Positions 1-57,774 of a stretch of DNA of 57,774 nucleotides are shown here, in pieces. The stretch covers positions 1 to 57,774 of the forward strand of contig CAISDV010000185.1 of NCBI GenBank assembly GCA_903884185.1. The letters are read 5' to 3'. Position 1 is the stretch's first letter, and every line of letters starts with the position of its first letter. A model generated the notes under the pieces. It made no database searches, was not told where the DNA came from, and saw only the letters and a list, made by a program, of their open reading frames with translations. Both the position numbers and the translations under genes were made by a program. Source of the DNA: an uncultured Chitinophagaceae bacterium (GTDB taxonomy: Bacteria > Bacteroidota > Bacteroidia > Chitinophagales > Chitinophagaceae).

Positions 1-986
1 TGTCTCACACTAAAACATATTCCCTTCTGCATTAATCTTGCTGCAAGATATTCCTGTTCTGTTTGCCCCGGTGTAGGAATGAGTATTGCTTTTTTTTGAA
101 GGGAAAGTAATTCCATCACTGTTGTATAACCACTGCGGCAGATAATATACTCGCTTTGCTGAAATGCTTTTTGTAATTCATTTCCGGGCAAATGATCGCA
201 GGCCTCAATATTATTTGTGATATACCTTTTTTCATTGGTCCCTGGCTTCCCCCTCACCAAAAGAATTTTTCCTTTCAACTCACCCGCTTGCTCCAATATC
301 TTTTTTTCCAGCATTCCACGTTGCGGTTCGGGGCCTGAAAGTGCAATGCAACAATCATATAATTGAACCTGTTCTTCCTGCTTATTAAATCTTGATAACA
401 ATCCCATATAATGAACAGAAATAGCGGGTAATTTTTTCGGATGCGAGAGATCCCCTGCAACATTTTCTGTACCTTCTTCATCGGGTACCCAGCACGCAGA
501 AAAACGGCGGATATAATTGTAATTGATCTTTTGCATGCATCTTTCCAATAATACAAAAGGTGCTTTGATCAATAACTGGTGTGTTATGATAACACAGGGT
601 ATTTTATCGGTCCATAACCCATACCGGTTATCACTGATCACAAGATCAATTTTATGTTCTTTGATTATTTTCTCCAGCCAGCTGTGTTCTTTATCAATTG
701 CGGTAAAAACTTTGGGGAACTGTAACAGTAATTTAAACGGGAGCCACCATTTTTTTCTTGAATAACTGATACGATACCCTTCGAGATTTAAAAATTTTAA
801 ATGCGGGAACTCCTGCCTCAAGAGTACCTCCTGTTGCCTTTCGCCGGCAAGAATTGGCTTGTGCCCCAAAGCAATAAGCGCCTGTATGAGGGGAATACAC
901 CTTGTGGCATGCCCCAACCCCCAGTCTAATGGGGCCACTAACACCGTATTTGGCTTGAAAATAACAGGCAAAATCTTTTGTAACAA
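1..986 (-). CDS. MurG-like GT-B glycosyltransferase, C-terminus cut by window edge
   Basis: An open frame runs on the minus strand to the left edge without a stop, so the C-terminus is missing. The N-terminus reads LVAPLDWGLGHATRCIPLI, the glycine-rich opening of GT-B enzymes related to MurG and GT28. Further on come ISDNRYG and, in the second Rossmann half, RSGYTTVMELL and IPTPGQTEQEYLA, which resemble the sugar-nucleotide binding part of the family. The likely role is transfer of a sugar from a nucleotide sugar to a lipid or envelope acceptor; the exact substrate cannot be told. No ATG lies near the conserved start, so the TTG at 984-986 is proposed. The gene is divergent from the small lipoprotein at 1026. 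The family is fairly sure, the start less so. Confidence 0.8.
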   Translation of the reverse strand, partial: MLQKILPVIFKPNTVLVAPLDWGLGHATRCIPLIQALIALGHKPILAGERQQEVLLRQEFPHLKFLNLEGYRISYSRKKWWLPFKLLLQFPKVFTAIDKEHSWLEKIIKEHKIDLVISDNRYGLWTDKIPCVIITHQLLIKAPFVLLERCMQKINYNYIRRFSACWVPDEEGTENVAGDLSHPKKLPAISVHYMGLLSRFNKQEEQVQLYDCCIALSGPEPQRGMLEKKILEQAGELKGKILLVRGKPGTNEKRYITNNIEACDHLPGNELQKAFQQSEYIICRSGYTTVMELLSLQKKAILIPTPGQTEQEYLAARLMQKGICFSVR

Positions 987-1025
987 TATTTTAAAGTGAA
1001 AAATACTAATTTTAGAAGTTCGGAT

Positions 1026-1160
1026 ATGAAAAGAAACCAAAAGCAAATATTGATCCTTCTCCTGGTGCTCATGTGCGCAGGTTTTTTTTCCTGCGGGATT
1101 TTCTCAAAATCCAACTATAAAAAACAGTGCATGTGCCCTGAAAGGAAAAGAATACTATGA
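1026..1160 (+). CDS. Small putative lipoprotein, possibly the 5' part of a frameshifted gene
   Basis: A 44-residue frame starts with MKRNQKQ, a hydrophobic stretch (LILLLVLMCAGFF) and a cysteine in FFSCG that fits a loose lipobox. After the cysteine it has charged residues and a CMCP motif. Small lipoproteins of this look are common in Bacteroidota, but I do not recognise a named family. The frame ends at TGA 1158-1160. Eight bases later, in another frame, begins the 80-residue frame at 1168, and that other frame is open upstream across this gene's end. The two may be one lipoprotein gene broken by a single-base shift. Expression as an independent peptide is uncertain. Confidence 0.5.
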   Translation: MKRNQKQILILLLVLMCAGFFSCGIFSKSNYKKQCMCPERKRIL

Positions 1161-1167
1161 TAGCCCA

Positions 1168-1410
1168 ATGAACCGCCAACCTGTAAATAGAGACCTGTTG
1201 GTGCTATCGAAGCATGATATAAGCAAGGAACACGATATTGCTTCACTCAATGAATTATTGTACAATACCGAGAATATGGAAACCTTTTGCGTGGCTAACG
1301 AGATCATTGATATAAATCGTTACAGAATTATTGAAAAGCCGCAGTTGGTAGAGCGTTTTATCCGCATGCAAAAAATGAAACCTTTTGTTTTCATCAGTAA
1401 TAAAAACTGA
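1168..1410 (+). CDS. Hypothetical protein of 80 residues
   Basis: I do not recognise this protein. It is hydrophilic, with no signal peptide or membrane segment, and contains mixed charged stretches such as KHDISKEHD and VERFIRMQKMKPF. It lies just after the small lipoprotein frame and ends 8 bases before the convergent aminotransferase gene. The reading frame remains open upstream of the ATG and would read KGKEYYDSP, which looks like natural coding sequence. It could therefore be the C-terminal part of the preceding lipoprotein rather than a separate gene. No RBS is evident before the ATG. Confidence 0.5.
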   Translation: MNRQPVNRDLLVLSKHDISKEHDIASLNELLYNTENMETFCVANEIIDINRYRIIEKPQLVERFIRMQKMKPFVFISNKN

Positions 1411-1417
1411 AATTTCC

Positions 1418-2683
1418 TCAGCTTAACTTACCAAGCGCTGTTTCCAGTTTTTCCAGCATCTCATCAATATCTTCTTTTAAACAGGTTCCAACACTCAAAC
1501 GGTACCAGGGGCTTTTGTTTCCGCCGCCAAAAGCATGGAAAGGAACAATAGCCAGTTTTGCTTCGCCCAAAATATAAGAAGTAACATCTGCCTGCGAAGT
1601 GAGTAATTTTTTATCTGCAGTTGTTTTACCAACCAGGTCAATTTTTACTGTGAGATAAATGGCAGCTTCAGCAGAAACAGCATCTACCGAATATCCTTTT
1701 TCTTTCAATGCAATAAACCCTGCCTGTATTCTTACCAGGCGTTCTTCGATCTCTGCTTTAAACGCAACAAGGTATTTTGCTATGGATTCTTTTTGCAGTA
1801 AATATTTTGCAACGGCTTTCTGTTCAGCCATCGGCGCCCATGCACCTACATGGCTTAAAACGGATCTCATTTTTGTAATGATCTCTGCCGGCCCCAGCGA
1901 CCAACCCACACGCACGCCTGTTGCAGCAAATACTTTTGAAATACCATCTACAAAAACAGTGTACTCTTTCATCGCAGGGCGCAACGTCACCGGGTTATAA
2001 TGAACTGTATCACTAAATGTAAGTGTCCAGTACATCTGGTCGTACATCAGGTATAATTTCTTCTCACCATTACTCCTGCGTTTATTTTCTTCGATGATGA
2101 GGTCACATATATTTTCGAGCGCTTGCTTTGAAAGCGTTGTGCCTGTTGGGTTCTGCGGTGTGCACAAACAAATAAGGGTGGCGCCTTTGATATGCGGCGC
2201 AATGTCTTCTGCCGTGGGCATGAAATTGTTTTCACGCACGCATTCGATCACGCAATGTTCAGCATCGGTAAGATGTACATAATGATTATTGTTCCAGCTT
2301 GGAACAGGATAGATCACTTTATCGCCCTTGTCAACAATTGTTTTGAACAGTGTATAGATCAATGGCCGGCCGCCTGATGCGATCTGTATTTCATCTGCTG
2401 AATAATCCAACCCTTCCCAATCTTTGATAAATTTTGCAACAGAATGACGAAGATCAAGCACGCCGCTTGCAGGTGGATAGCTGGTATTGTGTTGCTTGTA
2501 AGATTCTATGATAGCATTTTCCAGCTCTTTTGGAATAGGAAAAACAGCAGGGTCAAAATCACCGATGGTATAGTTGTATATTTTTTCGCCGTTGCGGATA
2601 CGCTCACTGATGGCATTACCCAATTTTACTATTTCACTTCCGCTCAGTGTTTCTGCAAGGTGGCTTAGTTTTAACTCACTCAT
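1418..2683 (-). CDS. Class I/II pyridoxal-phosphate aminotransferase
   Basis: A 421-residue protein of fold type I. It shows the usual order of motifs: the substrate-side loop YTIGDFDP near 38-45, the ASGG phosphate-binding turn near 102, the CTPQNPTG segment around 174-181 with the Asn that contacts the PLP ring, Asp215 in YLMYDQMYW for the pyridine nitrogen, Lys250 in DGISKVF as the Schiff-base lysine, and VRVGW with a conserved Arg just after. Family members transfer amino groups between amino acids and 2-oxo acids in the cytoplasm. The aspartate aminotransferase-like subgroup is likely, but the substrate is not decided by sequence. The gene stands alone between convergent 1168-1410 and msrB. 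Confidence 0.88.
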   Translation of the reverse strand: MSELKLSHLAETLSGSEIVKLGNAISERIRNGEKIYNYTIGDFDPAVFPIPKELENAIIESYKQHNTSYPPASGVLDLRHSVAKFIKDWEGLDYSADEIQIASGGRPLIYTLFKTIVDKGDKVIYPVPSWNNNHYVHLTDAEHCVIECVRENNFMPTAEDIAPHIKGATLICLCTPQNPTGTTLSKQALENICDLIIEENKRRSNGEKKLYLMYDQMYWTLTFSDTVHYNPVTLRPAMKEYTVFVDGISKVFAATGVRVGWSLGPAEIITKMRSVLSHVGAWAPMAEQKAVAKYLLQKESIAKYLVAFKAEIEERLVRIQAGFIALKEKGYSVDAVSAEAAIYLTVKIDLVGKTTADKKLLTSQADVTSYILGEAKLAIVPFHAFGGGNKSPWYRLSVGTCLKEDIDEMLEKLETALGKLS

Positions 2684-2784
2684 ACCGCGTAAATAGATGG
2701 TTTACTCAAAGCGGCAAATGTAAGTTTTTGAACGCGAGGAGAAGATGGATTTTTTTTGAGTGGGGACAAGCACTGCATAACAAC

Positions 2785-3264
2785 CTACTCAACCGGCTTT
2801 TCTCCATAATTCTTTTCTGCTTCCTGTGCTTTCTCAAAATCAAGCACTACGCCATTGATGCAATAACGTAGCCCGGTTGGAGGAGGACCATCATTGAATA
2901 GATGTCCAAGGTGCGCTTTGCAACGGCCGCATTCTACTTCCGTTCTTTTCATCCCATGTGTATTATCGGGCAGGTAGATCATAGAACTTTTAGAAATAGG
3001 CTCATAGAAACTGGGCCAGCCGCAACCACTTTCAAATTTGGCATCACTTTTAAATAAAGGATTGCCGCAGGCGGCACAATAAAAAGTACCGATCTCTTTT
3101 GAATGTTCAAAAGCGCTGCTACCCGGCCTCTCGGTTCCTTTCTGGCGGGCGATATAATAAACCTCAGGGTTAAGGATATTTTTCCATTCATCTTCTTTTA
3201 ATTCCACTTTATCAGTACCCGTCCTGGAATATACAGGATTCTCTTTTTTTGAACGATCAGTCAT
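2785..3264 (-). CDS. msrB: Peptide-methionine (R)-S-oxide reductase MsrB
   Basis: MsrB reduces the R epimer of methionine sulfoxide in proteins. The 159-residue protein has the two zinc-binding CxxC pairs (CAACG near 79 and CGRCKAH near 117), the GCGWPSFYEP signature and the catalytic cysteine in RYCINGV near 138. There is no signal peptide, so it should be cytoplasmic. The length fits a stand-alone MsrB and no MsrA domain is fused. It is transcribed away from adk; the 160-base gap between them must hold both promoters. Confidence 0.95.
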   Translation of the reverse strand: MTDRSKKENPVYSRTGTDKVELKEDEWKNILNPEVYYIARQKGTERPGSSAFEHSKEIGTFYCAACGNPLFKSDAKFESGCGWPSFYEPISKSSMIYLPDNTHGMKRTEVECGRCKAHLGHLFNDGPPPTGLRYCINGVVLDFEKAQEAEKNYGEKPVE

Positions 3265-3389
3265 ATATAAATATTTAATATCTTATCTATAAAGGTACGA
3301 ATGACTCTTGTGTTGCCCAATAAATGCCCTGCAATACAATATTTTCAATGGTTTTGGGCTGATGTTAAACATTTTTAATAGGCGTTCCT

Positions 3390-3397
3390 TATATTTG
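3390..3397 (+). promoter_or_regulatory. Possible Bacteroidota -7 box upstream of adk
   Basis: TATATTTG matches the TAnnTTTG -7 consensus of Bacteroidota sigma-A promoters and lies 26 bases before the adk ATG. A clear -33 TTG at the expected spacing is not seen, so this is a weak call. Confidence 0.35.
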
Positions 3398-3423
3398 TTT
3401 CTCATACAAGTTGAGCAAGCAAC

Positions 3424-4002
3424 ATGTTTAATATTATCCTTTTCGGCCCACCGGGTAGTGGAAAAGGTACGCAAAGTGAGAGATTGATCGCTAAGTACCA
3501 TTTGAAGCACCTCAGCACCGGCGACCTTCTCCGCAGTGAGATCGCCGCGCAAACTGTGCTTGGAATGGAAGCCAAAAAGATCATGGACAAAGGAGAACTG
3601 GTTCCTGATGAAGTGGTGATTGGCATGATCAATTCTGCGGTGGATAATAATCCCCAGGCAAAAGGTTTTTTATTTGACGGATTCCCAAGAACAAAAGCAC
3701 AGAGCGAAGCATTGGACCAGTTGCTGAGCGCAAAAAATACTGCAATACATGTTTTCCTGTCGCTGGAAGTAAGTGAAGAAGAACTGGTAAAACGTTTATC
3801 AAACAGGGGGTTGACAAGCGGCAGAAGTGATGATACCAATGAAGAAGTGATACGTGCAAGGATCGCAGAATACCATAAAAAGACATCTATTGTTGCTGAT
3901 TATTACCAGCAATTTGACAAAGTAGTTAAGATCAAAGGCGAAGGGACTGTGGAAGAAATTTTTAACAGGTTGTGTTTTGAAATAGATAAACGCCTATCTT
4001 GA
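3424..4002 (+). CDS. adk: Adenylate kinase (short form)
   Basis: Adenylate kinase interconverts ATP plus AMP and two ADP in the cytoplasm. The P-loop GPPGSGKGTQ is at residues 8-17, followed by the AMP-binding HLSTGDLLR segment, FDGFPRTKAQ near 77-86 and the GRSDDT region with the LID arginine. At 192 residues it lacks the long zinc-type LID insertion, so it is a short-form enzyme as in other Bacteroidota. It is a single-gene unit, with a possible -7 box upstream and a clear terminator just downstream. Confidence 0.96.
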   Translation: MFNIILFGPPGSGKGTQSERLIAKYHLKHLSTGDLLRSEIAAQTVLGMEAKKIMDKGELVPDEVVIGMINSAVDNNPQAKGFLFDGFPRTKAQSEALDQLLSAKNTAIHVFLSLEVSEEELVKRLSNRGLTSGRSDDTNEEVIRARIAEYHKKTSIVADYYQQFDKVVKIKGEGTVEEIFNRLCFEIDKRLS

Positions 4003-4031
4003 GCAAAGTTTGTAACCAAAACCCACTGCGG

Positions 4032-4066
4032 TCCCATCAGATTCATCTTTGGTGGGATTTTTTTTT
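4032..4066 (+). terminator. Rho-independent terminator of adk
   Basis: TCCCATC at 4032-4038 pairs with GGTGGGA at 4051-4057 (one G-U pair), and a run of T follows to 4066. The site lies 30 bases after the adk stop codon. Confidence 0.75.
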
Positions 4067-4116
4067 GCGATACAGTTTCCTGTGATATCTCCTAACTTAG
4101 TATTAAATGCAACTAC

Positions 4117-4584
4117 ATGAACAATGAAAAACTTCAGTTCCTGGAAACAGGGCTGGTGCAACGTTTACAAGGGCTTGATGCGGATGCCAAAGGCAAGTGG
4201 GGTTTGATGAATGGGCAACAAATGACAGAACATGTGACCGGATTTTTCAAAGTCTCTTCGGGTAGACTGAAATTTCCTTTGATTACTCCTGAAGAGCATC
4301 TTCCCAAATTCAAGGAATTTTTATGGAGCGATAAAGAATTCAGGGAGAATACAAAAGCTCCTTTGGAAATTGTTCCCGAACATCCCTTGCCACCACGTAA
4401 CGCCACTATGCAGCAGTCGGTGGAAGAATTAGGGGCTGAGGTAAAAGCTTTCACTGATCATTTCACTAACGGCACAGCCACCAAAACATTGCATCCTGTT
4501 TTTGGTGAACTGGATTTTGATGAATGGGTACAATTGCATCACAAACATGTAACACATCATCTAAAGCAGTTTGGGTTGTTGTAG
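4117..4584 (+). CDS. DUF1569 (DinB-like) protein
   Basis: A 155-residue protein with the DinB/DUF1569 four-helix look. An early MNGQQMTEH holds a conserved His, and the C-terminal segment LDFDEWVQLHHKHVTHHLKQFG closes the family with several His residues that may bind a metal. No signal peptide is seen. The biochemical role of DUF1569 is not known. Its position directly upstream of paaZ on the same strand suggests possible co-transcription, but a strong palindrome between the two could end transcription. The family assignment rests on recalled motifs. Confidence 0.75.
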   Translation: MNNEKLQFLETGLVQRLQGLDADAKGKWGLMNGQQMTEHVTGFFKVSSGRLKFPLITPEEHLPKFKEFLWSDKEFRENTKAPLEIVPEHPLPPRNATMQQSVEELGAEVKAFTDHFTNGTATKTLHPVFGELDFDEWVQLHHKHVTHHLKQFGLL

Positions 4585-4585
4585 T

Positions 4586-4618
4586 AAACCCCGAGGGATT
4601 TTAAATCCCTCGGGGTTT
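4586..4618. repeat. 33-nt near-perfect palindrome, possible terminator
   Basis: Two arms around a central TTTTAAA core are almost exactly complementary (AACCCCGAGGGATTT against its mirror). It begins 2 bases after the stop of the DUF1569 gene and 35 bases before paaZ. It could work as a bidirectional terminator. The core resembles the palindromes inside birA at 48541-48620 (GGRTTTTAAAYCC), so it may belong to the same spread-out repeat family. Confidence 0.7.
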
Positions 4619-4652
4619 AGGTTGCCAACCTACCAATCGTTAGTTTTGTATC

Positions 4653-6704
4653 ATGGCGAAACTTGAAAATTATATCCTTGGTAAATGGATCAATGGTGAT
4701 GGGGAAGGCCAGGCATTATTCAATGCTGTTACCGGCGCTAGCATTGCACAGGCATCTACCAAAGGGCTTGATTTTGCTGCTGTAACAGAATATGCACGTA
4801 AGAAAGGCGGCCCTGCGCTTCGCAAAATGAGTTTTCAGCAAAGGGGGTTGATGCTGCGGGCACTCGCCATTCACCTGCGCGAACATTTAGACGAATTTTA
4901 TAGGGTGAGTTACCAGACCGGCGCTACTAAAGCCGATAGCTGGGTAGATATTGAAGGTGGTATTGGTAATTTATTTGCGAATGCATCTTTACGAAGAAAA
5001 TTTCCTGATGAACCTTTTTGCCTGGATGGCGACAGCATTCCTTTGAGCAAGGGCGGCAGCTTTATGGGCCATCATTTGCTCGTTCCCAAAGAAGGTGTTG
5101 CCATACATATTAATGCATTTAATTTTCCTGTCTGGGGAATGCTGGAAAAAATTGCCGTGAATTTACTGGCGGGTGTTCCTGCTATTGTTAAACCAGCTAC
5201 GGTTACTTCTTATCTCGCTGAATCTGTTGTGAAAAAAATTGTAGCATCGGGAATATTGCCTGATGGTGCATTGCAACTGATCTGTGGTAATGCAGGCAAT
5301 TTACTGGAACAGGTTACCTCGCAGGATGTGATCACCTTCACCGGATCGGCATCTACGGGATTGATGCTAAAGAACAGCAAAAAAATAATGGAAGAAAATG
5401 TTCCATTTAACCTGGAAGCAGATTCATTGAACTGTATTGTTTTGGGCGAGGATATTACACCTGCCATGCCTGAGTGGGATATTTTTATTAAAGAAGTACG
5501 CAGGGAAATGACCACTAAATGCGGGCAGAAATGTACTGCCATCAGAAGAATATTTGTTCCACAGAATAAGCTCGAAGATGTACAACTAGCGCTGGGCAAG
5601 GCTTTGGCGCAGACCACGATTGGCAATCCGCTGAATGAAAAAGTAAGGATGGGTTCCCTGGCGGGATTAGGACAAAGAGAAGAAGTGATGGCACAGGTAC
5701 AAAAATTATTAGCTTCTTCACAAGTGATATATGGTTCATTGGATAGTGTGGAACTGATTGATGCTGATGCAGTGAAAGGTGCATTTATTAGCCCGCTTTT
5801 ATTATTGAATGAAGATCCTTTCCACGCAAAAGCAGTGCATGAAGTAGAAGCATTTGGCCCGGTGGCAACACTGATGCATTATGGTTCAATAGATGAAGCC
5901 ATCGAATTAGCGAAGATGGGCAAAGGATCTTTGGTGAGTACGGTGGTTACTGCAGACAGATCAATAGCTAAACAATATGTATTGGGTGCGGGCGCTTATC
6001 ATGGCCGCATCCTTGTTCTCAATAATGAATGTGCGAAAGAAAGTACAGGGCATGGTTCCCCATTGCCGTTGCTGGTTCATGGTGGTCCGGGCCGTGCAGG
6101 TGGTGGCGAAGAAATGGGCGGTATTCGCGGAGTAAAACACTATATGCAGCGAGTGGCAATACAAGGCTCACCGGATATGATCACAGCCATCACTAATAAT
6201 TACCAGCCCGGTGCAAAAGGAAAAGAAGATACTATTCATCCGTTCAGAAAATATTTTGAAGAGATACAGGTAGGCGATACTTTGATCACGGGCACACGCT
6301 CTATCACGCAAAAAGACATTGATAGTTTTGCTGATTTGAGTGGCGATCATTTTTATGCGCATACCGATCCCAATTCGCTTGAAGGCACCGTCTTTACAGG
6401 CATTGTAGCACATGGCTATTTTATTTTAAGCGCTGCGGCCGGATTGTTTGTTGATGGAAAAGAGAAAGGCCCGGTGTTATTGAATTATGGTATTGATGAA
6501 TTGCGGTTTACCAAACCGGTGTATCCCGGCGCTACGATACAGGTGAAATTTACCTGTAAAGAAAAGATCAGCCAGCAAAAAAAAGAGGATACGGATATTG
6601 CAAAAGGAATTGTGAAATGGTATGTTGAGATATCAGACGAAACAAAAGAACTGGTGGGTGTGGCAACGATCCTTACCATGGTAAAAATGAAAAATCAAAA
6701 CTGA
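4653..6704 (+). CDS. paaZ: PaaZ: aldehyde dehydrogenase plus MaoC-type hydratase
   Basis: PaaZ opens the oxepin-CoA ring in aerobic phenylacetate degradation and oxidises the resulting aldehyde. The 683-residue protein has an N-terminal aldehyde dehydrogenase domain (about 1-515) with Glu255 in FNLEAD and nucleophile Cys294 in GQKCTA. A C-terminal MaoC hot-dog domain (about 530-680) has Asp561 and His566 in DLSGDHFYAH. These positions match the E. coli enzyme within one residue, as I recall it. An enoyl-CoA hydratase follows after one base, pointing to one operon. The other paa genes are not in this window, so the pathway is not proven here. Confidence 0.93.
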   Translation: MAKLENYILGKWINGDGEGQALFNAVTGASIAQASTKGLDFAAVTEYARKKGGPALRKMSFQQRGLMLRALAIHLREHLDEFYRVSYQTGATKADSWVDIEGGIGNLFANASLRRKFPDEPFCLDGDSIPLSKGGSFMGHHLLVPKEGVAIHINAFNFPVWGMLEKIAVNLLAGVPAIVKPATVTSYLAESVVKKIVASGILPDGALQLICGNAGNLLEQVTSQDVITFTGSASTGLMLKNSKKIMEENVPFNLEADSLNCIVLGEDITPAMPEWDIFIKEVRREMTTKCGQKCTAIRRIFVPQNKLEDVQLALGKALAQTTIGNPLNEKVRMGSLAGLGQREEVMAQVQKLLASSQVIYGSLDSVELIDADAVKGAFISPLLLLNEDPFHAKAVHEVEAFGPVATLMHYGSIDEAIELAKMGKGSLVSTVVTADRSIAKQYVLGAGAYHGRILVLNNECAKESTGHGSPLPLLVHGGPGRAGGGEEMGGIRGVKHYMQRVAIQGSPDMITAITNNYQPGAKGKEDTIHPFRKYFEEIQVGDTLITGTRSITQKDIDSFADLSGDHFYAHTDPNSLEGTVFTGIVAHGYFILSAAAGLFVDGKEKGPVLLNYGIDELRFTKPVYPGATIQVKFTCKEKISQQKKEDTDIAKGIVKWYVEISDETKELVGVATILTMVKMKNQN

Positions 6705-6705
6705 C

Positions 6706-7470
6706 ATGACAGAAGCTTATGTAAATTATTCAGTGAAAGATGGGATCGGCACGATCGAGTTCTTTACGCCACACCATAATTCTTTACCGGCAAACATTTT
6801 GTCATTGCTTGCAGCTACTATTCAAAAAGCCGGTAGGGATATAGAAAGCAAAGTATTAATATTGAAAAGCGGAGGCAACAAAACATTTTGCGCAGGCGCT
6901 TCTTTTGATGAATTGATAGAGATCGAAAATGAAGAAGCCGGTTTAAAATTTTTCAGCGGATTTGCAAATGTGATCAACAGCATGCGCGTATGCCCAAAAT
7001 TTATCATTGGCCGCGTGCAGGGTAAGACGGTTGGTGGTGGTGTTGGACTGGCAAGCAGTTGCGATTATGTATTTGCCACAGATAATGCAGAAATAAAATT
7101 ATCTGAACTGGCAGTTGGTATTGGACCATTTGTTGTGGGGCCGGCAGTAGAAAGAAAGATAGGAACTACGGCTACGTATGAAATGTCTATCGACGCGTCC
7201 AACTTCCGCTCAGCACAATGGGCAAAAGAAAAAAACCTCTACGCCGATATATTCAGCACCCCGGAACTGATGGATGAAGCCATCATGAAACTGGCAGCTA
7301 CTTTGGCCGCTTCCAGTCCTATTGCTATGGCAGAGATCAAAAAAATATTCTGGCGGGGAACGGAAAATTGGGATACGCTGCTCAAAGAACGTGCTGCTAT
7401 CAGTGGCAGGCTGATACTAAGCGATTACAGTAGGGACTTCATCCACAAATTCAAGGCGAAGCAGAAATGA
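6706..7470 (+). CDS. Enoyl-CoA hydratase/isomerase family protein
   Basis: A 254-residue crotonase-fold protein. The oxyanion-hole segments are visible: FCAGASFDEL near 64-73 and GGGVGLASSCD near 109-119. By comparison with rat crotonase from memory, the second catalytic Glu is kept in LSELAVG while the first is Asp in FATDNAE, so the reaction could be hydration or isomerisation. It starts one base after paaZ and overlaps the next gene by four bases, so it is very likely translated from the paaZ transcript. In that setting a PaaF/PaaG-type role on ring-derived acyl-CoAs is plausible but unproven. Confidence 0.85.
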   Translation: MTEAYVNYSVKDGIGTIEFFTPHHNSLPANILSLLAATIQKAGRDIESKVLILKSGGNKTFCAGASFDELIEIENEEAGLKFFSGFANVINSMRVCPKFIIGRVQGKTVGGGVGLASSCDYVFATDNAEIKLSELAVGIGPFVVGPAVERKIGTTATYEMSIDASNFRSAQWAKEKNLYADIFSTPELMDEAIMKLAATLAASSPIAMAEIKKIFWRGTENWDTLLKERAAISGRLILSDYSRDFIHKFKAKQK

Positions 7471-8132
7471 GTGCTTCCAGTCAAACCAAAATAAAACAAA
7501 AGATCGAGTCGTTTGATGAAAACAATTTTCATTCTCTCTGCAATCAATTAGCAAAGAAAGACAGGGACCTGAAAAATATCATCAAACAATATGGCTATCC
7601 CCCTTTGTGGAGCCGAGTTCCTTCGTTTGAAACATTGATCCATATCATCCTGGAACAACAGGTCTCACTGGCTTCTGCAAAAGCAGCATTAAATAAACTC
7701 AAAGAAAAGATCGGAAAGGTTACACACCACAAATTATTGAAGCTGACCGATGAAGAAATGCGCGCCTGTTATTTCAGCCGGCAAAAAACGGTGTATGCCA
7801 GGTGTTTGGCGGAGAGTATCCTATCGCGACAGCTAATACTAAAAGGAATTTCAAAAAAATCGGATGATATGATCAGGGAAGAATTAAAAAAAATAAAAGG
7901 CATTGGTGATTGGACGGTAGATGTTTTCCTCATGATGTCGCTGAACAGATGCGATTGTTTTCCAACAGGAGATATTGCGTTAGTGAATAGTTTGAAAGAA
8001 GTAAAAAAACTTCCCAAAGAAACAACCAAAGAAGAATTGCTGCTGATTGCAAAAAAATGGGAGCCTTACAGAACCATTGCTGCGTATTTATTGTGGTGGA
8101 GTTATATTAAGAAACGAAATATGAAGTTGTGA
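7467..8132 (+). CDS. AlkA-like DNA-3-methyladenine glycosylase (HhH-GPD)
   Basis: A 221-residue helix-hairpin-helix glycosylase that would remove alkylated bases in base-excision repair. The hairpin is KIKGIGDWTVDV near 145-156, and the catalytic Asp follows in FPTGDIAL near 170. An ILEQQVSLASA segment near 60 matches the family's first helix. The four-cysteine Fe-S cluster of MutY/Nth enzymes is missing, which fits AlkA. The ATG overlaps the preceding hydratase stop (ATGA), so the two are translationally coupled although the functions differ. Confidence 0.87.
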   Translation: MSASSQTKIKQKIESFDENNFHSLCNQLAKKDRDLKNIIKQYGYPPLWSRVPSFETLIHIILEQQVSLASAKAALNKLKEKIGKVTHHKLLKLTDEEMRACYFSRQKTVYARCLAESILSRQLILKGISKKSDDMIREELKKIKGIGDWTVDVFLMMSLNRCDCFPTGDIALVNSLKEVKKLPKETTKEELLLIAKKWEPYRTIAAYLLWWSYIKKRNMKL

Positions 8133-8147
8133 GCTACTTAAAAGGCT

Positions 8148-8224
8148 TACCGCAGAGACGGGGAGGTTCGCAGAGTTAAAGATTTTTTTGCAAAACTTTG
8201 CCGGCCTCAGCGTTCTTTGCGGTT
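8148..8224. repeat. ACCGCAGAG-family imperfect palindrome, copy 1
   Basis: The left end TACCGCAGAGACG and right end CGTTCTTTGCGGT are complementary with mismatches. Inside are CAGAG units on the left and CTC-rich units on the right around an AT-rich middle. A related copy lies at 47181-47263. It sits between two convergent genes (alkA-like and fabG) and could also act as a terminator. Confidence 0.7.
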
Positions 8225-8237
8225 TAAGAATAATCTT

Positions 8238-8993
8238 CTAAATATTCAACCCCCCACAAGCGCTAAGAACCTGCCCGGTAATATAGCTACTCATATCACT
8301 TGCCAGGAACAAAGTAGTATTAGCAATTTCTTCTCCTTTTCCAAACCTGCCCAATGGTATTTTTTTAAGGAACTCTTCTGCAGCAGCACCTTCTTTCAAA
8401 TAATGTGTCATATCTGTTTCAATAAAACCGGGGGCAATAGCATTGCAGCGAATATTGCGGCTTCCAAGTTCAAGCGCCACTGATTTTGTAAAACCTATAA
8501 TACCAGCCTTACTGGCTGCATAGCTGCTCTGGCCTGCATTACCACGAATACCAATAATGGAACTCATATTAACAATGCTTCCTTTTTTTGCTTTCATCAT
8601 GGGGCGGATCACTTGCTTGGTCATGTTGAAAACGCTCTTCAAATTAATATCCATCACATCATCCCATTGCTCGGGTGTCATTCTCAATAACAAATTGTCT
8701 TTTGAAATGCCTGCATTATTCACGCAGACATCTACAGTTCCAAATTCTTTCATCACTTCATTGACAAAGCTTTCGCACTGGGCAAAATCACCTGCATTGC
8801 TTTTCCATGCTTTTGCATTTACACCCAGGTCGCGCAGTTTACTTTCCAGTACGGCTGCTCTTTCTGCACTACTATCACTCACATAAGTAAAAGCAATATT
8901 GGCTCCATGTTCTGCGAGTTTAACGGCGATGGCTTCACCAATGCCCCTTGCTGCTCCGGTAACGATGGCAATTTTTCCTTCAAGTAATTTCAT
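8238..8993 (-). CDS. fabG: 3-oxoacyl-[ACP] reductase FabG
   Basis: FabG reduces 3-oxoacyl-ACP with NADPH in fatty-acid synthesis. The 251-residue SDR protein has the cofactor motif TGAARGIG near 12-19, NNAG near 90, catalytic Ser in NMSSIIG, YAASKAG with Tyr and Lys near 157-161, and a C-terminal SSYITGQVL segment. The start is the ATG at 8991-8993; a TTG six bases upstream is possible but less likely. The gene is last in a minus-strand run after lptB, GH3, TMEM175-like and DUF3667. No other fab gene is near, so a different SDR substrate cannot be excluded. Confidence 0.9.
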   Translation of the reverse strand: MKLLEGKIAIVTGAARGIGEAIAVKLAEHGANIAFTYVSDSSAERAAVLESKLRDLGVNAKAWKSNAGDFAQCESFVNEVMKEFGTVDVCVNNAGISKDNLLLRMTPEQWDDVMDINLKSVFNMTKQVIRPMMKAKKGSIVNMSSIIGIRGNAGQSSYAASKAGIIGFTKSVALELGSRNIRCNAIAPGFIETDMTHYLKEGAAAEEFLKKIPLGRFGKGEEIANTTLFLASDMSSYITGQVLSACGGLNI

Positions 8994-9050
8994 ATTCAAT
9001 GATTGTGATAAGCAAATGTAAAACTAATCGGCGTTCAATATATACCTGCT

Positions 9051-9905
9051 TTATACAAATAGCAGAACCGTGATCAATACAAATATCTTATATATCTTTT
9101 CAATGATAAAAAGGTAAACGGCGAGAAACAAGACCATCTTGAGTATTGTGAGCCACCATTTTTCTCCATAAAACCTTCTGAAAGACTTCGCGCAGAATAA
9201 AGTAAGTGCAGTGCCGGCAACGCTGGCAACAATGATCTCGCTTATTTCAAGCGGATTCTTCGTCACCCAAAATACCAATAATGATAGTAAATAAAACAGG
9301 AGTGGGAAGAGTAGGTAGCTGAAAGCGATCATAAATATATTAAACTCGGTGGCCAGTATAAAATGATCGAAAAAGAATTTTCTCCTTTTATAAAATAGTA
9401 TCGATAATGTAAGGGCAGTCAATGGCAGGTACAATAACAGTAGGATCTTGGAAAATTTTGGGGAAGCCTCATCATATTTTTCCGCTAATTGCTGATAGGT
9501 ATAATGTGATGTGGCGAGTTTTTTTTGTACAAGAGGTTTGCCAAACCATGAATAATCAAAATCAGCCGAAACATAGGTACTCAGGGTCATATTCAATCCT
9601 TTGAATAAAGGAAATAAGAGGTATAAGACAACACATACCAGAAAAAGAGAAACGGGTTTGAAGTATTTTCTCCGGATGCCATTGCAGTATTCGAGCGAGT
9701 ATAGGCCCGGGCGCTTGAAAATAGTTGCAAATGATACGGGTAAAGTGCCATCCAGGTGTGTGATAAAATGCACCGCCTCCTCTGCCACATGCCCCAGCGT
9801 TTTATCATGTTCATCATAATTCTTTTCGCCACAGGCATTGCAAAACTTCCCGTGGAAATGATTCCCGCAGTTTTTGCAAATGATATTTGGTGCATGCTGA
9901 CTCAT
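9051..9905 (-). CDS. DUF3667 zinc-ribbon membrane protein
   Basis: The 284-residue protein opens with a zinc-ribbon of two cysteine pairs (CKNCG near 10-14 and FCNACGEKN near 21-29). Then comes a conserved FKRPGLYSLEYCNGIRRKY segment around 64-82, and then about five hydrophobic membrane segments. This order is typical of DUF3667, a membrane family of unknown function common in Bacteroidota. It lies 12 bases downstream of the broken TMEM175-like gene on the same strand and is probably co-transcribed with it. Confidence 0.82.
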   Translation of the reverse strand: MSQHAPNIICKNCGNHFHGKFCNACGEKNYDEHDKTLGHVAEEAVHFITHLDGTLPVSFATIFKRPGLYSLEYCNGIRRKYFKPVSLFLVCVVLYLLFPLFKGLNMTLSTYVSADFDYSWFGKPLVQKKLATSHYTYQQLAEKYDEASPKFSKILLLLYLPLTALTLSILFYKRRKFFFDHFILATEFNIFMIAFSYLLFPLLFYLLSLLVFWVTKNPLEISEIIVASVAGTALTLFCAKSFRRFYGEKWWLTILKMVLFLAVYLFIIEKIYKIFVLITVLLFV

Positions 9906-9917
9906 TCAATTCGTGCG

Positions 9918-10592
9918 TTATGCTTCCATATTTTTTGGCTTTAGCTTTCTCAATTTTTTGCGACTGGCCACCATGAACATTGCAACAAATGCAATACTTA
10001 TAGGCAATGCGTTTTCATTATTCGGAAAGAATGCATTTGCCACAGAAACTATTATTACCAGTAGTACCAGTGATGCGATTGCAAAAAGGCTTTGGAGGAG
10101 CAGATATCTTTTTTGTGGCTCTTCGCCCGGAATAGATAACTGTGGTTTACTTCTTAAAACATAATACATCAATACATGGTGCGCTATTGCCAGGAACAGG
10201 ATATTCCCGAAATAAAGAAAAAGCGGGAACATGAAATGTGGGCGCATGCTGCTTACACCCGAAGCGGTAAATGGAAAAGTGACAGCAAAGAACAGAAAAA
10301 GCAAATTTCTGAAGATTACGCCATTGTCATAGGAAAGCATGTATTTGCATAATTTCAAATGCTTGGCCCAATATAAACCGACAAAGAAAAAACTGATCAC
10401 GAAAGAAACGAATTGGTTAATGGTATGACCGAATAATTTTAAAATTGCGGGACCTTCTGCTTCTTTGGGTATTTCCGGAAACTTGATATCTATGATCAGA
10501 AGTGTGATGGCAATAGCAAAAACAGCATCGCTGAATAATATCAGTCGCTCAAGTTCAAATTACTTGTGGATACTTTTGTTAGGCTCGCTCAT
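9918..10592 (-). pseudogene. TMEM175-like potassium channel (DUF1211), interrupted by an in-frame TAA
   Basis: From the ATG at 10590-10592 the frame reads MSEPNKSIHK, a TAA at 10560-10562, then FELERLILFSDAVFAIAIT. The last part is the hallmark RxxxFSD first helix of bacterial TMEM175 channels. Downstream the frame is intact for about 210 codons with six hydrophobic segments, as expected for the family. Only a GTG at 10400, after the first helix, is an ordinary restart codon. A CAA, GAA or AAA to TAA change would explain the stop. It may be a true nonsense mutation, a sequencing error, or initiation at a rare codon. Neighbours are GH3 upstream and DUF3667 downstream. Confidence 0.75.
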
Positions 10593-10602
10593 TTGCAGGT
10601 AT

Positions 10603-12117
10603 TTATTTAGGGTTGATCAAAGCGTACAGTTCTTCTATATATTTTCTGTCGTTACTCAGGCGTGGTACTTTGTGTTGCCCACCCAGCTTGCCTTTGCTGC
10701 GCAGCCATTCGGTAAAAATACCTTTGCGCAATACTTTTATCACAGGCATTCCTAATGCTATATTCTTATAGCGCTTGGCCTCATAATCACTGTTGACACT
10801 CTTTAATGCCTCATCCAGTTCGTAAGCAAACTGCTGAATATTTTCCGGCTCATTGTCAAACTCGATCAGCCATTCATGCGCACCATTGCTATTATCGCTA
10901 AAATAAACGGGAGCGGCCGTGTAATCATTCACGATCAAATTTGTTTTTTCACAAGCCATAGCAATCGCCCTGTCGGAATTGTCAACGATCACTTCTTCTC
11001 CAAATGCATTGATATAATGCTTGATGCGCCCTGTAACTTTTATCCTGAAAGGAGATAAAGAAGTGAATTGAACAGTATCACCAACAAGGTATCTCCATAA
11101 ACCACCGTTTGTAGAAATAATGATCGCATAATTTTTCCCGATCTCCACATCGTTTAATCCGATGGTGACAGGATCGGGCTTGCCATATTCTTCGGGGCTC
11201 ATAAATTCATAAAAGATACCATGCTCAAGAAATAATAACATGCCTTCCACCGAAGGATCATCCTGCGCAGCAAAAAAACCTTCGCTGGCATTATACATTT
11301 CGAGGTAGTTCATGTTATCGCCCAACAATTTCCGGAATTGGTCTTTATAAGGAGTGAAGGATACACCGCCATGGATATACAACTCAAGATGCGGCCATAC
11401 CTCTTTTATATTTTTTTTACCTGTGATCTCCAGTATCCTTTTTAATAATACAATGGTCCAGGTAGGCACACCTGAAATGGAAGTGACATTTTCATTGATC
11501 GTACTTTGTGCCAGCCGCTCGATCTTTGTTTCCCATTCATCCAGCAATGCAACAGAGAGCTCAGGTGTACGCAGCCAATTGGCCCATACAGGTGTGTTTT
11601 GTAAAAGAACAGCACTCAGGTCGCCATAATGTGCATCTTCATTAATAGCATTGATCTGGTGGCTGCCACCTATTACCAATCCTTTACCTGTGAGCAGGTC
11701 GCTATCAGGATTAAAATTATAATACATGGTCAGCACATCCTTTGCTGCGTGGTAATGGCAATTTTCCAGGCTTTCTTCTGTGATGGGAATGAATTTACTT
11801 TTATCGCTGGTAGTACCGCTGCTTTTTGCAAACCAGGTAACAGGTGTGTTCCATAATAAATTTTGCTCTCCATTCATCAGGCGTTCGATGTACGGTTTCA
11901 GGTCGTCATACTGATGTATAGGCACTGCTTTTTTAAAATCACGGATCGAAAATAGTTTCGACATCCCGTATTTTCTCCCGATCTCGCTGTACTGCCCATG
12001 TGTAATAAGGTCCTGCAGCACTTCCCTTTGTATAGCAACAGGGTCTTGCGTCCATTGCTCAATGCGCCAATGCCGCAAACGGGCCAAACGTGATATGGCT
12101 GGGCTGAATAGTTTCAT
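10603..12117 (-). CDS. GH3 auxin-responsive promoter family acyl-adenylating enzyme
   Basis: A 504-residue protein of the GH3 family, first known from plants where members join amino acids to hormones through acyl-adenylates. The ATP loop is seen in FAKSSGTTSDKSKFIP near 95-110, and later segments (YNASEGFFA, GDTVQFTS, YINAFGEEV) follow GH3 order. The role in bacteria is unclear; a ligase joining a carboxylate to an amine is the best guess. It is downstream of lptB and 10 bases before the TMEM175-like gene on the same strand. No membrane segment is seen. Confidence 0.86.
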   Translation of the reverse strand: MKLFSPAISRLARLRHWRIEQWTQDPVAIQREVLQDLITHGQYSEIGRKYGMSKLFSIRDFKKAVPIHQYDDLKPYIERLMNGEQNLLWNTPVTWFAKSSGTTSDKSKFIPITEESLENCHYHAAKDVLTMYYNFNPDSDLLTGKGLVIGGSHQINAINEDAHYGDLSAVLLQNTPVWANWLRTPELSVALLDEWETKIERLAQSTINENVTSISGVPTWTIVLLKRILEITGKKNIKEVWPHLELYIHGGVSFTPYKDQFRKLLGDNMNYLEMYNASEGFFAAQDDPSVEGMLLFLEHGIFYEFMSPEEYGKPDPVTIGLNDVEIGKNYAIIISTNGGLWRYLVGDTVQFTSLSPFRIKVTGRIKHYINAFGEEVIVDNSDRAIAMACEKTNLIVNDYTAAPVYFSDNSNGAHEWLIEFDNEPENIQQFAYELDEALKSVNSDYEAKRYKNIALGMPVIKVLRKGIFTEWLRSKGKLGGQHKVPRLSNDRKYIEELYALINPK

Positions 12118-12228
12118 TTGGGAATGAGGGCAAAATAAGGAATGAAAGATAAATGAAAAATAATTCGACGCGCAATCGATTATTTAATGCAGTAAAATGA
12201 GCAGAAGAGATAAGAAAGCCTGAGGATG

Positions 12229-13035
12229 CTATATGTTTTCCGTGGTGCGATGCCCCTTGTTCATACCCATATCAATGATCCAGTCCTTGCGTTTCAATTC
12301 AAAATTGGTACCGAGATAGAGGTTGCGGACTTTTTCATCGTCTGCGAGTTGCTCTGCAGTGCCATGCCTGAAAATTTTCCCTTCTATCAACAGGTAAGCG
12401 CGGTCGCAAATAGATAATGTCTCATTTACATTATGGTCGGTGATAAGGATGCCGATATTTTTATATTTCAACCTTGCCACAACACTTTGTATATCTTCTA
12501 CTGCAATGGGGTCAACACCGGCAAAGGGCTCATCCAGTAAAATAAATTTCGGGTCAACGGCTAGTGCGCGTGCGATCTCTGTTCTTCTTCTTTCACCACC
12601 ACTCAGGCTATCGCCATTGTTTTTTCGCACCAGGTTGAGCCCGAATTCATCCAATATACTTTCCAGTTTCAAATACCTTTCCTTTTTAGTGAGGCGTGTC
12701 ATCTCCAGTACTGCCAGTATATTATCTTCCACACTCAGTTTACGGAATACGCTGGCTTCCTGTGGCAGGTAGCCAATACCCATTTGCGCCCGTTTGTACA
12801 TGGGTAGTTTGGTGATATCAATATCATTCAGGAATACACTGCCTTTATCGGGTTTGATCAATCCCACCACCATATAAAAAGTGGTTGTTTTACCTGCGCC
12901 ATTAGGCCCAAGAAGGCCAACGATCTCGCCCTGCTGTACATCAACAGAGACCTCGTTTACAACGGTCCTTCCCTTATAACTTTTCTCCAGGCTCCTGGTA
13001 TGTATCGTTAAATTCAAAACAGGTTGTTTTGGCAA
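12229..13035 (-). CDS. lptB: LPS export ABC transporter ATPase LptB
   Basis: LptB powers lifting of lipopolysaccharide from the inner membrane through the Lpt bridge. Walker A GPNGAGKT is at 43-50, the Q-loop in YLPQEASVF near 92, the signature LSGGE at 144-148, Walker B ILLDEP at 165-170 and the switch His in TDHN near 200. [18 protein letters not shown] is characteristic of LptB rather than other ABC ATPases. At 268 residues it carries about 20 extra C-terminal residues after FELKR, which end in a hydrophilic tail. The first gene of a minus-strand run. Confidence 0.94.
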
Positions 13036-13151
13036 AAATAGAGTTTATACGCGTGATGTTGTTCAAAGGCCGCTATCTTAACAAATACTTGCCGGTTAAA
13101 AGGGCAGTTTTATAATAGTCATAGTATGTATATTGCAGCAATTTTTAAAGC

Positions 13152-14105
13152 ATGAAAGTAGTTGAACATTTAGCACAGGCAAAGGATACGCTGATCTCTT
13201 TCGAGGTGTTACCCCCGTTAAAAGGCAAGACGATCTCTTCTTTATACGACCACCTGAACCCGTTGATGGAATTTAAGCCTTCCTGGATCAACGTGACCTA
13301 TCACCGCAGCGAAAGCATGTTCAAAAAGAAAGCAGACGGCACTTTTGAAAAAATAGAAGTTCGCAAACGCCCGGGAACAGTAGGAATCTGCGCTGCGATC
13401 ATGAATCACTATAAAATAGATGCGGTACCGCATTTTATTTGTGGAGGTTTTACAAAACGTGAGACAGAAGATGCGCTGATTGACCTGGATTTTTTGGGGA
13501 TCGATAATGTGCTGGTACTTCGTGGCGATGCCGCTAAAAATGAAACAGCTTTTGAACCAGATCCCAAAGGCAACCGCTATGCAATAGACCTGCTCAAGCA
13601 GGTGGGTAATATGAACAATGGCATTTACACAGATGAAGATATACAGGGCGGTGGTAAGACAAGGTTCTGCATTGGTGTTGCAGGCTATCCTGAAAAACAT
13701 TTTGAAGCACCCAATATGGAAATTGACCTGCAGCGGTTGAAAGACAAAGTTGATGCAGGCGCCGAATATATCATGACACAAATGTTCTTCGACAATAATA
13801 AATTCTTCGAATTTGTAAAAGCCTGCCGTGCTATGGGGATCACTGTTCCGATTATTCCAGGATTGAAACCTATCACCACAAAAAAACAACTCTCAGTATT
13901 GCCACGATTGTTTCATGTTGATATCCCAACAGACCTGTCTAACGAGATCATGAAATGCAAAACAGATCTTGATGCTGAAGAAGCTGGTACAAAGTGGTTA
14001 TTGCAGCAAAGCAAAGAATTGAAACAGTTTGGTGTGCCTGTCTTGCATTATTATACTTTGGGAAAACCAAATGTTATTAGAAACGTGGTAAAGGAATTAG
14101 TGTAA
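13152..14105 (+). CDS. metF: Methylenetetrahydrofolate reductase
   Basis: MetF reduces 5,10-methylene-THF to 5-methyl-THF with a flavin, supplying methyl groups for methionine. The 317-residue protein opens with the FEVLPPLKG loop holding the catalytic Glu near 18, then VTYHRS, a DNVLVLRGD motif near 120-128, YPEKHFEAP near 175-183, and ITQMFFDN-type sequence (IMTQMFFDNNKF) near 210-220. All fit the FAD-binding TIM barrel. It is convergent with the parvulin gene, with no base between the two stops. Confidence 0.95.
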   Translation: MKVVEHLAQAKDTLISFEVLPPLKGKTISSLYDHLNPLMEFKPSWINVTYHRSESMFKKKADGTFEKIEVRKRPGTVGICAAIMNHYKIDAVPHFICGGFTKRETEDALIDLDFLGIDNVLVLRGDAAKNETAFEPDPKGNRYAIDLLKQVGNMNNGIYTDEDIQGGGKTRFCIGVAGYPEKHFEAPNMEIDLQRLKDKVDAGAEYIMTQMFFDNNKFFEFVKACRAMGITVPIIPGLKPITTKKQLSVLPRLFHVDIPTDLSNEIMKCKTDLDAEEAGTKWLLQQSKELKQFGVPVLHYYTLGKPNVIRNVVKELV

Positions 14106-16025
14106 TCACTTCACAGTCTTCCATACATCCTCATTCACTTTTATTGGATATTTTTTCTTAAGTGTATCCAGCCACTCATTTTCCAATACGGCCTGGTAAT
14201 CATTTGTTATAAGCCCGCGGGAGTCGTCGAAACTGCGTTGGCCTGCTGCAGGAAACACCCCCGTTACATATAAGAACACCCAGGAGCCACTATTGACGGG
14301 CTTTTCAGGAGATGAGATAAATCCTTTTCTATTCTCGATCTTTTGTTGCACGGGTAATTGCCCTTCCTCATAACGGCCACTGTCTGCCGAAACACTATTA
14401 CCATAACTGCCAGTTATATTTTTCCAGTCGCTGGGCTTATTGCGTATCCGGTTAGCAACATCATTCGCCAGGTCTTTGCTGGTGGCAGATACTGCAATAG
14501 CACTAACACCCGGTTTCCATTGATAGGTTGCTTTATGCTGGTTGTAATATTCTTTCAACCCTGTAGAGTCTTCATTCGATTTTGTCCATACATGTTTATC
14601 CATTCCCGCAAACAATAAATTCGCTTCATTAAATTCTTTTAACTGTTGCCGCATTGCTCCGTTGTATTCATCCAAATGCTCACGGTAATATTGGCCCGCA
14701 GTAAGATGAATAAAATCTTTTAATATTTCGGCATAAAGCCTGGTTGGTGATCCGCTTGCTGAGCGCCTGGCAAGTTTTGCATATTTTATCCAATCGGCAA
14801 CCAATATTTGTTTTGCCCCAAATGAAAACACCACAGTAGATGCGGTGATCGTTTGAAAAGGAAAATCAGAACGCTGTAAAGCACTGTCTGTAAATGCCCA
14901 TAAAGCATTCTCGTCATAATTTCCTTTTTGAAATTTAATGATGGGCAACCATTTGTCGACCAATGTTTTTCTCGCATACTCAATCCTGTCGCTACTTTCC
15001 ACTTGCTGCCTGATAGGCCCGCCGGCAATAGCTTCGGCTGCGGTTTTTGCAGATGGTACAATTCCAACCAGCTTGATGATATGATAACCATACGAAGTGG
15101 TAAAAGGCCTGCTGATATCATCGGGCTTTTGTAATGCAAATATTTTATCCTCAAAATCGCTGCTGTATTGCCCAATGCCAACATCGGGCAACAATCCACC
15201 ATTATTAACGGTAGAGATATCGGTACTGTATTTTGTTACTAATTTTTCAAATGGAGTTCCTGCTTTAATTTGATGATAAATAGTATCTGCCAAAACAGCC
15301 AGCTTTTTTTTATCTGTTTCGGTTGGATTAGGTGGGAACGATAAAAGCAATTGCGCAATTTTTCTCTTTCCAAAAGCGGGGCGCTCCTGTTCATTCTTAA
15401 AAATATGATAACCATACTTGCCTTTGAGCGGAGTTGTAAAAGAGCCTGGAGTCAATTTATAAATTTCATTTTCAAATGCATAAGGAAAAGAAAACACAGT
15501 GATGTAACCAAGATTGCCCTTGTTATTGCGGGTAGCTTCGTCAGTTGAAAATGCAAGTGTAGTTTCAGTAAAATTTTTACCGGCCTTCAGCTGTCGGTAT
15601 GCTTCCTGTATTTTTTTATAAGCTTCAGCCGTATCATTCCCAAACTCAATAAAGACCTGCGATACTTTGATATCTTTCTTGCTGCGATCATAAGCTTCTT
15701 TCACAAGCGCTTTGATATCCGCTTCTTCATTAATAAAATTCTCTGCGACCTGTTTTTTGAAATTTTCACTCTCTTCCCTAAAACTTGGCTGCTCATCTAA
15801 TTTTTCATCATAAGCTGCCTGCACCTTTAATTTATAATTGATAAACAGGCGGAGGTATTCGTTCAATGCTTTGGGCCTGTCGGCCTCGGGGGTATAATTT
15901 TTATTGAATGCATCAAGGAATTCCTGTTTGGTTGCTTCCTTGTTGCCATAGGTGAATAGAATTTGCGCATGAACGAGCTGTGATAACAGCACACAGGCTA
16001 GTACAGGAAGAACACACTTTATCAC
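14106..16025 (-). CDS. Periplasmic parvulin-type peptidylprolyl isomerase
   Basis: A 639-residue protein with a signal peptide (VLPVLACVLLSQLVHAQ) and a SurA-like helical N-terminal domain up to about residue 115. Two parvulin domains follow: the first around 118-215 (KVSQVFIEF to YGYHIFKN), the second around 222-320 (KIAQLLLSF to YGYHIIKL). A long C-terminal part of about 310 residues is less clear. It probably helps fold outer-membrane proteins or lipoproteins. The TlpA-like gene is 5 bases upstream on the same strand, so the two likely form an envelope-folding operon. Confidence 0.88.
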   Translation of the reverse strand: MIKCVLPVLACVLLSQLVHAQILFTYGNKEATKQEFLDAFNKNYTPEADRPKALNEYLRLFINYKLKVQAAYDEKLDEQPSFREESENFKKQVAENFINEEADIKALVKEAYDRSKKDIKVSQVFIEFGNDTAEAYKKIQEAYRQLKAGKNFTETTLAFSTDEATRNNKGNLGYITVFSFPYAFENEIYKLTPGSFTTPLKGKYGYHIFKNEQERPAFGKRKIAQLLLSFPPNPTETDKKKLAVLADTIYHQIKAGTPFEKLVTKYSTDISTVNNGGLLPDVGIGQYSSDFEDKIFALQKPDDISRPFTTSYGYHIIKLVGIVPSAKTAAEAIAGGPIRQQVESSDRIEYARKTLVDKWLPIIKFQKGNYDENALWAFTDSALQRSDFPFQTITASTVVFSFGAKQILVADWIKYAKLARRSASGSPTRLYAEILKDFIHLTAGQYYREHLDEYNGAMRQQLKEFNEANLLFAGMDKHVWTKSNEDSTGLKEYYNQHKATYQWKPGVSAIAVSATSKDLANDVANRIRNKPSDWKNITGSYGNSVSADSGRYEEGQLPVQQKIENRKGFISSPEKPVNSGSWVFLYVTGVFPAAGQRSFDDSRGLITNDYQAVLENEWLDTLKKKYPIKVNEDVWKTVK

Positions 16026-16030
16026 AGTAT

Positions 16031-17521
16031 TTAATTTTTACCCGTTTGCTTTTTGAGTTTTTCAGTGATCATGCTATCGAATTGCTCAAGGCTTAACTTT
16101 TTTGCGATGATGCGTTTCTTGTCGTCAAGCAGGTACATAGTAGGCGTTTGAAAAACATCATACAGCTGGCGGAAATTAGGCTGGCCTGCGGCTTGCTCTG
16201 CATCATGTGCGGCCTTTGATTGATAGGTATAGAGCCAGTCTTTGCTGAATTTTTTTTCTGTAACGAACCTATTCAATTCTTCCATCGTTTTATCTGCGGA
16301 GCTGACATTAACACTGTACAATTTTACTCCCTCTGCTTTCCATTTGGCTTTATACATAGAATCTACACGGGGTAATTCTTCTTTACAATGGCCGCAGGTA
16401 GGATCCCAGAAAACAACAAAAGTAAACGGTGATTGTACTGTATAGAGAGAAACCGTTTTGCCCGTAGTGTCTATCATGTCCAATACTGGGGCCTGGTTGC
16501 CCAGTTGATTTGCCATCATACTATAGGCCCTGTCGAAGATCATCTTCCGTGAAGTAGCGTTTAAGAAAGTAGTATCGCCTTTTGCATAAAAATTCTCGAA
16601 CAAATAAATAAATACTTTATCCTGTCCCATATATTCCGGGTTCAGGTATTTGTTAGTGAATTTTGTGAGTAGGTATGGATACATTTCTTTTCCTGTTCTC
16701 GCAGAAAGCAACATGTATTTTACTTCAGCAATAACAGAATCGGCTTCCGGCGAAACATAATATTTAAAGTATTCATCAATCTTCTTTTCAAAGAAAGGCG
16801 TACGCAGCAAACGGTCATCATTAAATGCTACATCGTCCCAATAATGGTCCTTTACAAAACGATAAGGGTATAATGAATCAGGTTTTCCTTTAACAATAGG
16901 TATAGCAGGTACTTCAGGGCTTTTCATTGCATTGAGAAGTGTGGCTAGCAGTGTGCGTGGATATTTTTTTATGATCGATTCGCGGTAATCCACCAGGTCT
17001 TTAGTAGCAACTTTGATCTCGGCTTTCAAACGGGCAGAATCGGCACCTGTTTTTGCAAAATTGAATTGCTGGTTAAGGTTGGCCAGGCGCCCACCTTTTT
17101 CATTGGCCATTTTAGAATATTCTTTGAACTGGTCATTATCGGGCGAGCCGGTGATCGCAGCCGCTTCTTTTTTTGTTGAATCACCCACAATGCTGAAATG
17201 CTGTACGCTGCCGATCAGGAATTCATTTTGTATGGTCAGTTGCGGCGACACCAAAAAATAAATACCACCGGGAACTTTTGTTGCAGATTTAAAAACACCC
17301 TGGCTTTTATCATCAAGCCGGGTTGAATCAGACAGAATTTTGCCGTTACCATAATAACTTCCCAGGTATATCCAGCAGTTTTTATAAGGAGTAAGCGTAA
17401 CAGAAATGCTGCGTCCGGAAGAAGCAGCAGGAGCGCTGCTTTGTACAGCAGGCTTTTTAACCTGGCCAAAAGAAAGGGCAGGAACAATAAACAGGGTAAT
17501 GATCAATAAATAATTCTTCAT
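16031..17521 (-). CDS. TlpA-like thioredoxin with DUF4369/DUF5106-like N-terminal part
   Basis: The start at 17519-17521 gives MKNYLLIITLFIVPALSFGQ, a clean signal peptide; the frame is open 20 codons further up but that would bury it. A DUF4369-like beta region covers about 35-160 and a DUF5106-like helical region about 215-320. The C-terminal thioredoxin domain (about 355-495) has the active site DPTCGHCKEELP and a cis-Pro loop FQTPTMYLL. It is likely a periplasmic disulfide reductase. The total of 496 residues is typical for this Bacteroidota architecture. It lies just before the parvulin gene. Confidence 0.88.
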   Translation of the reverse strand: MKNYLLIITLFIVPALSFGQVKKPAVQSSAPAASSGRSISVTLTPYKNCWIYLGSYYGNGKILSDSTRLDDKSQGVFKSATKVPGGIYFLVSPQLTIQNEFLIGSVQHFSIVGDSTKKEAAAITGSPDNDQFKEYSKMANEKGGRLANLNQQFNFAKTGADSARLKAEIKVATKDLVDYRESIIKKYPRTLLATLLNAMKSPEVPAIPIVKGKPDSLYPYRFVKDHYWDDVAFNDDRLLRTPFFEKKIDEYFKYYVSPEADSVIAEVKYMLLSARTGKEMYPYLLTKFTNKYLNPEYMGQDKVFIYLFENFYAKGDTTFLNATSRKMIFDRAYSMMANQLGNQAPVLDMIDTTGKTVSLYTVQSPFTFVVFWDPTCGHCKEELPRVDSMYKAKWKAEGVKLYSVNVSSADKTMEELNRFVTEKKFSKDWLYTYQSKAAHDAEQAAGQPNFRQLYDVFQTPTMYLLDDKKRIIAKKLSLEQFDSMITEKLKKQTGKN

Positions 17522-17667
17522 TGCTATTGCTTTAAAAGAGCTGTAAATGTAAGCAAAACGTTTGCGCAGCTGGTTAATCATTTGTAAAAAAGATGAATGC
17601 AGGATGAGCTTCAGCCGTTAAAACAATAATCTTAAATGGATAGCGCATCCACAGTATTTTTGCCGGA

Positions 17668-19116
17668 GTGAAAAAACAAAAGAAACCGGTCATATTAGAG
17701 GGGGTATTGGTAGAGGACTATGCTGCTGAGGGTAAATCACTCGCGCGGGTGGACGGAAAAGTGATCTTTATTGAAAATGCTGTGCCGGGCGATATAGTGG
17801 ACCTGCAAATTTTAAAAAGTAAAAAGGATTGGGCCGAAGGAAGGCCGCTGAAATTTATAAAATACTCTGCCGACAGGGTAACTCCTTTCTGCAGCCATTT
17901 CGGGGTTTGTGGCGGGTGCCAATGGCAGATGCTTCCTTACGAAAAGCAACTTTTCTACAAGCAAAAGCAGGTGGTAGATAATATGACAAGGATAGCGAAA
18001 GTGCCACTGCCGGCTATCTCTCCCGTTATTGGCGCAGATACCACGAGAGAGTACCGCAATAAGCTGGAATTCACATTTGCCAATAAAAGATTTATTCCAA
18101 CAGACGAGTTTAGAAAAATTCGTGAGCAAAGAATGCTTTCACCCGAAATGCCTGAGACTCCTGAACCTGCCGGATTTGCAGGCTTTCATGCAAAAGGTGT
18201 TTTTGATAAAGTGGTGGCAATAGATACTTGCCACCTGCAGGAAGAACCTACCAATCTCATCCGCAAAGCCATTGCACAATTCGGGATAGACAACCAATTA
18301 TCGTTTCATGATATCAAACTGCACAAAGGTTGGTTGCGCAATGTGATAATACGCATTGCTACCACGGGGGAAGTGATGGTGAATATTGTGCTGGGGCATG
18401 AAGACAAAGAAATGCAGGATCGTTTATTGGGGTCCATCATGCAGCAATTTCCTCAGATCACAACGCTGTTGTACACCATCAATACCAAATTCAACGACAC
18501 CATTTATGACCTTCAGCCTAAAATATATCATGGCAAGGGATATATCGTGGAGAAGCTGGAAGAGTTTATGTTCAAGATCAGCCCCAAATCCTTTTTTCAA
18601 ACCAATAGCAGGCAGGCGGAAAAGCTGTACAGCGTTGCGAGGGAGTATGCTGAGTTAAATGGCACTCAAACCGTGTATGACCTGTATTGCGGTACTGGGA
18701 GTATTGGTATTTTTGTAAGCAAAGAAGCAAAAAAGATCATTGGGGTGGAGTTAGTTGCCGATGCGATCGCAGATGCAAAAGAGAATGCGGCATTAAATAA
18801 TATTTCGCATGCATCATTTTTCACGGGCGATGTAGTGGATATTTGCAATGACGATTTTTTTGCAGCGCATGGCCGCCCGGATGTGATCATAACAGACCCT
18901 CCGCGCGCAGGCATGCATGAAAAACTGGTTAAAAAATTGCTGGAGATGGCAGCGCCGCTGATAGTTTATGTAAGTTGCAATCCCGCTACGCAGGCAAGGG
19001 ATATGGCATTGCTGGATGAGAAATATGTGGTGACAAAGATCCAGCCGGTAGATATGTTCCCGCACACGCTTCATATAGAGAACGTGGTGCAGTTGAAATT
19101 AAGGACAAGTGAATAG
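17668..19116 (+). CDS. rlmD: 23S rRNA (uracil-C5)-methyltransferase RlmD/RumA type
   Basis: This SAM-dependent enzyme methylates uracil C5 in 23S rRNA. The 482-residue protein has an N-terminal TRAM domain (about 8-65), an Fe-S cluster motif with Cys75, Cys81 and Cys84 (FCSHFGVCGGCQW), a SAM motif YDLYCGTGSIG near 345, ITDPPRAG near 413 and the nucleophile Cys in VSCNPAT near 437. The start is GTG at 17668-17670; no ATG suits better. TrmA lacks the TRAM and Fe-S parts, so an RlmD/RlmC-type target is likely, but which uracil is modified is not certain. Confidence 0.92.
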   Translation: MKKQKKPVILEGVLVEDYAAEGKSLARVDGKVIFIENAVPGDIVDLQILKSKKDWAEGRPLKFIKYSADRVTPFCSHFGVCGGCQWQMLPYEKQLFYKQKQVVDNMTRIAKVPLPAISPVIGADTTREYRNKLEFTFANKRFIPTDEFRKIREQRMLSPEMPETPEPAGFAGFHAKGVFDKVVAIDTCHLQEEPTNLIRKAIAQFGIDNQLSFHDIKLHKGWLRNVIIRIATTGEVMVNIVLGHEDKEMQDRLLGSIMQQFPQITTLLYTINTKFNDTIYDLQPKIYHGKGYIVEKLEEFMFKISPKSFFQTNSRQAEKLYSVAREYAELNGTQTVYDLYCGTGSIGIFVSKEAKKIIGVELVADAIADAKENAALNNISHASFFTGDVVDICNDDFFAAHGRPDVIITDPPRAGMHEKLVKKLLEMAAPLIVYVSCNPATQARDMALLDEKYVVTKIQPVDMFPHTLHIENVVQLKLRTSE

Positions 19117-19149
19117 TTTTGTTGATCAATAATAGCAAGCAAGCATCGT

Positions 19150-19920
19150 ATGACACAATTCAGGCCAAGTAGTTTCCAGGTATTACCACCGGTGATCAAG
19201 AACCTCATGATCATTAATGCGCTGTTTTTTCTTGCGCAGAATACAATTCCCAAGCAATACATCAATATGGATGATGTGTTTGCCCTGCATACCTGGCAAA
19301 GTCCATTGTTCCAGCCCTGGCAGTTTATTACACACCTGTTCATGCATGGTGGCTTTGATCATATTTTCTTTAACATGTTTGCCTTGTGGATGTTTGGTTC
19401 AGTATTGGAAAATGTTTGGGGGCCGAAACGGTTCATCAAGTTTTATATATCGTGTGGACTGGGCGCTGCGCTATGCCACATGATCGTTCTATATTTTGAA
19501 AGTAGAGGCATGTTATCTCAATACTACCTGATCAACTATGGTTCGGATGACTATTTGTCGAAGTTGCAAAGTTTTATTGAAAAATATAGCCCGATAAGAC
19601 AAATGCCACTCACGATCGATTCAGCTACTGAGATAGTAAGATATCATCTTGATGAACCTACGATTGGCGCTTCAGGCGCTGTGTTTGGATGCCTTGCTGC
19701 ATTTGGTTACCTGTTCCCTAACACTTACATCTACATTTATTTTTTCCTTCCGGTCAAAGCAAAATGGTTTGTACTCTTTTATGCCGGGTATGAATTATAC
19801 TCAACGATAAAGAATTCTGCAGGTGATGATGTAGCGCATGTGGCGCATCTGGGTGGCGCACTGGTAGGCATCATTCTTGTTTATTTCTGGAACAAAACAA
19901 ACAGAAAAAATTTCTATTAA
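19150..19920 (+). CDS. Rhomboid intramembrane serine protease
   Basis: A 256-residue polytopic protein with the full rhomboid signature. HIFFNMFALWMFG near 75-87 gives the oxyanion His and Asn, TIGASGAVFG near 175-184 gives the catalytic Ser, and HVAHLGGALVG near 230-240 gives the catalytic His. It cleaves membrane-spanning substrates. An extra soluble loop of about 50 residues lies between helices 3 and 4 (YYLINYGSDDY and after). The gene is followed after 26 bases by a second rhomboid-like gene that has lost its catalytic residues. Confidence 0.93.
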   Translation: MTQFRPSSFQVLPPVIKNLMIINALFFLAQNTIPKQYINMDDVFALHTWQSPLFQPWQFITHLFMHGGFDHIFFNMFALWMFGSVLENVWGPKRFIKFYISCGLGAALCHMIVLYFESRGMLSQYYLINYGSDDYLSKLQSFIEKYSPIRQMPLTIDSATEIVRYHLDEPTIGASGAVFGCLAAFGYLFPNTYIYIYFFLPVKAKWFVLFYAGYELYSTIKNSAGDDVAHVAHLGGALVGIILVYFWNKTNRKNFY

Positions 19921-19946
19921 TATCATTTGCATATTGAAAATATTTT

Positions 19947-20876
19947 ATGGGCGACAGAGATTACAAGACAGGTGGCAGGCCCTTATTCGGGCAGGGCAAT
20001 GCGCTCACTTCGCTGGTGGTGTTGAATATTGTTGTATTTGTTCTGATCAATTTTATCCGGATCATTTATCTCTTCTCTTATTCTGACAGCGGTGAAGCGG
20101 AAATTGCTTTCTCACAACAGGTAATGCCACATTTCATGCTACCTGCTTCATTTGATCAGCTTTTATCGAGGCCATGGACGATCATACTTTATATGTTCTC
20201 GCATTACAGCATCTGGAGCCTCATCAGCAGTTTATTATGGTTATGGGCATTTGGTTTTATCCTGCAGGACCTGACAGGCAATAAAAAATTAGTTCCTATT
20301 TATTTGTATGGAGGATTTGTTGGGGCGATATTCTTTTTACTGAGTGTGAACTTTATTCCGGCTATCCATCATACCATTACAGCCAATCCTTCTTTCATGG
20401 GTGGCGGCGCGGCAGTAATGGCTGTAGCTATTGCCACCACTACTCTTTCGCCAAATTACCGGCTCTTTCCAATGATCAATGGAGGCATTCCATTATGGGT
20501 GCTGGCATTGATTTTTGTAGCGGTGGATTTTACTACACTTTCTGGCTCCAGCGGCGGATATGCAATTGCGCACCTGGCGGGAGGCCTCATGGGATTTTTA
20601 TTCACCCATCAATTAAAAGCAGGGAAAGACCTGGGCATGTGGATGAACCAATTGCTTGATTGGTTAGATGGTTTGTTCAATCCTGAAAAAAAAGATAAAG
20701 GAACTCCGGGCGGAAGGCTATTCTATAAATCACCAGGCAAGCCTTTTCAAAAAAAAGCCAACCTGACACAGCAGAAATTAGATGCTATCCTCGATAAGAT
20801 CAACCAGGAAGGGTACGATGCATTAACGGGTGAAGAAAAGAATTTCCTGAAACAGGCAAGTAAAGAAGATCTCTGA
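19947..20876 (+). CDS. Rhomboid-like protein, catalytic serine missing
   Basis: A 309-residue polytopic protein clearly of rhomboid type: LWLWAFGFILQDLTGN for helix 2 and IAHLAGGLMGF for the last helix with its His. The serine motif is replaced, reading MGGGAAVMA where related Bacteroidota rhomboids have GASAAVMA. The HxxxN of helix 2 is also gone (WSLISSLLWLW). It should be proteolytically inactive and may bind membrane clients as iRhoms do. A soluble C-terminal tail (about 245-309) resembles DUF6576, often fused to Bacteroidota rhomboids. It sits in tandem with an intact rhomboid. Confidence 0.85.
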   Translation: MGDRDYKTGGRPLFGQGNALTSLVVLNIVVFVLINFIRIIYLFSYSDSGEAEIAFSQQVMPHFMLPASFDQLLSRPWTIILYMFSHYSIWSLISSLLWLWAFGFILQDLTGNKKLVPIYLYGGFVGAIFFLLSVNFIPAIHHTITANPSFMGGGAAVMAVAIATTTLSPNYRLFPMINGGIPLWVLALIFVAVDFTTLSGSSGGYAIAHLAGGLMGFLFTHQLKAGKDLGMWMNQLLDWLDGLFNPEKKDKGTPGGRLFYKSPGKPFQKKANLTQQKLDAILDKINQEGYDALTGEEKNFLKQASKEDL

Positions 20877-20912
20877 CCCTGTACAGATAAAATGTTTTGT
20901 TACATTTAGGGT

Positions 20913-22022
20913 ATGGCAAAAGCCACTTTCCGTAAGATCGCCAAAACTGCAATCATCATTGTCACTATTATTGTAGTGATATTTTTTTTAATGGCCTGTT
21001 TTTCTCCCTGGCTAAGCCCGGCCAGTTTTTGGTGGATAGGTTTTGCCGCATTGATAGTACCTTATCTTGTATTACTACTGATCCTGGCTTTTGTTTTTTT
21101 CCTTGCGGTGAAACCTAGGCTGACATTGATTCCCCTGATAACCCTCTTGGTTGGATGGAAACAGGTGACAGTGATCTTTGGTATTCATATCAAATCAGAA
21201 TTCAATAAAACAAAACCGGAGAACAGTCTGCGGATCGTTGACTGGAATATCAGAAGTTTTAATGGCCCTGATAATAACAAGCTGACCAAAAAGTATACCC
21301 GCGAAGATGTTGCTGAGAGTATTGAGGGGCTTGACCCGGATATCATTTGCCTGCAGGAATTCAATAATGCCTATCATCCTGAATCAGACAATATCTCCCT
21401 TTTCAAAAAAAAATACCCCTACTATTTTTTTTCAAGAGATTATCATCGTGCCAAAGGAAATTATGAATCAGGCTGTATTATTTTTTCAAAATATGCCATC
21501 ATTGATTCGGGAAAGGTCAAATATCCAACGGCAGAAAGCCTTATTTATGTTGATATAGTGAAGGGGAATGATACAACGAGAATATATACCACCCACCTGC
21601 AATCTTTCAAATTCAAGAAAGTTGATTACGACGACCTTGAAAAGATCCGCCAGCAGGAAGAGGATGCATTGATCGCATCAAAGAATATCTTTCAAAAAAT
21701 GAAGCTGGCATTCAAACGCAGAAGTGTACAGGCGAACATGATCAGGGATGAAATGGATAAATGCACACATCCCTCCGTTATTTCAGGCGATTTCAATGAT
21801 GTGCCCGGCAGCTATGCCTATTTTCGTATCAAAGAAGGCAGGCAGGATGCCTTTTTGCAGAAGGGATTTGGTATCGGGAGAAGCTTTGTAGCACTTGCGC
21901 CAACTTTGCGGATCGACTATATCCTCCCCGACAGCCATTTTGATGTTTTGCAATTTGGAATGATCGATGAAAACCTCAGTGATCATATTATGCTGGTAAG
22001 CGATATTCGTTTGAAAAAATAA
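20913..22022 (+). CDS. Membrane-anchored endonuclease/exonuclease/phosphatase family hydrolase
   Basis: The first 95 residues hold three hydrophobic segments. The rest is an EEP catalytic domain: VDWNIRSFNG near 110, ICLQEFNN with the metal Glu near 146, TTHLQS near 228, SGDFNDVPGS with Asp and Asn near 291, RIDYIL, and LSDH at the end with the general-base His. The domain probably faces the periplasm and hydrolyses phosphodiester or phosphate substrates, which cannot be named. It follows the rhomboid pair by 36 bases on the same strand and ends 52 bases before cysS. Confidence 0.87.
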   Translation: MAKATFRKIAKTAIIIVTIIVVIFFLMACFSPWLSPASFWWIGFAALIVPYLVLLLILAFVFFLAVKPRLTLIPLITLLVGWKQVTVIFGIHIKSEFNKTKPENSLRIVDWNIRSFNGPDNNKLTKKYTREDVAESIEGLDPDIICLQEFNNAYHPESDNISLFKKKYPYYFFSRDYHRAKGNYESGCIIFSKYAIIDSGKVKYPTAESLIYVDIVKGNDTTRIYTTHLQSFKFKKVDYDDLEKIRQQEEDALIASKNIFQKMKLAFKRRSVQANMIRDEMDKCTHPSVISGDFNDVPGSYAYFRIKEGRQDAFLQKGFGIGRSFVALAPTLRIDYILPDSHFDVLQFGMIDENLSDHIMLVSDIRLKK

Positions 22023-22074
22023 AATATCTTCGCCGGTCTGTTATCGCCTCTCTTATATAACTAACTGATCATTC

Positions 22075-23574
22075 ATGTCTCTTAAAGTTTATAATTCACT
22101 TACACGCAAAAAAGAAACCTTCGAGCCCATCGTCAAAGGGCATGTAGGGATGTATGTCTGCGGCCCAACCGTAAGCGGCGAAAGCCACCTGGGGCATGCA
22201 AGGCCATTTATTACTTTCGATTTCGTTTACCGCTACCTGCTGCATCTCGGTTACAAAGTGCGCTATATCCGCAATATTACAGATGCCGGTCATTTTGAAG
22301 AAGAAGGGCGCGAGGCAGAAGATAAGATCAGCAAAAAAGCAGTCATAGAAAAACTGGAACCCATGGAACTGGTGCAGAAATACACCAACCTGTTTCACTG
22401 GGCCATGAGCCGGTTCAATAACCTTCCCCCAAGTATAGAGCCTACTGCCACTGGGCATATTGTGGAACAGATCAACATGATCGAAAAAATTATAGCGGAT
22501 GGTTATGCTTATGCGGTGAATGGATCGGTATATTTTGACGTTGAAAAATATAATATAGATTATTCTAAGAAAGGATCGCCATACGGCATACTTAGTGGGC
22601 GTGTATTAGAAGATATGTTAGAGACAACCCGTGAACTTGACAACCAGGAAGAAAAAAGAAACAAAGCAGATTTTGCTTTGTGGAAGAATGCGCCACCTGA
22701 ACACATCATGCGCTGGAAAAGCCCATGGGGAGAAGGTTTCCCGGGATGGCACATTGAATGCTCGGCGATGAGCACCAAATACCTTGGCGACCAGTTTGAT
22801 ATTCATGGAGGAGGAATGGATCTTCAGTTCCCACACCATGAATGCGAGATCGCACAAAGCACTGTTTGCAATCATATCATGCCCGCGCGTTACTGGCTGC
22901 ATAATAATATGATCACGGTGAATGGAAAGAAGATGGGAAAAAGTTATGGCAACCAGGTAAGCCTTACACAAATGTTCACCGGTGATAACCCTGTGTTGTC
23001 GCAGGCGTATGATCCAATGACGATCCGCTTTTTTATTCTTCAAACACATTACAGAAGCACATTGGATTTTAGTAATGAAGCTTTACAGGGAGCAGAAAAA
23101 GGATTGAAACGTTTATGGGAAGCCTGCCAGGTACTTGAAGAACTCGCAATTGGAACAAATAAAGCTGCCGATGCAGAACTTGATGCACGTTGTACTAAAC
23201 TGGTCTCTGAATTTGATGAGTTCATGGATGATGATTTTAATACGGCTAAAGTGTTGGCGAATTTGTTCGAGCTTGTACCTGTGATCAATGGCATCAAAGA
23301 CAAACACATTGCTGCAGATGCTATCAGTGCAACTACACTCAGGCTTATGCAAAAGCAGGTAAAAGTTTTTGCTGAAGATATTTTTGGGTTGAAGAATGAA
23401 CATCCTAAAAATGAACAACTGGACGGCGTATTACAATTATTGATCAATATTCGTAAAAGCGCCAAGGACAGGAAAGACTTTGTTACCAGCGATACCATCA
23501 GGCATGAACTCGCAGCGCTGGGAGTGCAGTTAAAAGATGAAAAGGATGGAACTGTCAGTTATACAGCAGATTAA
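22075..23574 (+). CDS. cysS: Cysteinyl-tRNA synthetase
   Basis: CysS charges tRNA-Cys. The 499-residue class I synthetase has MYVCGPTVSGESHLGHARP near 26-45, where Cys29 is a zinc ligand and HLGH takes the HIGH role. Zinc-site residues follow in WHIECSAMS and FPHHECEIAQ near 226-263. KMGKSYGN near 282 replaces KMSKS. The C-terminal helical domain ends near 495. The length is close to the usual 460-500. No frame damage is seen. Confidence 0.96.
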   Translation: MSLKVYNSLTRKKETFEPIVKGHVGMYVCGPTVSGESHLGHARPFITFDFVYRYLLHLGYKVRYIRNITDAGHFEEEGREAEDKISKKAVIEKLEPMELVQKYTNLFHWAMSRFNNLPPSIEPTATGHIVEQINMIEKIIADGYAYAVNGSVYFDVEKYNIDYSKKGSPYGILSGRVLEDMLETTRELDNQEEKRNKADFALWKNAPPEHIMRWKSPWGEGFPGWHIECSAMSTKYLGDQFDIHGGGMDLQFPHHECEIAQSTVCNHIMPARYWLHNNMITVNGKKMGKSYGNQVSLTQMFTGDNPVLSQAYDPMTIRFFILQTHYRSTLDFSNEALQGAEKGLKRLWEACQVLEELAIGTNKAADAELDARCTKLVSEFDEFMDDDFNTAKVLANLFELVPVINGIKDKHIAADAISATTLRLMQKQVKVFAEDIFGLKNEHPKNEQLDGVLQLLINIRKSAKDRKDFVTSDTIRHELAALGVQLKDEKDGTVSYTAD

Positions 23575-23688
23575 TTTTAAACTTTCTGCCCGTTTATTCG
23601 TCATTTGGCAAAACTTTGATGGGCCGCTCATTTATTTATAGCATGACGGTGCTATTTTTGATCCCTTATTACCAATAAAGACCTTACG

Positions 23689-26103
23689 ATGCAAAGAATG
23701 AAGTTGTTTGTTACCTCTCTATCGATCGTGGTTTGCTGCTCTGGCTTATCAGCCCAAAAAATAGATTCGGTACTAGGCATATATGCTGAACAATACCAGC
23801 AGGAAAAACTCCATCTCCAATTTGATAAGGCAACCTATAATAAAGGAGAGACCATCTGGTTCAAAGCTTACCTGATGACGGGTACCGATCTTTCTGAATA
23901 TAGTAAAAATCTATATGTAGACTGGTATGATGTATCAGGTAAACTGCTGAAACATACAGTAGCACCCATTTTTCGTTCTTCAGCAAAAGGCCAGTTCGAG
24001 ATACCTGCAGCATACACAGGGCAGGTGCTTCATCTGAAAGCATATACCCAGTGGATGCTGAATTTTGATTCTGCGTTTCTATTTAATAAAGATATATCCG
24101 TTTCACAGGTGCTGACGGCCAGGCCCCCACAAATCAAACCCATACCATCCATTCAATTTTTTCCGGAAGGCGGAGACCTTGTACAGGGCTTGAGTGCAAC
24201 CGTTGCCTTTAAAGCAGTGAACCAGTTTGGGAAACCGGTGAATGTGCGGGGTGCTGTAAAAAATACAAAAGGGGAACTGATCGATTCATTTACGGCCAGG
24301 CATGATGGCATGGGAGTCTTCACGGTTGATCAGCCCGATCAAAAAGAAAAATATACAGCTTCCTGGGTAGATGAAACAGGCAAAGCATATACCTCTGTAC
24401 TTCCTGCAGTAAAAGAAATGGGTGCAACCATCCAGGTACAGCCTTTAACGGGTAAAACCCTTGTTGCCATTAAGAGAACAGATAATGCCACTGCCAGTAT
24501 GAAGTCGCTTAATTTAATCGCGACAATGAATCAACAGGTGGTGTACCGTTCTAAAGTGAACCTGGCTGCAAGAGCCTCTGGGCTTGCAGAAATTCCCACA
24601 GAAACTTTTCCAACCGCTGTTATGCAGATCACTCTTTTTACATCGGATTGGATTCCGCTGGCAGAACGAGTGGTATTTGTAAACAACCACCAGCATGAAT
24701 TTTATTCTGAAGTAAATAATGTTGTAAAAAATTTAGGCAAGAGAGGAAGGAATGCAATAGAAGTATATGTATCCGATACCATTGCCTGTAATATGTCCAT
24801 AGCTGTTACCGATGCAGGGTTGGGATCTGACAGCAGCAATAATATCATGCCGCAATTATTATTGTGTGGCGATATAAAAGGAGCTGTCTATCATCCTGAC
24901 TATTATTTTGCAAGTGAAGCAGACAGCCTTGCCAGGAACCTTGACCTGGTGATGCTAACACATGGATGGAGGCGTTTTAAATGGGATGAGATAGTACGTG
25001 CAAAGATGCCGGTGATCAATTATCCGCGCGAAACAGAATATCTCCAGATAAAAGGAAAAGTATTTGGTAATGCATTTGCCCGCAGCAGTGCTACACAATC
25101 TATCAATGTGATTTTGGCGGGGAAGGATACTTCTTCAAGACAAAAGGAAATAATGGTATTGCCGGTTGACAAGGATGGTTCTTTTGTACAGCATGGGGCT
25201 TTCTTCTATGATACACTCCGTTTGTTCTATATGTTTAATAACGACAGAAGCCTCACTAACAGAACGGAAGTGCGTTTTCAGAATGGATTATTGCCAACCC
25301 CAAAACTGGTTATCAATGATATGACGGCTTTTTCGGGTAGCTATCTTCCTGACGACAGCAGTGCATACCTGCGAAATAAATTTTTCTACGACCAGGCTAC
25401 CAATCTCACAAAATTACTGGGTGCACATAACCTGGAAGAAGTGATCGTTCATACAAAAGCAAAAAGCCCATTGGAATTATTGGATGACAGGTATGCCAGT
25501 GGATTATTTGCCGGAAACGGCGACGGCTACCAGTTTGATATTGCCAATGATCCTATAGCAAGAAGTGCAATGGATGTATTCCGTTACCTGCAAGGCCGTG
25601 TGGCAGGGCTTACTATCAATACCTCCGGGGCGGTGCCTACGCTTAGCTGGCGTGGTGGTAACCCCTCGTTATTTTTAAATGAAATGAATACACAGCCTGA
25701 TGTTCTCACTACCATTCCTATGACCGATGTAGCGTATATTAAAATATTCAGGCCACCATTCTTTGGCGCGCCGGGCGGAGGTAGTGGTGGTGCCATTGCT
25801 GTTTATACATTGAAAGGATCAGATAGCAAGAATACTTCTTCGCAGGGATTGGAAATGACAAGGCTTGGAGGATATACTACCTATAAAGAATTTTATTCTC
25901 CCGATTATTCAGTGCCTGTTACCAATACTGACCCGGATCTGCGTACCACCATTTATTGGAATCCTTATGTACTCACGACCGCTAAAAGCCGCGTGGTGAG
26001 GCTCGAGTTTTATAATAACGACCTGAGCAAAAAATTACGGATCATACTGGAAGGAGTAAATGCGGAAGGCAAACTGACCAGGATAGAAAAAGTGATTCAA
26101 TAA
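23689..26103 (+). CDS. Periplasmic MG2-like/TonB-plug-like protein, paralogue 1
   Basis: An 804-residue exported protein; MKLFVTSLSIVVCCSGLSAQ is a signal peptide (start at Met1, or Met4 at 23698). An MG2-like macroglobulin domain around 35-130 contains YNKGETIWFKAYLM. Middle beta-rich domains follow to about 620, with THGWRRFKWDEI near 425. The C-terminus (about 640-720) resembles a TonB receptor plug, with DVFRYLQGRVAGL and RPPFFGAPGGG. No beta-barrel follows, so it is not a receptor; this architecture is found in Bacteroidota with unknown function. It is followed after 25 bases by a close paralogue and was probably duplicated in place. Confidence 0.82.
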   Translation: MQRMKLFVTSLSIVVCCSGLSAQKIDSVLGIYAEQYQQEKLHLQFDKATYNKGETIWFKAYLMTGTDLSEYSKNLYVDWYDVSGKLLKHTVAPIFRSSAKGQFEIPAAYTGQVLHLKAYTQWMLNFDSAFLFNKDISVSQVLTARPPQIKPIPSIQFFPEGGDLVQGLSATVAFKAVNQFGKPVNVRGAVKNTKGELIDSFTARHDGMGVFTVDQPDQKEKYTASWVDETGKAYTSVLPAVKEMGATIQVQPLTGKTLVAIKRTDNATASMKSLNLIATMNQQVVYRSKVNLAARASGLAEIPTETFPTAVMQITLFTSDWIPLAERVVFVNNHQHEFYSEVNNVVKNLGKRGRNAIEVYVSDTIACNMSIAVTDAGLGSDSSNNIMPQLLLCGDIKGAVYHPDYYFASEADSLARNLDLVMLTHGWRRFKWDEIVRAKMPVINYPRETEYLQIKGKVFGNAFARSSATQSINVILAGKDTSSRQKEIMVLPVDKDGSFVQHGAFFYDTLRLFYMFNNDRSLTNRTEVRFQNGLLPTPKLVINDMTAFSGSYLPDDSSAYLRNKFFYDQATNLTKLLGAHNLEEVIVHTKAKSPLELLDDRYASGLFAGNGDGYQFDIANDPIARSAMDVFRYLQGRVAGLTINTSGAVPTLSWRGGNPSLFLNEMNTQPDVLTTIPMTDVAYIKIFRPPFFGAPGGGSGGAIAVYTLKGSDSKNTSSQGLEMTRLGGYTTYKEFYSPDYSVPVTNTDPDLRTTIYWNPYVLTTAKSRVVRLEFYNNDLSKKLRIILEGVNAEGKLTRIEKVIQ

Positions 26104-26128
26104 GATCCATTCAACCAACAGGCATTTC

Positions 26129-28576
26129 ATGAAATATATTCTCACACTGTCTGTTGTTTTTTTTCTAAACAATACTGTATTCTCACAGCAGGTTGATTCT
26201 TTGCTGGGCATCTATGCGGCGCAATACCAGCAGGAAAAGATCCATATTCATTTTGACAAATCTGCTTACAATAAAGGAGAGACCATCTGGTTCAAAGCCT
26301 ACCTGATGGCCGGAAATGAATTATCGGCCTATAGCAAGAATGTATATGTTGACTGGTATAATTCAAATGGAAGGCTGCTGAAACATACCGTGTCGCCGGT
26401 GTTTGAATCTTCTGCCAAAGGGCAATTTGAAATTCCCGTAAACTATGCCGGGCAAGGGGTATATGTAAAAGCATATACGCAATGGATGCTCAATTTTGAT
26501 TCCACTTTTTTATATAGTAAAGAAATTGTCGTTAATCAGCCTCCTGTTACCGGCAGCGTACCAATGAAATATATAACATCGGTACAATTTTTTCCTGAAG
26601 GCGGCGACCTGGTGAATGGATTAAATTCAAAAGTTGCTTTCAAAGCTACCAACCAGTTTGGCAGACCAGTACGTGTGAGTGGTGCCATCAAAAACAGCAG
26701 GAACGAACTAATAGATTCTTTTGCAACCCAGCATGATGGCATGGGAAATTTTTCCATTGAACCGGAACTCAAAGAAATATATACTGTTTACTGGACAGAT
26801 GAATATGGCCACCAGGATATTGCAGGACTGCCCCTCATAAAAAATAATGGAGCAGTAATGCAGGTGCAATCATTGCCGGGTAAAACCATCATCGGCATAA
26901 AACGATCCGAAACAGGCCCTTCCAATCTTAAACTTCTATACCTGGTGGCGCACATGAACCAGGAAATTGTTTATCAGTCAAAATTCAATCTCAACATCAG
27001 TAAAACAGGTGTAGCAGAAATACCAACAGAACAATTGTCAACAGGTGTTTTGCAGGTTACCTTGTTTAATGCAGACTGGCAGCCGGTTGCAGAACGGGTG
27101 GTGTTTGTAAACAATCATCATTACCTGTTTGATACAAAAGTGAATGCATTGGTAAGCGGAACGGGTAAGCGAAATAAAAATGTGATCGAGATAGAAGTGC
27201 CCGACAGCATCTCTTCCAATCTATCTGTTGCTGTTACTGATGAAGGATTGTATAATGATGGAAGCAATAATATTGTTTCTCAATTTCTTCTCTGCGATGA
27301 TATCAAAGGGCAGGTGTATGAACCATACTATTATTTTTCCGGAAACACAGACAGTATCCGGCAACACCTTGATCTTGTGATGATGACACATGGATGGAGA
27401 AAATTTAAATGGGATGAAATAGCGCAGGGAAAAACACCCACCATTAATTATCCGCGCGACAGTAATTACATGCAGATCAAGGGAAGTCTTACCGGCAGGG
27501 CGTTTAGCAGGTCAAAGGACAAAGAATTTATCACGCTTATCCTGCAGGGAAAAGACTCCAGTAAACAATTTTTGATCCTTCCATTGGAATCAGACGGAAG
27601 TTTTATCAAAGAAGGGATGGTATTTTTTGATACTGCTAAAGTGTTCTACAAGATCAACAAAGACAAAAGGCAGATCGAACAAAATAATATCAACCTTCAA
27701 ACAAATTTGTTGCCTTCCCCTTACCTGCCTGTGGTAAAAGGCTCGGTCTATCCCTGGCTGTTCATTGATACTTCTGAAACGGTGCGTAACCGTTTCTTCG
27801 CGGAAGAAAATAAAAAACTCATCATTGCAAGCGATGCCACGATGCTGAAAGAAGTAACAGTGTACACAAAAGCAAAAAATTCAACAGATGCTTTAAATGC
27901 AAAATATACATCCGGTGTATTTGGGGGTGAAACGAGTTATAGTTTTGATATCAGTAATGATCAAACTGCATTAAGTTCACTTGACCTGTTCCGTTATCTG
28001 CAATCCATGGTTGCAGGGTTGTCTGTTAACTATTCACAAAGCCGCGACATGGCACCTGCGGCAGGGGCAACTACAGCCAGCCCGGCTGCAGCAGCGGCGG
28101 GAGGTATGCCTGAAATTGTGTGGCGGGGCGAATCGCCGGTACTCTACCTGAATGAAATAGAAACTGACGCGGATGTGCTGATGAATACACCCATGACCGA
28201 GATCGCGTATGTAAAAGTATTCAGGCCACCATTTTTTGGAGGGTGGCAGGGGGGCCGCTCCGGTGCAATATCCGTGTATACCCGGAAACCAGGGGATAAG
28301 CCAAACAATTCTGTAGATGGGATGGATAGTAAATTTTTAACCGGGTATTCTGCCCACAGGGAATTTTATTCGCCCGATTATAGCACATCTACCTCTGATT
28401 TTTTGCCGGATATCCGCACCACTTTATACTGGAACCCCTTTGTGCTCACTGATGCAAAGACCCATAAGGTAAAACTGGAGTTCTACAATAATGATATCAG
28501 CAGGAAGCTTCGTATTGTTGTGGAAGGAATGAATGCTGCCGGTAAACTGACAAGGGTTGAGAAGGTCATAGAATAG
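26129..28576 (+). CDS. Periplasmic MG2-like/TonB-plug-like protein, paralogue 2
   Basis: An 815-residue paralogue of the preceding gene, with its own signal peptide (MKYILTLSVVFFLNNTVFSQ) and the same domain order. The N-terminal 130 residues are very alike (YNKGETIWFKAYLM and KAYTQWMLNFDS are identical), also at DNA level. In the plug-like part an Ala/Thr-rich insertion near 648-667 (PAAGATTASPAAAAAGG) is absent from paralogue 1. The pair could form a hetero-oligomer or serve different ligands; nothing in the sequence decides this. Both are upstream of the RND genes on the same strand, but a 112-base gap separates them. Confidence 0.82.
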   Translation: MKYILTLSVVFFLNNTVFSQQVDSLLGIYAAQYQQEKIHIHFDKSAYNKGETIWFKAYLMAGNELSAYSKNVYVDWYNSNGRLLKHTVSPVFESSAKGQFEIPVNYAGQGVYVKAYTQWMLNFDSTFLYSKEIVVNQPPVTGSVPMKYITSVQFFPEGGDLVNGLNSKVAFKATNQFGRPVRVSGAIKNSRNELIDSFATQHDGMGNFSIEPELKEIYTVYWTDEYGHQDIAGLPLIKNNGAVMQVQSLPGKTIIGIKRSETGPSNLKLLYLVAHMNQEIVYQSKFNLNISKTGVAEIPTEQLSTGVLQVTLFNADWQPVAERVVFVNNHHYLFDTKVNALVSGTGKRNKNVIEIEVPDSISSNLSVAVTDEGLYNDGSNNIVSQFLLCDDIKGQVYEPYYYFSGNTDSIRQHLDLVMMTHGWRKFKWDEIAQGKTPTINYPRDSNYMQIKGSLTGRAFSRSKDKEFITLILQGKDSSKQFLILPLESDGSFIKEGMVFFDTAKVFYKINKDKRQIEQNNINLQTNLLPSPYLPVVKGSVYPWLFIDTSETVRNRFFAEENKKLIIASDATMLKEVTVYTKAKNSTDALNAKYTSGVFGGETSYSFDISNDQTALSSLDLFRYLQSMVAGLSVNYSQSRDMAPAAGATTASPAAAAAGGMPEIVWRGESPVLYLNEIETDADVLMNTPMTEIAYVKVFRPPFFGGWQGGRSGAISVYTRKPGDKPNNSVDGMDSKFLTGYSAHREFYSPDYSTSTSDFLPDIRTTLYWNPFVLTDAKTHKVKLEFYNNDISRKLRIVVEGMNAAGKLTRVEKVIE

Positions 28577-28687
28577 GCTGAAACGGGGTTGAACAAGTCT
28601 AATCACATTTTCATCTATTGTTCTCTGTTTCAATTTCAAATCTGGCTATCTTAGCTCCTCTTTTAAATTATCCGAAATTTCTTTTCC

Positions 28688-29752
28688 ATGCACAAAGGAA
28701 TAATGATCTTGCTAATTACAGGAATTGTATCCTGTACCAGTAAAAAAGAACCTCCCCCAAAAACCAACCAGGCAACCATTGTTGACGTGATCATTGCGCA
28801 GACAAAAAGCCTTACACATACAGTGGAGGTGAATGGAGCTGTCTTAGCCAATGAATATGCGGAACTGCGGCCGGAGATCAGTGGGCGGATCACTTACCTG
28901 AACCTGCCCGAAGGCACTCTCATTGCAAAAGATGCAGTTATTGCACGTATCAATGATGCAGACCTGCAGGCACAAGTTGCAAAGTCAAAAGTGTTGTTAG
29001 ACCTGTATACAAAAACGGAAGAACGCTTACGTAAATTATTAGCGGTGAATGGTGTTAACCAGGCCGATTACGATGTTGCTCTAAATAATGTAAACAGTAC
29101 CAAAGCAGATATCGTGTACACACAGGCGCAGATAGACAAGACAGTGATACGTGCGCCTTTTAGCGGAACAATGGGCTTGCGGCAGGTGAGCCCGGGTTCA
29201 TATGTTACTCCGGCTACCATTCTTGCCACCATTCAGCAGGTAGATAAATTAAAGATCGATTTTACCATACCGGAAGAATACACAAACATCATTAAGAAAG
29301 GCAACACTGTTGAAGTAGAAACAGATGCTCTTTCTAAAACACGCCGGAAGGCAGTGATCATTGCTACAGAACCACAGATCATTCAAACTACACGTAATTT
29401 AAAAGTGAGGGCGCTCCTGGATAACAATGGAAAAGTAAACCCCGGCGCTTTTGTAAAAGTATTTGTATCTGCGGGAGCCGATACCAAAGCGATCATGGTT
29501 CCTACCAATTCCATCATCCCAGATGATAAGAACAGCCAGCTGGTCATTGTAAAAGATGGTAAAGCTTCTTTTATAAATGTGCAGAAAGGTTTGCGCGAAG
29601 CAAATAATGTTGAGATAACCAAAGGGGTGAATGTTGGGGATTCGGTTGTTGTGACAGGTGTGTTATTCGCCAGGCCCAAGAGCCCGTTAAAAGTGCGCAG
29701 TGTAAAGACATTGGAAAAACTGGCAGGAAGCGACAGCACAGGTATTAAATAA
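28688..29752 (+). CDS. RND efflux periplasmic adaptor lipoprotein (HlyD/MFP family)
   Basis: A 354-residue membrane fusion protein. The N-terminus MHKGIMILLITGIVSCTSKKE has a lipobox cysteine at 16, so it is anchored in the inner membrane. The lipoyl half-motifs (AELRPEISGRITYL near 57 and VIRAPFSGTMGLRQV near 150) flank a shortened alpha hairpin. Beta-barrel and membrane-proximal domains follow to the end. It links the pump to an outer-membrane channel. The pump gene follows after 27 bases, so both are surely one operon. No TolC-like gene is in the window. Confidence 0.93.
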   Translation: MHKGIMILLITGIVSCTSKKEPPPKTNQATIVDVIIAQTKSLTHTVEVNGAVLANEYAELRPEISGRITYLNLPEGTLIAKDAVIARINDADLQAQVAKSKVLLDLYTKTEERLRKLLAVNGVNQADYDVALNNVNSTKADIVYTQAQIDKTVIRAPFSGTMGLRQVSPGSYVTPATILATIQQVDKLKIDFTIPEEYTNIIKKGNTVEVETDALSKTRRKAVIIATEPQIIQTTRNLKVRALLDNNGKVNPGAFVKVFVSAGADTKAIMVPTNSIIPDDKNSQLVIVKDGKASFINVQKGLREANNVEITKGVNVGDSVVVTGVLFARPKSPLKVRSVKTLEKLAGSDSTGIK

Positions 29753-29779
29753 AAAAATTAATTTCTTAGAGCCCATATA

Positions 29780-32700
29780 ATGAATATATCAGAACTATCG
29801 TTGAGGCGGCCGGTATTAGCTACGGTAATGAATTTAATGATCATTCTGTTTGGTGTAGTAGGCTATACCTTTCTTGCCGTACGTGATTATCCTGCTATTG
29901 ACCCACCGATCATTTCAATAAGCACTTCATATACCGGCGCCAATCCTGATATCATTGAAAGCCAGATAACAGAACCGTTAGAAAAACAGGTAAATGGTAT
30001 TCCCGGTATCCGTACAATATCTTCATCGAGCACATTGGGTAGCAGCAATATTACCGTAGAATTCAACCTGGGCGTGGACCTGGAAGCAGCTGCCAGTGAT
30101 GTGCGTGATAAAGTAGCGCAGGCAACACGAAGCCTTCCACAGGATATTGATGCACCACCGGTAGTATCCAAAGCGGATGCCAACAGTGATTTTATTTTGA
30201 TCCTCGCAGTTCAGAGCCATACCAAAAGTTTACTTGAGTTAAGCGATTATGCTGAGAATGTTCTTCAGCAGCAATTACAAACGATCAATGATGTTAGCTC
30301 TGTTAACATCTTCGGGCAAAAACGTTATGCAATGCGCCTCTGGATAGATCCGGGTAAGATGAATGCATATAACGTGACCTTTACTCAAATCCGCAATTCA
30401 ATGAGCAGTGAGAATATTGAATTGCCACCAGGAAAAATATATGGTAACAATACTGAACTCACTATCCGTACACTTGGCAGGTTGACTTCGGAGAAACAAT
30501 TCCAGGACCTTATCATTAAAGAAGATGCTTCGGGTATTGTTCGGTTAAGTGATGTGGCAAGGGTTGAACTAGGGCCTGAAGTGCTGGAGCAAACATGGAA
30601 ATACAATGGAGTGAATGCGGTTGGGCTTGCCATCATCCCGCAACCTGGCGCCAATAATATTGAGATCGCAGATGAATTTAATAAACGCCTTGCGCAGATC
30701 AAAAAATCCAACAAAGCAGATATTGAACTGAATGTATTGATCGATAACACAAAGAACATCCGTCAATCACTGGCAGAAGTAAAAGAAACCCTCGTCATTG
30801 CATTCGGGTTGGTGGTATTGGTGATATTTTTCTTTTTCAGGAGCTGGCTGATCGCGATACGCCCATTGATAGACATTCCCATATCGTTGGTGTCCACTTT
30901 CTTTATCATGTATATCTCGGGATTCTCCATCAACATATTGACGCTGCTGGGTATTGTACTAGCCACGGGATTGGTGGTGGATGATGGGATAGTGGTAACG
31001 GAAAATATTTTCAGAAAATTAGAGGGCGGATTACCTATTCATAAAGCAGCATTGGAAGGAAGCAAGGAAATCTTTTTTGCAGTTGTATCTACATCCATCA
31101 CGTTAGCGGTAGTATTTCTTCCCGTGATCTTCCTGCAAGGCTTTGTAGGAAGATTGTTTCGCGAATTTGGTGTGGTGTTGGCTGCGGCTGTTTTAATATC
31201 GGCATTCGTATCACTCACCATCACGCCTGTATTGAATGTGTACCTCACTCGAAAAGACTCTGCGCATGGCTGGTTTTACCTCAAAACGGAACCTTTTTTC
31301 AAAGGGATGGAAAGCGGTTACTTGAAACTACTCAAAGGATTCCTGAAAATAAGATGGATGGCCTGGGTGATCATTGTTGTATGCGGAGGAATTATTTGGT
31401 TTGTGCAAAAAAATTTGCAAAGCGAGTTGGCGCCATTGGAAGACAAGAGCAATATCCGGTTTACAATTACTGCGCCCGAAGGAACGAGTTATCCATATAT
31501 GCAGGATTTCGCAGACAAAATTTCTAATTTTCTTTATGATTCTGTTCCAGAACGGGATTTTGTTTTTGCACGTACCCCTGCAGGTTTTGGCGGCAGCGGC
31601 GGATCTTCTAATACTACCCAGCCAAGGCTTGGCCTGGTAGATCCGCAGTACAGGACCCGCAGCCAGAATGATATTGCCAATGACCTGCAGAAAAAATTAT
31701 CGCGGTTTAATGACGCAAGAATATTTGCCGTGCAGGAACAAACGATCTCTGTTGGGCAGGGTTCAAGAGGAGGCCTTCCTGTGCAATTTATCCTGGAGAA
31801 CCAGGACCTGAATAAGCTAAAGGAAATGATCCCTAAATTTTTGGATGAGGCAAGAAAGGATAAAACTTTTTCAAACGTTGATGTCAACCTGAAGTTTAAC
31901 AGGCCCGAAGTACAGATAACTGTAGACAGGATGAAAGTAAAAGACCTTGGGCTTTCTACGCAGGATGTTATCTCTGCAATGCAATCGGCTTTCAGTGGTG
32001 GAAGGTTAGCATATTTTATTATGGGTGGATACCAATACCAGGTGATAGCACAGGTGGATAGGGGTGACAGGAATAAACCTATCGATATCAATCATATTTA
32101 TGTACAGAATGCAAAAGGCGAAAATATTTCTCTTGATGCAGTTGTGCACATGGAGGAAAGCAGCAGCCCTTCCACACTATTTCACTTTAACAGGTATAAA
32201 GCAGCAACCATTTCAGCTTCACTCGCCGAAGGAAAAACAATAGGCGATGGTATCGTGGCCATGCAGGCGATCGGGAATAAATTATTGGACCAGAGTTTTC
32301 AATCCGGGTTAAACGGGCCTTCGAGAGATTATGCTGAAAGCTCTTCCAATATTGTGTTTGCAGTTGGTATGGCGTTGATCTTGATCTATCTCGTACTTGC
32401 GGCACAATTTGAAAGTTTCCTTGATCCATTCACTATCATGTTCACAGTGCCGCTGGCGGCGGCTGGCGCATTCCTGAGTTTGTACCTATTTGGTCAGACC
32501 ATCAATATCTTTTCTGAAATTGGCATGATCATGCTGATAGGATTGGTTACCAAGAACGGAATATTGATCGTTGAATTTGCAAACCAGAAACGGGAGCACG
32601 GACTTAATAAAATGGAGGCAGTGGTAGAAGCAGCATCACAAAGATTACGCCCGATATTGATGACAAGCCTTGCCACTTCATTCGGAGCCTTGCCTATTGC

Positions 32701-32860
32701 TTTGAGCCTGGGCGCTTCTTCTGCAAGCCGCGTTCCTTTGGGAATAGTGGTAGTAGGTGGCATCGTGTTTTCATTGGTATTAACCCTGTTCGTAATACCG
32801 GCCGTGTATACATTTATTTCGGGAAAACATAAGGCGCATAAGACAGAGATCACCGAGTGA
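29780..32860 (+). CDS. RND efflux pump permease (AcrB/HAE1 type)
   Basis: A 1026-residue inner-membrane proton antiporter with twelve membrane helices in two halves. The start MNISELSLRRPVLATVMNL is typical of the family. Helix 4 carries the proton-relay Asp pair in GLVVDDGIVVTENI near 398-411; the usual Ala after DD is Gly here. LIGLVTKNGILIVEFAN near 915-931 is the helix 10 counterpart with the conserved Lys. It should export hydrophobic drugs, bile-like compounds or lipids, but substrates cannot be predicted. It is co-transcribed with the adaptor upstream. Confidence 0.94.
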   Translation: MNISELSLRRPVLATVMNLMIILFGVVGYTFLAVRDYPAIDPPIISISTSYTGANPDIIESQITEPLEKQVNGIPGIRTISSSSTLGSSNITVEFNLGVDLEAAASDVRDKVAQATRSLPQDIDAPPVVSKADANSDFILILAVQSHTKSLLELSDYAENVLQQQLQTINDVSSVNIFGQKRYAMRLWIDPGKMNAYNVTFTQIRNSMSSENIELPPGKIYGNNTELTIRTLGRLTSEKQFQDLIIKEDASGIVRLSDVARVELGPEVLEQTWKYNGVNAVGLAIIPQPGANNIEIADEFNKRLAQIKKSNKADIELNVLIDNTKNIRQSLAEVKETLVIAFGLVVLVIFFFFRSWLIAIRPLIDIPISLVSTFFIMYISGFSINILTLLGIVLATGLVVDDGIVVTENIFRKLEGGLPIHKAALEGSKEIFFAVVSTSITLAVVFLPVIFLQGFVGRLFREFGVVLAAAVLISAFVSLTITPVLNVYLTRKDSAHGWFYLKTEPFFKGMESGYLKLLKGFLKIRWMAWVIIVVCGGIIWFVQKNLQSELAPLEDKSNIRFTITAPEGTSYPYMQDFADKISNFLYDSVPERDFVFARTPAGFGGSGGSSNTTQPRLGLVDPQYRTRSQNDIANDLQKKLSRFNDARIFAVQEQTISVGQGSRGGLPVQFILENQDLNKLKEMIPKFLDEARKDKTFSNVDVNLKFNRPEVQITVDRMKVKDLGLSTQDVISAMQSAFSGGRLAYFIMGGYQYQVIAQVDRGDRNKPIDINHIYVQNAKGENISLDAVVHMEESSSPSTLFHFNRYKAATISASLAEGKTIGDGIVAMQAIGNKLLDQSFQSGLNGPSRDYAESSSNIVFAVGMALILIYLVLAAQFESFLDPFTIMFTVPLAAAGAFLSLYLFGQTINIFSEIGMIMLIGLVTKNGILIVEFANQKREHGLNKMEAVVEAASQRLRPILMTSLATSFGALPIALSLGASSASRVPLGIVVVGGIVFSLVLTLFVIPAVYTFISGKHKAHKTEITE

Positions 32861-32903
32861 GCAGAATTTACAGGATTAAAGAATGAAAGAATTTAATAGG
32901 TAG

Positions 32904-33542
32904 ATGAACCAATCGATCGCTGATATCAGGAAGGATTATAAAATGCAATCGCTGGATGAAAAAGATTCAGCAGCAAATCCATTTGCGCAATTTGATAAAT
33001 GGTGGGAAGAAGCAACTAACAGCAATATTGATGAAGTAAACGCCATGACGCTTGCCACCGCTACCAAAAGCGGCATGCCTTCTGCTAGAATTGTTTTGTT
33101 GAAAGGATATGATGAAAGCGGATTTGTTTTTTTTACACATTATTCAAGTGCAAAAGGAAATGAGCTGGCAGAAAATCCACATGCCGCACTGATATTTTTC
33201 TGGAAAGAATTAGAAAGGCAGGTTCGAATTGAAGGAGTAGTTGAAAAAATTTCTTCAGAAAAGAGCGATAAATATTTTGCTTCGCGGCCAGTAGGAAGCA
33301 GGATCGGGGCCTGGGCTTCACCACAAAGCAATACCATTGCAGGTAGAAATGTTTTGGAAGAGAATGAAAAAAAATTCAGCCAGCAATTCGGGAATGATAT
33401 ACCACGCCCGGAAACCTGGGGCGGTTATATTGTGAAGCCAACTAAAATAGAATTCTGGCAGGGGCGTAGCAACAGGCTGCACGACAGGTTACAATATTCT
33501 TTGCACGATGGAAATTGGAAGATGGAAAGATTAGCGCCCTGA
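32904..33542 (+). CDS. pdxH: Pyridoxamine/pyridoxine 5'-phosphate oxidase
   Basis: PdxH is an FMN enzyme that makes pyridoxal 5'-phosphate. The 212-residue protein shows family segments in order: AMTLATATKSGMPSARIVLLKG near 48-69, FFTHYSSAKG near 76-85, FFWKELERQVRIEG near 99-112 for FMN contact, SRPVGSRIGAWAS near 127-138, and FWQGRSNRLHDR with substrate-binding Arg near 185-196. The last residues RLAP are the normal family end. It is convergent with the transketolase gene, one base apart. Confidence 0.95.
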   Translation: MNQSIADIRKDYKMQSLDEKDSAANPFAQFDKWWEEATNSNIDEVNAMTLATATKSGMPSARIVLLKGYDESGFVFFTHYSSAKGNELAENPHAALIFFWKELERQVRIEGVVEKISSEKSDKYFASRPVGSRIGAWASPQSNTIAGRNVLEENEKKFSQQFGNDIPRPETWGGYIVKPTKIEFWQGRSNRLHDRLQYSLHDGNWKMERLAP

Positions 33543-33543
33543 T

Positions 33544-34506
33544 CTATTTCCTCTTCATTACTTTTTCGGCAGCCGCCAAAACATGCGGAGTAGATAATCC
33601 ATATTTTTTCAGGAGATCAAGTGGCTTTCCACTTTCGCCAAATGTATCATTGGTTCCAATGTATTCGATAGGTATGGGACAATGTTTTGCTGCCACTTGT
33701 GCAACGGCATCACCCAATCCGCCAATAATATTATGCTCTTCTACTGTTACAGCGCATTTTGTTTTTGAGATCGATTTGATGATGGCTTCTGTATCCAATG
33801 GTTTGATCGTATGAATATTAATCAGCTCTACGCTAAAACCTTTTTCTTCCAATAACCTTCCGGCTTCAATGGCTATCCACACCATGTGCCCGCATGCAAA
33901 AATGCTGATATCGGTTCCTTCACTCATTACCTGTGCTTTGCCAATAACAAAATCACTTCCATCTTCTTTGGTGAAGTTTGGCCATTTGGGCCTGCCGAAA
34001 CGCAGGTACACCGGGCCTTGATATGATGCGATCGCTTTTGTTGCTGCTTTGGTCTGGTTAAAATCACAGGGAACGATCACCGTCATGCCTGGCAACATCT
34101 TCATCAACCCAATATCTTCCAGTATCTGGTGCGTTGCACCATCTTCTCCCAGGGTCAGTCCCGCATGCGATGCGCAGATCTTTACATTCTTACCGCTGTA
34201 AGCAACACTCTGCCTTATCTGGTCGTACACACGTCCGGTACTGAAATTCGCAAACGTAGTGGTGTAAGGTATTTTACCACCTATCGTTAATCCTGCACCA
34301 ATACCGATCATATTCGCTTCGGCAATACCACATTGTATATAACGGTCAGGAAAATCTTTGATGAATGGCGCCAGCTTTAAAGAACCGGCAAGATCGGCAG
34401 TGAGTACCACCACATTTTCATTGGCTTTTCCTATTTCATAAATGCCTTCGCCAAAACCACCGCGTGTTTCTTTTTCATTGAGTACCTGGATATCTTTCAG
34501 TTTCAT
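33544..34506 (-). CDS. Transketolase, C-terminal subunit (split enzyme)
   Basis: At 320 residues it corresponds to the pyrimidine-binding and C-terminal domains of transketolase. Visible are TADLAG near 37-42, the CGIAEANMIGIGAGL segment near 59-73 with the Glu that activates thiamine diphosphate, SHAGLTLGEDGATHQ near 112-126, and a C-terminal domain ending near 318. The partner with the diphosphate-binding GDG domain is normally coded next door in split systems, but neither neighbour (pdxH or the GH18 fusion) is it. The partner must lie elsewhere. A 1-deoxyxylulose synthase-like role is less likely given the short length. Confidence 0.88.
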   Translation of the reverse strand: MKLKDIQVLNEKETRGGFGEGIYEIGKANENVVVLTADLAGSLKLAPFIKDFPDRYIQCGIAEANMIGIGAGLTIGGKIPYTTTFANFSTGRVYDQIRQSVAYSGKNVKICASHAGLTLGEDGATHQILEDIGLMKMLPGMTVIVPCDFNQTKAATKAIASYQGPVYLRFGRPKWPNFTKEDGSDFVIGKAQVMSEGTDISIFACGHMVWIAIEAGRLLEEKGFSVELINIHTIKPLDTEAIIKSISKTKCAVTVEEHNIIGGLGDAVAQVAAKHCPIPIEYIGTNDTFGESGKPLDLLKKYGLSTPHVLAAAEKVMKRK

Positions 34507-34576
34507 AAGTAAGAAGTATTGAAGCGTTGCAAAGTAAAGGAAATTGCGGCAGTGAAAACGGGATAAAATGATCTTT

Positions 34577-37500
34577 CTATTCTGGCATGGCGGTCACATC
34601 TTTCATATTGCCTGTGCGCTTGAGCACTCCCCAATGCTGCAACTCGCCTTTGAGTGCGCGGCGGTATGACCTGAACAGGATAATGAGCATGAGCCAGCGG
34701 TAGACCAGCCTTTGCGGTATTAGCCAGATAATCCTTCCGGCACGCTCTTCTTTTTCCAGTGCAAAAGCAAGGAATGCGATCAATGCATCCACTACCATAA
34801 AGACGAGATAATACATCCCGATCTTATTCCTGCTTTCGGTAAACAAGCCCAACAGCATAATAAAATCTGCCAAAGGCGTAAAAAGTGGAACGATGTATTT
34901 GAATAAAAGAATATCGGGAAATGCTATCCATCCTAAAGCTTTATAACTGCTGTTGAATAATACATCTTTGTGTTTCCAGAAACACTGCATCACACCATAA
35001 CTCCACCGGAAACGTTGTTTCATGAACTGGTTTACTTTTTCAGGCACTTCTGTATAAGCCAGCGCGGCAGGCTCATTGCCAACGATAAAGCCGGCCTTTA
35101 AAATACGGATCGTGACATCACAATCTTCCGCCAATGTATCCGTAGTAAATCCTCCGGCCAATAACAGGGCATCTTTTTTAAAAGCGCCGATAGCGCCGGG
35201 GATAACTGTGATCGCATTCACATAAGCAAATGCTTTGCGGTCGAAATTTTGGCCTGTTATATATTCAATGCTCTGCCAGCGGGTTATCATATTCACTTCA
35301 TTGCCTGCTTTTACAATTCCTGCCACAGCGCCCATACGCGGATTGGCGAACCTTCGCATCAGCATACTCACTGCATTGGGCATTAGTTTGGTGTCGGCAT
35401 CAATACAGATCACATAATCGGCGTGTGATTGGGAGATGCCATAATTCAATGCAGAAGCTTTACCGCCGTTTCTTTTTGTAAATACTTTGATAACCTCACG
35501 TTCTGAAAATGCTGTTTTTACTTTTTCATAAGTACTGTCCTTGCTGCCATCATCTACAAAAATGATCTCGTAATCCGGGTAATCACATAGCAATAAATTT
35601 TCCAGGGAACTTACCGCATTTACTTCTTCGTTATATGCAGGGACGATAATGGAGACAAAAGGAAATGCTGACGGTTCCAGGAACATCGCCTGCTTGTCTT
35701 TTTTCTTTTCGAGTACTGCCAGTACTCCAATGATAGCAAGCCGGATAGCACTCAGTACAAGGAATACAATAAATATGGCACCAAAGAAAGATTCCAGTAT
35801 ATAGCCCGTTCCCGCCAGAAAATAATTGAATTCAAGCATCGAATCCATTGGCACAGGCGGCATCATATCATCGTGTTTTTTGCCAAGCAGGTCAGCCACA
35901 GTTGTAAAACGATATCCTTTGTTTTCAAAATAACGAATGATCATACCCGTTGCCAATACCGTCTGGCTCCTGTCGCCACCACCATCATGCAATAAAATGA
36001 TAGTGCCGTTGATGTCTGTGGTATCTGTTGGATTATTGATACGCCTTTCATACGCACGCACCACGCGGTTGAAAATAGTGTCTGCATTAAAATCGGGCCG
36101 CTCTCCCTTCTCCCAATCTTCCGGATCAATACTTTCTCCTATGGTCAAATAATTTCTTGTACGGCTAAGTGCTACAGGAACCAGCTCCTCAGATTTACCC
36201 GGTTCACTGTCTGCATTAAAAGGAGCGCGGAACATGATAGTGCTATGGCCGGTGATACATTCTATGAGCAAACGCGTGGCATCCATTTCCAACAACGCCC
36301 TTCGCTTACTCACTGTTGCCATATTGGGGTGCGTGAAAGTATGGTTGCCTATTTCATATCCTTCATTATAAATTCTTTTTACCAGCGGGATATTTTTTTC
36401 GGCTTCCAGGCCAATCAGGAAAAAACTTGCAGGTACATGATAATGCGCCAGTGTATCGAGTATTTGTTTGGTATAAGTTTCATCAGGGCCGTCATCGAAT
36501 GTGAGGACCAGTTTTTTTTGCTTTGTCTTCCCCCATTTTTTTATAAGATAAGGCGAGGGTAGCTTGTTATAAGCTTCTTCACTGACAAGCATTTCAGTAG
36601 TATCTATTTCCAGCTTCACCTGCCCATCAGTTGGGGAAGAGATCACATCCAGTATTTCTCCTTCGCCAACATATTCAGGAATGGTACTCCTGTTTTCTAC
36701 TTTATTAAGTTCATTAAAATCAAAAGAATGCAGCATTGCTTTCGTCATCGGCTTGCCATAATAACTCCATAGCCTGCTGTCTTCACTGCCGAGGCGCCAG
36801 ATAGCTGTTCCTGCCAATCCATATTCGGTAGCAAACCGCAGCGAATTAAAATTAGTAGCAGCATCTGTAAAATAGACATCGTGCAAAACATTATCCTCAT
36901 CATAATAAGAATAATGAAGATTGTAAGTGTCATTGTCAAAATCAATAATTGATTCGGCAGCTTTTGCATTGGTCAGGGCTTTGCCATAACTAATGCTTAC
37001 ACCCGTGTCGTTTTTGGGCCAGTCGTATCCATAAGTGGCCATACCCAGAACAATCTTTTCCGAAGGTACTTCGCTGGCAAGCTTATCCACGGCAGCTTCT
37101 ACCCAGCGCTGGCTGCCAATGGGGCCGGGTTTGCCATCTTCGGAATATTGATCATACGCCATCAAAAAAAGATAGTCGTTGTATTTTGATAACTCTTTGA
37201 AATCATAATCCTCATTAAACGGAATGATATCCTGCGTCACTAAAAAATTTTTCACATGTAATTTTTCATACAACTCTTTTTGAAAAAGAACAAGAGGCTC
37301 ATCGTGGCTTTCTTTCAACTCTTCAAAATCAACGTTGATGCCTGCAAAATGATATTGTGTAAGGAGTTTGATCACATCATTGATCAGCCTTTCCTTTTTT
37401 GCAGGATTGTTGATAATGCGGTGTACCACATCACCACGAAATTTTTCCTGGAAATTATTAGAGAGAATCGGCATGATGGGCACGCCGGCGGTTTTCATCA

Positions 37501-37990
37501 CATTCAATCCCTGTTCGTCGATCGTTGTATATAAAGTATCGGCAATAGGGTCAAGAAAAAACCATTCGGGTACAACCAGGTTGATCTTTGAAATATTTTC
37601 TTTGAGCGATATAAAAGATTCCGGGTTCCATGTTACATAAAATGCTGCGCGGATTCCCAGGCTATCGCTGAAAAGTGGTGATTGCGAAAGATCCAGCACA
37701 CCACCTGTCTGCCCCTCACCTTTTGCATACTGGTCTAAAATATATTTCCTGAAACCACGGTATTGTTTGCCGAGTTTGCTTTCACGGTAAGCAGGAATTT
37801 CTCCCGTGAGTACTTTTTTAATGGCACGGCTTGAAAGAGGAACCGAAGGACTGTCAACATTGTTTACTGCAATTACAAGTACCACGATCGCTATCACCAA
37901 TAAAAACAGGAATGCCCGGGTGCCCCATTTAAGGCGCTGCCAGCGGGAGCGGTTACTGGTTTGAAATATTTGCGACGGCTGGTTTGGCAT
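34577..37990 (-). CDS. GH18 / polysaccharide deacetylase / GT2 fusion protein
   Basis: A 1137-residue fusion. One TM helix (about 26-43) is followed by a GH18-like domain (about 110-420) with the active-site strand FAGINVDFEEL at 215-225. A NodB deacetylase domain (about 490-700) has TFDDGPD at 497-503, NHTFTH at 549-554 and RAPFNADSEPG near 588. Two TM segments (about 735-760) precede a GT2 domain (about 775-1000) with DDGS near 813, DAD at 864-866, EDCD near 955 and the QRFRW processivity motif at 992-996. C-terminal TM helices close it. It probably makes, deacetylates and trims a beta-linked N-acetylhexosamine polymer at the cell surface; the first two domains face the periplasm. It stands alone. 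Confidence 0.9.
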   Translation of the reverse strand: MPNQPSQIFQTSNRSRWQRLKWGTRAFLFLLVIAIVVLVIAVNNVDSPSVPLSSRAIKKVLTGEIPAYRESKLGKQYRGFRKYILDQYAKGEGQTGGVLDLSQSPLFSDSLGIRAAFYVTWNPESFISLKENISKINLVVPEWFFLDPIADTLYTTIDEQGLNVMKTAGVPIMPILSNNFQEKFRGDVVHRIINNPAKKERLINDVIKLLTQYHFAGINVDFEELKESHDEPLVLFQKELYEKLHVKNFLVTQDIIPFNEDYDFKELSKYNDYLFLMAYDQYSEDGKPGPIGSQRWVEAAVDKLASEVPSEKIVLGMATYGYDWPKNDTGVSISYGKALTNAKAAESIIDFDNDTYNLHYSYYDEDNVLHDVYFTDAATNFNSLRFATEYGLAGTAIWRLGSEDSRLWSYYGKPMTKAMLHSFDFNELNKVENRSTIPEYVGEGEILDVISSPTDGQVKLEIDTTEMLVSEEAYNKLPSPYLIKKWGKTKQKKLVLTFDDGPDETYTKQILDTLAHYHVPASFFLIGLEAEKNIPLVKRIYNEGYEIGNHTFTHPNMATVSKRRALLEMDATRLLIECITGHSTIMFRAPFNADSEPGKSEELVPVALSRTRNYLTIGESIDPEDWEKGERPDFNADTIFNRVVRAYERRINNPTDTTDINGTIILLHDGGGDRSQTVLATGMIIRYFENKGYRFTTVADLLGKKHDDMMPPVPMDSMLEFNYFLAGTGYILESFFGAIFIVFLVLSAIRLAIIGVLAVLEKKKDKQAMFLEPSAFPFVSIIVPAYNEEVNAVSSLENLLLCDYPDYEIIFVDDGSKDSTYEKVKTAFSEREVIKVFTKRNGGKASALNYGISQSHADYVICIDADTKLMPNAVSMLMRRFANPRMGAVAGIVKAGNEVNMITRWQSIEYITGQNFDRKAFAYVNAITVIPGAIGAFKKDALLLAGGFTTDTLAEDCDVTIRILKAGFIVGNEPAALAYTEVPEKVNQFMKQRFRWSYGVMQCFWKHKDVLFNSSYKALGWIAFPDILLFKYIVPLFTPLADFIMLLGLFTESRNKIGMYYLVFMVVDALIAFLAFALEKEERAGRIIWLIPQRLVYRWLMLIILFRSYRRALKGELQHWGVLKRTGNMKDVTAMPE

Positions 37991-38021
37991 TACAAGGAAA
38001 ACAATATCTAAAGTTCCGTAT

Positions 38022-38056
38022 AAAGTAAAAACAAAGGTCGCCTGAATCAGCGACCT
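38022..38056 (-). terminator. Rho-independent terminator after carB N-terminal half
   Basis: AGGTCGC at 38035-38041 pairs with GCGACCT at 38050-38056 over an 8-base loop. Read on the minus strand it is followed by TTTGTTTTTACTTT. It lies about 35 bases past the carB stop, which supports that the gene really ends there. Confidence 0.75.
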
Positions 38057-38089
38057 ATTTATAAAATTCAGATAAAACTTGAAATGGGC

Positions 38090-39736
38090 TTATCCTTCAA
38101 AAGTTGAGTAGAAATAAGGGGTCTTTGCTTCAAACTCGGCGCTGCAGGTATCCACCATCTTGTAAACACGGGTAATGCCCAGTGCTTTTCTTTTTTCATA
38201 CACTTCATCTTCGGTGCAGTTGCCTTGCAATATCCTTGAGATCTGTTCATCGCCAAAACCATTTCTCTTAGCTTCCTTGATCAGGTCTGTTGGCAAAGTT
38301 TCCAGGGAATATTTGCTTAATTCTTTTTCAATGTTGCAGATGATCTGTATCTGGTGAATGAACCAGCGGTCAATACCAGTGGCTTGTGAGATGGTCTTTT
38401 CAGTAACACCCTGCATCAGCGCATCTTTGATTCGGAATATCCTGTCCCACTTCGGTGTTGTAATGTATTCCACGATCTCGTCGCCCTTCATCAAACTTTT
38501 GCCGTAATAGCCAAGTCCAACGGCTTCATTCTCCAGGCTCTGGCAGGCTTTCTGCAACGCTTCAGTAAAACTTCTTCCTATCGCCATTACTTCGCCCACA
38601 CTTTTCATTTGTAATCCCAATGTATCATTCGCGCCTTTGAATTTATCAAAATTCCAGCGCGGCACTTTTACGATCACATAATCCAATGCCGGTTCAAAAT
38701 ATGCCGAAGTGGTCATGGTGATCTGGTTCTTCAGTTCATCCAAAGAATAACCAATGGCCAGTTTTGCGGCGATCTTTGCAATGGGGTAACCCGTTGCTTT
38801 TGATGCAAGCGCAGAAGAACGGCTTACGCGCGGGTTGATCTCAACTGCAATTAATTCTTCTGTTGCTGGGTTCAATGCAAACTGAACATTGCAACCACCG
38901 GCAAAGTTTCCGAGGCTGCGCATCATCAGTATCGCTTTATTGCGCATGTCCTGGAATGCAGTATCACTCAGCGTCATAGCGGGCGCCACAGTAATGCTGT
39001 CGCCGGTATGCACTCCCATCGGGTCGACATTTTCTACCGTACAGATGATGACAACATTATCATTTTTATCACGCAGTAATTCCAGTTCAAATTCTTTCCA
39101 GCCAAGCACAGCTTTTTCTACAAGTACTTCATGAATAGGTGATGCTTTCAAACCTCTTTCCAATGCGGAATCAAGGTCATCTTTGGTATGTACAAAACTT
39201 CCTCCTGTGCCGCCCAGCGTAAAAGAAGGCCTGATAACCAGCGGGAAACCGATCTGTTGCGCAAATTCTTTTCCTTCCAAAAAACTATTGGCAACATGGC
39301 TTGGGGCAACTTGTATTCCTATTCGCACCATTAATTGGCGGAATTTTTCACGATCTTCGGCAGTATCAATTGCCGCTACGTCTACACCTATCAGCCTGCA
39401 TTTATATTTTTCCCAGATGCCCAGTTCTTCGGCCTCTTTACAAAGGTTCAAAGCGGTTTGTCCGCCCATGGTGGGTAAAACGGCATCAATATTGTTTTCT
39501 TCCAGTATCTGTTCAATACTCTCTGCCGTCAAAGGAAGCAAATACACTCTGTCTGCCATCATCGGGTCGGTCATGATAGTGGCGGGATTGCTGTTGATGA
39601 GCACTACGTGAATTCCTTCCTCACGCAGGCTGCGCGCGGCTTGTGAGCCTGAATAATCGAATTCGCAGGCCTGTCCTATAATAATAGGGCCGGAGCCGAT
39701 GATGAGAACAGATTTAATTGAGTTATCTTTGGGCAT
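38090..39736 (-). CDS. carB: Carbamoyl-phosphate synthase large chain, N-terminal half only
   Basis: The 548-residue product covers the carboxyphosphate domain (about 1-400) and the oligomerisation domain (about 400-545) of CarB and then stops. Motifs are GSGPIIIGQACEFDYSG near 14-30, the ATP-grasp loop SFTLGGTGGS near 173-182, and VEINPRVSRSSALASKATG near 296-314. The end TCSAEFEAKTPYFYST is exactly where the second ATP-grasp half begins in full-length CarB of about 1070 residues. A terminator follows, so this is a split gene rather than a recent break. The start at ATG 39734-39736 (MPKDNSIK) fits homologues; a start 8 codons earlier is possible. Neither the other half nor carA is here. Confidence 0.9.
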   Translation of the reverse strand: MPKDNSIKSVLIIGSGPIIIGQACEFDYSGSQAARSLREEGIHVVLINSNPATIMTDPMMADRVYLLPLTAESIEQILEENNIDAVLPTMGGQTALNLCKEAEELGIWEKYKCRLIGVDVAAIDTAEDREKFRQLMVRIGIQVAPSHVANSFLEGKEFAQQIGFPLVIRPSFTLGGTGGSFVHTKDDLDSALERGLKASPIHEVLVEKAVLGWKEFELELLRDKNDNVVIICTVENVDPMGVHTGDSITVAPAMTLSDTAFQDMRNKAILMMRSLGNFAGGCNVQFALNPATEELIAVEINPRVSRSSALASKATGYPIAKIAAKLAIGYSLDELKNQITMTTSAYFEPALDYVIVKVPRWNFDKFKGANDTLGLQMKSVGEVMAIGRSFTEALQKACQSLENEAVGLGYYGKSLMKGDEIVEYITTPKWDRIFRIKDALMQGVTEKTISQATGIDRWFIHQIQIICNIEKELSKYSLETLPTDLIKEAKRNGFGDEQISRILQGNCTEDEVYEKRKALGITRVYKMVDTCSAEFEAKTPYFYSTFEG

Positions 39737-39829
39737 GTTGTAAAGGGATAAACTGTGCAAATGTAAGGCAGTAGCGGGAACGAAGAAGCGGGTTTTTTAT
39801 TTTTCATTTGATCAAACAAAAGGGCACCA

Positions 39830-40291
39830 ATGGCTGTATTAAAAGAAGGAAGCAAAGCACCGGTATTCAAAGGCATAGACCAGGACGGGAAGCCTGTTTC
39901 CCTAAGCGATTTTAAAGGAAAAAAAGTGATCTTATACTTTTACCCGCACGATGATACGCCTACCTGTACCATACAGGCGTGCAATCTCCGCGATAACTAT
40001 CCTGCACTCATTAAAAAAGGATTTAAAGTGATCGGCATTAGCACCGACACGGTAAAAAGCCATAAAAAATTCGAAGATAAATTTGACCTGCCATTTCCAT
40101 TGATCGCGGATGAGGATAAAAAGATTGTTGGACAATATAATGTATGGGGCGAAAAACAATTCATGGGCCGCACTTTCAATGGGACTTTCCGCACTACATT
40201 TTTGATAGATGAAACAGGCAAGATCAAAAAGATCCTCGATAAACCTGATTCTGCGAATCATACAGCAGAGATACTGGCTGCCTGGAAATAA
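39830..40291 (+). CDS. bcp: Thioredoxin-dependent thiol peroxidase (Bcp/PrxQ)
   Basis: This 153-residue peroxiredoxin reduces hydrogen and organic peroxides. The peroxidatic Cys is in DTPTCTIQAC near 45-54; the second Cys five residues later is the resolving Cys of the alpha2-type PrxQ group. The upstream KVILYFYPHDD and the downstream RTTFLID near 124 are typical. No signal peptide is present. The ATG at 39830 gives the normal family start. It is divergent from carB across a 93-base gap. Confidence 0.94.
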   Translation: MAVLKEGSKAPVFKGIDQDGKPVSLSDFKGKKVILYFYPHDDTPTCTIQACNLRDNYPALIKKGFKVIGISTDTVKSHKKFEDKFDLPFPLIADEDKKIVGQYNVWGEKQFMGRTFNGTFRTTFLIDETGKIKKILDKPDSANHTAEILAAWK

Positions 40292-40330
40292 ATACAATTT
40301 CCTGAAAAAATATTCTGCAAATTCTTTTTT

Positions 40331-41191
40331 ATGAAACGGATATTATTTTTCATTGTGTTGCTTAGCTGCGCGATGGCAAATGCACAGAAGACTGATAAAA
40401 AATTAGAAAAATCTGTGCAGGAATTGCTTGCCGGTTTTCACGGCGATGTAGGTGTGTATGTGCACGACCTGAAAAAAAATAAAACCATTTCTATTGATGC
40501 TGATACTGTTTTCCCAACCGCCAGCATGGTCAAGATACCGATCATGATAGGCGTGATGAGTAAATTGGAAAGAGGCGAACTGCAATACCACCAGGAATTA
40601 ATTTATAAAGATTCATTGTTGTATGCAGGCGTTGATATACTCGGTTCTTTTAAAAACAATGAAAAGATTGAGTTGAGCAAAGTGATGATGCTGATGCTCA
40701 CCATGAGCGATAATACTGCAAGCCTCTGGCTGCAAACGTTGGCTGGTACAGGAACACGCATCAATGAGTTGCAGGATAGTTTGGGTATGAAAGTAACGCG
40801 TGTGAACAGCCGCACGCCGGGAAGAGAAGCGAACAGAACAATGTATGGCTGGGGACAAACATCCCCGCGCGAGATGGCAACACTGATGGAAAAAATTGTA
40901 ACGGGGCTGGTGATCAATAAAACCGCGAGCGAAAAAATGGTGCGATTATTAGGAAGGGATTATTGGGATGAGGAAGCGATCTCGCAAATACCTACCGATG
41001 TTTTTGTAGCAGCCAAGAGCGGCGCAGTAGATGCTACAAGGAATGAAGTGTTGTTTGTAAATGGAAAACATTGTCAGTATATCTTCTGTATTTGCACGAA
41101 AAATAATAAAGACCAATCCTGGAAGGAAAACAATGAGGCCTGGGAGTTGACGAGGAAGTTGTCTAAGTTGTTGTGGAGTTATTATAATTAG
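40331..41191 (+). CDS. Class A beta-lactamase-fold serine hydrolase, exported
   Basis: A 286-residue protein with a signal peptide (MKRILFFIVLLSCAMANAQ). It has the class A motifs: TASMVK near 62-67 with the active Ser and Lys, SDNTAS near 127-132, and KSGAVD near 231-236 in place of KTG. The region of the omega loop (REANRTMYGWG) does not show the usual ExxLN motif, so the deacylating Glu is uncertain. Whether it hydrolyses beta-lactams or is a housekeeping esterase or peptidase cannot be said. It starts 40 bases after bcp on the same strand. Confidence 0.83.
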   Translation: MKRILFFIVLLSCAMANAQKTDKKLEKSVQELLAGFHGDVGVYVHDLKKNKTISIDADTVFPTASMVKIPIMIGVMSKLERGELQYHQELIYKDSLLYAGVDILGSFKNNEKIELSKVMMLMLTMSDNTASLWLQTLAGTGTRINELQDSLGMKVTRVNSRTPGREANRTMYGWGQTSPREMATLMEKIVTGLVINKTASEKMVRLLGRDYWDEEAISQIPTDVFVAAKSGAVDATRNEVLFVNGKHCQYIFCICTKNNKDQSWKENNEAWELTRKLSKLLWSYYN

Positions 41192-41230
41192 TTGCCAGTT
41201 ACTGGTTGCTAGTTTCTGGTTAGGGAGGCC

Positions 41231-41357
41231 GTCATTTCGATTCCGAAGTAGTCGGGACAGAAATCTCTTTTTCTTTTTTGCCACAGAAACACAGAGGCAC
41301 AGAAGAATATGCGATAAATCAAAATTGCCTCTGTGTTTCTGTGTCTCTGTGGCAAAA
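41231..41357 (+). repeat. Composite repeat, copy A
   Basis: Two parts joined. First GTCATTTCGA at 41231-41240 with AAATCTC ending at 41267. Then a long imperfect palindrome at 41277-41357 made of ACACAGAG-like units on the left and CTCTGTG-like units on the right, closed by TTTTGCCACAGA and its complement. The same pair in the same order lies at 41938-42088, on the other side of the GNAT gene. The palindrome reads into the open frame upstream of the GNAT start. Confidence 0.8.
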
Positions 41358-41385
41358 CCTCTTTCCCTTTTTAATCAACAACCGA

Positions 41386-41934
41386 ATGAATTCTCACACA
41401 CTGTCAACCTTACGACTTAATCTAAGAAAGTGGATCGATTCTGATACCCAGCCATTCATTGAAATGAATAAAGATGCCGAGGTAATGAAATATTTTCCTT
41501 CAACATTAACTGAAGCTGAGACCTTGAAAATGATAGAAAGGATCAACCTCGGCTTTGAAAAAAATGGTTTTGGGTTATTTGCTGTTGAAAACAAACTCAC
41601 TAAAGAATTTATTGGCTTCACCGGTTTTGCGATCCCGACATTCGAAGCATTTTTCACACCCTGTGTTGAAATTGGATGGCGGTTGAAGAAGGAATTCTGG
41701 GGACAAGGCTTCGCAACAGAAGCGGCAGCAGCCTGCCTGCAGTATGGGTTTGCTGATTTGGGGTTTGATAAAATTGTATCATTTACTTCTGTTCTCAATA
41801 CCAACTCAGAAAAAGTAATGAAACGGATAGGGATGAAATATGTGGCCGATTTTGATCATCCCAAATTAGGGAAGGATAGTATTCTTTGCAGGCATGTATT
41901 ATATGAAATTTGCAAGAAGGGGGAGTTGACCTAG
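41386..41934 (+). CDS. GNAT family N-acetyltransferase (RimJ/RimL type)
   Basis: A 182-residue acetyltransferase of the RimJ/RimL-like subgroup: TLRLNLRKWIDSD at the N-terminus, FIGFTGFAIP for beta4, VEIGWRLKKEFWGQGFATEAA around 101-121 with the acetyl-CoA loop (G-Q-G-F-A), and SVLNTNSEKVMKRIGM near 140-155. It would acetylate an amine on a protein or small molecule. The ATG at 41386-41388 is chosen because the open frame upstream only translates the repeat. The gene is bracketed by two direct copies of a composite repeat, which suggests it arrived or was rearranged with them. Confidence 0.88.
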   Translation: MNSHTLSTLRLNLRKWIDSDTQPFIEMNKDAEVMKYFPSTLTEAETLKMIERINLGFEKNGFGLFAVENKLTKEFIGFTGFAIPTFEAFFTPCVEIGWRLKKEFWGQGFATEAAAACLQYGFADLGFDKIVSFTSVLNTNSEKVMKRIGMKYVADFDHPKLGKDSILCRHVLYEICKKGELT

Positions 41935-41937
41935 AAC

Positions 41938-42088
41938 GTCATTTCGAATCCCCGAATCAATAAACATTAAATCAGTTAGGTGTTTTTTGAGGGGCGATAA
42001 ATCTCTTTTTTGCCACAGAAACACAGAGACACAGAAAAAGATGCGGGAAATCAAAAATGTCTCTGTGTTTCTGTGCCTCTGTGGCAAA
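41938..42088 (+). repeat. Composite repeat, copy B
   Basis: Same order as copy A: GTCATTTCGA at 41938-41947, AAATCTC ending at 42005, then the ACACAGAG palindrome at 42008-42088. The spacer within the first part is about 30 bases longer than in copy A. The palindrome arms are nearly identical to copy A (TTTTGCCACAGAAACACAGAG). It lies between the convergent GNAT and lspA genes. Confidence 0.8.
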
Positions 42089-42125
42089 CCTCCCTTTGGA
42101 TTGGTTTTTTAACGCAAAAAATTGC

Positions 42126-42635
42126 TTAACTATAACTTTCTTCCCTAATAGTTTTTTTCCTCTGATACGAAGAAATAAGAAATAATATCACCCCAAAAGA
42201 AACAAACACATCTGCAAAATTGAATATGCCTGTGTGAACACTTTTAAGATCAATGAAAATAAAATCCGTCACATGCCTGTCGTGCAGCAACCGGTCGCTG
42301 ATATTCCCCAATCCGCCGGAAATGATCAAAGCCAGTGAAAACAATCTTAGAAAACTCAGGTCCTTTGATCTTTTAATGGTATAAATAAAACCTCCCACAA
42401 GAAGTGCGAGGGGCAATACTCCGAGCAGCACCACGTTTAGCGTTTTTGGCAATGCGTCGCCCAAACTCATTGCGGCACCTGTATTCTCGGCATACATCAG
42501 TTGGATGGTGTTATGTAAATAAGAAACGGGTGCTTTATTCTTCAGGTGTTCTATTGCCATGTCTTTGGTGGCCCTGTCCCAACTGATCAATGCCAGACAG
42601 GCTGCACAGAATAAATAAACGCGTAACTTTTTCAT
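42126..42635 (-). CDS. lspA: Lipoprotein signal peptidase II
   Basis: LspA is the inner-membrane aspartic peptidase that cuts prolipoproteins before the lipidated Cys. The 169-residue protein has four hydrophobic segments and the conserved boxes NTGAAMSLGD near 55-64, GGLGNISDRLLHD near 107-119 and IFNFADVFVSFG near 135-146. The last two hold the catalytic Asp pair. It serves the several lipoproteins coded here, for example the RND adaptor and the thioredoxin lipoprotein. The gene stands alone, divergent from the 42728 gene. Confidence 0.93.
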   Translation of the reverse strand: MKKLRVYLFCAACLALISWDRATKDMAIEHLKNKAPVSYLHNTIQLMYAENTGAAMSLGDALPKTLNVVLLGVLPLALLVGGFIYTIKRSKDLSFLRLFSLALIISGGLGNISDRLLHDRHVTDFIFIDLKSVHTGIFNFADVFVSFGVILFLISSYQRKKTIREESYS

Positions 42636-42727
42636 GGGTAATCATTTAATCTGGGAGACGCATTAAAATTACAGAGAATTTGTAAAAGGACTGTGTAATT
42701 TAGCATTCAAAGTCGTAGGATCAATAA

Positions 42728-43144
42728 ATGAAAAATATAAAGCCACAAAATATTGCAATATTATTTCTTGTAATGGCTGCATTATTTATAATTGTTGTGG
42801 GATCAATTTTTAAAAAAGCACTGATTAAAAATCATAAAGAATCTGTGGCGAAAATAACGGAGGGTTCATATGGAGGGAGGGGACATTCAGGGACGATATC
42901 ACTTATTTTCAAGTTTAATGTAGAGGGTAGAGAAATTGAAGGTAACGCTGCATTTAATTCCAGTGAATTATATTATTCTGATGTAGAGAAATTTATAGTC
43001 GGCAAAACATTTCCTGTTGTCTACAATCCAAACAGCCCCCACAGTAATCATTTACTTATTCGAAAAAAAGATTTTGAACAATTTAATGTTCCTTTTCCAG
43101 ATAGCATGAAATGGGTACTGCAATATTTCAAAAAAGAAGACTAA
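42728..43144 (+). CDS. Hypothetical protein with one N-terminal membrane helix
   Basis: I do not recognise this 138-residue protein. One hydrophobic helix (about 9-29) is followed by a predicted extracytoplasmic beta-rich part. A glycine-rich YGGRGHSG near 49-56 precedes ISLIFKFNVEGREIEG, and VVYNPNSPHSNHLL follows near 97-110. This layout (TM helix, then a small beta domain with YNPxNP) recalls DUF3592-like proteins, but the match is weak. The gene is more AT-rich than its neighbours. It is divergent from lspA and convergent with feoB across a repeat-bearing gap. Confidence 0.65.
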   Translation: MKNIKPQNIAILFLVMAALFIIVVGSIFKKALIKNHKESVAKITEGSYGGRGHSGTISLIFKFNVEGREIEGNAAFNSSELYYSDVEKFIVGKTFPVVYNPNSPHSNHLLIRKKDFEQFNVPFPDSMKWVLQYFKKED

Positions 43145-43193
43145 CTCAATATCTATCGGTACGATTGTTCTCGGAAAAAGTCATGAGCTCGTA

Positions 43194-43261
43194 GAGATTT
43201 CTCACTCGCCTTTGGCGATGTTCGAAATGACGTCCTTACTCCCTTCTCTCCTGGAGAAGGG
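43194..43261. repeat. GTCATTTCGA element, copy C (reversed), and adjacent 21-nt palindrome
   Basis: On the minus strand 43231-43194 reads GTCATTTCGA, a small GCCAAAGGC hairpin, then GAAATCTC, the same ends as the first part of composite copies A and B. Right beside it, 43241-43261 is a palindrome, CCCTTCTC and GAGAAGGG around TCCTG, followed by GTTGGGGATGAGG. The second type of element is familiar from many bacterial genomes. The feoB stop codon lies 13 bases further. Confidence 0.7.
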
Positions 43262-43273
43262 TTGGGGATGAGG

Positions 43274-45388
43274 TCATTGAAACAACCTAAACACCACCCA
43301 ACTCATAATATAAGCCAGCCCGGTCATGTATATAAACTGGAACACAGGCCATTTCCATGTCTTGGTTTCTCTTTTTACCACAGCCAATGTACTCATGCAT
43401 TGCATGGCGAGTACATAAAACACCATTAACGATAAAGCTGCTGGTAGTGTATATACTTTGCTTCCGTCTTCCCAGCGCGAAGCCTGTATTTTCTCTTTGA
43501 GAGATTTATTGTCGTTCTCTTCTACACTGTACAGAGTTGCCATGGTTCCCACAAACACTTCCCTCGCAGCAAAGGAAGTGATGAGTGCAATACCAATTTT
43601 CCAGTCGTACCCAAGAGGCTTGATTGCCGGCTCAATCGCTTTGCCCAAAATGCCAGCATAAGAATTCTGTAATTTCTCAGAAGAGAATTGTCGTTGTAAA
43701 GAATCTTTTTTCTGTGGAAGTTGCTGTTCGAGTAACGCATATTTCTCCTCTGTTTTTTTCATCCGCTCACCCGGGCCGTAAGAACTTAAGAACCACAAGA
43801 GCAAGCTGATCATGATGATGACCCTTCCCGCATCGCGCACAAATATTTTTGCTTTCTCTACCATGGTAATTGCCACATTATTCCAGCGGGGCGCACGGTA
43901 CACAGGTAATTCCAATATGAAAAAACTCTTTTCTTTTATTTTGATGAACCACTTCATCACATAGCTGACAATTAATGCCATGAAGGTTCCCAGCAGGTAC
44001 AGGCACATCATCACCAATCCCTGCAGACTCAGAAAATTAAAATAATATTTGTCTGTGATCACTAAAGAAATGAGGATGGTATAAACAGGTAATCTCGCGC
44101 TGCAACTCATCAGCGGAGTAACAAGAATGGTCAGCAACCTTTCTTTCCTGTTCTCAATATTCCTGGTACTCATAATGGCAGGAACGGCACACGCAAACCC
44201 ACTGATCATCGGCATCACACTCTTGCCGTTGAGCCCAACCTTGCGCATGAGCTTATCACTTAAAAAACTGATACGCGCCATATAGCCAGTGTCTTCCAGT
44301 ATCGTGATCAATCCAAACAATATCATGATCTGCGGTACAAACACAATGATGCCGCTAAACCCCGCTACAAAACCATTAATGAAAAGATCGCTCCACCAGG
44401 CATTTGGTAAATTCCTGGTGAGCCATCCACCCACTCTTGTAAAACTCCACACAATGCCATCCATCGGGAAACGCGCCAACCAGAAAACACTTTGAAACAA
44501 TAAGAACAGAACGGTCAATAAAATAAGGTAACCCCAGGTACGGTGTAATAAAATATCATCCAGTTTATCAGAAAACATTTTCTTCTCATGTGGGTCGGGT
44601 TCCACCACATGTTTCTGCATCAGTTGCTTGATGCGTTGGTAGCGCTGCATGATCTCTTCGGCCTGTGTTTTGGTAGAATTGAACTTTGTTTCTTTTTCTG
44701 CCTTCACTAGTTTAACATGCAGATCTGTAGCGAGTGGAAAATCTTCGTGATTGATGAGATAATGTATGCTTGCATAATCACTCAGTTTCGGGAATAGTTC
44801 TTGTGTTTGTTCAATAGCTGTAGGAGCAAGCGCTTTATTATCAATGAAATCATTTTTCAGTGCAACTTCACCTTGCCTGGCAGTTTGTACAACTGCTTTT
44901 TTCAATTGCGCCAATCCCCTGTTCTTTCTTGGGTTCACAACAACAATAGGCACGCCTAGGTCGGCTTCCAATCCCTTCAAATCAATTTTAATTCCTTTTC
45001 TCGCGGCAATATCATTCATCGTTAAAGCAATGACCACCGGAACTTTCAGGTCAATGATCTGGCTACAGAACAACAGGTTCCTTTTCAGGTTACTGGCATC
45101 TGCTACCAGTACGATCACATCCGCACGGGTATCACGATCGGCATTCATCAATACTTTATATGCCACCCACTCATCTGCACGGCGGGGGTATAAAGAATAA
45201 GTACCGGGAAGGTCTATCAGCCTTGCTTTTAGGCCTTCTTCCAGAAGGATATCGCCTGTTTTTTTATCGACCGTAACGCCCGGAAAATTGCCCACTTTCT
45301 GGTTCAATCCGGTTAAAGCATTGAACAAGGAGGTTTTCCCGCTGTTGGGGTTACCCACGAAGGCAATATGTAAGATACTTTTGGGCAT
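43274..45388 (-). CDS. feoB: Ferrous iron transporter FeoB
   Basis: FeoB imports Fe(II) across the inner membrane. From the ATG at 45386-45388 the product has 704 residues: an N-terminal G domain with G1 GNPNSGKTS at 11-19, G3 DLPGTYSL near 57-64 and G4 TMNDI near 118, a helical GDI-like region to about 245, then a polytopic domain with the Gate motifs (PMISGFACAVPAIMSTR and SCSARLPVYT). The open frame extends 28 codons further up but homologues begin near MPKSILHIAFVGN. No feoA is adjacent, which is unusual; it may be elsewhere. A -7-like box lies upstream. Confidence 0.94.
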   Translation of the reverse strand: MPKSILHIAFVGNPNSGKTSLFNALTGLNQKVGNFPGVTVDKKTGDILLEEGLKARLIDLPGTYSLYPRRADEWVAYKVLMNADRDTRADVIVLVADASNLKRNLLFCSQIIDLKVPVVIALTMNDIAARKGIKIDLKGLEADLGVPIVVVNPRKNRGLAQLKKAVVQTARQGEVALKNDFIDNKALAPTAIEQTQELFPKLSDYASIHYLINHEDFPLATDLHVKLVKAEKETKFNSTKTQAEEIMQRYQRIKQLMQKHVVEPDPHEKKMFSDKLDDILLHRTWGYLILLTVLFLLFQSVFWLARFPMDGIVWSFTRVGGWLTRNLPNAWWSDLFINGFVAGFSGIIVFVPQIMILFGLITILEDTGYMARISFLSDKLMRKVGLNGKSVMPMISGFACAVPAIMSTRNIENRKERLLTILVTPLMSCSARLPVYTILISLVITDKYYFNFLSLQGLVMMCLYLLGTFMALIVSYVMKWFIKIKEKSFFILELPVYRAPRWNNVAITMVEKAKIFVRDAGRVIIMISLLLWFLSSYGPGERMKKTEEKYALLEQQLPQKKDSLQRQFSSEKLQNSYAGILGKAIEPAIKPLGYDWKIGIALITSFAAREVFVGTMATLYSVEENDNKSLKEKIQASRWEDGSKVYTLPAALSLMVFYVLAMQCMSTLAVVKRETKTWKWPVFQFIYMTGLAYIMSWVVFRLFQ

Positions 45389-45403
45389 GTATAACGGGGT
45401 TGA

Positions 45404-45411
45404 CAAAACTA
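45404..45411 (-). promoter_or_regulatory. Possible -7 box for feoB
   Basis: On the minus strand TAGTTTTG fits TAnnTTTG and lies 15 bases before the feoB ATG. A -33 TTG at proper spacing is not clear. I see no Fur-box-like palindrome beside it. Confidence 0.3.
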
Positions 45412-45491
45412 ACTGCGAACATTGGCTATATGTTACGAGGTCGGGAAAAGAATATTTGCAGAAGTATATCAAAGCAGTGCCCGCGCTCGCT

Positions 45492-45499
45492 TATTTTTG
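45492..45499 (+). promoter_or_regulatory. Possible -7 box for the M28 peptidase gene
   Basis: TATTTTTG fits TAnnTTTG and lies 21 bases before the ATG at 45521. The -33 element is not clear, so the call is weak. Confidence 0.3.
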
Positions 45500-45520
45500 C
45501 GTGAATAAAAGGGTTATCCT

Positions 45521-47170
45521 ATGAAACGTTTGTTGCTGGTTGCACTGTTGGTCCCGGGAATTTGCCTTGCACAAAAAAAAACCAGGAAACAGAAAGCTGC
45601 TGAAGAAAAAGCAAATATGGCGCTTGTTGCCAGCCTGAAAGCGCATATCCAATACCTCGCAGATGATAAACTGGAAGGGAGAAGAACAGGTAGCCGCGGT
45701 GAATTGCTTGCCATGCAATACATCAGCGATCAATACAAACAAATGGGATTACAGCCTGCCGGAACAAATGGTTATGTGCAGGAATTTGATATTGATGAAG
45801 GCAAACAGGCAGACCCTGCACTTACTTTTTTTAAGTTGAATGGAAAAGGACTTGCGAATGGAGATGACTTTATACCATTGGCATTCAGTGCAACAAAAAC
45901 ATTGAAAGGTTCACCCGCCATGGCTTTGAATGAACCCGGCCAGCCCTGGTTCAAAGACCTGAAAGAGGTTTTGGAAGAGAACCAGAACAATCCGCACTTT
46001 GATGTGGAGGATATGATCAAAAAAGAATCAGACAAGATCGCAGCCAAAGGCGCCACTGCATTGATATTGTACAACAGTTCTTCTATCACCGATAATGTTC
46101 AGTTTAATAAGAACGATAAATCAGCCCCAACAAAAATTCCGATCATCTATTTAACAAAAGATGCCTGCAAAAAATATTTTACAGATCCTTCTGCTACATT
46201 GAATCTTGAAATAGGTGTTTCATTTGTTCAGCGTGTACGCAAGGCAAGAAATGTTGTTGCTTTTATTGATCATCATGCACCCACAACTGTGATCATTGGC
46301 GCGCATTATGATCATTTGGGTTATGGAGAAGATAAAAATGCGTTGGATACAGGACATGTCATTCATAATGGTGCAGATGATAATGCCAGCGGTACCGCAG
46401 CAGTGATAGAGTTGGCACGTTTATTAAAACAATCCTCGCCTTTAAATAATAATTACTTGCTAATAAATTTTTCAGGAGAAGAGTTAGGAATATTGGGAAG
46501 TAAATACTGGCTCGAACATCCTTCCACCAATATCACTGCCAACTACATGCTCAATATGGACATGATTGGCCGTTATGATACTACGCACAAACTCACCATC
46601 AGCGGTTATGGCACTTCACCTATTTGGGGAGAAGTGTTTCAAACTGTGACAGATAAAAACTTAGTGATCAAATTCGATAGTACGGGTAGTGGCCCCAGCG
46701 ATCACGAAGCTTTTTACCGAAAAGATATTCCCGTATTATTTTTCTTTACGGGCAGTCATCCCGATTACCACAAAGCCACTGATGATTGGGAAAAGATCAA
46801 TTATGATGGTGAAAGGGAGATCGTACAATACATCTATCAGTTGATCGGCGGTATTGATTCCAAAGGAAAACTTGCATTTGCAAAAACAACAGAACCACAA
46901 ACAGGGCGCGCTAAATTTACAGTAAGCCTAGGAGTAATGCCAGACTACGGTTTCGCTAACACAGGTGTAAGAGTGGATGGGATCGTTCCTGGGAAACTTG
47001 CCGAGAGGATCGGTTTGCAGGCGGGCGATATATTGTTGCAACTGGGAGAATACAAATTTGTGGATGTGATGAGTTATTCGGTAACACTTGGTAAATTCAA
47101 AAAAGGCGACAAGACAAAACTGCGGATAAAAAGAAAGGAAGAAGAAAAAGAGTTTGATATAGAATTTTAG
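45521..47170 (+). CDS. Exported M28 family zinc aminopeptidase with C-terminal PDZ domain
   Basis: A 549-residue protein with a signal peptide (MKRLLLVALLVPGICLAQ). A PA-like domain is inserted around 95-240. The M28 catalytic core gives zinc ligands in GAHYDHLG near 260, GADDNASG near 285-292, FSGEELG near 318-324, NMDMIGR near 346, and the late His in SHPDYHKATDDW near 412. A PDZ domain covers about 460-545, with VDGIVPGKLAERIGLQAGDIL. It probably degrades peptides in the periplasm or at the surface. It stands alone, with feoB divergent upstream. Confidence 0.92.
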   Translation: MKRLLLVALLVPGICLAQKKTRKQKAAEEKANMALVASLKAHIQYLADDKLEGRRTGSRGELLAMQYISDQYKQMGLQPAGTNGYVQEFDIDEGKQADPALTFFKLNGKGLANGDDFIPLAFSATKTLKGSPAMALNEPGQPWFKDLKEVLEENQNNPHFDVEDMIKKESDKIAAKGATALILYNSSSITDNVQFNKNDKSAPTKIPIIYLTKDACKKYFTDPSATLNLEIGVSFVQRVRKARNVVAFIDHHAPTTVIIGAHYDHLGYGEDKNALDTGHVIHNGADDNASGTAAVIELARLLKQSSPLNNNYLLINFSGEELGILGSKYWLEHPSTNITANYMLNMDMIGRYDTTHKLTISGYGTSPIWGEVFQTVTDKNLVIKFDSTGSGPSDHEAFYRKDIPVLFFFTGSHPDYHKATDDWEKINYDGEREIVQYIYQLIGGIDSKGKLAFAKTTEPQTGRAKFTVSLGVMPDYGFANTGVRVDGIVPGKLAERIGLQAGDILLQLGEYKFVDVMSYSVTLGKFKKGDKTKLRIKRKEEEKEFDIEF

Positions 47171-47180
47171 GAAAAAGAAT

Positions 47181-47263
47181 TACCGCAGAGTCGGAGAGGT
47201 TCGCAGAGAAAATTATTTTGGTCAAATCTCCCCGTTCCTCCCCGTCTCAGCGTCTCTCCGGTA
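47181..47263. repeat. ACCGCAGAG-family imperfect palindrome, copy 2
   Basis: The left end TACCGCAGAGTCGGAGAGG and right end CGTCTCTCCGGTA are complementary with mismatches, around an AT-rich middle. Left arm and GGTTCGCAGAG segment match the copy at 8148-8224. It lies between the M28 gene and the IPExxxVDY gene, and the upstream open frame of the latter simply translates it. Confidence 0.7.
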
Positions 47264-47301
47264 AAAAAAATTCATTAATATTTAATTATATTCAGTCTGA
47301 G

Positions 47302-47736
47302 ATGAAACTCCGCCTCAACGTTGACGAACTGAATGACGATTTCTTTGAAGAAACTCGCCTGCTGGGCATTACAGCCCCTGTAAAAAATTATCAGCTCTGC
47401 TGGCAGCTCAACAATTTACTCGGATTTGATTTTCGATTGAATTCAGATATCGAGATCCACCTCAAGAAAAAAGACCGTAGTTATTATTCTAATATTTACC
47501 AGTCGCAGGAGCCCAACAGTTTCCTGGTTCATTATTTGTATCATAACCAGTTTGATGGCGAATACCTTCTTCCCGAATTCAGGCACATGGATTTTTTATG
47601 GCTGATGAAAGGTGATATGGTGGACGAAGAAAAATGTAACTGGATCAAACAATCCATCAAAACCATCAATGGTGTTCAGTTGGTGGCAGAGTTAACAAAT
47701 GAGCAAATAAAGAATAAAGGCAATATGGTTTTCTAA
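47302..47736 (+). CDS. IPExxxVDY family protein
   Basis: A 144-residue soluble protein. It begins MKLRLNVDELNDDFFEETRLLGI and contains YQLCWQLNNLLGFDFRL near 30-46, both typical of this Bacteroidota-only family. The family's name motif appears here as LPEFRHMDFLW near 93, a variant form. The function is unknown. The ATG at 47302 is chosen because the 28 codons of open frame upstream read through a repeat. The pterin dehydratase gene follows after 15 bases and is likely co-transcribed. Confidence 0.82.
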   Translation: MKLRLNVDELNDDFFEETRLLGITAPVKNYQLCWQLNNLLGFDFRLNSDIEIHLKKKDRSYYSNIYQSQEPNSFLVHYLYHNQFDGEYLLPEFRHMDFLWLMKGDMVDEEKCNWIKQSIKTINGVQLVAELTNEQIKNKGNMVF

Positions 47737-47751
47737 AATAAATCTTTCATT

Positions 47752-47982
47752 ATGTGGACAGAAAAAAATAACCAGCTTCATCGCCAGTTCATCTTTAAAA
47801 ATTTTTCAGAAGCATTTGCTTTTATGACAAGAGTGGCGCTGGAAGCGGAAAAGATGGATCATCATCCTTTATGGACCAATGTCTGGAATAAAGTGGACAT
47901 CTGGCTCAATACACATGATGCGGGGGATGTTGTTACAGAGAAAGATAGGGTGCTTGCTGAGAAGATCGATGCGCTGGTTTAA
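47752..47982 (+). CDS. 4a-hydroxytetrahydrobiopterin dehydratase (short form)
   Basis: A 76-residue pterin-4a-carbinolamine dehydratase. The family motif [21 protein letters not shown] holds the three active-site His (near 37, 38 and 55). The N-terminal [17 protein letters not shown] is the first strand and helix. The enzyme recycles oxidised tetrahydrobiopterin from aromatic amino-acid hydroxylases, though no hydroxylase is near. It is shorter than the usual 95-110 residues but lacks only the extra N-terminal part, which seems to be normal for Bacteroidota. Confidence 0.88.
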
Positions 47983-48092
47983 GAGTTGTCCGCCCAGGCG
48001 GATTACTGGTTATTTGATCACGTTAAATGAGCAACAACAAAACCCCAACAGCAACGATAAGAGTCCCACGTGTCCCTACTGTCCCATTAATT

Positions 48093-48341
48093 CTAAGATT
48101 TTTTTCTTAAAGCACTAATCATTGCCACCAGCGAAACCAATACCCACACAATTTCAAGGGCTACAAAGGGAATATAATGTATCAGCCAGGAAGCAATACA
48201 GGCCAGGGCTGCGCCCAGCACATTCAAAAAACTATAAGTAAAACCGTCTTTTGAAATTTTGTTCGTAAGATTCAGGAGATAAGCAAGCAATAAGATCAAT
48301 ACTCCGGTGGATCCGATAAAATCGTTGAAGCTGAAAGTCAT
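48093..48341 (-). CDS. CBU_0592-like small membrane protein
   Basis: An 82-residue protein with three hydrophobic segments (about 11-24, 36-52 and 56-75). It contains LLLAYLLN, FLNVLGAALACIASWLI and a final FVALEIVWVLVSL, an order seen in CBU_0592-like membrane proteins of unknown function. It ends in a basic LRKKS tail. It lies 27 bases upstream of birA's end on the same strand, that is, upstream of nothing else, and may use the birA transcript. Confidence 0.7.
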   Translation of the reverse strand: MTFSFNDFIGSTGVLILLLAYLLNLTNKISKDGFTYSFLNVLGAALACIASWLIHYIPFVALEIVWVLVSLVAMISALRKKS

Positions 48342-48368
48342 TTTGATTAAATGTTTTGACTGATGAAT

Positions 48369-49232
<864 letters not shown>

Positions 49233-49262
49233 AGAATTGTTACTTTTGGCGAAGATAAACGG

Positions 49263-49339
49263 GATGGGGGATACGGGATGCGGGATTTGTGATAGAAGAT
49301 AAGTGATACGTGATGGGGGATGCGGAATACGAGATGAAA
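49263..49339 (+). repeat. Heptanucleotide tandem array between birA and rsfS (11 units)
   Basis: Eleven consecutive 7-nt units, ten beginning GAT and one AAT, keep perfect register over 77 bases: GATGGGG, GATACGG, GATGCGG, GATTTGT, GATAGAA and so on. Several equal units of the array inside birA, but it lies in the opposite orientation. It fills the divergent intergenic region, ending 47 bases before the rsfS start. It is more degenerate, as expected of older non-coding copies. Confidence 0.85.
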
Positions 49340-49386
49340 GCAAGGCACCTAAAAAAATTAGTTCACAAAAAAAACCTGATTGATTA

Positions 49387-49791
49387 TTGGCAACTCTTTC
49401 TGTTTTAAACAGCCGTGAAAAGATCACCACTGTAAGGCTGACCCGAAATTCAAAATTTTTTAAAACCATTATCAAGGCGATCCAGGATAAAAAGGGGGAA
49501 CATATCCTGAGCCTGGATCTTCGTAAAATACCGGAAGCGGTGGCTGATTTTTTTATCATCTGCCAGGCTACAAGCAGTACACAGGTAAAAGCGATCAGTG
49601 ATTTTGTGGAAGAGCAGGTGCGTGAGAATTGCGGCGAAAAACCTTACAGGCATGAAGGATATAAGACATCGCACTGGGTATTGATCGATTATATCAGTGT
49701 TGTGGTGCATGTGATGCATCCCGATACAAGAAAATTTTATAAGCTGGAAGATATGTGGAGCGATGCACAAGTAACAGGTTATGACCTATAA
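49387..49791 (+). CDS. rsfS: Ribosomal silencing factor RsfS
   Basis: RsfS binds uL14 and blocks subunit joining when nutrients are poor. The 134-residue protein has KTIIKAIQDKKGEHILSLDLRKIPEAVADFFIIC-type sequence from about 26 (seen here in parts such as DLRKIPEAVADFFIIC) and HEGYKTSHWVLIDYISVVVHV near 93-113, ending in KLEDMWSDA. All are family hallmarks. The start is the TTG at 49387; the first 24 residues are variable, as in relatives. No suitable ATG exists. ftsH follows after 44 bases on the same strand, a common Bacteroidota arrangement. Confidence 0.92.
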   Translation: MATLSVLNSREKITTVRLTRNSKFFKTIIKAIQDKKGEHILSLDLRKIPEAVADFFIICQATSSTQVKAISDFVEEQVRENCGEKPYRHEGYKTSHWVLIDYISVVVHVMHPDTRKFYKLEDMWSDAQVTGYDL

Positions 49792-49835
49792 GCAAAGCCT
49801 GAAAAAACATTCATTTATTTTGAAGCAACCGATAT

Positions 49836-51905
49836 ATGGCACAAGACGATAAAAACCAGAAATTCCCTTTTACAGAAAGAAACCCGGATGAGAAACCGAC
49901 ACGCAAAGGCCCTAAGTTCAGTATCTACTGGATATACCTGTTGATTTTTGCTGTACTTATTGGATTCTCAGTCTATAATAAATCTTTTTCTGATACAAAA
50001 CCGATCAGCGAGCAGGAGTTCAAGGAAAACATGCTCGCAAAAGGTGATGTTGACAAGATCAACTCCGTTAAAAACAAAGACATAGTAAGGGTTTACATCA
50101 AACCGGATAGCATTGGGAAGGAATACTATGTAAAATTGTTCAAGGGGAAAAAACTTGATCCTGCCCAAATAAAAGACGCCCCCATTTTTGAATTTAGTGT
50201 AACAAGCTGGGAAAGTTTTGGACAGGATATGGAAGCCTTTTATAAAGATCACCCTGAAATACGCAGGGTAAATGACGACAGGCATCCTGATGCTGAATGG
50301 TTTGGGCCAACTATAAACACCATATTATCACTGGTTCTTATTATTGGCGCATGGATATTATTGATGCGCAAGATGGGCGGTGGCGGCCCCGGTGGTGGTG
50401 GCCCTGGCGGTATTTTCAATATCGGAAAATCAAAAGCAACCTTATTTGATAAGGGCGCGAAAGTAAATATCACCTTCACAGATGTGGCAGGATTGGATGA
50501 AGCAAAAGTGGAAGTGATGGAGATCGTTGACTTTTTAAAGAACCCGAAAAAATATACGGCACTCGGCGGTAAAATTCCCAAAGGTGCATTATTAATAGGC
50601 CCTCCGGGAACAGGTAAGACCTTGCTCGCAAAGGCAATGGCGGGGGAAGCACAGGTTCCTTTCTTTAGTTTGAGCGGAAGTGATTTTGTTGAAATGTTTG
50701 TAGGAGTGGGTGCCAGCCGTGTAAGAGACCTGTTCAAACAGGCAAGAGAAAAAGCGCCTTGTATCATTTTTATTGATGAGATAGATGCCATAGGAAGAGC
50801 AAGGGGCAGGAATGCGATCATGAGTAATGATGAAAGAGAAAATACTTTGAATCAATTATTGGTGGAGATGGATGGTTTTGGCGGAGATACAGGCATCATC
50901 ATTCTTGCAGCTACTAACAGGCCCGATGTACTGGATACGGCATTGTTGCGGCCAGGCAGGTTCGACAGGCAGATATCTATTGACAAGCCTGATCTGAAAG
51001 GACGCGAAGCAATTTTTAAAGTGCATTTGCTTCCGATCAAAATTTCTGAAACACTGGATATCTATAAACTGGCAGAACAAACACCGGGTTTTGCAGGAGC
51101 TGATATAGCTAATGTTTGTAATGAAGCAGCATTGATCGCGGCGCGAAAAGACAAGACAGCAGTAGATATGGCCGATTTCCAGGATGCTATCGATCGAGTG
51201 ATCGGTGGATTGGAAAAGAAGAACAAGATCATTGCTCCATACGAAAAAGAGATCATCGCTTATCACGAAGCAGGCCACGCGATATGCGGATGGTTCCTGG
51301 AACATGCATATCCTTTATTAAAAGTAACGATAGTGCCAAGAGGTACGGCAGCATTGGGTTACGCGCAGTACACACCGAAAGAACAATACTTATATAATAC
51401 CGACCAGTTAATGGACCAGATCTGCATGACCCTTGGTGGCCGCGCTGCCGAAGAGATCTTCTTTGGAAAAATATCAACCGGTGCATCCAATGACCTGCAA
51501 CAGATCACACGCATCGCATACAGTATGGTTACTGCTTATGGAATGAACGATAAGATCGGTAATGTTAGTTTCTATGATCCTACACAGGAAAATACTTTCA
51601 CCAAACCATTTAGCGAAGAAACCGGAAAGATCATTGACGAAGAAGTAAGAGGGATCATTGATGAAGCATACCAGCGTACCAAGGAATTATTGAAAGAAAG
51701 AAAATCCGAAGTAGAGATATTAGCCAAAGCATTATTGGATAAAGAAGTATTGCATAAAAGCGATGTGGAAGAATTGATAGGAAAAAGGCCTTATGAAGAA
51801 AAAAAGATACTCGAAGTAATAGAGCCTGATCCGATCGGTGGTGTGCCGCCTACTGAACTTCCGGGACCTGTTAGTGATGGTATCAATACCGCAGAAAAAT
51901 CCTGA
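49836..51905 (+). CDS. ftsH: ATP-dependent zinc metalloprotease FtsH
   Basis: FtsH degrades unneeded membrane and soluble proteins. The 689-residue protein has TM helices at about 30-47 and 159-177 around a periplasmic domain, a Gly-rich linker (near 180-192), the AAA module with Walker A GPPGTGKT at 255-262, Walker [12 protein letters not shown] near 310-320 and the SRH [13 protein letters not shown] region, and the zinc site HEAGH at 477-481. The C-terminal acidic/proline tail after residue 660 is variable. Downstream genes for LUD and lpxH follow closely, so this may be an rsfS-ftsH-LUD-lpxH operon. Confidence 0.96.
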
Positions 51906-51923
51906 CAACCATAATTTGATGCA

Positions 51924-52565
51924 ATGAAAATTTCTCCTGCAAGAGAAAATATATTGAATAAGATACGCATGGCATTGTCGCACCCAACACCCATGCCTTT
52001 TCCTCAAAGCGAGGTAAGCGATGAACACTTTCAACCATTAACGCAGGAGGCTGAACTGGAATTTGCAGAGAACTTCACCAAACTGCAGGGGCGCTTTTCT
52101 TTTTGCAATAATGAAAAAGAACTGGTTGAACAATTGCATACTTTGATTGCTGCAAGAAAATGGGATAAGATCTATTGCAGGGAAGATGCAATGAAACAAA
52201 CCCTTTCAGCAAATGGATTTGACGGGTTTACTCACGCGGATCTTGAAAGTTGCGATGCCGCTATCACCGGCTGCGAACTCCTGATAGCAAGAACAGGAAG
52301 CATAGTGTTGAGCGCCGGGCAACAAAGCGGCCGAACAGTGAGCGTATATGCACCCGTTCATATATGTATCTGTTATACCAGCCAGTTGGTGTATGATATA
52401 AAAGAAGGGCTTGAATTCATGCAAACAAAATATGGCAGTAACCTCCCTTCCATGATCACTCTTGCCACAGGTCCCAGTCGCACCGCCGATATTGAAAAAA
52501 CATTGGTAGTGGGCGTTCATGGTCCCAAAGAAGTATTTTGCTTTTTGCTGGAAACGCCGGCCTAA
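51924..52565 (+). CDS. LUD domain protein (LutC/YkgG-like)
   Basis: A 213-residue protein with a LUD (lactate utilisation) domain. Its second half has AITGCELLIARTGSIVLSAG near 112-131 and TLATGPSRTADIEKTLVVGVHGPKE near 178-202, the family's SRTADIE signature. In the lutABC system such a protein helps oxidise lactate, but lutA and lutB are not next to it. In this position between ftsH and lpxH a different housekeeping role is likely and unknown. The start at ATG 51924 is 18 bases after ftsH. Confidence 0.87.
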   Translation: MKISPARENILNKIRMALSHPTPMPFPQSEVSDEHFQPLTQEAELEFAENFTKLQGRFSFCNNEKELVEQLHTLIAARKWDKIYCREDAMKQTLSANGFDGFTHADLESCDAAITGCELLIARTGSIVLSAGQQSGRTVSVYAPVHICICYTSQLVYDIKEGLEFMQTKYGSNLPSMITLATGPSRTADIEKTLVVGVHGPKEVFCFLLETPA

Positions 52566-52588
52566 AAAGGAATCTCTATCTTTATCTT

Positions 52589-53353
52589 ATGCCCATCTCC
52601 CCCGGTAAAAAAATATATTTCCTTTCCGATTTTCATCTCGGGGCACCCGACTATGAAAGCAGCCTTGTGCGCGAGAAAAAAATTGTAAAATTTCTCGATA
52701 GCATTGAAGCTGATGCAGCAGAGATATTTATTGTAGGGGATATTTTTGATTTCTGGTACGAATACAGAAAAGTAGTACCCAAAGGATACACGCGGTTATT
52801 GGGTAAACTCGCATCACTCACAGACAAGGGAATCCCCATTCATTTTTTTGTTGGCAACCATGATATGTGGATGAGCGGATATTTTGAGCAGGAATTGAAT
52901 ATCTCCGTTTATTTTGAGCCAAAGACTTTTGAACGTGGAGATAAAAAATTCTACATCGGGCACGGAGATGGATTGGGGCCGGGCGACCAGGGGTATAAAT
53001 TCATCAAAAAAGTATTCCGCAATCCCTTTTGCCAATGGTTATTTGGGCAGATACATCCCACCTGGGGAATTGGACTGGCTAATTATTTCAGCAGGAAAAG
53101 CCGCGCAAAGACGGGTAAGACCGATGAGCATTTTTTAGGCGAAGACAAAGAATGGCTGATCATTTATTGTAAAGAAATATTACAAAAAGAACATTTTGAT
53201 TATTTCATATTCGGGCACAGGCATTTGCCAATTGATTGTAAACTCAATGACTCCAGCAGGTACATCAATCTTGGCGACTGGATCAACCATTTCACTTATG
53301 CTGTATTTGATGGGAATGATTTGGAGTTGAAGAAATGGGAGATACCTGCCTGA
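52589..53353 (+). CDS. lpxH: UDP-2,3-diacylglucosamine pyrophosphatase LpxH-like phosphoesterase
   Basis: A 254-residue calcineurin-like metallophosphoesterase. Metal-binding motifs come in order: FLSDFHLG near 11-18, VGDIFDFW near 44-51, GNHDMW near 87-92, IGHGDGLG near 127-134, and FGHRHLP near 209-215. FDFWYEY and GHGDGLGPGD are typical of LpxH-like enzymes of Bacteroidota, which cleave UDP-diacylglucosamine to lipid X in lipid A synthesis. The start at ATG 52589 fits homologues; an open extension up to 52538 overlaps the LUD gene and is unlikely. Confidence 0.9.
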   Translation: MPISPGKKIYFLSDFHLGAPDYESSLVREKKIVKFLDSIEADAAEIFIVGDIFDFWYEYRKVVPKGYTRLLGKLASLTDKGIPIHFFVGNHDMWMSGYFEQELNISVYFEPKTFERGDKKFYIGHGDGLGPGDQGYKFIKKVFRNPFCQWLFGQIHPTWGIGLANYFSRKSRAKTGKTDEHFLGEDKEWLIIYCKEILQKEHFDYFIFGHRHLPIDCKLNDSSRYINLGDWINHFTYAVFDGNDLELKKWEIPA

Positions 53354-53369
53354 TTAAGAAATACACTAC

Positions 53370-53858
53370 CTATTCGTTTTGATTTTCTATAATAAGTAAC
53401 ATCAATGGCTTCCATCTTTTATCTGCATGCAGGGAAAGAAAACTCAAGTCATTATTGATGAGATCATAATCTTTAAACTTTCCTTTTGTTACAATCCTGT
53501 TTAGCTCTTCGAAAGCATTATCAATTTTATTCAGGAATGTCCAGGCAGTAGCGGCTTTGTAGCGATCCCCGACTTTCCCCAAACCATAGTTTGCCATAAA
53601 AGTTCTCTCATACAGGTTCGCCGCGTTTTTATAGTCACTTGCGAAAAAGCAGGAATCCGCTCTTGCGGTGAGAGCAATATATTCTTTTGTTATTGCGCTC
53701 TCCTTGTTTATTGATGACATGGCAGGCCTCACCTGGCTTGGATCAGGATGATCTTTCATGAATATCTCTTTCATTATAGAGTCTTCCTTACCACTTTTTT
53801 GTGCTAAAATATTACATGCAAAAAACACACTCAACGCAACCAAATAAAGTTGTTTCAT
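53370..53858 (-). CDS. Exported hypothetical protein with TPR-like helices
   Basis: I do not recognise this 162-residue protein beyond its shape. A signal peptide (MKQLYLVALSVFFACNILAQ) is followed by helices resembling a tetratricopeptide pair: ARADSCFFASDYKNAANLYERTF near 65-87 and AATAWTFLNKIDNAFEELNRIV near 103-124. A C-terminal LINNDLSFLSLHADKRWKPLM segment is often seen at the end of such Bacteroidota proteins. It is likely periplasmic. It is convergent with lpxH and divergent from mscS. Confidence 0.7.
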   Translation of the reverse strand: MKQLYLVALSVFFACNILAQKSGKEDSIMKEIFMKDHPDPSQVRPAMSSINKESAITKEYIALTARADSCFFASDYKNAANLYERTFMANYGLGKVGDRYKAATAWTFLNKIDNAFEELNRIVTKGKFKDYDLINNDLSFLSLHADKRWKPLMLLIIENQNE

Positions 53859-54011
53859 TTTCCAATTTTTACTAACATGCCACCTATTTCTTTCACAAAA
53901 AAGTATATCTCGTCAAAGGGGAATTTTGAATAATGAGTGAATTGGGTAAACGCGGAAACGGCCTCAAATGTTTAATTTCTAAAACTTCCCAGAGTAGTAT
54001 AATTTGCATCC

Positions 54012-55103
54012 ATGGAAGATTTTTTACAACAGGAATTTTTAAATAACACTGTTGAGAGTTATCTCTGGGTACTGGGTGTGATATTATTGGCACTGCTCAT
54101 TCGCCGGGTGATCTCGAAATACCTTGCTGGTCAAATACTGGGCGCCATTGTTCATAGAAAGACATCCCCGCAAAAACAACTGTTCTTGCAACTGGTCATC
54201 AAACCAATGGAAAATTTTCTGCTGGTATTTGTTGCTGTGATGATGTTAGACAGGCTAAACTTTCCCAAATTTTTACAGGTTAAAATATATCATGTCAACA
54301 CAGACGATATTGTTCATGCATTTGGATGGATACTTATCATCATAGTATTTATTAGGTTTTGCATGCGTGTACTTGACTTTTTTGGACAGATGCTGGAAGA
54401 AAAAAGAAATGAAGAGGAAGATTTTTCAGGCAGGCAGCTGATCGTATTCTTCAAAGATTTTTTTAAAGTGATATTGGTGATCATCGGCGGGTTATTGATG
54501 TTGCGTTTTGCATTCAATAAAAACATAGGCAGCTTGCTTACCAGCCTTAGCCTGGTGGGCGCCGCCATTGCACTGGCAACAAGAGAAAGCCTGGAAAACC
54601 TGATCGCATCCTTTATTATTTTCTTTGATAAGCCTTTTATCACCGGCGACCTGGTGAAAGTGCAGAACCTCACCGGCACTATTGAAAAGATAGGCCTGCG
54701 CAGTACAAGGATACGCACAGAAAGCAAAACCTATATATCGGTTCCTAACAAACAAATGGTAGATACTATTGTAGATAATATCACACTTCGCACACAACGA
54801 AAAGTGGAGTTGAGGTTAGAGTTATCATTGTCAACCACTTCAGAACAACTGAAACAGTTTATCGGCTCACTAAAAAATGTTCTGCAAAAAAAATCAGCAA
54901 TTGAGAATTATAATGTTTACCTGTCAGATACCGGAAGGAATGCACATATTATTGCTGCGGATTATTTTACCGTGATACCACAGGCTATTGAAGATTTTAA
55001 TTCTTTAAAAGAAGAGGTGAATTTGGAAGCGATCGAATTATTGTCGAAATATGGAATCGAGTTGGCCGCTGCAAATACGGATGTGATAGTCAGGCAGAAA
55101 TAA
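54012..55103 (+). CDS. Small-conductance mechanosensitive channel MscS family
   Basis: A 363-residue channel that would release solutes on osmotic downshock. Several TM helices fill residues 18-180. The pore helix TM3 is seen in SLSLVGAAIALATRESLENLIASFIIFF near 176-203, and the cytoplasmic beta domain follows with PFITGDLVKVQNLTGTIEKIGLRSTRIRT near 206-234 and SVPNKQMVD near 241-249. The N-terminal part is longer than E. coli MscS (286 residues). It is convergent with the thioredoxin gene with no gap between stops. Confidence 0.92.
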   Translation: MEDFLQQEFLNNTVESYLWVLGVILLALLIRRVISKYLAGQILGAIVHRKTSPQKQLFLQLVIKPMENFLLVFVAVMMLDRLNFPKFLQVKIYHVNTDDIVHAFGWILIIIVFIRFCMRVLDFFGQMLEEKRNEEEDFSGRQLIVFFKDFFKVILVIIGGLLMLRFAFNKNIGSLLTSLSLVGAAIALATRESLENLIASFIIFFDKPFITGDLVKVQNLTGTIEKIGLRSTRIRTESKTYISVPNKQMVDTIVDNITLRTQRKVELRLELSLSTTSEQLKQFIGSLKNVLQKKSAIENYNVYLSDTGRNAHIIAADYFTVIPQAIEDFNSLKEEVNLEAIELLSKYGIELAAANTDVIVRQK

Positions 55104-55631
55104 TTATTTGATACTGTTCACGATCTCACCCAGTTCCTTGTCGATCATCGAGTATTTTCCATACTCTACTATCCTTCCAATTTCTTTGCCGTCCTGAAAT
55201 ACAATAAATGTGGGCACATTGGTAATGTGGTAAGTAGTATGAAGATCATTCAGGGTTTGTTTGCTTCTGTCCACCGCGATCAAAGTGATATTTTTTTCAT
55301 CGTATCCGCTTTTATCAACCAGCCTGTAAAAAACAGGAAGCAGGTTTTGCGTATCATGGCACCAGGTTCCGCCAAAAACAACCATCTTGAATTTACCTGC
55401 ATTTTTTTTGAAAGCATCTATCGCAGCAGGATCTGCTTGCCCCCATTTCATATTTTCTTTGAACCACGCAAAAGAAGTATCGTTCTCGATCAGTGAACGG
55501 CTGATCACACCTTTTAAAACTTTTGTATTAGCATCAGGTACTATAATATATGAAGTACTGGCGGCTTTATGCGATGCGCCGCAACTAGTCAATAAGATCG
55601 CAATAAATAAAAAGGGAAATAATTGTTTCAT
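55104..55631 (-). CDS. Thioredoxin-fold lipoprotein with a single active-site cysteine
   Basis: A 175-residue protein with a lipoprotein signal (MKQLFPFLFIAILLTSCGASHK; Cys17). The thioredoxin fold is clear from VVFGGTWCHDTQNLLPVF near 86-103 and the cis-Pro loop NVPTFIVFQDGKEIGRI near 138-154. The active site is WCHDT, which keeps only the first Cys of CxxC. Such proteins may act as isomerase-like or monothiol redox partners, or bind other ligands. It is likely anchored in the periplasm. It is followed by the MerR gene in the same direction upstream, 25 bases apart. Confidence 0.85.
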   Translation of the reverse strand: MKQLFPFLFIAILLTSCGASHKAASTSYIIVPDANTKVLKGVISRSLIENDTSFAWFKENMKWGQADPAAIDAFKKNAGKFKMVVFGGTWCHDTQNLLPVFYRLVDKSGYDEKNITLIAVDRSKQTLNDLHTTYHITNVPTFIVFQDGKEIGRIVEYGKYSMIDKELGEIVNSIK

Positions 55632-55656
55632 TGGTTGAAGGTAATGGACTGAATGA

Positions 55657-56148
55657 TCAATCCTCTAAATTAACCCTCAATTCCAATAAAAAGGAACGCA
55701 ATTTTGTTAAAGATTCAGCGAGTTGCAGGTTCACTGCGGCTTTGCTTTTATTTGCCTTGAGGTAATCTTTTGCTCCTTCAATACTGAACTTCCGGTTGCG
55801 TAGCAGGTAATAAATGAGTTTCAGGTTTTGAATATCTTCTACACGGAAAAGCCTGTCGCCCTTGCGGTTCTTGCGCGGTTGTAAAATATCAAATTCGTTT
55901 TCCCAAAAACGTATCTGCGATGTGGCCACATTAAACCAGCCCGCTACTTCACTGATAGGATAATATAATTTACTGTTCAGGGTCTCATCATCTGGTACAC
56001 CAATCAGGTCGACCGAAGCATATAATTCTTTGTTCGACTTGCGCCCGCGTTTTGCTTTCACCTCTCCCTTTTTTGAAGAAGGCGTTTTTGCAGCAGCGGC
56101 AGGCTCTTCCTGCGAAGCAGTAAATATTTCCAATTGATCCAGTTCCAT
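55657..56148 (-). CDS. MerR-family transcriptional regulator
   Basis: A 163-residue protein. The winged-helix domain is in the middle: LYYPISEVAGWFNVATSQIRFWENEF near 61-86 and RLFRVEDIQNLKLIYYLLRNRKFSIEGAKDYL near 98-129. An Ala/Lys-rich N-terminal tail of about 50 residues and a helical C-terminus surround it. Effector cysteines are lacking, so the signal is unknown. The ATG at 56146-56148 (MELDQLEIF) is preferred; a start at 56187 is possible and further open frame overlaps the divergent dehydrogenase. It may regulate that gene or the thioredoxin. Confidence 0.85.
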   Translation of the reverse strand: MELDQLEIFTASQEEPAAAAKTPSSKKGEVKAKRGRKSNKELYASVDLIGVPDDETLNSKLYYPISEVAGWFNVATSQIRFWENEFDILQPRKNRKGDRLFRVEDIQNLKLIYYLLRNRKFSIEGAKDYLKANKSKAAVNLQLAESLTKLRSFLLELRVNLED

Positions 56149-56226
56149 CCTGTAAAAGTAGTGAAGAGCTTCCGCCGAAACAGGCATGATGATGAAAGGT
56201 GGAAAAGATGTAAGTATCTTGCAGCT

Positions 56227-57075
56227 ATGTACAATATTCAAACGATCTGTGTTTGCGGCGCCGGTACCATGGGCAGTGGAATTACACAAGTGGCCGCGCG
56301 AAATGGATTCAATACCATCCAGTTTGATGTGAATGAAACGATGCTTGAAAGAAGCAGGGCAGCAATTACCAATGACCTGCAACGCCAGGCAGATAAAGGC
56401 AAATTGTCAACAGAAGAAATGAAGGCAACCGTTGGGCGGATCAAATTCACCTCCAATCCAAAAGAATGTATCGCAGAACTGATCATTGAAGCGATCATAG
56501 AAAACAAAGAGGCCAAGATCAATTTATTTAATAGCCTGTCAACTATCAATCAATCCCAAACCATTTTCGCCACTAATACTTCTTCTATTTCTGTAACAGA
56601 GATTGCCAATGAAGTGAACCATTCTCAAAAAGTGGCAGGCATGCATTTTTTTAATCCCGCTCCCATCATGAAACTGGTGGAAGTAATAGCTGCAAAACAA
56701 ACAAGTGATGAAGTAGTACAAACATTGGTTGCATTAAGTAAACGCCTTGGTAAAATTCCCGTTGTTTGTAAAGATTCGCCTGGCTTTATTGTGAACCGCG
56801 TAGCAAGGCATTATTATTTGGAAGCGATGAAATTAGTAGAGATGGCTAATGGCAATATGGAAGAAATTGACCAACTATTGGTTGCAACAGGATTTAAGAT
56901 GGGGCCATTTCAGTTGATGGACCTGATAGGAATGGATATCAATTTTGGCGTGAGTAATATTGTATGGGAAGCATTGAATAAACCCGAAAGGTTACGGCCA
57001 TCATCTCTGCAGCGCGAAAAAGTAGAGAAAGGTGAATTGGGAAGAAAAACAGGAAAAGGATTTTATAAATATTGA
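56227..57075 (+). CDS. 3-hydroxyacyl-CoA dehydrogenase (HBD type)
   Basis: A 282-residue enzyme, the exact usual length of stand-alone 3-hydroxybutyryl-CoA dehydrogenases. The NAD motif GAGTMGSG is at 9-16, EAIIENKEAK near 87-96, NTSSIS near 115-120, HFFNPAP near 137-143 with the catalytic His, and DSPGFIVNRV near 180-189. The C-terminal domain has GFKMGPFQLMDLIG near 221-234. It oxidises or reduces 3-hydroxyacyl-CoA in beta-oxidation, phenylacetate or butanoate pathways. The ATG at 56227 is chosen; upstream frame overlaps the divergent MerR gene. Confidence 0.93.
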   Translation: MYNIQTICVCGAGTMGSGITQVAARNGFNTIQFDVNETMLERSRAAITNDLQRQADKGKLSTEEMKATVGRIKFTSNPKECIAELIIEAIIENKEAKINLFNSLSTINQSQTIFATNTSSISVTEIANEVNHSQKVAGMHFFNPAPIMKLVEVIAAKQTSDEVVQTLVALSKRLGKIPVVCKDSPGFIVNRVARHYYLEAMKLVEMANGNMEEIDQLLVATGFKMGPFQLMDLIGMDINFGVSNIVWEALNKPERLRPSSLQREKVEKGELGRKTGKGFYKY

Positions 57076-57101
57076 TCTTATAGCTTAAAAAATTACCTTT
57101 G
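57072..57101 (+). promoter_or_regulatory. Bacteroidota-type promoter of the last gene
   Basis: TTG at 57072-57074 and TACCTTTG at 57094-57101 are 19 bases apart and fit the TTG-n(17-23)-TAnnTTTG pattern. The start codon lies 18 bases further, at 57120. The -33 overlaps the last codons of the dehydrogenase gene. Confidence 0.5.
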
Positions 57102-57119
57102 TTGAAATAGTATTTTAAA

Positions 57120-57774
57120 ATGAAAAATTTTGCTAAAAAATTTTTTACCCCAAACTCAATCCCTGCCATTTTTATTGTGGTTGGCCTTTTTTCTTTAATG
57201 TTAGGGATTTGGGGGACATTTGAAAATGCATTATGGAAAGAAACCTGGGAAACCTTGGGAAAGACTATTTTAGCCAGCGGCATTTTTGCGGGTATCCTTA
57301 AGCTTATGCAAGTTTCTGGAATATTTAAGGAAGAACTTGAAAAATTGATCTTCGAACCCAAATTTTTAAAAAACAGAAATGATATACCTGTTTATTGGGA
57401 GAAAATATCTCAGGAACTGTTTAAAAACAAATTTCCAAACATTAGTAAAAAAATATTAAGCGATATTAAAGACACATATTTTCCGACGAAAGCAATAACC
57501 TATTATGATCAACTCGAACATTTTTTAGAAATCGACATAGACGAAAATGATATTGTAACGATAAAGCATAAAACAACATTAGATATAATCTGCTCTAGTA
57601 AAACAGATTGTTTTGACTATCAGTTTTCAAACATTCTTTTATTTAAAGAAAAGCTAGATGAAGTGTCATATGTTAGTAATTACATTAAGGTTAATGGAGC
57701 CATTAGTAATGATCTAAAACATGAAAAACAAGTTGAAACTAATAAATTGATAAATAGATTTAACGTTAATTTAA
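57120..57774 (+). CDS. Unknown membrane protein, C-terminus cut by window edge
   Basis: An open frame of 218 codons runs off the right edge without a stop. It starts MKNFAKKFFTPNS, then two hydrophobic helices (about 14-32 and 46-64) and a long hydrophilic, presumably cytoplasmic part with KFLKNRNDIPVYWEKIS near 80-96. It is clearly more AT-rich than the rest of the window, with many AAA, AAT and ATA codons. I recognise no family; the shape (two helices plus a soluble domain) is seen in some defence effectors, but no motif supports that here. A fair promoter precedes it. It may open an accessory region. Confidence 0.7.
   Translation, partial: MKNFAKKFFTPNSIPAIFIVVGLFSLMLGIWGTFENALWKETWETLGKTILASGIFAGILKLMQVSGIFKEELEKLIFEPKFLKNRNDIPVYWEKISQELFKNKFPNISKKILSDIKDTYFPTKAITYYDQLEHFLEIDIDENDIVTIKHKTTLDIICSSKTDCFDYQFSNILLFKEKLDEVSYVSNYIKVNGAISNDLKHEKQVETNKLINRFNVNL

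Follow-up and report, generated by a model that had tools for sequence, protein, structure and literature searches.

Two similar palindrome composites flank a GNAT acetyltransferase gene in an extra segment of an uncultured Chitinophagaceae genome

The window, as the whole stretch of 57,774 nucleotides analysed is called here, is contig C185 of a 2.95-Mb draft genome (188 contigs) of an uncultured Chitinophagaceae bacterium. In it, an acetyltransferase gene of the GNAT type lies between two composite repeats, A and B, each formed by a module M1 and a module M2, inside an extra segment located between a class A beta-lactamase-like (bla-like) gene and a convergent FeoB-like gene (Table 1). The GNAT protein matches Pfam Acetyltransf_3 with 119.4 bits (cut-off 25.4; E 2.4e-34), and no NCBIfam model scored above its cut-off. 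Its start is likely the ATG at 41386, the listed open frame, from a TTG at 41278, extending back through the M2 hairpin of composite A. Regarding its companions in the segment, the DUF3592 gene has a G+C content of 31.7%, against 41.7% for the window, and the lspA-like gene, used as a query, is the sole match in its own genome and found matches in 7 of 39 genomes. A known structured RNA was considered for positions 40000-43500 and rejected, given that no Rfam match reached its gathering score (the best had 35.7 bits, with 58 required) and that the sub-threshold matches were mostly to eukaryotic microRNA families.

Table 1. Features of the locus and M2 palindromes that enclose a gene (positions are those of the window unless another contig is named)
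Feature	Position	Strand	Description
Extra segment	41192..43273	.	2,082 bp, from bla-like gene to FeoB; holds the GNAT, lspA-like and DUF3592 genes
Left neighbour, class A beta-lactamase-like gene	40331..41191	+	Below the NCBIfam cut-off for class A beta-lactamase; present in related loci
Composite A	41230-41357		M1 then M2, left of the GNAT gene
Composite A, module M1	41230..41267	+	CGTC tag, ATTTC/GAAAT outer stem, short inner hairpin TTCCGAAGTAGTCGGGA, tail CTC
Composite A, module M2	41276..41357	.	82-nt palindrome, each arm made of three CACAGANN units
GNAT acetyltransferase gene	41386..41934	+	182 aa, intact
Composite B	41937-42089		M1 then M2, right of the GNAT gene; same order and direction as A
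Composite B, module M1	41937..42005	+	Long inner part unlike that of A; starts 2 nt past the GNAT stop codon
Composite B, module M2	42008..42089	.	From repeat and half-site searches and hairpin fold
lspA-like signal peptidase II gene	42126..42635	-	Pfam Peptidase_A8; TIGR00077 above cut-off; inside extra segment
DUF3592 gene	42728..43144	+	Pfam; inside extra segment
Third M1 copy	43194..43232	-	Inverted, close to the right edge of the extra segment
Right neighbour, FeoB-like gene	43274..45472	-	Named by eye from the sequence; convergent with the bla-like gene
Loaded M2 (L314)	C138 ~4428-5335		273-aa gene, between tadA-like and SOD-like genes
Loaded M2 (L169)	C171 63230-63833		172-aa gene, arms complementary at 26/26 positions
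Loaded M2 (L317)	C171 ~73867-74703		209-aa gene, M1 behind the left arm

That the GNAT gene is bracketed by two direct composite repeats had been proposed in the sequence-only reading, and this was borne out, with composite A starting at 41230 and not at 41231. The core of the arrangement is a direct repeat of 85 nt (D4; 41272-41356 and 42004-42088, spacing 732 nt), whose copies are identical at 77 positions (91%) and differ at 8, the longest identical run being 25 nt. The accompanying claim that both composites contain the same two modules in the same order and direction holds for the order, the direction and M2; the M1 copies, 38 nt long in A and 69 nt long in B, are alike at their ends only, and their inner parts differ.

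Both modules belong to families that extend over the whole genome. M1 has the layout CGTCATTTCGA ... AAATCTC, and in the composites a T-rich stretch separates it from M2. Exact CGTCATTTCGA sites number 24 genome-wide, against 0 for the reversed control, and since the search itself required the CGTC tag, M1 variants are not included in this count. All 24 sites have an AAATCT[CT] end within 73 nt, which defines elements of 32-73 nt with a 5-bp outer stem, a variable inner part and a tail that reads CTC in 11 cases and CTT in 13. Most M1 elements are single, and at 5 of the 24 sites an inverted second M1 end follows, making three head-to-head dimers. In the window alone, the short CGTC pattern (at most 1 mismatch) occurs 3 times, a number reached in 9 of 100 shuffles and hence not beyond chance, and the M1 copies of A and B fold no better than shuffled sequences (z -0.9 and -1.2, respectively). 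When M1 was searched with a strict pattern that allowed short inner parts only, 16 of 195 genomes, its own included, gave a match.

M2 stands out within the window as well as genome-wide: its half-site (at most 3 mismatches) matches the window 7 times, where shuffles average 0.10, and the genome 142 times, against 18 for the reversed control. At least 57 M2 elements were collected by hand from the matches listed, which for the half-site were the first 100 places. A strict full-palindrome pattern has 37 matches in this genome, at times more than one per element, and among 194 further genomes from the family only 5 have any (1 to 3 matches each). The predicted hairpin is strong in both composites (z -7.2 in A and -6.4 in B). 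M2 lies mostly between genes: a simple ORF caller, applied to the 33 copies whose two arms both fall within the fetched stretches, placed 30 in intergenic DNA (23 with tandem, 5 with convergent and 2 with divergent neighbouring ORFs) and 2 inside an ORF (that of composite A, because of a false upstream start, and one on C122), and left 1 unassigned. Promoter and terminator scans remained at chance level and lent no support to a role in transcription. No target-site duplication was detected at 19 perfect-ended copies, whose flanks were no more similar to each other than shuffled pairs for k 3 to 8. Literature searches with repeat letters (GCCACAGAG, GTCATTTCGA, CACAGAGGCACAGA, CACAGAGACACAGAG and CGCAAAGGCGCAAAG) showed no paper on such repeats among those listed, as judged by title, and, going by these searches alone, M2 may be undescribed so far.

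Some M2 copies show additional features. G+C-rich short hairpins of the TCCCGAAGTTTCGGGA or CCCGCCCGGC...GGACGGG types are found inside M2 arms (e.g., L027, L032, L034, L039, L041, C138 and C157), by eye often at the same spot, between the first and the second 8-nt unit. Two hybrid palindromes, at C90:56459-56536 (L323) and C76:429-504 (L324), have one arm of a CGCAAAG-type family and the other of M2. The window also hosts a third dispersed repeat family (repeat D8; 8140-8186 and 47173-47219) of ACCGCAGAG...GTTCGCAGAG units, whose near-8-nt length gives it a build like that of M2 and which has more copies in the genome by eye, and two runs of ATCCCGCATCCCGTA-type short repeats (I1, 48778-48839; I2, 49260-49314) that face each other across ~420 nt.

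Are composites A and B copies of each other? Their M2 modules are mutual best matches at 89.2%, tied second among the 528 pairs that 33 copies allow. When nine full-length copies were compared, the A-B pair matched at 20 of 26 ungapped loop positions, and none of the remaining 35 pairs at more than 18. The junction is distinctive as well: of the 6 places in the genome where AAATCT is followed by an M2 start within 30 nt, only A and B have an exact M1 site, the other 4 lacking one; such junctions were expected 0.014 times at random and 0.13 times assuming 11% non-coding DNA, using 24 M1 sites and 57 M2 elements, the latter a lower bound. From the mutual best match it follows that, on sequence similarity, one composite probably arose by local copying of the other. 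M1 would have been altered afterwards, since the unlike M1 cores do not fit a plain duplication of the entire composite unless a change came later. The 8 differing positions in 85 also make a recent exchange between A and B unlikely. Similarity between neighbouring M2 copies was rejected as a general rule, since it fits only half of the four M2 pairs found within 4 kb: A-B and an inverted pair on C130 are unusually alike, and the other two rank 223 and 516 of 528. An alternative is that M1 and M2, by some mutual liking, were inserted side by side independently on two occasions and came to flank one gene by chance. C53 and C171 do have the two modules as neighbours in a different order, the M1 cores of the two composites are unlike, and three M2 pairs are spaced by no more than 800 nt, against an expectation of 0.9 (P 0.06), from which close M2 pairs do not appear to be rare. 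Nevertheless, the junction, order and direction are identical in A and B and recur at no other exact M1 site, and the two M2 modules are each other's best match, which leaves such a coincidence quite unlikely.

The surroundings were compared with related loci, found by searching an alignment of nine bla homologues over GTDB genomes and keeping the best 80 of at least 573 (mostly Chitinophagaceae, by record titles). FeoB lies convergently downstream of the bla-like gene in 42 of these 80; the gap between them does not exceed 60 nt in 25 or 300 nt in 28, and is wider than 300 nt in 14; the other 38 have no FeoB in the stretch, some stretches ending soon after bla. The site is empty in relatives: none of the GNAT, lspA and DUF3592 genes was found at any of the 80 loci (E 1e-6), and three of them (L213, L214 and L217) keep the order carB-bcp-bla-FeoB-M28 (carB, FeoB and M28 named by eye) with a gap of ~10 nt, against the 2,082 bp found here. 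Judged by these sequences, the GNAT gene is a newcomer at the bla-FeoB junction. Neither M1 nor M2 occurs between bla and FeoB in the 42 junctions, and the 80 loci pooled contain 2 M2 and 3 M1 matches. Other genes, varying by relative, occupy the junction at L223, L230, L235, L236, L260, L272, L218, L229, L232 and L237, and several of the wide junctions (>300 nt) carry, by eye, regulators, an ATPase and hydrolases. Since different genes are found there across relatives, the junction looks like a variable insertion spot and, as they come with neither M1 nor M2, one that gains genes without these repeats.

The order of genes on both sides also bears on whether the repeats, in a draft of 188 contigs, forced a false join. 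Some M2 copies do lie at or near contig ends (e.g., on C53 and C171), although here relatives show the same adjacency of bcp and bla on the left and of FeoB and the gene after it on the right, and the 8 differences between A and B are enough to distinguish the copies. An assembly artefact is thus very unlikely.

Homologues of the GNAT gene (E 1e-30) are patchy in the family, with 48 of 394 genomes carrying one, its own genome counted, and 431 of 72,556 plasmid records match it, none at 60% identity or more. In other genomes, M2 was absent from all 29 GNAT loci examined (up to 1.5 kb a side), none of these lay near bla, FeoB or lspA, and only one (L211) had an M1-like 11-mer, ~50 nt downstream of the gene. 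These data have to be weighed against the idea that composite, GNAT gene and composite moved as a block, or that a circle with one composite and the gene recombined into a resident composite, in which case the repeats may still delete or amplify the gene. The direct repeats with their identical run, the patchiness of the gene, its absence from the site in all 80 relatives and the M1-like site at L211 would all agree with it. However, the extra segment holds two more genes and reaches well beyond A-GNAT-B, which disfavours a gene carried by the repeats; in the relatives, the composite is missing along with the GNAT gene, so that no site with a single composite is seen; A and B have diverged by 9%; and the GNAT loci of other genomes are free of M2. 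This makes a mobile GNAT unit unlikely. In the sequence-only reading, the flanking copies were taken as a possible mark of a unit that moved as a whole, which finds no support in 2.08 kb of extra DNA with three genes and 29 of 29 GNAT loci elsewhere without M2. It had also suggested looking for strains with a single composite and no GNAT gene, or with tandem duplications, and neither was seen among the best 80 of at least 573 related loci. Conservation of the gene here in relatives devoid of the repeats, which it had named as evidence against itself, was not found either, since the gene is absent from all 80. Neither excision nor amplification nor movement as a block was seen, and that the repeats excise or amplify the GNAT gene, or have carried it, is unproven.

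Elsewhere in the genome, three M2 palindromes hold one whole ORF between their arms, one on C138 and two on C171. The arms are complementary at 18 of 23 positions on C138, and at 14 of 14 for the inner arm compared on C171. The enclosed proteins are unlike one another in the searches made, start by eye like lipoproteins or secreted proteins, and have no Pfam match and, apart from one weak match, no NCBIfam match above cut-off. The gene enclosed on C138 is missing beside the tadA-like gene in all 29 further loci retrieved, in 12 of which the SOD gene comes after the tadA-like gene (with a gap of 100 to 155 nt in four, a larger one in seven and another arrangement in one). Pairs of distant half-sites face inward at five spacings and outward at three (one repeated value merged), numbers from which direction alone shows nothing; by eye, the inward pairs include one chance half-site inside a gene and one two-element case, and one outward pair involves another repeat family. 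Few as these cases are, the three loaded palindromes would fit M2-ended gene cassettes. A bolder proposal would see the M2 arms as the ends of a cassette without transposase, mobile in hairpin form and carrying its gene in the loop, the short palindromes as its emptied remains and the GNAT segment as built where such cassettes came and went; we regard it as improbable.

M2 can be compared with several known systems. MITEs and mobile insertion cassettes are passenger elements without a transposase of their own, and M2 is like them in its short inverted repeats, its lack of a transposase and the three passenger genes. It is unlike them in that no target-site duplication was found in 19 copies and no parent transposon in a search for Y1 genes, and a MITE of a DDE transposon was rejected on the missing duplication. 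Integrons provide another possible parallel, with A and B as attC-like sites around a GNAT cassette: here too a gene lies between two like-directed palindromes, and GNAT genes are a common cargo of integron cassettes. Nonetheless, attC sites have the core sites GTTRRRY and RYYYAAC at their ends, whereas here these are not at the palindrome ends, A has neither, B has one of each with GTTRRRY inside M1, and GTTRRRY occurs in 1 of 33 M2 copies. An integron-like cassette is therefore extremely unlikely.

Regarding the enzymes that could act on such palindromes, the statement in the sequence-only reading that no transposase lies in the window stands for the Y1 type, and also for the 14 of 48 ORFs of at least 80 aa that were scanned with Pfam. 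The genome has five Y1-domain genes (C109:8313-8657, C140:21457-21801, C139:10313-10657, C37:12735-13079 and C80:4252-4467), none of them in the window. By eye, each has its own short palindromes nearby, four of the proteins look IS200-like, and the one on C80, with its NHLH and YTHNNP motifs, resembles RAYT subclass 2.6 as tabulated in PMC6006769. No M2 was found beside any of the five (~1.5 kb a side, one stretch shortened by a contig end), and in the same stretches no good M1 either, M1 appearing only as three-mismatch matches. A linked RAYT as the enzyme for M1 and M2 was rejected, given that other repeats, and neither of these, flank the C80 gene. For the RAYT/TnpA-REP subclass 2.6 of Bacteroidetes, the available text of PMC6006769 describes ‘atypical’ flanking structures; this genome is similar in having the C80 protein together with scattered palindromes, and differs in the repeats that flank the gene.

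The closest relatives of M1 in structure appear to be the CGTC-tagged REPs. In the available text of Di Nocera, De Gregorio and Rocco (2013; PMC3733652), these have a stem of 8-9 bp with AT as first and second pairs, a loop of 4-5 and a tail that is mostly CCA, form mostly head-to-head dimers, come without a transposase alongside, can be embedded in other palindromes and include Bacteroidetes and G. forsetii among their carriers. Compared with that description, M1 shares the CGTC tag, the stem opening with AT paired to AT and the lack of an adjoining transposase gene, but differs in its 5-bp outer stem, its variable inner part and its CTC or CTT tails in place of CCA; head-to-head dimers occur in M1 too, although most of its elements are single; M2, unlike them, has no such tag.

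Taken together, we consider it moderately probable that A and B are linked copies of an M1/M2 composite, passengers in an accessory segment that were duplicated locally, and not the ends of an active GNAT unit. M1 and M2 would be dispersed REP-like palindrome families that multiplied in the lineage, and the accessory segment would have entered or grown where the bla-like gene and FeoB meet end to end. One composite would most likely have arisen as a nearby copy of the other, the M1 cores changing later. The palindromes would be passengers located mostly at gene ends, which probably form hairpins at mRNA 3' ends and are probably spread in trans by a hairpin-recognising enzyme. Counting against this picture, no enzyme is linked to M1 or M2, the promoter and terminator scans lend no support to a role in transcription, and M1 alone folds no better than shuffles.

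For the GNAT gene itself the result is a modest one, an accessory gene in a variable junction. Regarding the palindromes, the available text of PMC3733652 presents the CGTC type as lacking a dedicated transposase. In this genome, one palindrome family has been amplified to levels far beyond those in the 194 sampled relatives. This family, the place where two families are joined and apparently co-copied, and the three palindromes that hold a gene would make the spread of such repeats testable.
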